DNA of 42,372 bases from Algoriphagus sp. (lineage in GTDB: Bacteria; Bacteroidota; Bacteroidia; Cytophagales; Cyclobacteriaceae), in contig NZ_JAHEBC010000004.1 of assembly GCF_024642405.1 (NCBI RefSeq), forward strand, positions 1 to 42,372. Reading direction: 5' to 3'. The notes under the pieces are model-generated. The model did no database searches. It saw nothing but the letters and a program-made list of their open reading frames with translations, and had not been told where the DNA came from. The position numbers were made by a program, and so were the translations under genes. Positions 1 through 42,372 of this stretch are shown here, in pieces. Every line of letters starts with the position of its first letter. The first letter of the stretch is position 1.

Positions 1-920
1 TCAGGAGAGAGAAGCATGTACCTAAAGGTGGTCCCGATGGTGGTGATGGTGGTCGAGGTGGTCATATCATACTTCGAGGTAATTCCCAACATTGGACTTT
101 ACTGCATTTGAAATATAAAAAGCATGTAATTGCTGATTCGGGAAAAGGGGGGGAAGGTGGCAGAAGATCGGGGGCAGATGGAAAAGATATGATTCTGGAT
201 GTACCATTGGGGACAGTAGCTAAAGATGCCGAAACTGGTGAAAAGCGATGTGAAATCACAGAAGATGGGCAGGAAGTGATTTTAACTAAAGGAGGGAGAG
301 GTGGTTTAGGTAATGACCATTTCAAAACTTCAACAAATCAAGCCCCTCATTATGCTCAACCAGGAGAAGAAGGTATTGAAGAATGGATCATCCTTGAATT
401 AAAACTTCTGGCGGATGTTGGATTGGTAGGTTTTCCAAATGCTGGTAAAAGCACTTTACTTTCATCTATTTCAGCAGCAAAACCGGAAATCGGAGACTAT
501 CCGTTTACAACATTGGTTCCTAATCTTGGTGTGGTCAGTTATAGAGACGATATGTCTTTTGTTATGGCAGATATCCCGGGAATTATAGAAGGGGCTTCGG
601 AAGGAAAAGGACTTGGAATTCGCTTTTTAAGACATATTGAAAGAAATTCTATTTTATTATTTATGATTCCAGCAGATGCGCCAAGTATTAGAGAACAATA
701 TTCTGTTTTGCTTGCGGAACTTGAAAAATACAATCCCGAATTATTAGATAAGCAAAGATTGCTGGCAGTTTCAAAAGTGGACATGTTAGATGAGGAATTA
801 ATGAAAGAAATGGAGGCCGACTTGCCAGAAGGAATTCCAAGTGTGTTTATTTCTTCTGTCAGTCAATATAACTTAGACAAATTGAAAGATCTTATTTGGC
901 AGGCAATCCACCGTTCCTAA
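1..920 (+). CDS. obg: Obg family GTPase, 5' end cut by window edge
   Basis: This is a ribosome-associated GTPase involved in 50S maturation and stress control. The first complete codon is at position 3 and the frame stays open to the window edge, so roughly 25 N-terminal residues are missing. The visible start ([17 protein letters not shown]) is the glycine-rich Obg fold. The G domain follows with G1 GFPNAGKST, switch [11 protein letters not shown], a G4 motif SKVD (Ser where NKxD has Asn) and G5 SSVS. The protein ends directly after the G domain, so it has no C-terminal OCT extension. An internal TTG at 108 is not the start, because conserved Obg sequence continues upstream of it. grpE follows after 75 bp. 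Confidence 0.95.
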
Positions 921-995
921 GGTGTCAGATTGTCAGTTAGATCAGGATGGCAAAAATATTGTTGAAAGGGTTATGCCAACTATCGAAAAGCTAAA

Positions 996-1562
996 ATGAA
1001 AAATAAAAACGAAGTGGATAAGGAATTAGACCAAACTGAGGAGCAATTAGTCCAAGATACTCCTGAGGCTACAGAAACTATGGATGAATCTATTAAAGAG
1101 GAAGAGGTTTCTGCCGAAGAGAAACTTGCTCGAGAAGTTGCTGATCTAAAAGAAAAATATTTGCGATTATATTCTGATTTCGAAAATTTCAGAAAAAGGA
1201 GTTCGAGAGAAAGATTAGATCTAATTACGACCGCTTCAGAAGAAGTTCTAAGAGATTTGATTCCAGTAGTCGATGATTTTGAAAGAGCGATCAAAGTAAG
1301 TGAAAATCAAGAACAGGGAGAGAAAAATAAAGAGGGGAATCTACTGATTTTTCATAAATTATTAAGAATTCTTGAAAGCAAAGGACTTAAGCAGATGGAT
1401 GACCTAATCGGGAAACCATTTGATGCAGATACTCAAGAAGCTATCACACAAGTTCCTGCTCCGAGTGATGAGTTGAAAGGAAAGGTAATAGATGTTGTAG
1501 AAAAAGGTTATACGCTAGGTGATAAAGTAGTGCGTTATGCCAAAGTAGTAACAGGAGCTTAA
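996..1562 (+). CDS. grpE: GrpE nucleotide exchange factor
   Basis: GrpE is the nucleotide exchange factor of the DnaK chaperone cycle. The protein has 188 residues. The first 45 or so are acidic and low in complexity, typical of the disordered GrpE tail. A long helix follows (AEEKLAREVADLKEKYLRLY) with the conserved DFENFRKR segment. The C-terminal beta domain carries PFDADTQEAI and the end motif VVEKGYTLGDKVVRYAKV. dnaJ starts 6 bp after the stop, so the two are surely one transcript. dnaK is not in the window. I see no convincing TAnnTTTG promoter in the 75 bp after obg; the nearest is an imperfect TATTGTTG at 957-964. Confidence 0.97.
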   Translation: MKNKNEVDKELDQTEEQLVQDTPEATETMDESIKEEEVSAEEKLAREVADLKEKYLRLYSDFENFRKRSSRERLDLITTASEEVLRDLIPVVDDFERAIKVSENQEQGEKNKEGNLLIFHKLLRILESKGLKQMDDLIGKPFDADTQEAITQVPAPSDELKGKVIDVVEKGYTLGDKVVRYAKVVTGA

Positions 1563-1568
1563 AGAATT

Positions 1569-2681
1569 ATGGCAAAAAGAGATTATTACGAAGTATTGGG
1601 TGTTTCAAAATCTGCTTCTGCAGAAGAGATTAAGAAAGCATATAGAAAGCTTGCTATTAAATACCATCCGGATAAAAACCCTGATAATGCTGAAGCAGAA
1701 GATAAATTTAAAGAGGCAGCTGAAGCCTATGAAGTCTTAAGTAACCAAGAAAAACGTCAAAGATATGATCAGTTCGGTCATCAGGGCATGTCTGGAAACG
1801 GAGGCTTTGGAGGAGGCGGTATGAACATGGAAGATATCTTCTCTCAATTTGGTGATATTTTTGGAGGAGGTGGCTTTGGTTCATTCTTTGGCGGAGCTGG
1901 TGGAGGCGGAGGCCGAAGAACTAAAAAAGGAACAAACCTTCGCGTAAAACTTAAATTGTCTCTTGCTGAAGTTGCCAACGGAGTTGAAAAGAAAATCAAA
2001 GTAAAAAGACATGTAGTAGCTGCTGGGGTAACTTTCAAAAATTGCTCAACCTGTCAGGGATCTGGGCAAATTAAGAAGGTAGTAAATACGATGCTTGGTC
2101 AAATGGTATCCGCGAGTACTTGTTCAGTTTGCGGGGGCAGCGGTCAAATAGTCGATAAAAAGCCTGCTGAAGCAGATGCTAGGGGTTTAGTTATAAAAGA
2201 AGAAGTCATTTCTATTAATATCCCAGGAGGTGTTGCTGAGGGAATGCAATTGAGCATGTCTGGAAAAGGCAATGAAATTCCTGGAGGAATAGCTGGAGAC
2301 CTTTTGATTGTAATAGAGGAGATCGAAGATGAAATACTTCAAAGAGACGGTAATAATGTCATATTTGACTTATTTGTTTCTTTCGTAGATGCTGCTTTAG
2401 GATCTTCCATTGAAGTTCCGACTATCGATGGTAAAGTAAAAATAAAAATTGATCCAGGAACACAGAGTGGCAAGATGCTTCGCTTGAAAGGAAAAGGAAT
2501 TAAAGATATTAACGGTTACAGTAAAGGTGATCAATTAATTATGGTCAATGTTTGGACACCAACTCAATTGTCCCGAGATGAGAGAGAAACACTGGAGAGC
2601 CTAAGAGAATCTGATAACTTTAGACCCGATCCAGGGAAATCAGACAAATCTTTCTTCGATAAAATGAAAGAGTTTTTCTAA
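1569..2681 (+). CDS. dnaJ: DnaJ co-chaperone with only one zinc centre
   Basis: DnaJ is the Hsp40 partner of DnaK, and this one has 370 residues. The J domain has HPD at 33-35, followed by a Gly/Phe-rich stretch at about 72-115. The central domain normally holds four CxxCxGxG repeats. Only two remain: Cys159/Cys162 and Cys185/Cys188, matching the second and third repeats, which build zinc centre II. The places expected for repeats one and four (about 147-155 and 198-206) contain no cysteine (KRHVVAAG and KPAEADARG). The C-terminal substrate-binding domains look complete. Length, J domain and Gly/Phe region mark a full class A-derived DnaJ rather than CbpA, which lacks the whole zinc domain. 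It is cotranscribed with grpE and followed by a terminator at 2693. Confidence 0.95.
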
Positions 2682-2692
2682 AATTATAAATT

Positions 2693-2718
2693 AGCCGGAA
2701 TCAATTCTGGCTTTTTTT
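2693..2718 (+). terminator. Rho-independent terminator after grpE-dnaJ
   Basis: An 8-bp stem AGCCGGAA/TTCTGGCT (one G-T pair) with a TCAA loop is followed by a run of seven T. It sits 12 bp after the dnaJ stop. Confidence 0.85.
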
Positions 2719-2762
2719 ATATTTTTAAAAACCTTTTTAAAGTCGCCTCGTAACCTATCGGT

Positions 2763-3650
2763 ATGCTTAGAAAATTGTGTCTACTGTTTCTGGGAGTTAT
2801 TGGATGTGTAGGTGTGAGTAAGGCACAGCTGGTGAAAGAGTTCAAAATAAGTGAGAAAAAGGGGTATGAGGTCGTACATCTCATGTTTTCTTCTTACAAA
2901 AGTACAACTCTGGTCAAGCGAATTAGATCCATGGAACCACTATATGTTCATGGTCACCTTCAAAAAACAAATATCCTCCCAGTATTTTCTTATGAGATAA
3001 AAAATAATATTCTTGAATCTACCTTAGAGCATAAAAATGTAGAATCAGATAATCTGGGAAAAAGTATTACTTCTAAAATCTTCTCTGGAAATAGTTCTGA
3101 TTTTGACCATACCTGGGATTTGGGTTTAGCTTCAAATTTTGTTTATAACCTGGATTTCAATTTGGGTATGGGTAAAACTGAAATAGATTTAGCCCAGTTA
3201 CCAATAAGTAATCTTAAGGTTCATAGTGCCAGTGCTGATATCCTGATTAATTATGGATCTAAAGATCCGAATCAAGTTCAAATGGATACTTTATTGGTAA
3301 CCCTCAATATGGGTACCATTGAGATCGATGATGCCAATTACACCAATGCTTCAAAGATGATTTTTGAAGTCAATTATGGCTCCCTTAATTTAAATTTTTC
3401 AGACGGAATGCCATCCATGTGTCATGTCATTGCAGCTGTAGGAGCAGGGTCTCTTAATTTGAACTTACCTGATGAATCTTATCCGATCAAGATTCGAATG
3501 AAAACTACGGCCATGTGTAGGACAACTCTACCGAAATATCTCAAAACTATCGACAAACACACTTATATTACCAAAGGATATAAAGAATCTGACCCTAGAT
3601 TGCTAGAACTTATTCTGGATGTAGGAGTCGGTTCTTTGACGATAGAATAG
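2763..3650 (+). CDS. Secreted beta-repeat (toast-rack/LiaF-like) hypothetical protein
   Basis: I do not recognise a specific family member. The 295-residue protein starts with a signal peptide (MLRKLCLLFLGVIGCVGVSKAQ, cleavage near residue 21), so it is exported. From about residue 120 it contains repeated short beta-strand units alternating a glycine with strand residues: NLGMGKTEIDLAQL, NMGTIEIDDANY, NYGSLNLNFSDG, GAGSLNLNLPDE and GVGSLTIE. This ladder resembles the toast_rack/LiaF C-terminal or DUF4097 type right-handed beta fold. Such domains are common in bacterial envelope-stress proteins, but that role is inference here. The ABC ATPase gene starts 12 bp downstream and probably shares the transcript. 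There is no lipobox, so it is likely periplasmic or outer-surface rather than a lipoprotein. Confidence 0.6.
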   Translation: MLRKLCLLFLGVIGCVGVSKAQLVKEFKISEKKGYEVVHLMFSSYKSTTLVKRIRSMEPLYVHGHLQKTNILPVFSYEIKNNILESTLEHKNVESDNLGKSITSKIFSGNSSDFDHTWDLGLASNFVYNLDFNLGMGKTEIDLAQLPISNLKVHSASADILINYGSKDPNQVQMDTLLVTLNMGTIEIDDANYTNASKMIFEVNYGSLNLNFSDGMPSMCHVIAAVGAGSLNLNLPDESYPIKIRMKTTAMCRTTLPKYLKTIDKHTYITKGYKESDPRLLELILDVGVGSLTIE

Positions 3651-3662
3651 TTTTTTGGCTCT

Positions 3663-4556
3663 ATGCTTCAAATAAAGAACCTCAATAAATCTTACGGACC
3701 AAATAAAGCACTTAGTCAAATTGACTTAGATGTGCCAAAAGGAGTGATCTTTGGATTGTTAGGTCCTAATGGTGCGGGTAAGACAACTTTGATCAGAATA
3801 ATCAATCAAATTATTGAAGGGGATTCAGGTGAGATTTATTTAAATAACGAAGTTTTAAACCCTTCTCATATTTCCAAAATTGGATATTTGCCCGAAGAAA
3901 GGGGCTTATATAAAAAAATGAAGGTCTGGGATCAGTTGATTTATTTTGCCAGGCTCAAAGGTCTGAGTCATTCAGAAGCAAAAGCTAAAATAAATTATTG
4001 GTTAGAAAAACTGGAAATAAGTTCCTGGAAGGAAAAAAAGATTGAGGATCTATCGAAAGGAATGGCTCAAAAGGTTCAGTTTATCTCTACCGTCATCCAT
4101 GAACCTCCCTTACTTATTTTGGATGAACCTTTTTCTGGTTTTGATCCAGTAAATGCTGAATTAATAAAAAATGAAATTCTGGAATTAAAAGAAACCGGAA
4201 CTACGGTAATTTTAAGTACACACCGGATGGAGTCAGTAGAGCTTCTTTGTGATCAAGTGGCAATGATTAATCGGTCAAAAAAAATCTTGGATGGAACAAT
4301 TCGTCAAGTAAAGAAAAGCTTTAGACCAGAGGTATACTGCGTCACATTGGGCGATCTGAAACAGTTAATTCCACAAGAGTGGATTGCAAAAGAAGATGAA
4401 GATAATTATACGTTTACTTTGCCATTGAGTGGCAAAAGCCCAAATGAATTGCTAAGTGAATTGATGCAATATGGAGAAGTGAAGCAATTTAAAGAAGTGG
4501 TACCAACAATGGAGGAAATTTTTATTCATCAAGTTAAGAACAACCAAAATGGATAA
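3663..4556 (+). CDS. ABC-2 type exporter, ATP-binding subunit (NatA-like)
   Basis: This is the ATPase half of an ABC exporter, with 297 residues. Visible motifs are Walker A GPNGAGKTT (Lys40), Q-loop region GYLPEERGLYKKM near 75-86, signature LSKGM at 130-134 (a LSGGQ variant common in NatA-like proteins), Walker B LLILDEP at 150-156 and the H-loop STHRME. A C-terminal extension of about 80 residues after the ATPase core is usual for this subfamily. The gene overlaps the permease gene by 8 bp, which indicates translational coupling and one complex. NatA (sodium export) is the closest named type, but the substrate cannot be read from sequence. Confidence 0.9.
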   Translation: MLQIKNLNKSYGPNKALSQIDLDVPKGVIFGLLGPNGAGKTTLIRIINQIIEGDSGEIYLNNEVLNPSHISKIGYLPEERGLYKKMKVWDQLIYFARLKGLSHSEAKAKINYWLEKLEISSWKEKKIEDLSKGMAQKVQFISTVIHEPPLLILDEPFSGFDPVNAELIKNEILELKETGTTVILSTHRMESVELLCDQVAMINRSKKILDGTIRQVKKSFRPEVYCVTLGDLKQLIPQEWIAKEDEDNYTFTLPLSGKSPNELLSELMQYGEVKQFKEVVPTMEEIFIHQVKNNQNG

Positions 4557-5856
4557 AATTTGGCTGGTTATTCAAAGGGAATACTTGGCAAGGGTTAAAA
4601 AGAAGTCATTTCTGTTAGCCACTTTGATCACTCCTTTAATATTTCCCGCAATCATGGGAGTATTTGTTTGGATTTCTTTGGAAGATAAGAGCTCTCAGGC
4701 TTTGAGAATTATTGAAGTTGTGGATGAAAACAAAATGTTTTTCCTAGAAAGCTCCGAGCAATATGCCTTCTCTTTTTCTGATACCAACTTGGAAGAAGGT
4801 AAAAAGATGGTACTAGATGGGAATCGATATGGATTTCTTTACATCCCTGAATTTAATTTGGAGGATCCTTCCGGGATAGTTTTTTACGGAGAGGATAATC
4901 CAAGCATCAACTTAATCTCCTATTTGGAAAATAATCTCGGGAAGAAGATTGAAGAACAGCGTTTATTTGAGAGTGGAATAGATCCGAAAATCATTAATGA
5001 AGTTCGTACGAGGGTGGGAATAAAGTCTATCACATTAGATGATCAAGGTGAGGAAACAGTTAATGACGCTACAGTAAATTATGCGCTAGGCTTTCTCACC
5101 GGTATTTTGATTTACATTTTCATTTTCGTTTATGGTAATCAAATCATGCAGGGTGTGATTGAAGAGAAATCTAGCAGGATTGTGGAAATTCTTGTCTCCT
5201 CATTGAAACCTTTTCAACTGATGCTTGGGAAAATTGTTGGAATTGGAGCAGTGGGATTAACTCAATTTTTGATTTGGGTTTTATTGATAGGAACACTTTC
5301 AACAATTGTCATTGGATATCTTGGGATGCAAATGCCACAACAAACAGCGATGGAAATGGCAAACCCTGAATTCACCAATAGTATGCCTCAAAGTGATGTT
5401 TCAGAAATATTACAGGTTATTTCGGGTATAGATTTTTTGGGACTAGTACTAAGTTTCTTGTTTTATTTCCTTGGAGGCTATCTTCTTTATGGAGCTTTAT
5501 TTGCAGCTATCGGTTCGGCAGTGGAGGCTCCTTCTGAAGCGCAGCAATTTATGTTTCCGGTCACTATTCCATTAATTGTTGCATATATGGGGTTATTTGT
5601 TTTTGTTTTAAACGACCCAGATAGCAACACATCATTTTGGCTTTCTGTGATCCCCTTAACATCCCCAATTGCGATGATGGGAAGAATCAGCTATGGGGTT
5701 CCTTGGACTGATTTAGCCCTTTCCATGTCCTTGTTGATCGGAGGGTTTTTATTTACGACATGGATGGCTGGGAAAATTTATAGAATTGGTATCCTGATGC
5801 ATGGAACAAAACCTTCCTACAAGGTCCTTTGGAAATGGATAAGAACAAGCCAATAA
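4549..5856 (+). CDS. ABC-2 type permease (NatB-like)
   Basis: This is the membrane subunit of the exporter, with 435 residues. One N-terminal membrane segment (FLLATLITPLIFPAIMGVFV, about 22-41) is followed by a large extracytoplasmic domain to about residue 175. A C-terminal bundle of five or more membrane helices completes it, with the conserved VIEEKSSRIVEILVSSLKP segment typical of the NatB/COG1668 family. The start overlaps the upstream ATPase by 8 bp. A terminator follows 13 bp after the stop, closing the unit that begins with the secreted protein at 2763. The exported substrate is unknown. Confidence 0.88.
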   Translation: MDKIWLVIQREYLARVKKKSFLLATLITPLIFPAIMGVFVWISLEDKSSQALRIIEVVDENKMFFLESSEQYAFSFSDTNLEEGKKMVLDGNRYGFLYIPEFNLEDPSGIVFYGEDNPSINLISYLENNLGKKIEEQRLFESGIDPKIINEVRTRVGIKSITLDDQGEETVNDATVNYALGFLTGILIYIFIFVYGNQIMQGVIEEKSSRIVEILVSSLKPFQLMLGKIVGIGAVGLTQFLIWVLLIGTLSTIVIGYLGMQMPQQTAMEMANPEFTNSMPQSDVSEILQVISGIDFLGLVLSFLFYFLGGYLLYGALFAAIGSAVEAPSEAQQFMFPVTIPLIVAYMGLFVFVLNDPDSNTSFWLSVIPLTSPIAMMGRISYGVPWTDLALSMSLLIGGFLFTTWMAGKIYRIGILMHGTKPSYKVLWKWIRTSQ

Positions 5857-5869
5857 GCAATAATGAATC

Positions 5870-5909
5870 AAAAAACCTCTTATAGTATTAAAAAAAATGA
5901 GGTTTTTTT
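5870..5909 (+). terminator. Terminator after the ABC exporter genes
   Basis: The 10-bp stem AAAAAACCTC/GAGGTTTTTT (5870-5879 with 5899-5908) has a 19-nt loop, and its T-rich 3' arm doubles as the U tract. The rest of the 226-bp gap up to 6083 is AT-rich. Its only -7-like sequence is the imperfect TAACTTTA at 6059-6066. Confidence 0.7.
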
Positions 5910-6082
5910 AGAGCAAAATTACTTTCAGTATTGATTCCGATGAAAGTCCATTTTTTTAGCTTGATGTATTAAAGCTTAAATTGAAAAATAGACTAATTTA
6001 GGTGCCAGTGTATTATTTGATTGAAAGGACTATACGATCTTTCAGTTTGCGCAGTTGGTAACTTTAGTACTTTATTTAAAGA

Positions 6083-7318
6083 ATGAAAAATCGTTTCCAA
6101 GATCTAACTACACTTGACCTTTATAAGAACAGAAAACAAGTAAAATGGCTTGTGGTTTTTGTTTCGATTATAATTGGAGGCGGATCTATATTGTATACCA
6201 ATATTCTTGTGGAGGAACTTAGAGAGCGGGAGAGGCGACAAATTGAGTTACTTTCATCCGCTTTGGAGTATGCTGCATCAACCGCTGAAAACCTCACTTT
6301 TATTAATCAGGAAATTATTCAGCAAAATTATTCCATACCAATCATTATGGTGGATGCAGCCGGAGAACCTATTGAATTCAGAAATATTATTTTCAAAGCA
6401 AATGCAAATAATGAGGACTCGGTTAAAACCTTAACTTCAGAGTTAGCTGAAATGATGGAAGAATACGAGCCAATACTTCTTCGTGAGGCAGATATACAAG
6501 TTTATTATAGAAATTCAGAACTGCTTACAAATTTGAAATACTACCCCTATGTTCAATTAGCAGTTATATTGTTATTTGGGGTATTAGCTTATACTCTTTT
6601 TAATCAAAGTAAAATTTCAGAGCAAAATCGCGTTTGGGCAGGTCTTACGAAAGAAACTGCCCATCAATTGGGTACTCCAATTGCTTCCTTGATGGCTTGG
6701 ATTGACTATTTGAGAAACTCTCCTGTTTGGGAAGAAAACAAGGAAATCATCTCAGAAATGGATAAAGATGTGGTGAAACTGAGGATGGTAACGGAGCGTT
6801 TTAGCAGTATTGGAAGTAAGCCGGTAATACAGCCTGAAAACCTCTTTTATAGTCTGGAAGAGACCGTCAATTACCTACGGCCCAGGATTTCTACCAAAGT
6901 TGATATGAAAATCAATTCCGATTCCAAAGATTTGGAGGCTATGATGAACAAACCACTCTTTGAATGGGTCATCGAAAATATCTGCAAGAATGCCGTTGAT
7001 GCCATGAAAGGCAAAGGTTCTATAAGCATTGACGTAATTCAGGATTCGGATAAGTTTGTGATTGTAGATATCACAGATACCGGCAAAGGAATGGAGAAGA
7101 AAATGTACAAGAAAGTCTTTAATCCTGGATTTTCTACTCGTCAGCGGGGTTGGGGCTTAGGTTTAACTCTTGCCAAAAGAATAATCGAAGGATATCATGG
7201 AGGTAAAATTTTCGTCAAGCACTCAGAACTAGGTGTTGGGACAACATTCCGAATCGTCTTGCATAGTACTATTGAAGGTGCTTCACAGTTTGTGACAGAA
7301 GGAATCTTGGAATATTAA
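6083..7318 (+). CDS. Membrane sensor histidine kinase, orphan
   Basis: This is a membrane-bound sensor kinase of 411 residues. TM1 lies at about 21-43 and TM2 at about 155-175, bracketing a periplasmic domain of about 110 residues without an obvious PAS or CACHE signature. The H box is ETAHQLGTPIASL with His194; the leucine-glycine after the His-Gln (HQLGTP rather than HELRTP) is a form I know from a conserved Bacteroidota kinase family. The ATPase domain has an N box (ENICKNAVDAM), G1 (DTGKGM) and G2 (GWGLGL). There is no HAMP domain and no response regulator gene beside it. It stands alone between the ABC exporter terminator and prfC, so its partner must lie elsewhere. Confidence 0.9.
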   Translation: MKNRFQDLTTLDLYKNRKQVKWLVVFVSIIIGGGSILYTNILVEELRERERRQIELLSSALEYAASTAENLTFINQEIIQQNYSIPIIMVDAAGEPIEFRNIIFKANANNEDSVKTLTSELAEMMEEYEPILLREADIQVYYRNSELLTNLKYYPYVQLAVILLFGVLAYTLFNQSKISEQNRVWAGLTKETAHQLGTPIASLMAWIDYLRNSPVWEENKEIISEMDKDVVKLRMVTERFSSIGSKPVIQPENLFYSLEETVNYLRPRISTKVDMKINSDSKDLEAMMNKPLFEWVIENICKNAVDAMKGKGSISIDVIQDSDKFVIVDITDTGKGMEKKMYKKVFNPGFSTRQRGWGLGLTLAKRIIEGYHGGKIFVKHSELGVGTTFRIVLHSTIEGASQFVTEGILEY

Positions 7319-7480
7319 GGATTTACGATTTCGGATCTACGATTTACGAAATCTTTGATAGAGTTAACCAACAACTATTATCCTGAGCTTTTTGAAGAAA
7401 TCGAATAAAGATAATATTAAAGGCAAAGATTGAGGTGCCAATTGAACTCGTAAATCCAAATTCGTAATTCGTGAATTCTT
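7319..7480 (+). repeat. Decayed intergenic repeat with inverted ends
   Basis: GGATTTACGA at 7319-7328 is repeated inverted as TCGTAAATCC at 7448-7457. Around each end, short variants of ATTTACGAA/TTCGTAAT recur (7321-7350 and 7448-7472). Between them lies TATCCTGAGCTTTTTGAAG (7379-7397), which resembles the TCATCCTGAGC...GAAGGA motif widespread between genes in Bacteroidota. No coding potential is visible. I read it as a degraded REP/MITE-like element. Confidence 0.45.
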
Positions 7481-7497
7481 TCCACCTATTTTTTCCC

Positions 7498-7505
7498 TAC
7501 CTTTG
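7498..7505 (+). promoter_or_regulatory. Bacteroidota -7 element for prfC
   Basis: TACCTTTG is a perfect TAnnTTTG match 22 bp upstream of the ATG at 7527. No TTTG -33 box is evident. The element covers the alternative TTG start at 7503 and so argues for the ATG at 7527. Confidence 0.6.
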
Positions 7506-7526
7506 CCCCCTAATTTGACACCTCCG

Positions 7527-9107
7527 ATGAGTTTGAAAGAAGAAATCCAGAAGCGTAGAACCTTTGCTATTATTGCTCACCCTGATGCAGGAAAGACTAC
7601 TTTGACTGAAAAGTTGTTGCTTTTTGGTGGAGCAATCCAAACAGCCGGCGCAGTGAAATCGAATAAAATCGATACTGCAACCAAATCAGATTGGATGGCA
7701 ATTGAGAAGCAAAGAGGTATTTCTGTAGCTACCTCGGTGATGGGTTTCGAATACAAAGACGTTAAAATCAATTTACTTGATACTCCTGGTCACCAGGACT
7801 TTGCGGAAGATACTTACAGGACTTTGACCGCGGTCGATTCAGTAATTATGGTAATCGACTGTGTGAAAGGGGTGGAGATGCAGACAGAAAAACTAATGGA
7901 AGTTTGCCGGATGAGAAATACACCTGTCATCTGTTTTATCAACAAATTAGATAGAGAAGGTCGAGATCCCTACGAACTGATTGAAGAAGTGGAGCAGAAG
8001 TTGAATATTCAATGTCATCCACTTTCTTGGCCAATTGGGATGGGGAAAAGTTTCAAAGGTGTTTATAATCTATTCGATCATAAGCTCAATCTTTTTACTC
8101 CTTCCCAAAGAAAGCTGAGCGATGTACGTCAAGAATTTGAAGATGTTCAAGATCCAGCGTTGGATGAGTTGATTGGGAAGAGCTTTGCAAATCAGCTTCG
8201 TGAAGATGTGGAATTGATTGAAGGAGTTTATCCTGAATTTGATACGAGGGAGTATTTGGAAGGAAAAGTTGCTCCAGTTTTCTTTGGCTCCGCTGTGAAT
8301 AATTTCGGGATCAATGAGATGCTGGATACCTTTATCAAAATTGCTCCAGCTCCAAAAAGTAGAAATACTGAAGATCGTGAAGTGATGCCGGATGAAAAGA
8401 AATTCTCTGGCTTTATTTTTAAGATCCACGCCAATATGGATCCAAATCACCGAAATAGAATTGCATTCTTAAGAATCTGTTCTGGGAAATTTGAAAGAAA
8501 TAAACCTTACAATCACGTTCGTGGGCCAAAGCCTTTGCGCTTCTCCAATGTAACCCAGTTTATGGCTCAAGATAAAGAAATGATCGACGAGGCATTTCCT
8601 GGTGATATTGTAGGTCTTTACGATACCGGGAATCTGAAAATAGGCGATACGCTGACAGAAGGAGAAAATATGCAGTTTGTTGGTATTCCTAGTTTCTCAC
8701 CGGAAATTTTCCGGGAAGTGGTAAACAAAGATGCTATGAAAACCAAGCAATTGGAAAAAGGTCTTCAGCAATTGATGGAGGAAGGAGTAGCGCAATTGTT
8801 CACCTTCGATATGGGTTCCAGAAAAGTGGTTGGGACAGTCGGGCAACTTCAGTTTGAAGTAATCCAGTTCCGATTGAAAAACGAATACAATGCTACCGTA
8901 GAGTTTCACCCGATGAACCTGTACAAAGCTTGCTGGATCACAAGCAAGGACAAAAAGCAACTGGAAGAATTTGTCCGCTCCAAAAACCGTCACATCGCTC
9001 ATGACAAAGATGGCAAGCTGGTCTTTATGGCTGAGTCAAAAGCTTGGCTTCAGATGGTCATGGATAATTATCCTGAGATAGAGTTCCATTTCACTTCGGA
9101 TATTTGA
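7527..9107 (+). CDS. prfC: Peptide chain release factor 3
   Basis: RF3 is a translational GTPase that recycles RF1/RF2 from the ribosome. The protein has 526 residues from the ATG at 7527 ([16 protein letters not shown]). G-domain motifs are AHPDAGKTT (G1), the RGISV switch, DTPGHQDF (G3) and NKLD (G4). RF3-specific features include [16 protein letters not shown] and the C-terminal [12 protein letters not shown]...EYNATVEF. The frame opens upstream at a TTG at 7503, but that codon lies inside the -7 promoter element, so the longer form is unlikely. A terminator begins 6 bp after the stop. The converging ade gene ends at 9146. Confidence 0.96.
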
Positions 9108-9112
9108 TAATG

Positions 9113-9147
9113 AACCCTCCATGTTTTCAAGATCTGGAGGGTTTTTT
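9113..9147 (+). terminator. Terminator after prfC
   Basis: The stem AACCCTCCA/TGGAGGGTT (9113-9121 with 9135-9143) is followed by a T run at 9142-9147. It overlaps the last codons and stop of the converging ade gene. There is no T run on the minus side, so it works for prfC only. Confidence 0.88.
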
Positions 9148-10771
9148 ACTTGTAGAAAATATCCGCAAACTCAAACCTCTGCCCATTAAACAATCCCTTA
9201 TCACTCAATTTCAAATCAGGAATCACCAGCAGAGCCATAAAGCTCAACGTCATAAAAGGGGAGTTCAGGGTCGAACCCATACTTTTGGCAAGTCTATCGA
9301 TTCGCGTGTAGGCTGAAGCTACTTCATATCCATCCGAATCAGACATGATTCCTCCTACTGGAAGTGGAAGGATTTCTTCATGATCTCCATATACAGCAGA
9401 TACGCCTCCTTTTGCTTCAATGATTAAATTGACCGCTATGCAGATGGACTCATCGTCGATTCCTACGGCAATGATATTATGAGAGTCATGTCCGACAGAG
9501 GAGGCGATGGCTCCAGTCTTCAGCCCAAAGTTTTTGATAAATGCCACAGCGGGTGGCGCGTCCTGATAGCGGTTCACCACAGTGATTTTCAAGATATCTT
9601 CTGCAGGATTTGATGTTGCAAATCTATCTTTGATCAGGATTTTTCCTGAGATTTCTGGTGTGATCAATTGCCCGTCCAAAGCTTCGATGACTCTTATTTT
9701 GGAGCTGGTTGCTTTGAGCTGAAAGTCTTGAGGTTTCTTAAGTGAAGTATGGAAATTGTTGATGACCTCATTTTTAATAGACTTTATCAACGTCTTTCCA
9801 TTCTCAGCTACTTTCTCACCTTCAATAAATGTGTTGATGACTTGAAAATCTTTCAAGTCTTTCACCAAAATAAAATCAGCAGCATCGCCTTCTCTCAATT
9901 GCCCAACTTCTAAAGAATAATGTTCGATAGGAGTCAAGCAAGCTGCTTTCAATACATTAAAAACATTTTTACCCTTTGCGACAGCCCTCGAAGCCAACTC
10001 ATTGATATGGGAAACAGCCAGATTGTCGGGATGCTTATCATCCGAACAAAACATAATCAGCTCAGGAAACTCATCGATTAAATCGATCAGAGCGTCAAAG
10101 TTTTTAGCTGCGGAACCTTCACGGATAGCGATTTTCATTCCTAGCTTAAGTTTTCCTAAAGCTTCCTCATAGGTAAAACATTCATGATCTGTACTTGGAC
10201 CAGCACTGACATATTTCTCTGCTAAATCACCTTTGAGCCCTGGAGCATGTCCGTCTATAGGTTTGCCGTATTTCTTAGAGATTCGAATCTTCTCCATCAC
10301 AAGTTCATCCCGATTTACCGTCCCCGGCCAATTCATCATTTCTGCCAAGTAATGAATCTCGGGGCGAGACATCAAATTTTCGATTTCAGTAGTATTGATT
10401 TCTCCCCCGGCCGTTTCAAAAGGTGTTGCAGGAACGCAGGAAGGTGCTCCGAAGTAGAATTTGAATGGAACTTGCTTCCCGTTTTCTATCATATATTCCA
10501 CGCCTTGCATGCCACAAACATTGGCTATTTCATGTGGATCAGAGACTGTTGCTACAGTTCCATGAACAACAGCAAGCCTTGCGAATTCCGAAGGAACAAG
10601 CATTGAACTCTCCACATGTACGTGAGCATCGATAAACCCGGGCATTAGGAAAGGAAGATTTTCATCTTTCTCTATTGGATTGATTTTTAGAATCTTTCCT
10701 TCTTTAATTTCTATTGAGGCTGTATAAATGGAATTTTTGGGGATGTCAACTAGCTGACCTATGATAATCAT
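9146..10771 (-). CDS. ade: Adenine deaminase
   Basis: This enzyme deaminates adenine to hypoxanthine in purine salvage, and it belongs to the amidohydrolase superfamily. The protein has 541 residues, close to the usual bacterial AdeC length. The metal-binding HxH is in [13 protein letters not shown], and [15 protein letters not shown] follows. Later come the DGHAPGL segment, [11 protein letters not shown] and the C-terminal domain with [13 protein letters not shown] and [23 protein letters not shown], all characteristic of AdeC rather than other deaminases. The gene stands alone, divergent from cmk. No clear TAnnTTTG is visible upstream of the start on the minus strand. Confidence 0.95.
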
Positions 10772-10856
10772 GGAATGGATTTTAAAAATTCCTCAAAAGA
10801 ACCTTACAATTCTAGAGGACTTTGGGCATCTGAGGATTCGTTTAGATTAAAACTAC

Positions 10857-10864
10857 TATATTTG
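10857..10864 (+). promoter_or_regulatory. -7 element for cmk-ispH
   Basis: TATATTTG is a perfect TAnnTTTG, 38 bp before the ATG at 10903. The GTG at 10864 that would extend cmk begins with the last base of this element, which favours the ATG. Confidence 0.55.
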
Positions 10865-10902
10865 TGCCTGAAATAAAAAGCGGAATTAAGCAAGTTTTTT
10901 GG

Positions 10903-11610
10903 ATGGGTAAAATCGTCATTGCAATTGATGGATATTCAGGATGTGGTAAGAGTTCGACCGCTAAGGCAGTTGCTAAAGATCTCGGGTACACTTATATTGA
11001 TTCTGGAGCAATGTATAGAGCTGTCACTCTACATTTTTTAAATAATCTTGTAACTCTTTCTAATCCAAAAGAAATTGAAAAGGCTTTGAAGAGTTTGGAA
11101 ATCTCCTTTCATATAAATCCAGATTCAGGTAAACAAGAGACCTATTTAAATGGTTTGAATGTTGAAGAAGAGATAAGAAAGATGAAAATTTCATCAAAAG
11201 TAAGTGAGGTTGCAGCGGTCAAAGAAGTTCGTAAGGAATTAGTTGCTCAGCAGCAGCGTTTGGGAAAAAATAAGGCAGTGGTGATGGATGGTAGAGATAT
11301 TGGTTCAGTTGTGTTTCCCAGTGCAGAATTAAAAGTATTTATGAGTGCAGATTTACTTACCCGAGCAGGAAGAAGACAACAAGAACTTCAGGAAAAGGGG
11401 GAGATAGTCGATTTAGAAGAAATAAAAAATAACCTGTCGGAAAGAGATCGTATAGATTCGTCCCGTAAAGAAAGCCCATTGATCAAAGTTTCCGATGCCA
11501 TCGAAATTGACACGAGTAATTTAACATTTAAAGATCAAGTTGCCCAAATAGTCAATAAGGCGAAGCAAATCATTGAAAAAGAAAAAAGCTATGCAGGTAA
11601 CCATCGATAA
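10903..11610 (+). CDS. cmk: Cytidylate kinase
   Basis: This kinase phosphorylates CMP and dCMP using ATP. From the ATG at 10903 (MGKIVIAIDGYSGCGKSST) it has 235 residues, a normal length for Cmk. The P-loop is GYSGCGKSS, the substrate-binding region is YIDSGAMYRAVT, and VVMDGRDIGSVVFP is the highly conserved Cmk motif. The C-terminal lid has the NLSERDRIDSSRKESPL segment. A GTG 39 bp upstream would add 13 residues with no family counterpart and lies in the promoter. The 3' end overlaps ispH by 20 bp. Neighbouring cmk and ispH genes are a known arrangement in several phyla. Confidence 0.95.
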   Translation: MGKIVIAIDGYSGCGKSSTAKAVAKDLGYTYIDSGAMYRAVTLHFLNNLVTLSNPKEIEKALKSLEISFHINPDSGKQETYLNGLNVEEEIRKMKISSKVSEVAAVKEVRKELVAQQQRLGKNKAVVMDGRDIGSVVFPSAELKVFMSADLLTRAGRRQQELQEKGEIVDLEEIKNNLSERDRIDSSRKESPLIKVSDAIEIDTSNLTFKDQVAQIVNKAKQIIEKEKSYAGNHR

Positions 11611-12487
11611 AAATTCAGGTTATTGTTTCGGAGTAGAATTCGCCATTAAAATGGCTGAAGATGAAATGGAGCAGAGCGAAAAGTTGTATTGCCTTGGTGA
11701 TATTGTTCATAACGATATGGAGGTAAAACGCTTAAGTGAAAAAGGTCTAATTGTGATCGATAGGGAGAAATTGCAAGAATTAAATGATTGCAAAGTCTTG
11801 ATTCGTGCCCATGGTGAGCCACCTGAAACTTACAAAACTGCAATAGAAAATAATATCGAGTTGATCGATGCTTCTTGTCCAGTTGTATTAAAGCTACAGC
11901 ATAGAGTGAAAACGGCATTTGACCGAATGGAAAGAGAAAATGGGCAGATAGTTATTTACGGCAAGAAAGGGCATGCGGAAGTAATAGGTCTAACAGGTCA
12001 AACATTAGAGAAGGCAGTAGTCGTGATGGAAGAAAGTGATTTAGATAAAATTGACTACCATAAACCTGTCACTTTATTCAGTCAGACAACAAAAAGTACG
12101 AAAGGATTTTATGAATTATCCGGGAAAATTGAAGAAAGACTCAAAAATTCTAATTCGGATTTAGAAGAAGTATCATTTAATGCAAATGATTCTATTTGTC
12201 GCCAAGTTTCGAATAGAGAACCTCAGCTACAAAAATTTGCACAGGAAAATGATGTAATACTTTTTGTCTCTGGCAAAAAGAGTTCAAATGGAAAGGCTTT
12301 ATATCAAGTTTGTTTAAATGAGAATAAAAGAAGTTATTTTATTGAAAATGAGACAGAAATAAATCCTGATTGGTTTCTACCAGAAGATAATGTTGGTGTT
12401 TGTGGTGCCACTTCAACGCCAATGTGGTTGATGGAACAAGTCAAATCTCATTTAGAATCAATTGAAAAAAATGCTTTGCCGATCTGA
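11591..12487 (+). CDS. ispH: 4-hydroxy-3-methylbut-2-enyl diphosphate reductase
   Basis: IspH (LytB) is the last enzyme of the MEP isoprenoid pathway and forms IPP and DMAPP from HMBPP with a 4Fe-4S cluster. From the ATG at 11591 it has 298 residues. The three cluster cysteines are visible in GYCFGV (near residue 12), DASCPVV and DSICRQVSNRE. The conserved His residues appear in DIVHND and IRAHGEPP, and GKKGHAEVIGLTGQ is also typical. The frame opens 18 bp earlier at a TTG, giving an artificial lysine-rich addition. The ATG start lies inside the end of cmk, so the two are translationally coupled. ispE, another MEP gene, is found at 31433 but not linked. Confidence 0.96.
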   Translation: MQVTIDKNSGYCFGVEFAIKMAEDEMEQSEKLYCLGDIVHNDMEVKRLSEKGLIVIDREKLQELNDCKVLIRAHGEPPETYKTAIENNIELIDASCPVVLKLQHRVKTAFDRMERENGQIVIYGKKGHAEVIGLTGQTLEKAVVVMEESDLDKIDYHKPVTLFSQTTKSTKGFYELSGKIEERLKNSNSDLEEVSFNANDSICRQVSNREPQLQKFAQENDVILFVSGKKSSNGKALYQVCLNENKRSYFIENETEINPDWFLPEDNVGVCGATSTPMWLMEQVKSHLESIEKNALPI

Positions 12488-12580
12488 TTCATATATTGCC
12501 TTCAGAAATAATTGGCAACCATTCTATTAAAAAGTGAAACATAATATCTCAGATACCCCCTAAATAAAAATTGTATTTAT

Positions 12581-12588
12581 TAGATTTG
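12581..12588 (+). promoter_or_regulatory. -7 element for the nqr operon
   Basis: TAGATTTG matches TAnnTTTG perfectly, 36 bp before the nqrA ATG at 12625. No -33 TTG is seen at the right spacing. The 137-bp gap after ispH otherwise holds only a weak 5-bp hairpin near 12496-12518. Confidence 0.5.
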
Positions 12589-12624
12589 GGGCGTTTTTCA
12601 AAGGCTCATAGTTCAAAAACAGAT

Positions 12625-13977
12625 ATGTCTAAAATAGTGAAGCTTAAGAAGGGTTTTGATATCAAACTGGTGGGAAAGGCTAATCAGGAGTTAGCTGATT
12701 TCGCTCCAGCTCAAACCTTCGCAATTAAGCCGACGGACTTTATTGGTCTTCAAAGACCTAAAGTACTTGTCAACGAAGGAGATACCGTAAAGGCCGGTAC
12801 TCCCATCATGTTCGATAAAGCCATGGATCAGGTTATCTATGCTTCTCCAGTATCTGGTGAGGTGGTAGAAATCAAAAGAGGTGAAAAAAGAAAGCTTCTT
12901 GAAATAAAGATTCTTGCAGATCAAACTGTTTCTCATGAAAATCTTGGTAAAGCGGACTTAACATCCCTTGATAGAGATGCATTAGTCTCAAAAATTGCCT
13001 CAAGTGGTATTTGGCCTAACATAATCCAAAGACCATTTGGTATCGTGGCCAATCCAGAAGATACTCCTAAGGCGATTTTCGTATCCGGTTTTGATACACA
13101 TCCATTAGCTCCGGATTTTGGCTTTGCTCTTAAAGGTGAAGAAAAATACTTTCAGGCAGGTATTGATGCTCTTGCAAAACTAACTACTGGTAAAGTACAT
13201 CTTAATTTAGATGGAGAAATACCAGCACCGTCAGTATTTGCAAATGTCAATAATGCTGAGATAAATAAATTTTTTGGTCCGCATCCAGCTGGAAACGTAG
13301 GTGTACAAATTCATCACTTAGACCCTATTAATAAGGGGGAGCTCGTTTGGACTGTTAATCCTTTTGGTGTTGTTCAAATAGGGAAGCTTCTTTTGGAAGG
13401 TGTTTATGATTCCTCAAAATTGGTTGCTTTAACTGGTTCAGAACTGACGAAAGCAGCTTATGTGAAAACGTACTCAGGAGCTTGTGTTTCTTCTTTTGTT
13501 AAAGGAAATCTAAACTCAGGTCATGTGAGAGTGGTTTCTGGGAATGTTTTAACGGGAGAGAAAATTTCGTTGGATGGATTCCTCGGATTCTATCATCACC
13601 AGATCACTGTGATTCCTGAAGGAGATTATTATGAGTTCTTAGGTTGGGCCTTACCTAGCAAAAGATTGAGCTTTCACAGAGCACTTGGATTATTGTCATT
13701 CTTGAATCCTAAAAAGGAGCATGTGATGGATTCAAATGCACGAGGTGAAGAAAGAGCATTTGTACAAACTGGTGTTTTTGAATCAGTAACACCAATGGAT
13801 ATTCTCCCTGTTTATTTATTGAAAGCCATTATGGCTGAAGATTTCGATGAAATGGAAGAGTTGGGTATCTATGAGATTGTAGAAGAAGATTTGGCACTTT
13901 GTGAATTTGTGGATGTTTCTAAACACCCAGTGCAGCAAATGGTTAGAAAAGGTATAGAATTAATCCAATACAGTTAA
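12625..13977 (+). CDS. nqrA: Na+-translocating NADH:quinone reductase subunit A
   Basis: NqrA is the cytoplasmic quinone-site subunit of the sodium pump. It has 450 residues from the ATG at 12625 (MSKIVKLKKGFDIKLVGKA). Characteristic stretches are DFIGLQRPKVLVNEGDTVKAG, the biotinyl-like SPVSGEVVEIKRGEKRK, and FGPHPAGNVGVQIHHLDP. An upstream TTG at 12571 would add 18 residues and place the -7 element inside the gene, so the ATG is preferred. nqrB begins 5 bp downstream. It is the first gene of a five-gene nqr operon. Confidence 0.96.
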   Translation: MSKIVKLKKGFDIKLVGKANQELADFAPAQTFAIKPTDFIGLQRPKVLVNEGDTVKAGTPIMFDKAMDQVIYASPVSGEVVEIKRGEKRKLLEIKILADQTVSHENLGKADLTSLDRDALVSKIASSGIWPNIIQRPFGIVANPEDTPKAIFVSGFDTHPLAPDFGFALKGEEKYFQAGIDALAKLTTGKVHLNLDGEIPAPSVFANVNNAEINKFFGPHPAGNVGVQIHHLDPINKGELVWTVNPFGVVQIGKLLLEGVYDSSKLVALTGSELTKAAYVKTYSGACVSSFVKGNLNSGHVRVVSGNVLTGEKISLDGFLGFYHHQITVIPEGDYYEFLGWALPSKRLSFHRALGLLSFLNPKKEHVMDSNARGEERAFVQTGVFESVTPMDILPVYLLKAIMAEDFDEMEELGIYEIVEEDLALCEFVDVSKHPVQQMVRKGIELIQYS

Positions 13978-13982
13978 TCCAT

Positions 13983-15200
13983 ATGAAGTTTCTAAGAGAT
14001 TTGATGGACAAGCAGAAACCTCTTTTTCAAAAAGGGGGAAAGCTTGAAAACCTATATTATTTATTTGAGGCTGGCGAGACATTTCTTTTCAGTCCAAATC
14101 ACACGACAGGAATCAAAGGAGCACAAGTTAAAGATGCCATTGACCTGAAGCGAATGATGATCACAGTTGTGATCGCTATGATCCCTTGTTTGTTATTTGG
14201 GATGTATAATACCGGACACCAACATTTGCTTGCCACTGGTGGTACTGCAGGTTTATGGGAGAATTTTGGAGAAAAATTAGGGACCGGAGCATTATTGGTT
14301 CTGCCGATAGTTATTGTTGCTTATGCAGCAGGAGGTTTGGTAGAAGCTATTTTTGCTGTAATCAGAAAACATCCCATTAACGAAGGTTTCTTAGTTACAG
14401 GAATGTTGATTCCTTTAGTAGTGCCTGCTACCACACCTTTATGGCAAGTTGCATTAGCCACAGTGTTTGCTGTGGTTATAGCAAAGGAAGTATTTGGTGG
14501 TACAGGAATGAACGTTTTGAACGTAGCAATGACCGCAAGAGCATTCTTGTACTTTGCATATCCAGCACAAATTTCCGGAGACCAAGTATGGACTTACTTA
14601 GGTGATGCCGCAGCAGTGGATGGTTTTTCTGGAGCAACAGCTCTTTCTGTAGCTTACACAGCTGGTGTAGAAGGTACTCAAACAGTAGTACAGGCTCTGG
14701 CCGCTCACAACACGGCATTAGGAGCAGATTTATTCAGCTTTGGTAATATGTTTATCGGATGGATCCCAGGATCTATTGGGGAAACTTCTACTTTGATGGC
14801 ATTGGTGGGAGCTTTGATTTTGATTGCTACTGGAGTTGCTAGTTGGAAAATTATTGTATCTGGATTTGCAGGAGCTTACATCATGGGAGCTGTGATGAAT
14901 CTTTTGGCAGTAAATGAATATATGGCAATGCCACCTCAGTATCACTGGGTAATGGGTGGTTTAGCATTCGGTATCGTCTTTATGGCAACTGACCCTGTAT
15001 CCGCTGCACAAACAGAAACTGGAAAGTGGATTTATGGATTATTGATTGGTTTCCTGACCGTAATAATAAGAGTAACAAATCCAGCCTATCCAGAAGGAAT
15101 CATGCTTGCAGTACTGTTTATGAATGTATTTGCTCCGCTGATTGATTATTATGTAGTAAAAGCTAACAAAACAAGGAGGTTACAACGTGCAACAGTCTAA
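13983..15200 (+). CDS. nqrB: Na+-NQR subunit B
   Basis: NqrB is the main membrane subunit and carries covalent FMN and riboflavin. It has 405 residues. The N-terminal cytoplasmic part (LRDLMDKQKPLF) leads to about ten membrane helices. The covalent FMN site is the SGAT motif in DGFSGATAL, with Thr219 as the attachment residue by family analogy. Other conserved pieces are MLIPLVVPATTPLWQVA and FMATDPVSAAQTETGKWIYG. The last 14 bp overlap nqrC, and the nqrC Shine-Dalgarno site lies in the nqrB coding sequence. Confidence 0.97.
   Translation: MKFLRDLMDKQKPLFQKGGKLENLYYLFEAGETFLFSPNHTTGIKGAQVKDAIDLKRMMITVVIAMIPCLLFGMYNTGHQHLLATGGTAGLWENFGEKLGTGALLVLPIVIVAYAAGGLVEAIFAVIRKHPINEGFLVTGMLIPLVVPATTPLWQVALATVFAVVIAKEVFGGTGMNVLNVAMTARAFLYFAYPAQISGDQVWTYLGDAAAVDGFSGATALSVAYTAGVEGTQTVVQALAAHNTALGADLFSFGNMFIGWIPGSIGETSTLMALVGALILIATGVASWKIIVSGFAGAYIMGAVMNLLAVNEYMAMPPQYHWVMGGLAFGIVFMATDPVSAAQTETGKWIYGLLIGFLTVIIRVTNPAYPEGIMLAVLFMNVFAPLIDYYVVKANKTRRLQRATV
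15173..15180 (+). promoter_or_regulatory. Strong Shine-Dalgarno for nqrC
   Basis: AAGGAGGT lies 6 bp before the GTG at 15187 and decides this start. Strong Shine-Dalgarno sites are rare in Bacteroidota, and I see none like it before the other genes here. It is embedded in nqrB codons for Thr-Arg-Arg-Leu. Confidence 0.7.
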
Positions 15201-15951
15201 CGCTTATATCATTACTTTTTCTGTTATCCTAACAGTAGTTTTAGGTTTATTGCTTTCTGGTACAGCTCAATTGCTAGGACCAAGACAGCAAGAGGCCATT
15301 GCTTTGGATAAGAAAAAGCAAATTCTTGGAGCTGTAATCAGTGGTGATGAAATTGCTGCTATGTCTCCTCAAGAAGTAAATGACTACTATGGTAGCCATA
15401 TTGGTGCTACTGTGGTTGATATCAATGGAAAAGAAGTTACTGAACAAGGCGGTGTAGCAGTGTCTGCAGAAAATGTAGATGTGGCTAAGAATTATAAAAA
15501 ACCAGCTGAAGAAAGACTTTATCCTGTTTTTATTTACCATGAAGAAGGTGATGCTTCTGCTGTGAAATCATACATTTTACCACTTTATGGTGCAGGACTT
15601 TGGGATGCAATCTGGGGCTACCTAGCTTTGGATACAGACATGAATACTGTAGGAGGTGTAACTTTTGCACACGCTGGTGAAACTCCTGGATTAGGAGCTA
15701 GGATTACAACACCTGAAGTTCAAGCTAGATACCAAGGAAAAGAAATCTTTGATGACTCTGGTGAGCTGATAGGAGTACAGATGCAAAAAGGAGAAGGAAA
15801 AGATTATTCTTCTGAGCCTCATAAAATTGACGGTATGTCCGGAGCAACTATTACTGGCACAGGAGTTAATAACATGGTAAAAAACTACCTAAGTCATTAT
15901 AAGGCTTACATAGAGTCTAAAAAATCTTCTTCGGCAGTAGCCGCACTTTAA
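15187..15951 (+). CDS. nqrC: Na+-NQR subunit C
   Basis: NqrC is a single-span, periplasm-facing flavoprotein that relays electrons between NqrB and the membrane iron centre. It has 254 residues from a GTG start (MQQSNAYIITFSVILTVVLG). One membrane segment lies at about 7-29. The FMN-binding domain ends in DGMSGATITGTGV, with the FMN-linked Thr at 221. GLGARITTPEVQARYQGK is also family typical. The GTG start is supported by the AAGGAGGT site and by the NqrC N-terminal pattern; it overlaps nqrB by 14 bp. nqrD follows after 30 bp. Confidence 0.96.
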   Translation: MQQSNAYIITFSVILTVVLGLLLSGTAQLLGPRQQEAIALDKKKQILGAVISGDEIAAMSPQEVNDYYGSHIGATVVDINGKEVTEQGGVAVSAENVDVAKNYKKPAEERLYPVFIYHEEGDASAVKSYILPLYGAGLWDAIWGYLALDTDMNTVGGVTFAHAGETPGLGARITTPEVQARYQGKEIFDDSGELIGVQMQKGEGKDYSSEPHKIDGMSGATITGTGVNNMVKNYLSHYKAYIESKKSSSAVAAL

Positions 15952-15981
15952 CCGAAACTCAACTCACTGAAATTAATCAAT

Positions 15982-16665
15982 ATGAGTGCTGAAACATTAG
16001 AAAAGGCAATTGAAAAGAAACCCGCTGAGGCATTACTTTCCAAACGCCGAAAAAAATTAGTCACTGATCCACTAGTAGATGAAAATCCAATTACCATTCA
16101 GGTTTTGGGAATTTGTTCTGCTTTAGCAGTAACGACACAGATGAAGCCAACTTTGGTAATGGCTATCTCTGTTATATTCGTTGTTGCAATGTCAAACTTC
16201 GTGATCTCTGTCATGAGGAATACCATTCCTTCACGGGTACGTATCATTGTTCAACTTGCAGTAGTAGCCACATTGGTAACTCTTGTAAGTGAGGTCTTGA
16301 AAGCTTTTGCTTATGATATGTACAAAGAACTTTCGGTATTCGTTGGATTGATCATTACCAACTGTATTGTAATGGGTAGACTTGAGGCATTTGCATTAGG
16401 AAATAAACCTTACGATTCTGTTTTAGATGGTTTAGGATCTGCCTTAGGTTATTCTTGGATAATCTTAGCAGTAGCTTTTTTCAGAGAACTTTGGGGATCA
16501 GGGTCTGTATTCGGTATTCCTGTATTTGACACCATTTCAGGTATTTTCGGTCCCGATTTCAAATTGGCTACTAATGGCCTAATGGTTTCTCCGGTAGGTG
16601 CATTTATCATCTTAGGTCTGATCATTTGGGTACAGCGTACCAAGACAGGATATGTAGAACACTAA
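15982..16665 (+). CDS. nqrD: Na+-NQR subunit D
   Basis: NqrD is an integral membrane subunit with six helices that pairs with NqrE around a shared intramembrane 2Fe-2S centre. It has 227 residues. Its two conserved cysteine motifs are [11 protein letters not shown] near residue 44 and [13 protein letters not shown] near 127. The N-terminal 30 or so residues, rich in Lys and Glu, are longer than in the Vibrio protein. [20 protein letters not shown] and GFI-type C-terminal helices are typical. It could be confused with RnfE, but the operon context gives NqrD. Confidence 0.95.
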
Positions 16666-16681
16666 AAACCAGCATAGAAAA

Positions 16682-17293
16682 ATGGAATTATTTAGTTTAG
16701 GAATTCGGTCGATCTTTATCGACAATATGGTTTTCGCTTACTTCCTTGGAATGTGTTCTTTCCTTGCAGTTTCGAAAAAAGTAAGTACAGCCATCGGTTT
16801 GGGTGCTGCAGTTATCTTCGTTTTGACTGTTACCGTTCCGGTAAACTGGTTATTGAATGAATATGTATTGAAAGAAGGAGCTCTATCTTGGGCGATGGCA
16901 GATCTAGCATCTGTGGATCTTTCTTTCTTAAGATTCATCATGTTTATTGCAATTATTGCTGCTATGGTACAGTTGGTGGAAATGGTTGTTGAGAAATTTG
17001 CTCCAGCACTTTATGGCGCATTGGGTATTTTCCTTCCATTGATCGCTGTAAACTGTGCGATTTTGGGTGGATCTTTATTCATGGCTCAGAGAGATTATAC
17101 GTTAGCAGAAGCTAGTGTCTATGGTTTTGGATCTGGAACTGGTTTTTGTTTAGCTATTGTAGCTCTTGCTGCGATCAGAGAAAAATTGAAGTACTCAAAT
17201 GTCCCTAATGGATTGAAAGGGCTTGGTATAACTATGCTTTTGACTGGACTTATGGGAATCGCGTTTATGTCCTTCATGGGAATTGATTTATAA
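16682..17293 (+). CDS. nqrE: Na+-NQR subunit E
   Basis: NqrE is the membrane partner of NqrD, with 203 residues and six predicted helices. Cysteine motifs [11 protein letters not shown] (near 25) and [17 protein letters not shown] (near 122) provide the other two iron ligands. [18 protein letters not shown] is the standard NqrE beginning. A strong terminator starts 22 bp after the stop. nqrF, which normally follows and encodes the NADH-oxidising FAD/2Fe-2S subunit, is absent; the next gene is an unrelated DUF1080 protein. Confidence 0.96.
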
Positions 17294-17315
17294 TGGCCTG
17301 TCGTTTATATTATAA

Positions 17316-17346
17316 AAAACCCGAAGAAGTAATTCTTCGGGTTTTT
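17316..17346 (+). terminator. Terminator closing nqrABCDE
   Basis: A perfect 13-bp stem AAAACCCGAAGAA/TTCTTCGGGTTTT is closed by a GTAA tetraloop (GNRA type) and ends in a T run. It is one of the strongest hairpins in the window. Confidence 0.93.
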
Positions 17347-17415
17347 GTTTTTAGTTAATAGTGTTTTTTAAGGAATAGAATTAAATTTCAATTATAACCC
17401 ATAAATACTGTTACT

Positions 17416-18039
17416 ATGAAAAATATATTTTCACTAATTGCCTGTTTTTTTGTTTCCTTATCGCTTTCAGCCCAAAGTGGAGAATGGATAGAACTTTTCA
17501 ACGGAAAGAATTTTGAGGGATGGAAAATTTCTGAAAACCCAGCATCCTTTTCGATCGCAGACGGGGTTCTAAAAGTTAATGGTCCCAGAGGCCACATGTT
17601 TTACGAAGGCGCAGTAGGTGATCATGATTTTAATAATTTTGAATTGCAAGTGGAATTGAAAACCATGCCTCAGGCCAATTCCGGGATTTTTATTCATACC
17701 GCATTTCAGGAAAATGGATGGCCAAGTATCGGTCATGAAATTCAAGTAAACCAGAGTCATGGTGACTGGAGAAAGACTGGAAGTGTTTATTCTTTCAAGG
17801 ATGTAAGAGAAACTTTTGTTAATGATGATGAATGGTACACGGAAACGATTATTGTAAAAGGTGATCAAGTGACTGTGCTGATAAATGGAAAAGTAATCAA
17901 TGAATATGATGAAAGTGAAGATAGAGAAGGTGACCTTGGCACCAAAAAATTAGATCATGGTACGGTTGCTCTTCAGGCTCATGACCCTAATTCCGTGGTT
18001 TACTACAAAAGCGTAAAAGTTAAAATCCTTCCTGACTAA
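17416..18039 (+). CDS. Secreted DUF1080 (3-keto-disaccharide hydrolase-type) protein
   Basis: This exported protein has 207 residues. The signal peptide is MKNIFSLIACFFVSLSLSAQ. The mature part is a single concanavalin-like beta-sandwich of the DUF1080/3-keto-disaccharide hydrolase family. It shows the opening WIELFNGKNFEGW, then NFELQVELKTMPQANSGIFIH, GHEIQVN and the late VTVLINGKVINEYDE. Such proteins are abundant in Bacteroidota and Planctomycetes and act on oxidised sugars or related glycans, but the substrate here cannot be told. It is a single gene between the nqr terminator and the hairpin at 18068. The nearest -7-like sequence is the imperfect TAAATTTC at 17382-17389. Confidence 0.88.
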   Translation: MKNIFSLIACFFVSLSLSAQSGEWIELFNGKNFEGWKISENPASFSIADGVLKVNGPRGHMFYEGAVGDHDFNNFELQVELKTMPQANSGIFIHTAFQENGWPSIGHEIQVNQSHGDWRKTGSVYSFKDVRETFVNDDEWYTETIIVKGDQVTVLINGKVINEYDESEDREGDLGTKKLDHGTVALQAHDPNSVVYYKSVKVKILPD

Positions 18040-18067
18040 TTATCTCTTAAAAATTTCTTCTGGTAGC

Positions 18068-18104
18068 AAAATCCTGATTATAATTGAGCAATAATCAGGA
18101 TTTT
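18068..18104 (+). terminator. 14-bp perfect hairpin between DUF1080 and DUF502 genes
   Basis: AAAATCCTGATTAT (18068-18081) pairs with ATAATCAGGATTTT (18091-18104) around a 9-nt loop. It ends 12 bp before the ATG at 18117. It probably terminates the DUF1080 transcript, but it lies so close to the next start that it could also control that gene. Confidence 0.75.
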
Positions 18105-18116
18105 AAATTTATACCT

Positions 18117-18671
18117 ATGGCTTTCACATACAAGCGTATTCTCTCTTATTTCTTGAGAGGTCTATTATTTGTTACCCCAGTAGTGGTGACCATTTATATT
18201 ATTTTCCAGACCATTCTTTTTTTAGATAACCTGATACCTGTTCCGATTCCTGGAATTGGGATTTTGATGGTCTTGGCCCTGATTACTTTTGTTGGATATT
18301 TGGCAAGCTTGTTCTTCGCAAAACCTCTTTTTGATTGGCTGGAAAGAGGCTTAATCAAGATTCCTTTGGTGAATCTTATTTATACCAGCATCAAAGATTT
18401 AATGGGGGCATTTGTAGGAGATAAGAAAAAATTTTCTTCTCCGGTGAAAGTGCAGATCAGCGATACCCTGATGAGACTGGGTTTTATCACCCAAGATGAT
18501 ATGACTGTGGTGGGAGAATCTGACATGGTAGCTGTTTATTTTCCCCATAGCTACAATGTCTCTGGTAATGTATTCTTGGTACCCAAAGATAAAGTAACTC
18601 CTCTGGTAGGCGTGAAAAGCTCCGATGTAATGAAATTTATGGTAAGTGGAGGAGTTTCGCCTCTTGGATAA
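18117..18671 (+). CDS. DUF502 family membrane protein
   Basis: This inner-membrane protein has 184 residues from the ATG at 18117. Two hydrophobic segments are visible at about 9-32 (LRGLLFVTPVVVTIYIIF) and 44-66 (IGILMVLALITFVGYLASLFF), followed by a soluble C-terminal domain. Family marks are the RGLLFVTPVVVTIYI opening, the KIPLVNLIYTSIKDLM stretch and YFPHSYNVSGNVFLVPKDKV. The molecular function of DUF502 is unknown. A TTG start 33 bp upstream lies in the hairpin and is not credible. The converging selD ends 35 bp away; I see no good terminator between them. Confidence 0.88.
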   Translation: MAFTYKRILSYFLRGLLFVTPVVVTIYIIFQTILFLDNLIPVPIPGIGILMVLALITFVGYLASLFFAKPLFDWLERGLIKIPLVNLIYTSIKDLMGAFVGDKKKFSSPVKVQISDTLMRLGFITQDDMTVVGESDMVAVYFPHSYNVSGNVFLVPKDKVTPLVGVKSSDVMKFMVSGGVSPLG

Positions 18672-18706
18672 TAAATGCAAAACAGGACCTGTCGAAAATT
18701 CTGTTC

Positions 18707-19750
18707 CTAAATTACTTCCACCACAAACTCTCCTTTTTCTGCAAAATTCCCTATTTTCCAGATTACCTGGCCTTGCTGCTTCATAGCTTCTTCAAACCAT
18801 GTTTGGTTTTCAGGGTCAACTGCCAGCATTAACCCTCCACTGGTTTGTGGATCGCACAGTTTCACCAGATCCATTCCTACTACACCCTTTGTCTTAGCGC
18901 TGTAAGCATTCCAGTTTCTATAGGTATTATCGGGAAAGATAAACTGATTGATATATTCCTGAATCCCTTCGATCAAGGGAAGTTTATGTAATTCTATTTC
19001 TGCAGAAACTTCTGCAGCTTCACACATTTCTGTAAGGTGACCAAGTAATCCAAATCCAGTCACATCAGTCATTGCATGTACTTCTTCGTGATTTCCTATG
19101 ATTTCGCCTATCGAATTTAATCTACAGGCGGTATCCAGCAAATTGAGATAATCTTGCTCTTTGATTTTTTGCCTTTTTAAGGCAGTTGCCAAAACTCCGA
19201 TTCCCAATGGTTTGGTCAGGTAAATAATATCTCCGGCTTTTGCTCCTTTGTTGGTTTTGATTTTTCTGGGATGAACAATGCCATTGACAGATAAACCGAA
19301 AATCGGGTCTTTGGCAGCAATGGAGTGCCCTCCTGCAAGTTCTATCCCAGTGGCTTTACAAATACTTTTTGCACCTTCCATAACTTTTGCAGCGAGTTCT
19401 GGAGAAAGCTTCTCGACAGGCCAGCTTAAAATAGCATTGGCAAAAACAGGTTTTCCGCCCATGGCATACACATCTGAAATTGCATTAGCTGCAGCGATTC
19501 TTCCAAAATCAAAAGGGTCATCTACAATCGGAGTGAAAAAGTCCACGGTATTAATAAATGCGATATCTTCCGAAACCTGATAAACAGCCGCATCATCTTT
19601 CCCTGAATTTCCTACCAAAAGATTTGGGTCGGCTTGAGAAAATGATCCACTGGCGGAAAGGATTTGGTCAAGAATAGCAGGAGCAATTTTGCATCCACAA
19701 CCTGAGCCTTCACTCCATTCAGTGAGTCGAGTTGGTGAGTTTTCCATCAA
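18707..19750 (-). CDS. selD: Selenophosphate synthase (selenide, water dikinase)
   Basis: SelD makes monoselenophosphate from selenide and ATP, the selenium donor for selenouridine and selenocysteine. It has 347 residues. The catalytic pair in SGCGCK is Cys18 and Lys21, so the active residue is cysteine, not selenocysteine. ATP-binding parts include LLVGNSGKDDAAVY, FINTVDFFTPIVDDPFDFG and the AIM/AirS-type SDVYAMGGKPVFA. The C-terminal GDIIYLTKPLGIGVL and DVTGFGLLGHL are standard. Two adjacent ATG codons open the frame. The start lies inside the 3' end of selU (32-bp overlap), so the two are coupled. No selA or selB is seen. Confidence 0.96.
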   Translation of the reverse strand: MMENSPTRLTEWSEGSGCGCKIAPAILDQILSASGSFSQADPNLLVGNSGKDDAAVYQVSEDIAFINTVDFFTPIVDDPFDFGRIAAANAISDVYAMGGKPVFANAILSWPVEKLSPELAAKVMEGAKSICKATGIELAGGHSIAAKDPIFGLSVNGIVHPRKIKTNKGAKAGDIIYLTKPLGIGVLATALKRQKIKEQDYLNLLDTACRLNSIGEIIGNHEEVHAMTDVTGFGLLGHLTEMCEAAEVSAEIELHKLPLIEGIQEYINQFIFPDNTYRNWNAYSAKTKGVVGMDLVKLCDPQTSGGLMLAVDPENQTWFEEAMKQQGQVIWKIGNFAEKGEFVVEVI

Positions 19751-20774
19751 ATTGGTTTTTTGTTTTCAATAAAAATTGACACGATTCCAGTAGGTCAATT
19801 CCTGTTAAATCAAGAACCTTAACCGAATTTGAATCATGCCTTTCCAAGTCAAATTGGTACGTTTTGTCATAATAGATTAAAAGATTTGCAATCCATGACT
19901 GATGATTGCCATTAATGATATCTTCGATTGCCTCTGTAGTCCTTAGACCACCCAATTTCTTCTTTAATCTATTTACCGCAGCAATAAGCTCTTCTTTTGG
20001 CAGAAATGAATATTCTTCCTCGATCAATTGAATTCTTTCTTCTTCCGACTTTCTGATATCTATCAAAGGAGACTTAGACATTAACTCAAAGAATTGATCG
20101 TTAATGATGATTCTTCCAATTCTCCTACTTTCATTTTCTATCCAAATTACTTTATCCGGATCATTCAAGCGAAGTTCCTCCGCCATTAAATTTTCAAATT
20201 GCTCGACACTCGGCTGTGGCTTTTGACCAATGGCACCAAAAGCAGAGCCTTTATGATTGGCTAGATCTTCTAAATCCAGAATTTGTTCTCCTAATTCCCT
20301 TAACTTTTGAAGGAGTTTGGTCTTTCCAACACCCGTTTTACCCCCCAATAAAAGTAATTTCCAATTCTTCCGAACCTCCTCAAATGTAAAAGCCCTATAG
20401 GTTTTATAACCTCCATCCAATCTATATACTTCAAAACCTATCATGCTCAGAAGCCAAGATAAAATTTGACTCCTCATTCCTCCTCTCCAACAGTAAACGA
20501 TTATTTTACCTAATGGAAACTTCTTAAGGGCATCTTTCTGGATGGCATGAAATCTAGGTCCAACTAATTCAAAACCTTTTAAAGTGGCTTCTAATGAGCC
20601 TTTTTCTTTATAAAGTGTGCCCACAATAATCCGTTCCTCATTGCTTAATATAGGAATGTTAAAGGCGTTTGGTATATGGCTTTGCAAAAATTCTCCTTCA
20701 CTTCTCGCATCAACTATTGGAAACTGCTTTCGCAAAGACCAGAATTCTTCCAGAGAAATTAGTTTTTCATTCAT
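19719..20774 (-). CDS. selU: tRNA 2-selenouridine synthase
   Basis: SelU (MnmH, YbbB) converts 2-thiouridine at the wobble position of certain tRNAs to 2-selenouridine using selenophosphate. It has 351 residues. The N-terminal rhodanese domain begins VDARSEGEFLQSHIPNA and holds the catalytic Cys in IVYCWRGGMRS (near 93). The C-terminal part is a P-loop domain with LLGGKTGVGKTKLL. Its overlap with selD by 32 bp shows the selenium goes at least to tRNA. The trxA terminator lies just upstream, with little room for a separate promoter, so expression may depend on read-through. Confidence 0.94.
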   Translation of the reverse strand: MNEKLISLEEFWSLRKQFPIVDARSEGEFLQSHIPNAFNIPILSNEERIIVGTLYKEKGSLEATLKGFELVGPRFHAIQKDALKKFPLGKIIVYCWRGGMRSQILSWLLSMIGFEVYRLDGGYKTYRAFTFEEVRKNWKLLLLGGKTGVGKTKLLQKLRELGEQILDLEDLANHKGSAFGAIGQKPQPSVEQFENLMAEELRLNDPDKVIWIENESRRIGRIIINDQFFELMSKSPLIDIRKSEEERIQLIEEEYSFLPKEELIAAVNRLKKKLGGLRTTEAIEDIINGNHQSWIANLLIYYDKTYQFDLERHDSNSVKVLDLTGIDLLESCQFLLKTKNQFDGKLTNSTH

Positions 20775-20788
20775 CGAAGCATCAAGAT

Positions 20789-20821
20789 AAAAAAAAGCCG
20801 CAAGGAATTCCTTGCGGCTTT
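20789..20821 (-). terminator. Terminator after trxA (minus strand)
   Basis: The perfect palindrome GCCGCAAGGAATTCCTTGCGGC at 20797-20818 gives a 9-bp stem with an AATT loop. Eight A at 20789-20796 form the U tract when read on the minus strand, directly after trxA and before selU. Confidence 0.88.
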
Positions 20822-20839
20822 ACTGATATTCTTTTTGAA

Positions 20840-21160
20840 TTAAAGTTGTGCGTCTAGTTTTTGTGCCAAAACTGATTTTGGAACAGCGCCAACTTGTTTA
20901 TCTACAATTTGACCTCCTTTAAAGAACAAAAGAGTAGGAATAGATCTGATTCCAAAAGCTTGAGCTACGGAAGGGTTTGCATCTACATCTACTTTACCTA
21001 TAACGGCTTTCCCGTCATAATCACCAGCTAACTCTTCTACCACAGGACCGATCATTTTACAAGGCCCACACCACTCTGCCCAGAAATCAACCAAGATTGG
21101 CTGTTCGGATTTAATTATTTCTTCAAAGTTAGCATCAGTGATTTCAATTGCTTTTCCCAT
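20840..21160 (-). CDS. trxA: Thioredoxin
   Basis: Thioredoxin is a cytoplasmic disulfide reductase. The 106-residue protein has the active site WAEWCGPCKMI (WCGPC, near 29-33), the cis-proline segment IRSIPTLLFFKGG and the buried Asp in VDFWAEW, so it is a complete, ordinary TrxA. It lies downstream of dnaE on the same strand with a 129-bp gap containing a perfect -7 element, so it likely has its own promoter, and it is closed by a strong terminator. Confidence 0.97.
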   Translation of the reverse strand: MGKAIEITDANFEEIIKSEQPILVDFWAEWCGPCKMIGPVVEELAGDYDGKAVIGKVDVDANPSVAQAFGIRSIPTLLFFKGGQIVDKQVGAVPKSVLAQKLDAQL

Positions 21161-21190
21161 TGTATTCTTAGTTTAATTATTCTTATTTCC

Positions 21191-21198
21191 CAAATATA
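21191..21198 (-). promoter_or_regulatory. -7 element for trxA
   Basis: On the minus strand this reads TATATTTG, a perfect TAnnTTTG 30 bp upstream of the trxA ATG. No -33 TTG is seen at the expected spacing. Confidence 0.55.
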
Positions 21199-21289
21199 TG
21201 AGCAAAAGCTGATTAGAGAATAATAAGTTCCGGTGGAGTTAAATTTTTTGTCTATTGCTCATTGAGAAAATTTATAATAATCTGTTTTA

Positions 21290-24200
21290 TTAGATCACTT
21301 TATAAATTACTTCTGGGATTTCTTTCAATTCCTGAATCATCGCAGCACTTGGATCTACGGCAAATTTCTTTGAAAATAATTCCAAAGTTATATTCTCCTT
21401 TCTATCAACTACATCAAAATAAAGTTTTGCATCTCCTTTATATTTCTCAATAATCGCTTCTAGTTTTTCCATGAGATCCAAGGTCAAATCGTCTAAATCT
21501 ATATTCACTCGAAGGCCTTTAATCATCTTACCACGCACTTCGCTAAGTAACATGATATTTGTAATCTTAAACTCCAATTCATTTTCTGCCCATTTCTTGG
21601 CTACAACTTGGCCAGTTAAAAACAAGAACCAACCTGTCATGAAGTATTCTTTGAATTTGACGTAATCCTCCCCAAAAAGGAAAAACGTAAATCCTCCATG
21701 GTAATCCTCCATAGAAAGTGTACCAAAAGGTTTACCATTTTTAGTGGTACGATGGGCAAAACTGCTCACAGAACCTGCGATTTTTAGTTCTTTCTTGTTC
21801 TTTAAACTTTCCAGATCGTTTAGTTCCGGAAGATTAACATTTGTGAAGGATTCGATTTCCAATCGGTATTGGTCCAAGGGATGGCCAGAGATATATAGTC
21901 CTACTACCTCTTTTTCGATATTAAGCTGCTGTAATTGGGAAAAAGGTTCCATCGGTGCCACAGAAGGCAAAGGAATATCCATACTTCCAGAGCTTCCTCC
22001 AAATAAACTTACCTGTGCACTTTCCTCTTCCTGCTGTACTTTTTGAGCGTATTTAGTCGCTTTTTCAATAAGCGTAAGATCTCCATCCGGAGCTTCAAGG
22101 TATAGCCTACGATGATGTTCCTTGAAACAATCAAAGCCACCGGCCATAGCCAGAGCCTCCATGGTTTTTTTATTGAGGGCTTTTGTGCTTACCCTTTTTG
22201 CAAATTCAAAAATATTCTTGAAAGGTCCGTTTGCCTCTCGTTCTTTTATGATTTCGTCTACAGCTGCAGAGCCAGCACCTTTTATGGCTGCCATCCCAAA
22301 TCGAATTTCTCCAGCGGCATTTACAGTAAATCCATTTTTTGATTCATTAACATCTGGTCCTAAAACAGGAATACCAGCACGTTTACACTCTTCCATGAAA
22401 AACGTCACTTGGGAGATGTCGTTCATGTTATTGCTCAAAACAGAAGCGAGATATTCTGCTGGGTAATGCGCTTTCAGATAGGCTGTTTGATAGGCAATCC
22501 AAGCATAACATGTCGAATGTGACTTGTTAAATGCATAAGAGGCAAAGGCTTCCCAGTCACTCCATATTTTGGAAAGCTTTTTAGCGTCATGGCCCTTGGC
22601 AGAAGCTTGTTCGATAAATTTTGGCTTCATTTTATCCAAAACATCTTTTTGCTTTTTACCCATTGCTTTACGCAAAACATCAGCTTCCCCTTTTGTGAAG
22701 CCGGCCAGTTTTTGCGATAAAAGCATTACCTGTTCCTGATAAACAGTGATACCATAAGTTTCTTCCAGATATTCTTGCATGTCGTCCAAATCATACTCAA
22801 TTGGCTCTGTACCATGCTTTCTTTTAATAAAAGATGGAATATATGCTAAAGGCCCTGGTCGATACAAGGCATTCATGGCAATCAAATCTGCGAAAACTGT
22901 GGGTTTCAGTTCGCGCATATATTTCTGCATCCCAGCAGATTCATATTGGAAAATGCCAACCGTTTCTCCTCTTTGAAAAAGCTCATAGGTTTTCTCATCA
23001 TCTATTGGAAATTGGTCTGCATCTAACTCTATTCCGTGACGCTCTTTTACGATTCGAATTGCGGTCTTGATTAAGGTCAGGGTTTTTAATCCCAAAAAGT
23101 CCATTTTCAATAGACCGGCTGATTCAACCACTGAGTTGTCAAACTGGGTGCAAACCATATCTGAATCTTTTGCCAGAGCTACAGGAACGAAATTGGTGAT
23201 GTCATCCGGTGTAATAATTACCCCACAGGCATGGATTCCAAGATTTCTAACGGATCCTTCAAGCATAGTTGCTTGATTGATAGTCTTTGATAAATCATCC
23301 TGTCCTTTTGATATTCGAATCAATTCATCGGCTTTGGCAATTAATTCCCCTTGTCCTTTCAGTTTATCAGAAAGTGCAGCTCTATTTCCCGCCAAATTAA
23401 AAAGTGCTTTTAATTTTATGTCGGGTACCAGATTTGCTAATCTTCCAGCTTCAGCAAGTGGCAAATTCAAAACTCGAGCGGTATCACGAATGGCAGATTT
23501 TGCGGCCATGGTACCATAGGTGATGATTTGAGCAACTTGATTGGAACCGTATTTTTTGATGACATAGTCAATTACAGAACCTCTTCCTTCATCATCAAAG
23601 TCAATATCTATATCAGGTAATGAAACCCGATCTGGATTTAGGAATCTCTCAAAAAGTAAATTGTATTCTATTGGGTCAATGTTGGTGATACCAGTACAAT
23701 AAGCAACAGCGGATCCTGCTGCAGATCCACGGCCAGGTCCTACGGAAACCCCCATTTTTCGAGCCTCTACTATGAAGTCTTGGACAATTAGGAAATAACC
23801 TGGGTATCCGGTGTTTTGGATTGTAGCCAGCTCAAAGTCTAACCTCTCTTGTATTTCAGGCGTGATTTCTTTGTAGCGTTTTTTTGCTCCTTCATAAGTT
23901 AAATGCCTTAAGAATGCATTTTCTCCCCGTTTTCCACCATCTATTTCATCTTCAGGATTTTTGAATTCCTCAGGTATTTCAAAAGCCGGCAGAAGAACCT
24001 CTCTTGCAAGTTTATAGCCCTCAATTTTCTCTGAAATTTCATTTGTGCATTCTATGGCTTCCGGTAGATCAGCAAAGAGTTTTTTCATTTCATCAGGACT
24101 TTTGATATAGAATTCATCATTTGGAAAACCATATCTAAATTCCCTTCCACGCTTCCCTATGTATTTTTTAGGTTTTTCTACGAGTTCGCCATCTTTCACA

Positions 24201-25576
24201 CAGAGTAAAACATCGTGGGCTTTTGCATCGAGTTTTTCTGTATAGTAAGAGTTGTTGGCCGCGAAATATTTAACCTCATGTTTTTTGGCAAACTCTAATA
24301 AAACTTCATTTACTTTTTCCTCCTCTGGAATGCCATGCCGATTTAGTTCAACATAAAAATCCTCACCGAATTGATCTTTCCACCAAAGGAATGCTTCCTC
24401 AGCTTGTGTCTCTCCTACGTTTAAAATCAGAAATGGGATTTCTCCCCAGAGTCCTCCGGTAGTTGCAATCAGGTTTTCCTTATACTGAACCAAAACCTCT
24501 CTGTCAATCCGTGGTACATAGTAAAAGCCTTCTATATTAGCATAGGAAGCAAGTTTTGCCAAGTTGTGATAACCAGCTTTATTTTTTGCAAGTAGAACAG
24601 TTTGAAAACCGTCATCTTTGTTTGATTTATTTTTTCTGTCTCTACAGAGATTGAATTCACAACCTAAAATAGGTTTGATTTCATTTCCCATTGCCTCTTT
24701 CACAAAGTGAAAAGCTCCCATCATATTGCCATGGTCTGTCATTGCTATAGCAGTCATTCCGAGAGATTTTGCTCTGCCTACTAAAGCTTGTATTTCCGAA
24801 GTTGCCTGCAGTACAGAATATTGGCTATGAACATGAAGATGTGTAAATGGGGTATCTGTCAGGTCTGAAATGTCTGCTTTACCAGCTTGCTTCAGTACAT
24901 CTTTGGCAGCAGCTTTTTGTAAATCTTTTACTTGTGCAAAGTTTGCTTCTTCTAATTTTGGTGCCTCATATACAACTTCCTTGAGGGAAACTCCCGAAAT
25001 GGGAGGTTGTATACCCTGAGTGATCAAGCCAAAGAAACATTTTGCAGTAGCGTCCACATCATATGCCGCATCATGGGCATCACCAAATCCTTTTCCAAAA
25101 AGTTTCTGATGAAGCTCTGTTAACGTCGGCCATTTGAATTTACCTCCACGACCGCCCGGAAGAGCACAGAAATCTGTTGAAATGTCTTTGGTATCTAAGG
25201 GGTCTGCTGTCAAAGGCATAGTGGCCTCTGCCCTAATATATTCTGAACCTACCACATTGATATCAAACTCAATATTATGTCCAACCAAATAATTGGCTTT
25301 TTGTACATCCCCTTCAAATACACCTAAAATCTGCTTTAGGTCATGCCCTTCTTTTAATGCTCTTTTAGTGGAAATCCCATGTACTTTTTCAGCATTGTAA
25401 GGGATCGTGAATCCTTCAGGACGAATGATATAATTATGATTGGATATTAAATTCCCCTTTGCATCATGAAGCTGCCAAGCCAACTGAACGAGGCGAGGCC
25501 AATTGTCCACATCGGACATTGGAGCATTATAATCACGGGGTAGACCGGTGGTCTCGGTATCAAAAATTAAATACAT
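21290..25576 (-). CDS. dnaE: DNA polymerase III alpha with fused N-terminal DnaQ-type exonuclease
   Basis: This is the replicative polymerase, 1428 residues from the ATG at 25576, against roughly 1160 for E. coli DnaE. Residues 2-184 form a complete DEDDh 3'-5' exonuclease: FDTETTG with Asp6 and Glu8, HNIEFD with Asp105, and HDAAYD with His168 and Asp173. A linker of about 60 residues leads to the PHP domain near 244 (HLHVHSQYS). The palm has PDIDIDF near 654-660 and LLKMDFLGLKTL. A helix-hairpin-helix region follows, then an OB fold (LKIAGSVSSFAHR) near the C-terminus. The frame opens at a TTG at 25600, but Met9 of that form begins the exonuclease strand MYLIFDTETTG. The gene has no stop or frameshift between the parts, so the fusion is genuine. 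It is DnaE-type, not PolC, whose exonuclease is inserted inside PHP. Confidence 0.95.
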   Translation of the reverse strand: MYLIFDTETTGLPRDYNAPMSDVDNWPRLVQLAWQLHDAKGNLISNHNYIIRPEGFTIPYNAEKVHGISTKRALKEGHDLKQILGVFEGDVQKANYLVGHNIEFDINVVGSEYIRAEATMPLTADPLDTKDISTDFCALPGGRGGKFKWPTLTELHQKLFGKGFGDAHDAAYDVDATAKCFFGLITQGIQPPISGVSLKEVVYEAPKLEEANFAQVKDLQKAAAKDVLKQAGKADISDLTDTPFTHLHVHSQYSVLQATSEIQALVGRAKSLGMTAIAMTDHGNMMGAFHFVKEAMGNEIKPILGCEFNLCRDRKNKSNKDDGFQTVLLAKNKAGYHNLAKLASYANIEGFYYVPRIDREVLVQYKENLIATTGGLWGEIPFLILNVGETQAEEAFLWWKDQFGEDFYVELNRHGIPEEEKVNEVLLEFAKKHEVKYFAANNSYYTEKLDAKAHDVLLCVKDGELVEKPKKYIGKRGREFRYGFPNDEFYIKSPDEMKKLFADLPEAIECTNEISEKIEGYKLAREVLLPAFEIPEEFKNPEDEIDGGKRGENAFLRHLTYEGAKKRYKEITPEIQERLDFELATIQNTGYPGYFLIVQDFIVEARKMGVSVGPGRGSAAGSAVAYCTGITNIDPIEYNLLFERFLNPDRVSLPDIDIDFDDEGRGSVIDYVIKKYGSNQVAQIITYGTMAAKSAIRDTARVLNLPLAEAGRLANLVPDIKLKALFNLAGNRAALSDKLKGQGELIAKADELIRISKGQDDLSKTINQATMLEGSVRNLGIHACGVIITPDDITNFVPVALAKDSDMVCTQFDNSVVESAGLLKMDFLGLKTLTLIKTAIRIVKERHGIELDADQFPIDDEKTYELFQRGETVGIFQYESAGMQKYMRELKPTVFADLIAMNALYRPGPLAYIPSFIKRKHGTEPIEYDLDDMQEYLEETYGITVYQEQVMLLSQKLAGFTKGEADVLRKAMGKKQKDVLDKMKPKFIEQASAKGHDAKKLSKIWSDWEAFASYAFNKSHSTCYAWIAYQTAYLKAHYPAEYLASVLSNNMNDISQVTFFMEECKRAGIPVLGPDVNESKNGFTVNAAGEIRFGMAAIKGAGSAAVDEIIKEREANGPFKNIFEFAKRVSTKALNKKTMEALAMAGGFDCFKEHHRRLYLEAPDGDLTLIEKATKYAQKVQQEEESAQVSLFGGSSGSMDIPLPSVAPMEPFSQLQQLNIEKEVVGLYISGHPLDQYRLEIESFTNVNLPELNDLESLKNKKELKIAGSVSSFAHRTTKNGKPFGTLSMEDYHGGFTFFLFGEDYVKFKEYFMTGWFLFLTGQVVAKKWAENELEFKITNIMLLSEVRGKMIKGLRVNIDLDDLTLDLMEKLEAIIEKYKGDAKLYFDVVDRKENITLELFSKKFAVDPSAAMIQELKEIPEVIYKVI

Positions 25577-25749
25577 ACAACTTTGGGATTGGGACTTCAA
25601 ATTAGAACTAATCTCCGAAAGGAGACAAGAGTACTGGGGCTAATTGTCGGGAAAAAAGGAAAAATATTTGATCATAATTCCAACCTTAGCTGAGAGGTCA
25701 ATTGGAAAGCCAGATCTGAAAGATTATTAACAGAGAGAATGAATAATAG

Positions 25750-25787
25750 ATTTTAGATTCCTATGTCAAAAATCAGAAATCTAAAAT
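25750..25787 (-). terminator. Possible terminator after rsmG
   Basis: The perfect 10-bp inverted repeat ATTTTAGATT/AATCTAAAAT has an 18-nt loop and starts 5 bp after the rsmG stop on the minus strand. It lacks a clean T run. The remaining 25577-25749 up to dnaE shows nothing more that I can name, and no perfect TAnnTTTG. Confidence 0.4.
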
Positions 25788-25791
25788 TGAA

Positions 25792-26436
25792 TTATCGCTT
25801 GTCTTCCCAAGGCATGTAAACGACCTTCTTGGTCTCAAAAAAATCTTCTTTGAAATAGTCCTCTAAATGGTAAACCACATAAGATTTCCCTAGTTCCTCC
25901 ATTTCTTCATCTACTTCTCCACCCTTTAAATAAAGAATTCCATTTGGATATTCATTGATGTCCTCTTTGCGAATTTTGTTTTTAACCCAAGGGTAAAAAT
26001 TGATCATTCGGGTGACAGCTCTGCTGACAACAAAGTCATATTTTCGAACTAGTTCCTCTGCCCTGGCTTGTTGTGCTTCGACATTTGTTAACTTCAATTG
26101 TTTTACAACATCCTTTACAACAGTTATTTTCTTTCCAATAGAGTCAACTAAATGAAAATGGGTGTCTGGAAATAAAATGGCTAGTGGAATCCCAGGAAAA
26201 CCACCCCCTGTTCCAATATCCAAAATCTTAGTCCCTGGCTGAAACTGCATCACTTTAGAAATTCCCAATGAATGTAAAACATGATGAATATAGAATTGAT
26301 CCATATCCTTGCGGCTGATTACATTGATTTTGGAATTCCAATCGGAGTAGAGATCTTCTAGTTTCTTGAATTGTTCAACTTGCCTTTCACTTAAGTTTGG
26401 AAAGTAGGACTGAATGATTTCAACGCCTGGATTCAT
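25792..26436 (-). CDS. rsmG: 16S rRNA (guanine527-N7)-methyltransferase
   Basis: RsmG (GidB) methylates G527 of 16S rRNA using SAM. It has 214 residues. The family start SERQVEQFKKLEDLYSDWNSKINVISRKD is followed by HHVLHSLGI and the SAM-binding motif ILDIGTGGGFPGIPLAILFP. VEAQQARAEEL and VVSRAVT are also diagnostic. The ATG shares one base with the TAA of the upstream sigma factor gene (TAATG), so translation is coupled. It is the last gene of a three-gene unit. Confidence 0.96.
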   Translation of the reverse strand: MNPGVEIIQSYFPNLSERQVEQFKKLEDLYSDWNSKINVISRKDMDQFYIHHVLHSLGISKVMQFQPGTKILDIGTGGGFPGIPLAILFPDTHFHLVDSIGKKITVVKDVVKQLKLTNVEAQQARAEELVRKYDFVVSRAVTRMINFYPWVKNKIRKEDINEYPNGILYLKGGEVDEEMEELGKSYVVYHLEDYFKEDFFETKKVVYMPWEDKR

Positions 26437-27047
26437 TAGATATGTTTTTCTTTACCGGCAGCAATTTCATATAAAAGTTCTCTGGATCTATGAAGCTGAG
26501 CTTTAACAGTTCCAAGAGGTTTTTCTAGTTCTTGGGCGATTTCTTCGTAAGATAATTCATCGAAATATCTGAGCTGGACAAGTTTTCTATATTTTGCAGG
26601 GAGCTTGTCTACAAATATTCTTACCATCTCGATTCGCTGAGTTCTTATATATTCGTCCTGGGGATTGTTATCATCATCTTCAACATCAATGTTGACAGAA
26701 TTTCCACCATCATCAGTCAGCGTGTTATTCAAACTCATGGTCTTGAGCTTTTTCTTACGGATAAAGTCGATCGTATTGTTTGTAGCAATTCTAAAAAGCC
26801 AAGTACTGAAAGTATAGTCTTTTTTGAATCGCTCTAGGTTTTTAAATGCTTTAGCAAATGCCTCCATTGTCAGATCCTCGGCATCATCGGCGTCTCGGAT
26901 CATTTTCAAGATCATGAAATAAACGGCTTTTTTATACCGCTTCATCAAGCTGGCATAGGCTTGCTGATCTTTGTCCTGAACCGCTTTATCGATTAATGCA
27001 AAGTCCTCTAATGCTTTGTTTGAAAAACCTCTTTCGTTTATTTCCAT
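26436..27047 (-). CDS. ECF-type RNA polymerase sigma factor
   Basis: This sigma-70 family factor of the extracytoplasmic function type has 203 residues from the ATG at 27047 (MEINERGFSNKA). Region 2 includes DADDAEDLTMEAFAKAFKNLERFKKDYTFSTWLFRIATNNTIDF, with the usual -10 recognition helix. An acidic linker follows (NVDIEDDDNNPQDE). Region 4 is PAKYRKLVQLRYFDELSYEEIAQEL then GTVKAQLHRSRELL. No anti-sigma gene lies beside it. It overlaps the glycosyltransferase gene by 10 bp and touches rsmG by 1 bp. A TTG start 42 bp upstream is possible but adds residues lying within the previous gene. Confidence 0.92.
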   Translation of the reverse strand: MEINERGFSNKALEDFALIDKAVQDKDQQAYASLMKRYKKAVYFMILKMIRDADDAEDLTMEAFAKAFKNLERFKKDYTFSTWLFRIATNNTIDFIRKKKLKTMSLNNTLTDDGGNSVNIDVEDDDNNPQDEYIRTQRIEMVRIFVDKLPAKYRKLVQLRYFDELSYEEIAQELEKPLGTVKAQLHRSRELLYEIAAGKEKHI

Positions 27048-28174
27048 TGAATATCTTTTGCCTGATGGGAAATGGTTCCTAAAACCCAAAAGTAACCTAA
27101 ATACAAGAAATCATGTATCCAGGTATTTTTTGGTGATTGAGTCCCCTGGATCTTTTTACTAGCTGACGCAAAAATGCTGACAACTATTACAGACCTTAAT
27201 AGAATAATACCAAAAACAATTAAAAATTGTTCCCAACTCTGATCAATTCCGAAATAAAATAGTAATCCAATACCTGCTATCCAGAATAAAGCATGTGAAA
27301 ATGAGAAAAATCCAATTTTTTGTTTGTCTCCAGATCGATAATACCTTCCAGCATGGAGGTGTCTCTTTTTCTGCACCAAATATTCTTTATAAGTATTTTT
27401 AGGTTTTGAGGTCGTGTTTGCCTCAGGGTCTAAAACTATAGCGGTATTTTTACCAGTAGCATATTGATTTACGAATAAATCATCATCACCGCCGTTTATA
27501 TGCCAAAATCCCCTAAACGCTTTCACTTCCATAAAGAAGTTTTTACGGTAACAAAGGTTTCTGCCTACTCCCATAAAAGGAGCTTTCCATAATCCAAATG
27601 ACATGTAGTATAAGGCAGTCATTAAAGTTTCGAATTGAATCCAATTATTTAGAAATCCTTTGGCTTTTTCATACCCGGAAAAACCTATTGCAAAAGTTTT
27701 TCCTTCTTGACGCACTGGTGTAGTCATTTTTCTGATCCATTGATCAGAATTTGGAACACAATCAGCATCAGTTAATAAAATGATATCATTTTTAGAAACT
27801 TTTATCCCTAATGTGATTGCAAACTTTTTTGCCGTTACATGGCTAGGAGTGTACTTGATAGTGACAGATCTTAATCTTGGATAGATGTTCATCATTTCCT
27901 CGAGAAGCCTCTTGGTTCTGTCGGTCGATCTATCATTAACAATCATCACATCAAAGTTGGGATAATCCTGTTCGAAAAGTCTAGGTATTAGTGTTTTAAG
28001 GTTTTGGAATTCATTATGAGCTGAAATTAAAACAGTAACCCCTTCTTCTTTTTGGGGATCTGATTGAGCCTTTTTAGGCTTAGAAAAAGCAGTACGGCCA
28101 AATATAACAATCAGGTAAATGACCTGAATCAATATTCCTATACCGAAGAAAAACCAAAGTAAAAATAGGCCCAT
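27038..28174 (-). CDS. Membrane glycosyltransferase, family 2
   Basis: This membrane-bound processive-type GT2 enzyme has 378 residues. An N-terminal membrane helix (about 2-24) precedes the GT-A fold, with VTVLISAHNEFQNLKTL and VNDRSTDRTK. The DxD-like metal site is LLTDADCVP, a second acidic motif is NGGDDDLFV, and the QxxRW-type position reads QKKRHLHAG. Three or so C-terminal membrane helices follow. The layout resembles poly-N-acetylglucosamine or hyaluronan synthase-like enzymes, but sugar and acceptor are unknown. The gene overlaps the sigma factor gene by 10 bp. A perfect -7 element lies 18 bp upstream. Confidence 0.88.
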   Translation of the reverse strand: MGLFLLWFFFGIGILIQVIYLIVIFGRTAFSKPKKAQSDPQKEEGVTVLISAHNEFQNLKTLIPRLFEQDYPNFDVMIVNDRSTDRTKRLLEEMMNIYPRLRSVTIKYTPSHVTAKKFAITLGIKVSKNDIILLTDADCVPNSDQWIRKMTTPVRQEGKTFAIGFSGYEKAKGFLNNWIQFETLMTALYYMSFGLWKAPFMGVGRNLCYRKNFFMEVKAFRGFWHINGGDDDLFVNQYATGKNTAIVLDPEANTTSKPKNTYKEYLVQKKRHLHAGRYYRSGDKQKIGFFSFSHALFWIAGIGLLFYFGIDQSWEQFLIVFGIILLRSVIVVSIFASASKKIQGTQSPKNTWIHDFLYLGYFWVLGTISHQAKDIQWK

Positions 28175-28191
28175 AGGTCAGTTTTGCTGGG

Positions 28192-28199
28192 CAAATATA
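28192..28199 (-). promoter_or_regulatory. -7 element for the glycosyltransferase-sigma-rsmG unit
   Basis: On the minus strand this reads TATATTTG, a perfect TAnnTTTG 18 bp upstream of the ATG at 28174. It faces away from the tgt promoter at 28236, making a compact divergent promoter region. Confidence 0.55.
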
Positions 28200-28235
28200 A
28201 AATCAAATTCAGCAACTCATTTAAGAATAAGCGTA

Positions 28236-28243
28236 TATTTTTG
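28236..28243 (+). promoter_or_regulatory. -7 element for tgt
   Basis: TATTTTTG matches TAnnTTTG, 53 bp before the tgt ATG. The predicted leader contains the hairpin at 28264-28286. Confidence 0.5.
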
Positions 28244-28263
28244 TACCCTGTATCTTTCAAATT

Positions 28264-28286
28264 GAAGATTGGTTCTATCAATCTTC
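28264..28286 (+). other. Hairpin in the tgt 5' leader
   Basis: GAAGATTG pairs perfectly with CAATCTTC (8 bp, 7-nt loop GTTCTAT) ending 10 bp before the ATG at 28297. It could limit translation. It does not fit the preQ1 riboswitch consensus that I know. Confidence 0.45.
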
Positions 28287-28296
28287 GTTTTAACTT

Positions 28297-29427
28297 ATGA
28301 AGTTTACCCTATCTCATCAAGATTCTAAAAGTAAAGCCAGAGCTGGAGTTGTAAAAACTGACCATGGAGAAATAGAAACGCCGATTTTCATGCCTGTGGG
28401 AACAGCTGGATCTGTGAAGGCAGTTCATCAAAGAGAGTTACTGTATGATGTTAAGGCTGAAATAATACTTGGTAATACATATCACCTCTATCTGCGTCCC
28501 GGATTAAATGTATTAGAAAAGGCTGGAGGTCTGCATAAATTTAATGGTTGGTCGAAACCGATTCTTACAGATAGTGGAGGATATCAGGTTTTTTCTCTTT
28601 CTGGAACCAGAAAAATAAAAGAAGATGGTGTGATGTTTAAATCTCATATAGATGGATCTAAACATCATTTTACGCCAGAAAATGTTATGGATATTCAGAG
28701 ATCCATTGGAGCTGATATCATCATGGCTTTTGATGAGTGTACACCTTATCCTTGTGAATATGGATATGCTCGTGAATCCATGGAAATGACCCATAGGTGG
28801 TTGAACCGCTGTATTGAGCGTTTTGATTCCACAGAAGGAAAATATGGTTATAACCAGACGTTATTTCCAATTGTGCAGGGATCCGTTTATAAAGATTTGA
28901 GAAAGCAAAGTGCGGAATTTATTGCCTCCACCAATCAAGAAGGAAATGCGATCGGTGGGCTCTCTGTAGGAGAACCTGCTGAGATGATGTATGAAATGAC
29001 CGAATTAGTGACTGATATTCTTCCATCTGAAAAACCAAGATATCTTATGGGAGTAGGGACTCCCGCAAATATTTTAGAATGCATTGCCTTGGGTGTCGAC
29101 ATGTTTGATTGTGTCATGCCAACAAGGAATGCACGAAATGGGATGTTATTTACTTCAGAGGGAATTATCAATATTCGAAATGAAAAGTGGAAAGAAGATT
29201 TTTCTGCAATTGATCCTGCGATTGGAGGACATGTAAGTACCTTTTATTCCAAGGCATATTTGAGACATCTGGTAATCAGCAAAGAGATTTTGGCAGCCCA
29301 AATTGCCAGTATTCATAACCTAAGTTTTTATCTTTGGCTAGTAAAACAAGCCAGAGAACATATCCTTGCTGGAGATTTTGCCGTTTGGAAAGATCAAATG
29401 GTCAAGAAAGTAAGTACCAGACTCTAA
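28297..29427 (+). CDS. tgt: Queuine/preQ1 tRNA-guanine transglycosylase, lacking zinc cysteines
   Basis: Tgt swaps guanine at position 34 of GUN-anticodon tRNAs for preQ1. It has 376 residues. Substrate and catalytic parts are present: LTDSGGYQVFSLS with Asp92, GGLSVGEP, MGVGTPANILE and FDCVMPTRNARNG with Asp271. The C-terminal zinc site of bacterial Tgt is a CxCxxC plus a His. Here residues 307-317 (PAIGGHVSTFY) hold no cysteine, while the His of SIHNLSFYL (His340) remains. So the metal site is lost or replaced. The permease gene follows after 3 bp, and the three genes tgt, lptG-like and DMT appear to be one transcript. Confidence 0.95.
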   Translation: MKFTLSHQDSKSKARAGVVKTDHGEIETPIFMPVGTAGSVKAVHQRELLYDVKAEIILGNTYHLYLRPGLNVLEKAGGLHKFNGWSKPILTDSGGYQVFSLSGTRKIKEDGVMFKSHIDGSKHHFTPENVMDIQRSIGADIIMAFDECTPYPCEYGYARESMEMTHRWLNRCIERFDSTEGKYGYNQTLFPIVQGSVYKDLRKQSAEFIASTNQEGNAIGGLSVGEPAEMMYEMTELVTDILPSEKPRYLMGVGTPANILECIALGVDMFDCVMPTRNARNGMLFTSEGIINIRNEKWKEDFSAIDPAIGGHVSTFYSKAYLRHLVISKEILAAQIASIHNLSFYLWLVKQAREHILAGDFAVWKDQMVKKVSTRL

Positions 29428-29430
29428 TTC

Positions 29431-30504
29431 ATGAAACTTCTCGATAAGCTAATCATAAAGGATTTTTTAAAAACCTACTTCTTCGTAGTAGTGATGTTGA
29501 TCCTGATTGTATTGGTGTTGGATTTTACAGAAAAGAACGATACTTATATCAGGAATTCTGTTCCTTCAAGAGAGGTTTTGAAATACATGGGAAACTATGG
29601 GTTGTATTTGAATAATCTTCTGACACCAATTACCGTTTTTATTTCGGTGATTTTCATTACCTCTAAAATGGCTGGAAGGACAGAGATTATTGCCATTTTG
29701 AGTAGTGGGGTTAGTTTTCCCAGACTTTTAAGACCCTTTATTTTTGCGGCGATGATGATTGGAGGGGTTAGTTTCCTGTTAAATGGCTGGGTTTTGCCGG
29801 TTGCAACTGAAGGTGTCACAAAATTCAGGATTACCTATTTAGAAAAAACTAAAACATCCACAGACCCAAATATTCATATTAAAGTTGGACCAGATTCTTA
29901 TGCCTATTTGAGTAGATTTTACAAGACTGGAAATACGGGGTATCAATTTACCCTCGAAACCATAAGAGATGGTGAATTACTTGCAAAGCTGTCTTCTGAT
30001 AGGATTGAATGGGATACTGCCAAAAATGCTTGGACCTTAAGAAATTGGCGACTTAGAGAATTGAAGGATAGGAAGGAAATTTATACAGTTGGAGAGAAAC
30101 TCGACACGACTTTATCGATTACTCCTCAGGATTTTGACCTTCCAAGCAATCACCATGAAACTTTGAAATTGCCTGAATTAGGAAGACAAATTAGAATTCT
30201 TGAAGATAGGGGCGCTGACAACGTAGCATTCTATAAAATTGAGAGATATGTAAGGTTTATGTCTCCATTTGCTGCAATAATATTGACTTTTATAGGGGTA
30301 ATTATGTCTGCCCGCAAAACTCGAGGAGGCTCAGGCTTTCAGATTGCGATGGGATTTTTATTGGCATTTATTTATATCTTACTCTTTATTCTTTCTAGAA
30401 CCTTTGCAGAAAATGGAGCTGAGTTTCCGATTTTCGCAGTCTGGCTTCCCAATATTATTTTTGCTTTGACTGGATTGGTTTTATATAAAACTGTACCTCG
30501 CTAA
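29431..30504 (+). CDS. LptF/LptG (YjgP/YjgQ) family permease
   Basis: This is a membrane subunit of the LptBFG ABC transporter, which extracts lipopolysaccharide from the inner membrane. It has 357 residues with six membrane helices: three N-terminal (about 14-34, 55-75, 98-120), a periplasmic beta-jellyroll (about 125-265) and three C-terminal. The beginning MKLLDKLIIKDFLKTYFFVV and the SPFAAIILTFIGVIMSARK helix are typical. Whether it is the F or G copy cannot be told from sequence alone; Bacteroidota normally have two. It sits 3 bp after tgt and directly abuts the DMT gene (TAAATG). Confidence 0.88.
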   Translation: MKLLDKLIIKDFLKTYFFVVVMLILIVLVLDFTEKNDTYIRNSVPSREVLKYMGNYGLYLNNLLTPITVFISVIFITSKMAGRTEIIAILSSGVSFPRLLRPFIFAAMMIGGVSFLLNGWVLPVATEGVTKFRITYLEKTKTSTDPNIHIKVGPDSYAYLSRFYKTGNTGYQFTLETIRDGELLAKLSSDRIEWDTAKNAWTLRNWRLRELKDRKEIYTVGEKLDTTLSITPQDFDLPSNHHETLKLPELGRQIRILEDRGADNVAFYKIERYVRFMSPFAAIILTFIGVIMSARKTRGGSGFQIAMGFLLAFIYILLFILSRTFAENGAEFPIFAVWLPNIIFALTGLVLYKTVPR

Positions 30505-31419
30505 ATGACAGGTTCAATCAAGGATTACCTGATGCTTCATTTTATAGTTCTGATATGGGGTTTTACTGCCATTTTAGGATTACTGATCAGTTTACCTTCT
30601 ATCGAACTAGTTTTCTACAGAACCTTGATCGCTTCTATAGGTGTAGCATTTCTTTTTCTATTTAAAAAAGAATCGCTGCTTATTGCTCCAAAGGATATGC
30701 TGAAGGTAACTGCAACAGGCCTTATCATCTCGGTTCACTGGATTCTTTTCTTTTGGTCTGCAAGAGTTTCAACTGCTTCTGTTTGCCTAGCCGGGATGGC
30801 TACCACTTCACTTTGGACGGCTTTTGTTGAGCCTGTTTTCAATAAATCTAAAGTAAAATGGTATGAAGTAGCTTTAGGTTTAATGGTGATTTCAGGGCTT
30901 TTAGTCATTTTTAGTTTTGAAAGCGGCTATTGGCTAGGGCTTTTTATGGCCTTGGCCTCAGCGTTTTTGGCCGCAGTATTTTCTGTTATCAATGGAAGAT
31001 TAACCCAAAAGCATAGTCCTTATCAGATTACTTTTTATGAAATGGCAGGAGCCTGTTTTTTTTCAGCCTTATTTATGCCCATTTATTCTCAATTCATAAG
31101 TCAGGATGGACTAAAAATGAATTGGGAAGGCAATGATTGGTTTTGGCTATTAATTCTTGGAGGTGTTTGTACCGTTTACGCTTTTTCGGTGTCAGTTGAA
31201 CTTATGAAAAGGTTGTCTGTCTTTACAATTAACCTGACCATTAATTTAGAGCCGGTTTATGGAATTATTTTAGCTGTTCTGGTTTTTGGGGAAAGTGAAA
31301 AAATGACGCCTCAGTTTTACCTTGGAACTTCCATTATCTTGGTTTCAGTCTTATCATATCCAGTTTTTAATTATTTCAATAGGAGGAGAAAATCCAAAAG
31401 GATGTCAGGAATCAATTAA
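30505..31419 (+). CDS. DMT superfamily (EamA) transporter
   Basis: This 304-residue protein has ten predicted membrane helices in two EamA repeats. It begins LMLHFIVLIWGFTAILG, and the second repeat starts near residue 150 (GLFMALASAFLAAVFSVING). The late SVFTINLTINLEPVYGIILAVLVFGE is the conserved EamA motif region. Members export amino acids, nucleotides or other metabolites; the substrate is not readable here. The ATG directly follows the stop of the permease gene. It converges with ispE across only 13 bp, with no visible terminator. Confidence 0.87.
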   Translation: MTGSIKDYLMLHFIVLIWGFTAILGLLISLPSIELVFYRTLIASIGVAFLFLFKKESLLIAPKDMLKVTATGLIISVHWILFFWSARVSTASVCLAGMATTSLWTAFVEPVFNKSKVKWYEVALGLMVISGLLVIFSFESGYWLGLFMALASAFLAAVFSVINGRLTQKHSPYQITFYEMAGACFFSALFMPIYSQFISQDGLKMNWEGNDWFWLLILGGVCTVYAFSVSVELMKRLSVFTINLTINLEPVYGIILAVLVFGESEKMTPQFYLGTSIILVSVLSYPVFNYFNRRRKSKRMSGIN

Positions 31420-31432
31420 GTTTTATTTCGAC

Positions 31433-32242
31433 TTACAGCATGGCTTCGAAAACAAAATAGTCTTTATCCCAATTCATTTTCTTCGGAACATTCTCAAATA
31501 AACCAAAAACGGAAGATCCTGAACCCGACATGGAGGCATAATAAGCGCCATTTAGATAGAGTTTGTTTTTGATGGCCTCAATCTCTGGGTGATTATGAAA
31601 AATGCTGGCTTCGAAGTCATTTATAAGCTCATTTTTCCATCTTGTTTTATCGCTTAAAACCGCTTCTAGTTTTGACTTTGGCGGAGCTGGAGTTACTCCT
31701 GCATAGGCTTCTTTAGTGCCAATGTGTATACCAGGATTAATTAAAATTAAGTGCGTCCCTCTCAGATCAAGGGATATTTTTTCTAATATCTCACCTCTCC
31801 CTTTTGCTATTTTAGGTGTGTTTTCTATAAAAAAGGGACAATCACTACCAAGAGTAGAAGCGTATTCTTCCAGAAAGAAATCATCTAAAATCAAGTCAAA
31901 AAGGTTATTCATTAAATTCAATGAAAAAGCGGCATCAGCGGATCCACCTCCTAATCCTGCTCCCATAGGGATATTTTTATGTAGGTGAATGTCTACATTT
32001 GGTAGATTTGAGAAATCCTTTTTTAGCAATTGATAAGCTTTCAGGATCAAATTATCTTTAGAGTCTCCAGGAATTAAAAGGCCAGTTGAATTCCAAGAAG
32101 ATTTTTTGTTGTTTACGATAATTTCCAAAGCATCAAAAAGCGGAATGGGGTACATGCAAGTTTCTATTTCGTGATAACCATCATTTCTTTTCGAAGTAAT
32201 GTGGAGGCCTAAATTGATCTTGGCATTTGGAAAGCAAATCAT
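31433..32242 (-). CDS. ispE: 4-diphosphocytidyl-2-C-methyl-D-erythritol kinase
   Basis: IspE is the ATP-dependent fourth enzyme of the MEP isoprenoid pathway, a GHMP kinase. It has 269 residues, slightly short for the family. The start MICFPNAKINLGLHITSKRNDGYHEIET is classic. The ATP-binding glycine loop is PMGAGLGGGSADAA, with LGSDCPFFI after it and the C-terminal GHMP motif MSGSGSSVFGLF. It is a single gene with a perfect -7 element 21 bp upstream. Confidence 0.96.
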   Translation of the reverse strand: MICFPNAKINLGLHITSKRNDGYHEIETCMYPIPLFDALEIIVNNKKSSWNSTGLLIPGDSKDNLILKAYQLLKKDFSNLPNVDIHLHKNIPMGAGLGGGSADAAFSLNLMNNLFDLILDDFFLEEYASTLGSDCPFFIENTPKIAKGRGEILEKISLDLRGTHLILINPGIHIGTKEAYAGVTPAPPKSKLEAVLSDKTRWKNELINDFEASIFHNHPEIEAIKNKLYLNGAYYASMSGSGSSVFGLFENVPKKMNWDKDYFVFEAML

Positions 32243-32262
32243 AAGGTTGAATTGGATTTGCT

Positions 32263-32270
32263 CAAAAATA
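32263..32270 (-). promoter_or_regulatory. -7 element for ispE
   Basis: On the minus strand this reads TATTTTTG, a perfect TAnnTTTG 21 bp upstream of the ispE ATG. Confidence 0.5.
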
Positions 32271-32561
32271 GAAGTTTATTATTATGCTTAATCATGTTTA
32301 TTAATTTTTAGATTTTTCCCAAATCTCCATTCTTTTTGAAAGAAATGTTGCTTTGAGTAGATTCTCTTAAATAGATGTATGAGATTTTTAATTTTTTTTG
32401 CCAATAATTGAAATCAGTACAAAATTTTGAATTTTGAAAAAACGGCAAATCTATTTGTTAAAAAAGGGTGTATATTGAAGCATTATTAGAATAAAAAATT
32501 ATAAAAATTGATTTTACTTATATAAAATATATCACAATTGCTCATCAAGTAAAATTAAATA
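32271..32561. other. AT-rich gene-free stretch between ispE and the ilv promoter
   Basis: No ORF of note is present. The sequence is strongly AT-rich with A and T tracts, a palindrome CAAAATTTTG at 32420-32429 and a 6-bp inverted pair TTTGCC/GGCAAA 41 bp apart (32397-32402, 32444-32449). It may be a curved or regulator-binding upstream region, but I see no specific operator. Confidence 0.5.
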
Positions 32562-32592
32562 TTGTAAGTCTGAATTTTCAGTTTTAAGTTTG
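32562..32592 (+). promoter_or_regulatory. Promoter of the ilv-leu operon
   Basis: A -33 TTG (32562-32564), a 20-bp spacer and a perfect -7 TAAGTTTG (32585-32592) match the Bacteroidota sigma-A promoter. This is the best complete promoter in the window. Transcription would start near 32598, about 35 nt before the leader ORF. Confidence 0.7.
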
Positions 32593-32634
32593 TCTTGTAA
32601 TAAAAATCGAATTAAAGAAAACTTCGACATAACT

Positions 32635-32685
32635 ATGTATAAAGTAGTCATTTTGCTAAGCTTAATTATTCTCATTGGATGTTAA
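32635..32685 (+). CDS. Branched-chain amino acid leader peptide
   Basis: The 16-codon ORF encodes MYKVVILLSLIILIGC. Ten residues are Val, Ile or Leu (2 V, 4 I, 4 L). The four Leu codons are TTG, CTA, TTA and CTC, of which CTA and CTC should be uncommon in an AT-rich genome. It lies in the leader of the ilvD-led operon, between a promoter and an attenuator. Its stop codon is one base before the first attenuator segment. By analogy with ilv leader peptides, ribosome stalling at these codons would sense charged tRNAs for Val, Ile and Leu. The ending LIGC also looks like a lipobox, so a truncated lipoprotein signal peptide is the alternative, but it stops at that Cys and context favours the leader role. 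Confidence 0.8.
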   Translation: MYKVVILLSLIILIGC

Positions 32686-32686
32686 A

Positions 32687-32760
32687 AGTGAGGCACTAGA
32701 CTATTTATAATGAATTAACGAAATCTAAAGTGCCTCACTAAACCTGAGGCACTTTTTTTT
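32687..32760 (+). promoter_or_regulatory. Transcription attenuator of the ilv-leu operon
   Basis: Three segments compete. AGTGAGGCACT (32687-32697) pairs perfectly with AGTGCCTCACT (32729-32739), an 11-bp antiterminator. The latter region, read as AAAGTGCCTCA (32727-32737), also pairs perfectly with TGAGGCACTTT (32745-32755) around CTAAACC, followed by T to 32760: an 11-bp terminator. A ribosome at the leader stop (32683-32685) would cover segment one and permit termination. A ribosome stalled earlier would leave it free to form the antiterminator. I see no separate segment in the leader that pairs with segment one. ilvD starts 10 bp after the T run. Confidence 0.85.
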
Positions 32761-32770
32761 ACACACCAAT

Positions 32771-34450
32771 ATGACCCTGAAAAAACACAGTTGGGAAATC
32801 AGCGAGAATCCAGAGCATCCAGCCGGAATGGCTATGTTGTACGCTACGGGTATGAGCGACAAAAAGATGAAACAGCCTTTTGTGGGGATAGCAAGTTGTG
32901 GCTATGAAAGTAATCCCTGCAATATGCATCTCAATGACTTTGCCGGTCTGATCAAAGCCTCCTCTCAGGAGCATGATCTGACCGGTTTAGTTTTTAATAC
33001 CATTGGTATATCCGATGGAACATCAATGGGTACACTTGGGATGCGCTATTCTCTGGTTTCCAGAGAAATCATTGCAGATTCTATTGAGTCTTTTATTATA
33101 GGTCACTCCTTTGATGCATGCATTGCTGTCGCCGGTTGTGATAAAAATATGCCGGGTGCTTTGATGGGGATGATCCGTACCAATCGTCCTTCAATTTTAC
33201 TTTATGGCGGGACAATTGCTTCCGGGCATTATAAAGGGGAAAAATTGAATATTGTTTCAGCTTTCGAAGCTTTTGGTAAGCGTGTTAATGGAAATATTTC
33301 GGACGAAGATTATGATGGCGTGATCCGAAATGCATGCCCTGGAAAAGGTGCTTGTGGAGGTATGTATACCGCTAATACTATGTCATCTGCCATAGAAGCA
33401 ATGGGTATGTCCCTGCCTTATTCAGCTTCTTATCCGGCAAATTCCCCAGAGAAGCTGAGAGAGTGTGCTGAGGTAAATAAATACATGAAGATTCTTTTAG
33501 AAAAGGATATCAAACCAAGCGATATTATTTCCAGAAAGAGTATTGAAAATGCTGTGACTTGCGTGATAGCACTTGGAGGAAGTACAAATGCAGTAATGCA
33601 TATCATTGCGATAGCAAGAACTGCAGGGGTAGATTTTACAATTGAAGATTTTAAGGAGATAAATGCTAAAACTCCAATGATAGGTGATTTTAAGCCATCA
33701 GGTAAGTTTATGATGGAGGATCTTCATGAGCAAGGTGGTCTGCCGGCCTTTATGAAATATATGCTAGATAAAGGGTTTTTACATGGAGGTTGTATGACAG
33801 TTACTGGAAAAACTTTGGCAGAAAACCTTGAAAACATAGAGGCTATTACACCTTCTTTGGTCAATGTAATTCATCCTTTAGAAAAACCTATTAAGGCCAC
33901 GGGACACTTATGCGTGCTTTCAGGAAATCTTGCCCCGGAAGGAGCAGTTGCGAAAATCACAGGAAAAGAAGGGAGTTCCTTTACAGGCCCAGCGCATGTA
34001 TTTGATTCCGAGCAGGATGCAAATGATGCGATCAGAGACCATAAAATAGAAAAAGGTGAAGTAATTGTAATAAGAAATATTGGACCAAAAGGTGGTCCAG
34101 GAATGCCAGAAATGTTAAAGCCTACTTCCATGATTATTGGAGCAGGGCTTGGATCTGATGTGGCATTAATTACGGATGGCAGATTTTCCGGTGGTACACA
34201 TGGTTTCGTTGTGGGACATGTTACTCCTGAAGCATTTAGCGGAGGTCCGATAGGATTAGTAGAGAACGGAGACGTCATTACTATTGATGCAGATAATTTA
34301 AAACTTTCTGTTGCAGTTTCAGATGAAGAGTTTTCAGAAAGAAAGAAAACCTGGAAACCAAAAGAAATTTCTGATTTACAGGGTACATTGAAAAAATACA
34401 ATAAACTTGTTGCCACAGCATCTGAAGGTTGCGTGACAGATAAATTTTAA
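32771..34450 (+). CDS. ilvD: Dihydroxy-acid dehydratase
   Basis: IlvD dehydrates 2,3-dihydroxy-isovalerate and -methylvalerate in Val/Leu and Ile synthesis. It has 559 residues. Iron-sulfur cluster cysteines appear in [15 protein letters not shown] and [14 protein letters not shown]. The C-terminal domain includes [33 protein letters not shown] and [11 protein letters not shown]. It is the first structural gene after the attenuator, and ilvB follows 4 bp after its stop. Confidence 0.97.
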
Positions 34451-34454
34451 GCCT

Positions 34455-36149
34455 ATGAAAGACTTGATGATTCGAGGAGCCGATATCGTAGTCAAAACAC
34501 TCATAGAGGAGAATGCCGAAATCATATTCGGATATCCTGGAGGGGCGATTATGCCAGTGTATGATGCGCTGTATGATTACCACGATAAAATTAAACATGT
34601 CCTTACACGTCATGAGCAAGGAGCTATACATGCTGCCCAAGGATATGCTAGAGTTTCAGGGAAAGTCGGAGTTTGTTTGGCTACATCTGGACCAGGAGCA
34701 ACAAATTTGATTACAGGTTTGGCTGATGCCCTGATAGATAGCACACCTTTAGTATGTATTACTGGCCAAGTGGCGGCGCATTTGTTGGGAACTGATGCTT
34801 TTCAGGAAACAGATATGGTGGGGATCTCCATGCCATGTACAAAGTGGAATATTCAGGTTAGATCCGCTGAAGAAATAGCCCCCGCAATTGCGAAAGCATT
34901 TTTCATTGCCAGATCGGGTAGGCCGGGCCCTGTTTTAATTGACATTACAAAAAATGCACAAACTGATTTTGGCGAATTTAATTATGTGCCATGTTTAGGT
35001 TTTAGGTCTTATCAGACAAAAATTGAAATAAATAGAGATGATGTACAAAAAGCAGCAGAAGTAATCGATGCTGCTGAAAGGCCATATGTTTTATTTGGTC
35101 AAGGTGTCGTTTTGGGAAAAGCAGAAACTGAGTTTAAAGCTTTTTTGGATAAAACAGGAATTCCCGCGGCATCAACTCTTTTAGGATCTGGAGCACTTCC
35201 ACAAGATCATCCAAATTTTGTAGGAAAGCTTGGGATGCATGGAAACTATGCACCTAACCTATTGACAAACCAATGTGATGTATTAATTGCTGTGGGGATG
35301 AGGTTTGATGATCGCGTAACAGGGGATGTGAAGCGATATGCCAAGCAGGCTAAAATCATTCATTTAGAGCTTGACCCAGCAGAAATCAGTAAAACAGTAA
35401 AATCTCATTATTCCATTCTGGGTGATTGTAAAGATAGTTTAGCATTATTGACAGAAGCAGTTTCTCAAAATTCTCATGAAGAATGGTTGGAGAAGTTCCG
35501 AGAATTGGAAAGAGAGGAGAATGCAGCTGTTGTTCAGCATGATATTACTCCTACCAAAGTTGGGCTTACCATGGGAGAGGTAATTCATCAAGTAAACCAG
35601 TATAAAGCAGATGATGCAGTCTTGGTAACTGATGTGGGTCAGCATCAAATGATTGCATGGAGGTATTTCAATTATAAAAAGTCACGTACACAAGTAACTT
35701 CAGGTGGTTTGGGTACAATGGGCTTTGCATTACCTGCAGCACTCGGTGCTCAAATGTTTGATTTTTCAAGACAGGTAGTTTGTGTGGTTGGAGACGGAGG
35801 GATTCAAATGACTATTCAAGAATTTGGAACAATCATGCAAACTAAAGCTCCTGTAAAAGTAATCCTGCTCAATAATAATTATTTGGGTATGGTGAGACAA
35901 TGGCAGCAAATGTTCTTTGATAAACGCTATTCATTTACCGAATTGGATAATCCTGATTTTGTGAAAATTGCAGAAGCTTATGGTATTAAATCTCAAAAAA
36001 TCTCAGATAGATCTGATTTAAATGAAGCAATTGAGGATATGTTAATACATGATGGACCGTACTTCTTGGAAGTGGTGGTTGAAAAGGAAGACAATGTTTT
36101 CCCAATGATCGCAACGGGCTGTTCAGTAGAAGAGGTAAGATTAAGTTAA
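34455..36149 (+). CDS. ilvB: Acetolactate synthase, large subunit
   Basis: This ThDP- and FAD-dependent enzyme makes acetolactate or acetohydroxybutyrate, the first common step of Val/Leu/Ile synthesis. It has 564 residues. The N-terminal catalytic Glu region is IFGYPGGAIMPVYDAL and HEQGAIHAAQGYAR. The middle FAD domain has GQGVVLGKAE and GMRFDDRVTGD. The ThDP motif GDGGIQMTIQE ends in NNNYLGMVRQWQ. The small subunit gene follows after 9 bp, as expected for a regulated AHAS. Confidence 0.97.
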   Translation: MKDLMIRGADIVVKTLIEENAEIIFGYPGGAIMPVYDALYDYHDKIKHVLTRHEQGAIHAAQGYARVSGKVGVCLATSGPGATNLITGLADALIDSTPLVCITGQVAAHLLGTDAFQETDMVGISMPCTKWNIQVRSAEEIAPAIAKAFFIARSGRPGPVLIDITKNAQTDFGEFNYVPCLGFRSYQTKIEINRDDVQKAAEVIDAAERPYVLFGQGVVLGKAETEFKAFLDKTGIPAASTLLGSGALPQDHPNFVGKLGMHGNYAPNLLTNQCDVLIAVGMRFDDRVTGDVKRYAKQAKIIHLELDPAEISKTVKSHYSILGDCKDSLALLTEAVSQNSHEEWLEKFRELEREENAAVVQHDITPTKVGLTMGEVIHQVNQYKADDAVLVTDVGQHQMIAWRYFNYKKSRTQVTSGGLGTMGFALPAALGAQMFDFSRQVVCVVGDGGIQMTIQEFGTIMQTKAPVKVILLNNNYLGMVRQWQQMFFDKRYSFTELDNPDFVKIAEAYGIKSQKISDRSDLNEAIEDMLIHDGPYFLEVVVEKEDNVFPMIATGCSVEEVRLS

Positions 36150-36158
36150 CACCAGCCT

Positions 36159-36659
36159 ATGAAACGTTACACTATTTTTGTGATTACCGAAAACTTTATC
36201 GGTATTCTCAACCGCATCACGATCATCTTTACAAGAAGAGGTATCAACATTGATGCGCTTACTGCCTCTGAGAGCAGAATTGAAGGTATTCACCGAATCA
36301 CGATTGAGGTAACTGCCAGTGAGGATTCGGTTATCCAATTAGTTAATCAGATTGAAAAAATCATTGATGTGATCAAGGCATTTTATCATGAGGATGACGG
36401 AGTGGTGTATCAAGAGATCGCCTTGTATAAAATTCCAGTTTCCAAACTGGACGGAGGACTTGAGAAAATCATTCGGCAGCATAATGCAAAAATAATAGCT
36501 GCAGAACCAGACTTTGTGGTACTTGAGTTGTCTGGACATAAAGAACAGACACAGGAGCTTCTCGAAATTCTTAAAGGATATGGACTCTTGGAATTCGCCA
36601 GGTCTGGAAGAGTAGCCGTAGCCAAAAGAATGCATACAATAGATAGTTACGTAAAATAA
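36159..36659 (+). CDS. ilvN: Acetolactate synthase, small (regulatory) subunit
   Basis: This is the valine-sensing regulatory subunit of AHAS. It has 166 residues. The ACT domain at about 1-75 begins YTIFVITENFIGILNRITIIFTRRGINIDALT, followed by ESRIEGIHRITIEV. The C-terminal domain (about 80-166) includes EIALYKIP and FARSGRVAVAKR. The size is in the IlvH/IlvN range for a one-ACT protein. The 180-bp gap after it interrupts an otherwise tight operon. Confidence 0.95.
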   Translation: MKRYTIFVITENFIGILNRITIIFTRRGINIDALTASESRIEGIHRITIEVTASEDSVIQLVNQIEKIIDVIKAFYHEDDGVVYQEIALYKIPVSKLDGGLEKIIRQHNAKIIAAEPDFVVLELSGHKEQTQELLEILKGYGLLEFARSGRVAVAKRMHTIDSYVK

Positions 36660-36839
36660 AATAAATCAAACCTATGAAATCGAGGTGTGCCAAAGACTTC
36701 TTGGAAGCTTCTTTGTTCATTTAGATTCCATGAGATCATCAAACAAATAATAAACTCATGAAATGGGTATTTGGGTAATAGGGGTGGTTTATTGCCATCC
36801 TGAAAACTCGAAAACCATTTATAATCAAATTTTAAGCAC
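36660..36839 (+). other. ilvN-ilvC spacer with two possible hairpins
   Basis: This is by far the longest spacer inside the operon. It holds CAAAGACTTC/GAAG..TCTTTG at 36691-36715 (10 bp with a 2-nt bulge) and CATGAG/CTCATG at 36729-36734 with 36755-36760. Three tiny ATG frames (16, 6 and 6 codons) are present but show no leader-like composition. There is no T run and no perfect TAnnTTTG. Confidence 0.4.
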
Positions 36840-37883
36840 ATGAAATTAAAATTCGGCACAGTAGAAGAGAATGTAGTTACCAGAGAAGAATTTCCTTTGG
36901 AAAAAGCTAGAGAAGTTCTAAAAGATGAAGTTATCGCAGTTTTAGGATATGGAGTTCAAGGGCCAGGTCAAGCTTTAAACCTTAAAGACAATGGTTTTAA
37001 TGTAATTGTAGGCCAAAGAAAAGGTTCTAAAACTTGGGACAAGGCGGTTGCAGATGGCTGGGTACCAGGAGAAACTTTGTTTGAGCTGGAGGAAGCTTGT
37101 GAAAAAGGCACAATCCTTCAATTCCTTCTTTCTGATGCAGGTCAAATCGCTCTTTGGCCAACGGTTAAAAAACACTTAACTCCAGGTAAAGCATTGTATT
37201 TCTCTCATGGATTTGGAGTAACATACAAAGACAAAACAGGAATTATTCCACCTCCAGATGTAGACGTTATTTTGGTAGCTCCAAAAGGCTCTGGAACGTC
37301 CTTGAGAAGAATGTTTGTAGAAGGAAGAGGATTGAATTCTTCTTTTGCAATTTATCAGGATGGAACTGGCAAGGCAAAAGATAGAGTTATAGCTTTGGGT
37401 ATCGGAGTTGGATCTGGATATTTATTTGAAACAGATTTCTACAGAGAAGTTACTTCTGATTTAACAGGAGAAAGAGGTACCTTGATGGGAGCTATTCAAG
37501 GTATTTTTGCAGCTCAATACGATGTATTGAGAGCAAATGGGCATACGCCATCAGAAGCTTTTAATGAGACAGTAGAAGAATTAACCCAATCTTTAATGCC
37601 ACTAGTGGCAGAAAATGGAATGGATTGGATGTATGCTAATTGTTCAACCACTGCTCAAAGAGGTGCTTTAGACTGGTGGAAACCATTTAGAGATGCTACC
37701 AAACCAGTTTTCGAGGAATTATATAATAGTGTAAAATCAGGTAAAGAAGCTCAGAAGTCTATTGATTCAAATTCAAAAGATGATTACAGAGTGAAATTGG
37801 AAGCAGAATTGAAAGAATTACGAGATTCTGAAATGTGGCAGGCAGGTGCTGTCGTAAGACAATTGAGACCAGAGAACAATTAA
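36840..37883 (+). CDS. ilvC: Ketol-acid reductoisomerase, yeast Ilv5-like type
   Basis: IlvC carries out the NADPH-dependent isomeroreduction of acetolactate and acetohydroxybutyrate. It has 347 residues. The Rossmann motif is VLGYGVQGPGQALNLKDNG, where most bacterial enzymes have GYGSQGHAHALNL. The NADPH loop QRKGSKTWDKAVADGWVPG, FSHGFGVTYKD, LVAPKGSGTSLRRMF, NSSFAIYQDGTGKA and CSTTAQRGALDWW follow the pattern I recall for fungal Ilv5 closely. The single C-terminal domain ends ELRDSEMWQAGAVVRQLRPEN, again as in Ilv5. leuA starts 18 bp after the stop. Confidence 0.95.
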   Translation: MKLKFGTVEENVVTREEFPLEKAREVLKDEVIAVLGYGVQGPGQALNLKDNGFNVIVGQRKGSKTWDKAVADGWVPGETLFELEEACEKGTILQFLLSDAGQIALWPTVKKHLTPGKALYFSHGFGVTYKDKTGIIPPPDVDVILVAPKGSGTSLRRMFVEGRGLNSSFAIYQDGTGKAKDRVIALGIGVGSGYLFETDFYREVTSDLTGERGTLMGAIQGIFAAQYDVLRANGHTPSEAFNETVEELTQSLMPLVAENGMDWMYANCSTTAQRGALDWWKPFRDATKPVFEELYNSVKSGKEAQKSIDSNSKDDYRVKLEAELKELRDSEMWQAGAVVRQLRPENN

Positions 37884-37901
37884 ACCTAAAACACAAGAAA
37901 A

Positions 37902-39410
37902 ATGAGTGAAAAGCTATGGATATTTGATACAACCCTGAGAGATGGGGAGCAAGTGCCAGGGTGTCAGCTTAATACCCAGGAGAAAATTGTGGTGGCTAAA
38001 GCTTTGGAAGAACTAGGAGTAGATATTATTGAAGCTGGTTTTCCAATTTCAAGTCCAGGTGATTTTAACTCGGTAGTAGAAATTTCAAAAGCAGTTTCAA
38101 ACCCTATCATTTGTGCCCTTTCAAGAGCAGTTGAGAAAGATATCGAAGTAGCAGCCCAGGCACTTAAGTATGCAAAGAAAGGTAGGATCCATACTGGAAT
38201 CGGTGTGTCTCCTTACCATATCCAATATAAACTTCGGTCCACGCCTGAAGATATAATCAAGCGTGGAGTTGCAGCAGTTAAGTTTGCAAAGAAGTTTGTG
38301 GAAGATGTGGAGTTCTACGCAGAAGATGCAGGTCGCTCGGAGCCGGATTTCCTTTGTAAAATAATTGAAGAAGTAATCAAAGCAGGGGCAACTGTGGTAA
38401 ATATCCCTGATACCACGGGATATTGTTTGCCTGAACAATACGGTGCAATTATTTCGAACTTGAAAAATAATGTCCCAAATATTGATAAAGCGATTATTGC
38501 TACGCATTGTCATAATGATTTGGGAATGGCAACAGCCAATACGGTTGCAGGTGTCCAAAAAGGTGCGCGACAAGTAGAAGTAACCATCAATGGAATAGGC
38601 GAAAGAGCAGGTAATACCTCCATGGAGGAAGTAGTAATGGCTATAAAGTGTCACAAGGATATACCTGTTCATACTGATATCGTCACTCCAAGAATTTACA
38701 AAACAAGTCGTTTGGTTTCTAAATTGATGAATATGCCTGTTCAACCCAATAAGGCGATTGTAGGGAGAAATGCTTTTGCGCATTCTTCTGGCATCCACCA
38801 AGATGGGGTTTTGAAGCATAGAGAAAATTATGAGATCATCGATCCAAAAGAAGTAGGTGTAGACGCGTCTACAATAGTCTTGACAGCAAGATCCGGTAGA
38901 GCTGCATTGAAGCATCATTTAGATGCTTTGGGTGTTGAACTAGAAGGGGAAGCTTTACGAGAAGTTTATGAATCTTTCTTGATACTTGCAGATAGCAAAA
39001 GAGATATTGGTAGAAAAGATCTGATGGGACTGGTAGGTAAGTTTTTGGAGGAATCAAATTTCATTGAACTTGGAACGGTTACTTATTCTTCGAATGGCAC
39101 CATTCAAGCGAAAGTTTCCTTGACTATTGGAGATGAACCTTATACTGCTACTTCTCAAGGAAACGGCCCTGTTGATGCAGTACTAAAAGCAATTGACAAA
39201 ATCGTTAAGCCTCAGGTGGATCTTGAAGAATTTTTGATACAGGCCATTACTCATGGTAGTGATGATGTAGCAAAAGTCCATATGAGATTAATCAAAGGGG
39301 ATAAACCTTATTACGGATTTTCATCCAACACAGACATAGTATTGGCTTCTGCACAAGCTTTTGTCGATGCTCTAAACAAAATACCAGTCAAAGAATATAC
39401 GACTGCATAA
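37902..39410 (+). CDS. leuA: 2-isopropylmalate synthase
   Basis: LeuA condenses 2-oxoisovalerate with acetyl-CoA, the first committed step of leucine synthesis. It has 502 residues. The HMGL-like TIM barrel begins [16 protein letters not shown], with the metal site [16 protein letters not shown] and [15 protein letters not shown]. The linker has [12 protein letters not shown]. The C-terminal LeuA dimer/regulatory domain (about 385-495) is present, so leucine feedback is likely. leuC follows after 4 bp. A 265-codon open frame on the other strand inside this gene is a shadow. Confidence 0.96.
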
Positions 39411-39414
39411 AATC

Positions 39415-40821
39415 ATGGAAAAGACTACATTATTTGATAAAATCTGGGATGCTCACGTAGTGAAATCGGTTCCAGGTGGACCAGATGTGTTCTTCATTGA
39501 TAAACATTTTATCCATGAAGTAACTTCACCGGTTGCATTCCTGAATTTGGAAAAACGCGGTGTGACAGTAAAATACCCTCATCGTACTATTGCTACTCCA
39601 GATCATAACGTTCCTACTATTCATCAGGATCAGACGATTAAAGACAAACTTTCCCGCATGCAAGTGGAGAGGTTACGTGATAATTGTAAAAAATATGGGA
39701 TTGAATTACATGATTTAGGTTCTGCTCATCACGGTATTGTTCACGTAATCGGACCAGAGTTGGGGATTACTCAACCGGGAATAACAATTGTCTGTGGAGA
39801 TAGTCATACTTCCACTCATGGAGCTTTCGGTGCAATAGCATTTGGAATTGGTACATCTGAAGTGGAAATGGTTTTAGCAACGCAATGTATCATGCAGTCT
39901 AAGCCAAAGAAAATGAGAATCACCATTGATGGTGTGCTGGGAGCCGGTGTTACTTCTAAAGACATTATTCTTTACATCATTGCAAAAATTTCTGCAGCTG
40001 GAGCTACAGGTTATTTTGTGGAATATGCTGGTTCGGCAATACGAGGCCTTTCCATGGAAGCTAGAATGACCATTTGCAATATGTCAATTGAGATGGGTGC
40101 AAGAGGTGGTTTGATAGCTCCGGATGAAACGACTTTCAACTACCTGAAAGGCAAACAATATTCTCCATCTGGTGAAGCTTGGGATCAGGCTGTAGCAGAA
40201 TGGTCTAAATTGAAAACAGACGATGGAGCAGTTTTCGATAAAGAATATACGTTTGATGCAGCTGATATCGAACCAATGATAACCTATGGTACAAATCCTG
40301 GAATGGGAATCAAAGTCAAAGGTAATATCCCAACCACAGAGGGTATGGAAGGTAGTAACAAAACTTCTTACCTGAAATCATTGGAATACATGGGCTTTGC
40401 TCCTGGAGAACCAGTGAAAGGAAAGAAAGTGGATTACGTTTTCGTTGGTTCTTGTACGAACGGTCGAATCGAGGACATTCGCTCTGTTGCAGCTTTTGTT
40501 AAAGGGCATAAGAAAGCAGATAACATCACTGCTTGGATTGTTCCAGGATCTAAAGAAGTGGAAAAAATGGCTCATGAAGAAGGATTGGTAAAGATCCTTG
40601 AAGAGGCAGGATTTGAATTAAGACAACCGGGATGTTCTGCTTGTCTTGCGATGAATGACGATAAAATTCCATCTGGCAAGTATGCAGTTTCTACTTCAAA
40701 TAGAAACTTTGAGGGTCGTCAGGGACCTGGAGCAAGAACCATGCTCGCATCTCCTTTGACTGTTGCAGCAGTTGCTGTAACTGGTATGATTACAGATCCT
40801 CGAGAAGTATTTCAATCCTAA
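39415..40821 (+). CDS. leuC: 3-isopropylmalate dehydratase, large subunit
   Basis: LeuC is the 4Fe-4S aconitase-family subunit that isomerises 2- to 3-isopropylmalate (and can act on citramalate). It has 468 residues. The cluster cysteines are in [10 protein letters not shown] and [10 protein letters not shown]. Other motifs are [25 protein letters not shown] and [19 protein letters not shown]. leuD follows after 12 bp and supplies the swivel domain. Confidence 0.97.
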
Positions 40822-40833
40822 AAAGAAAAGAAA

Positions 40834-41424
40834 ATGGCGTACGATAAATTTACTGTTTTGACGAGTACTGCAGTTCCATTGCCAGCGGAAAATGTAGATA
40901 CTGACCAAATTATCCCTGCTCGTTTTTTGAAAGCGACGGAGCGCGAAGGGTTTGGAGATAACCTTTTCCGAGACTGGAGATACGATGTGGAAGGAAATCC
41001 TAAAAAGGATTTTGTTTTAAATGATCCCACTTTCTCTGGTAAAATTTTAGTTGCAGGAAAGAATTTTGGATCAGGATCGAGTCGAGAACACGCAGTTTGG
41101 GCTATTTATGATTATGGATTTAGATGCGTTGTTTCAAGCTTCTTTGCTGATATCTTCAAAAATAACTGTCTGAATATTGGTGTTTTGCCAGTGACAGTTT
41201 CTCCTGAGTTTGCTGATAAATTATTGGATTCAATCACAAAAGATCCTTCTACAGAAATTGAAGTAAGTATTCCTGCTCAAACAATCACACTTCTTGCAAC
41301 TGGGCAATCAGAATCATTTGATATTAATTCTTACAAAAAGGATAACATGCAGAATGGTTTTGATGATATCGACTACTTACTAAATATGGAGTCTGAGATC
41401 GACGAGTTTGAAAAAACGAGATAA
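40834..41424 (+). CDS. leuD: 3-isopropylmalate dehydratase, small subunit
   Basis: LeuD is the swivel-domain partner of LeuC. It has 196 residues. Family marks are NVDTDQIIPARFLK near the start, GKNFGSGSSREHAVWAI and NCLNIGVLPV. The C-terminus (FDDIDYLLNMESEIDEFEKTR) is the usual short tail. The second synthase-like gene starts 6 bp after the stop. Confidence 0.96.
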   Translation: MAYDKFTVLTSTAVPLPAENVDTDQIIPARFLKATEREGFGDNLFRDWRYDVEGNPKKDFVLNDPTFSGKILVAGKNFGSGSSREHAVWAIYDYGFRCVVSSFFADIFKNNCLNIGVLPVTVSPEFADKLLDSITKDPSTEIEVSIPAQTITLLATGQSESFDINSYKKDNMQNGFDDIDYLLNMESEIDEFEKTR

Positions 41425-41430
41425 AATTTG

Positions 41431-42372
41431 ATGAATCATCAGAGACGCATAGAAATAATGGATACAACCCTGAGGGATGGTGAACAAACCTCAGGCGTTT
41501 CCTTTTTGCCTTCTGAAAAGCTACAGATTGCTAAATTACTTTTGGAGGAACTCCGGGTAGATAGAATCGAGGTAGCATCGGCTCGCGTTTCTGACGGTGA
41601 GCTGGAGGGAGTACAAAAAATCACCCATTGGGCAGCTGAAAAAGGCTATTTAGATCGTGTGGAGGTTTTGGGTTTTGTAGATACTCCTGCATCTGTTAAC
41701 TGGCTGATTCAAGCTGGTGCCAAAGTAATGAATCTTTTGACTAAAGGTTCATTAAATCATCTGACACATCAGCTCAAGAAGACTCAAGAGCAGCATTTTT
41801 CTGATATTGCCCAAAGTATTGCACATGCTCAGGAAAACGGGATAGATGTCAATATCTATCTTGAAGACTGGAGTAATGGGATGCGGAATTCAAAAGATTA
41901 CACAATGGATCTTATTGAATTTCTTTCAAAACAACCAGTGAAGCGAATCATGCTTCCGGATACCTTGGGTCTGCTTTCTCCTGAGGAAACCAAAATCTAC
42001 ATCGGAGAAATAACAAACAAATATCCCTCCGTCCACTTTGATTTTCATGCACACAACGATTACGATCTTTCTGTGGCCAACGTCATGGAAGCAATTTTGA
42101 ATGGAATTTCTGGAATTCATACCACCGTAAACGGTTTGGGGGAAAGAGCTGGTAATGCACCATTGGAATCAGTGATCGCAGTAATCAAAGATTTTACTGA
42201 TTTGGATATCAATATCCATGAACAGAAAATCTACCGAGTAAGCAAACTAGTGGAGCAATTCTCTGGTCAACATATTCCCGCAAATAAACCTGTAGTAGGT
42301 GAAAATGTATTTACGCAGACTGCCGGTATCCATGCGGATGGAGACAACAAAAAGAACCTTTATTTCAATGAT
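41431..42372 (+). CDS. Second LeuA-like synthase (citramalate or isopropylmalate synthase), 3' end cut
   Basis: The frame is open from the ATG at 41431 to the window end, 314 codons, so the C-terminal part is missing. The HMGL-like barrel begins [16 protein letters not shown]. Metal and substrate parts are DFHAHNDYDLSVANVMEA, NGLGERAGNAPLESV and NVFTQTAGIHADGD. It is clearly a homologue but not a close copy of leuA at 37902; the [13 protein letters not shown] opening is more like CimA/Re-type enzymes. Coming after leuCD and with no ilvA nearby, a citramalate synthase supplying 2-oxobutyrate for isoleucine is a fair guess. A leucine-specific second LeuA is the alternative. Confidence 0.85.
   Translation, partial: MNHQRRIEIMDTTLRDGEQTSGVSFLPSEKLQIAKLLLEELRVDRIEVASARVSDGELEGVQKITHWAAEKGYLDRVEVLGFVDTPASVNWLIQAGAKVMNLLTKGSLNHLTHQLKKTQEQHFSDIAQSIAHAQENGIDVNIYLEDWSNGMRNSKDYTMDLIEFLSKQPVKRIMLPDTLGLLSPEETKIYIGEITNKYPSVHFDFHAHNDYDLSVANVMEAILNGISGIHTTVNGLGERAGNAPLESVIAVIKDFTDLDINIHEQKIYRVSKLVEQFSGQHIPANKPVVGENVFTQTAGIHADGDNKKNLYFND

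Follow-up and report, generated by a model that had tools for sequence, protein, structure and literature searches.

The ilv-leu operon of an Algoriphagus-like bacterium is preceded by a leader that we read, with a probability of about 0.86, as a ribosome-mediated transcription attenuator with the classical four segments of the trp/his/ilv type. The window (the whole 42,372-nucleotide stretch of DNA that was analysed) contains a short open reading frame (ORF) rich in codons for valine, isoleucine and leucine (V/I/L), two mutually exclusive helices and an intrinsic terminator just upstream of ilvD. The parts of this leader, their conservation among relatives, their pairings and the register of the control codons relative to segment 1 are shown by the sequences and their computed folds. 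The conserved ORF, the terminator and the exclusive helices support the original prediction that a leader peptide may control this branched-chain amino acid (BCAA) operon by attenuation.

Anatomy of the leader and its operon

The host genome resembles Algoriphagus, its ilvD being 94-95% identical to those of A. pacificus, A. aestuarii, A. iocasae and A. lutimaris. The promoter, the 16-codon ORF, the three segments and the terminator 10 bp before ilvD are all present where they had been described. The features of the leader and of the operon behind it are as follows.

32553-32569, + strand: conserved block AATTAAATATTGTAAGT, overlapping the -33 element (genome pattern search and upstream comparison)
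32562-32592, + strand: promoter, with -33 TTG at 32562-32564, 20 nt, and -7 TAAGTTTG at 32585-32592 (sequence and conserved pattern)
32635-32685, + strand: leader peptide ORF MYKVVILLSLIILIGC, 16 codons, from ATG at 32635 to TAA at 32683-32685
32642-32663, + strand: protector 5' arm, within the leader ORF (minimum free energy [MFE] fold; conservation, synonymous-codon and swap tests)
32686-32706, + strand: protector 3' arm, consisting of segment 1 and TAGACTATTT (basis as for the 5' arm)
32687-32697, + strand: segment 1 AGTGAGGCACT, antiterminator 5' arm, one base after the leader TAA
32729-32739, + strand: segment 2 AGTGCCTCACT, common to antiterminator and terminator (sequence, folds, conservation)
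32745-32755, + strand: segment 3 TGAGGCACTTT, 3' arm of the terminator stem
32727-32760, + strand: intrinsic terminator, with stem 32727-32737/32745-32755 and T-run 32753-32760 of eight T (hairpin call, fold, conservation)
32771-34450, + strand: ilvD, dihydroxy-acid dehydratase, first structural gene (NCBIfam TIGR00110 above cut-off)
34455-36149, + strand: ilvB, acetolactate synthase large subunit (TIGR00118 above cut-off)
36159-36659, + strand: ilvN, acetolactate synthase small subunit (TIGR00119 above cut-off)
36840-37883, + strand: ilvC, ketol-acid reductoisomerase (TIGR00465 above cut-off)
37902-39410, + strand: leuA, 2-isopropylmalate synthase (TIGR00973 above cut-off)
39415-40821, + strand: leuC, 3-isopropylmalate dehydratase large subunit (TIGR00170 above cut-off)
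40834-41424, + strand: leuD, 3-isopropylmalate dehydratase small subunit (TIGR00171 above cut-off)
41431-42372, + strand: cimA-like gene, truncated by the window end (best NCBIfam match NF042433 CimA)

Ten of the 16 residues of the leader peptide are V, I or L, and the control codons comprise V4-L8 and L10-I14. In the window fold an 11-bp stem and a 7-nt loop make up the terminator (-15.3 kcal/mol), and three extra pairs (AGA:UCU) bring the antiterminator to 14 pairs and -18.4 kcal/mol. Ten bases separate the end of the T-run from the ilvD ATG (32771). Two terminator-like calls were made in 1 kb, the second of which is the same hairpin on the minus strand. Block AATTAAATATTGTAAGT has a single exact copy in its own genome and six more matches at 2 mismatches, compared with 5 for a reversed-pattern control, and ATTAAATATTGT was found in 61 of 75 distinct ilvD upstream regions. 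The conservation of this block far exceeds what the TTG alone requires; the block might extend the promoter or serve as an activator site.

The eight window genes, by their NCBIfam assignments, make valine, isoleucine and leucine. PRK11895 scores better than TIGR00119 on ilvN yet falls just under its own cut-off, and the cimA-like gene, incomplete in the window, reaches 467.7 bits against NF042433, below the cut-off of 950. All eight are co-directional BCAA genes separated by 3-18 nt, except for the 180 nt between ilvN and ilvC. The promoter consensus of Bacteroidota differs from that of Escherichia coli; the Bacteroidota-type pattern was not found in this gap in the window or in the 12 of 78 relatives so tested, and no terminator was called in the gap (36660-36839) in the window. 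Of the 78 relatives, 74 have 24-135 nt in this gap and four have 182-193 nt. The proposal that one switch would govern at least eight genes is supported in part; cotranscription of the set is presumed.

Conservation, register and breadth

Eighty ilvD loci were named, nearly all labelled as Cyclobacteriaceae genera; L073, which is missing the ilvD start, was dropped, and L046 has only 142 nt of upstream sequence, so that no leader was scored there. The counts of 67, 68, 71 and 75 given below differ in that duplicates were removed over different stretches. A terminator and segment 1 matched in 80 of 80 sequences (79 named loci and the window), by search patterns composed after inspection of the upstream sequences. 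A V/I/L-rich ORF beginning with ATG accompanies them in every one of the 78 relatives with sufficient upstream sequence (79 of 79 including the window), bearing out the expectation that a short BCAA-rich ORF would be conserved ahead of ilvD. It spans 15-20 codons in the relatives, and once 23.

The arrangement of leader ORF and terminator is, on this sequence comparison, beyond chance. A strict filter, the same for every set, asked for an ATG ORF of 12-30 codons with at least 38% V/I/L and three of these in a row, a stop 8-80 nt before the terminator, and a terminator within 260 nt of ilvD. It was passed by 72 of 80 ilvD upstream regions and by 0 of 800 dinucleotide shuffles, although shuffle and permutation counts here and below are not probabilities, because the compared sequences share ancestry. 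The eight failures were L031, L034, L042, L043, L046, L048, L051 and L077. The promoter pattern TTG-N19/20-TAnn[AT]TTG, relaxed at one -7 base after the misses of the strict form were known, occurs in 75 of 75 distinct upstream regions, with a spacing of 20 in 73; the strict -7 form TAnnTTTG matches 30 of the 75. Selection at the amino acid level on the leader peptide is only faintly suggested: for the coding frame, pN/pS values are 0.55-0.87 among the four larger length groups and 0.10 for the smallest (n = 4), and for leaders of 16 codons a different frame has a lower value, 0.35.

The last V/I/L run ends 10-13 nt upstream of the GAGGCAC core of segment 1 in 75 of 79 leaders, and the stop codon starts 1, 4, 6, 7 or 11 nt upstream of that core, depending on the lineage. 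Of the signs of a stalling mechanism the strongest is this register, in which the control codons keep a constant distance to segment 1 while the stop wanders. The footprint of the E. coli ribosome extends 13 nt from the first base of the A-site codon. Under this assumed footprint, a ribosome with the last control codon in its A site would have 0-3 nt left before the core in 67 of 71 distinct sequences. Once at the stop, the ribosome would cover 6-12 nt from the core start, again in 67 of 71; at four Cyclobacterium loci it would cover just 2 nt. The mean folding energy of the RNA left free under the same assumption is -16.1 kcal/mol in the stalled state versus -1.9 kcal/mol at the stop. These models favor the view, already held in the original prediction, that a ribosome at the stop would cover segment 1 and that stalling on V/I/L codons would leave it free.

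Both alternative helices are maintained in the relatives, as complementarity of the segments would have it. Across 71 distinct sequences, terminator pairs are kept in 94.7% of alignment cells versus 30-61% with slid partners, and antiterminator pairs in 89.7% versus 32-45%. In six aligned sequences of Cyclobacterium and Lunatimonas the core changes from GAGGC/GCCTC/GAGGC to GAAGC/GCTTC/GAAGC, the column trio 77/127/142 being altered in all three segments in an equal number of sequences (6), and therefore both helices are kept. Antiterminator pairs changed on both sides number 3, which is no excess (247 of 500 shuffles were as high).

The leader was also sought more widely. The family sample consisted of 30 loci and a further 40 genomes taken by position and spread over genera, out of 136 family genomes that have ilvD. 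For the order, where 93 genomes have ilvD, the scan covered the 25 loci L183-L207, of which L196 is a same-family genome that is also L178; and 20 of the 27 other-order genomes of the class with ilvD were included. The strict filter was passed by 18 of the 40 more distant family genomes (eight of the window's sequence type and ten not), by 2 of the 25 order loci, both of one other family, and by 2 of the 20 other-order genomes, compared with 0 of 1,700 shuffles of the three sets together. Within 400 nt upstream of ilvD, no leader passing the filter was found in 22 of 40 family genomes, 23 of 25 order loci and 18 of 20 other-order genomes.

The ten family genomes and the two of another family have a leader, a protector pairing, a terminator and a segment 1-segment 2 complement of 7-11 nt. 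In all 14 leaders of other sequence type, the full fold joins leader codons to the stretch that follows the ORF, and in 12 this stretch is complementary over 7-11 nt to the terminator 5' arm. The remaining two, L223 and L227 from another order, have MQISIIITSVIVVNV-type leaders, a terminator and leader pairing, with no clear antiterminator (complements of 3 and 4 nt).

A model of segments 1 to 3, R1, is mostly a sequence model because only 7 pairs are retained in it. It matches one place in its own genome. Among 291 order genomes searched with stricter filters, 30 match at E 0.01, and the 22 clear matches (E 3.4e-5 or better) are all of the same family, the own genome included. None of the 14 leaders of other sequence type matches R1 at E 0.01; L183 (E 0.022) and L161 (E 0.04) come closest, and the other twelve gave no match up to E 1. 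The eight weak matches (L133-L140) resemble ordinary terminators and were rejected; a V/I/L-rich frame precedes that of L138.

A few loci stand apart. In L148/L182 (genome G078) a terminator of the same kind precedes ilvD with no ATG leader by the filter, and L149 has a terminator identical in sequence to theirs together with a Phe/Ile-rich leader. L046 and L072 are metagenome-assembled contigs labelled Spirosoma fluviale, whose ilvD is 83-84% identical to the window's and whose terminator is of the window type; L072 carries a window-type leader too. The label is possibly a labelling or binning error.

The protector, the untranslated state and rival readings

The original prediction held that there is no classic 1:2 protector hairpin and that an untranslated leader would by default permit antitermination. 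The best full-leader fold of the window (MFE) pairs 32642-32663 with 32686-32706 beside the terminator, the 5' arm being leader codons 3-10 and its partner segment 1 together with the AGACTAT behind it, each column of which is at least 70% identical in the alignment (A1). At least 6 leader-to-segment-1 pairs form in 68 of 68 distinct folds.

Codon controls that preserve the peptide were used because the protector 5' arm is coding. The mean protector energy is -11.3 kcal/mol, compared with -8.5 for permuted synonymous codons and -5.3 for random synonymous codons, and the z-score is below -1 in 43 of 67 relatives against permuted codons and in 58 of 67 against random ones. Exchange of arms among 17 representatives raised the mean from -12.4 (native) to -9.2 kcal/mol, with 0 of 10,000 permutations reaching the native mean; native arms beat the mean of their swaps in 13 of the 17 and did not in 4. 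In the alignment, protector cells are paired in 73.1% versus 35-44% when slid, and the third base of one Val codon follows its protector partner (AU 31, GU 21, GC 10). Neither the protector pairs changed on both sides (8) nor the pair types (27) exceeded those of shuffles, 452 and 492 of 500 of which, respectively, were as high; a slide of +3 yields as many both-sided changes as the native register (61 versus 58). Folds, codon controls, swaps and alignment, taken together, weigh against the statement that no protector exists.

One group departs from this pattern. The metagenome-derived Algoriphagus clade of L040, L042-L044, L048-L052 and L072 has Leu/Ile leaders with at most one Val. The permuted-codon test was failed by 8 of the 9 distinct members tested (L040/L042-L044/L049-L052/L072), L043 being the one that passes. 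It looks as if the amino acid sensed in this clade, and perhaps the default, had shifted.

The default predicted for an untranslated leader also differs from the earlier view. The best full-length fold contains both terminator pairs and protector pairs in 69 of 71 distinct sequences; its mean advantage over a forced antiterminator is 7.6 kcal/mol, and the advantage exceeds 2 kcal/mol in 67 of 71, which speaks against antitermination as the untranslated default. At the stage before segment 3 exists, 57 of 71 relatives, among them the window, have the antiterminator as their best fold, and the untranslated outcome is therefore a kinetic question. We expect, with moderate confidence, that an untranslated leader terminates by default. 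The protector might lose the cotranscriptional race, in which case read-through would follow when the leader is untranslated, and termination would need a ribosome at the stop as its obligatory licence; we consider this unlikely in general and likeliest in the metagenome-derived clade that mostly fails the codon test. If it were true, any general failure to initiate translation of the leader would also switch the operon on, the reverse of enterobacterial superattenuation.

The mechanism favored by these observations can be outlined as follows, with transcription start, leader translation, stalling, termination and amino acid dependence all inferred. RNA polymerase would start about 40 nt upstream of the leader ORF. 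With sufficient charged tRNA, the ribosome would reach the stop and cover segment 1, blocking the antiterminator, so that segments 2 and 3 could form the terminator and transcription would end before ilvD. When Val-, Ile- or Leu-tRNA is scarce, the ribosome would stall on a control codon and open the protector, the 5' arm of which is formed by leader codons. Even if it stalled on the last control codon, 0-3 nt would separate the front of the ribosome from the segment 1 core; segments 1 and 2 would pair, and polymerase would enter the operon. With no ribosome, the protector would sequester segment 1 and termination would be the expected default.

The leader combines clustered codons for the amino acids that the operon makes (10 of 16 residues in the window; an ORF in 79 of 79) with an intrinsic terminator between ORF and ilvD and a conserved antiterminator that excludes the terminator through their common segment 2. 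A protector over the antiterminator 5' arm, the mark of the trp type, is present as well, though in 24 of 67 relatives it is not better than permuted codons by one standard deviation.

The scheme of the original prediction would keep three segments and dispense with the protector, with antitermination by default and termination dependent on a ribosome at the stop. Segment 1 can indeed pair with segment 2 before segment 3 appears, in most relatives as the best fold, and the clade described above mostly fails the codon test. The pairing of leader codons with segment 1 and AGACTAT is nevertheless kept in relatives, full-length folds favor protector plus terminator, and the leaders of other sequence type all pair their leader codons with the stretch behind the ORF; six of these lack the antiterminator before segment 3, the protector persisting, and in L155, L156, L161, L183 and L184 the antiterminator is in the best fold at that stage with 11-16 pairs. 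On folds and conservation we rejected the scheme, the early antiterminator being the kinetic caveat, and judge it improbable. A constitutive or protein-controlled terminator, with a short ORF that is incidental or boosts ilvD translation by reinitiation, is far less probable. It would accord with the weak pN/pS support for coding; it would leave the V/I/L-rich ORF kept in every leader scored, the steady spacing of control codons to segment 1 despite a shifting stop, and the recurrence of other-sequence V/I/L leaders at ilvD to be accounted for. The leader stop also lies 83-133 nt upstream of the ilvD match versus the 11-14 nt of the reinitiation proposal for Bacteroidetes, as given in PMC4833913.

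Least probable of all, to the point that we give it hardly any weight, is a riboswitch, T-box or other element binding a ligand or tRNA. A strongly conserved 5' untranslated region before a biosynthetic operon is what such an element would show; the ORF and the three helices, however, account for most of the conserved nucleotides. A known Rfam RNA family was rejected, no family reaching its gathering score in the window and none but a tRNA doing so in six relatives. The sole match to the leader at E up to 1 was Phe_leader (RF01859), itself a leader-peptide attenuator, which aligned over its full length at 24.3 bits (E 0.04) against a gathering score of 55.

Relation to known attenuators

On the four-segment reading, the leader is a candidate leader-peptide attenuator of a Bacteroidota BCAA operon, described in full. 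The data set also offers a natural experiment in two parts: the stop shifts by up to 10 nt against control codons that hold their distance to segment 1, and in more distant genomes ilvD is again preceded by leaders that have this plan in a different sequence. The set of leaders would be suited to tests of the coupling of ribosome and RNA polymerase in this phylum.

The Bacteroid-trp motif (RF01692) is an attenuator candidate; it had no match in the own genome at E 0.001, with a positive control in Bacteroides ihuae. That motif belongs to the same phylum (PMC2864571). A transcript map of Flavobacterium psychrophilum, also of this phylum, hinted at leader-peptide attenuation ahead of operons for amino acid biosynthesis, and no ilv leader is named in the accessible part of that report (PMC9723704). 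Among the matches listed, in a search whose scope was literature open without subscription, there was no description of an ilv leader in Cytophagales and general clues only for Bacteroidota.

In function and anatomy the leader matches attenuators of other phyla. As described in PMC5794164 (Kaiser et al. 2018), the Staphylococcus ilvD leader likewise places a BCAA-rich peptide directly before ilvD of an ilv-leu operon, followed by a terminator, and the stalling-dependent read-through proposed there is supported by mutants. By that description, it differs in having a 26-residue Ile/Leu peptide and a terminator 52 nt past the stop, in a proposed antiterminator that pairs with the U-tail without disrupting the terminator stem, and in the additional action of CodY. 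The ilvBNC attenuator of Corynebacterium and the ilvB-II motif, as presented in PMC10272879 and PMC11857589, share the BCAA-rich upstream ORF and the three hairpins of terminator, antiterminator and antiantiterminator, the last of these backed by mutations in C. glutamicum; they differ in phylum, in having ilvB as the first gene and in how the hairpins overlap.

The plan of the present leader is also that of the enterobacterial trp, his, leu, ilv and pheA attenuators, which (PMC1183508) likewise combine a leader ORF, an antiterminator and terminator that exclude each other, and a hairpin competing with the antiterminator. Enterobacterial Phe_leader itself differs in its amino acids and genes and in the subthreshold score of its match here. 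The leader very probably allows the ribosome to govern transcription of the operon; this type of switch is old and well known, and is traced here in environmental bacteria for which few descriptions of it exist.
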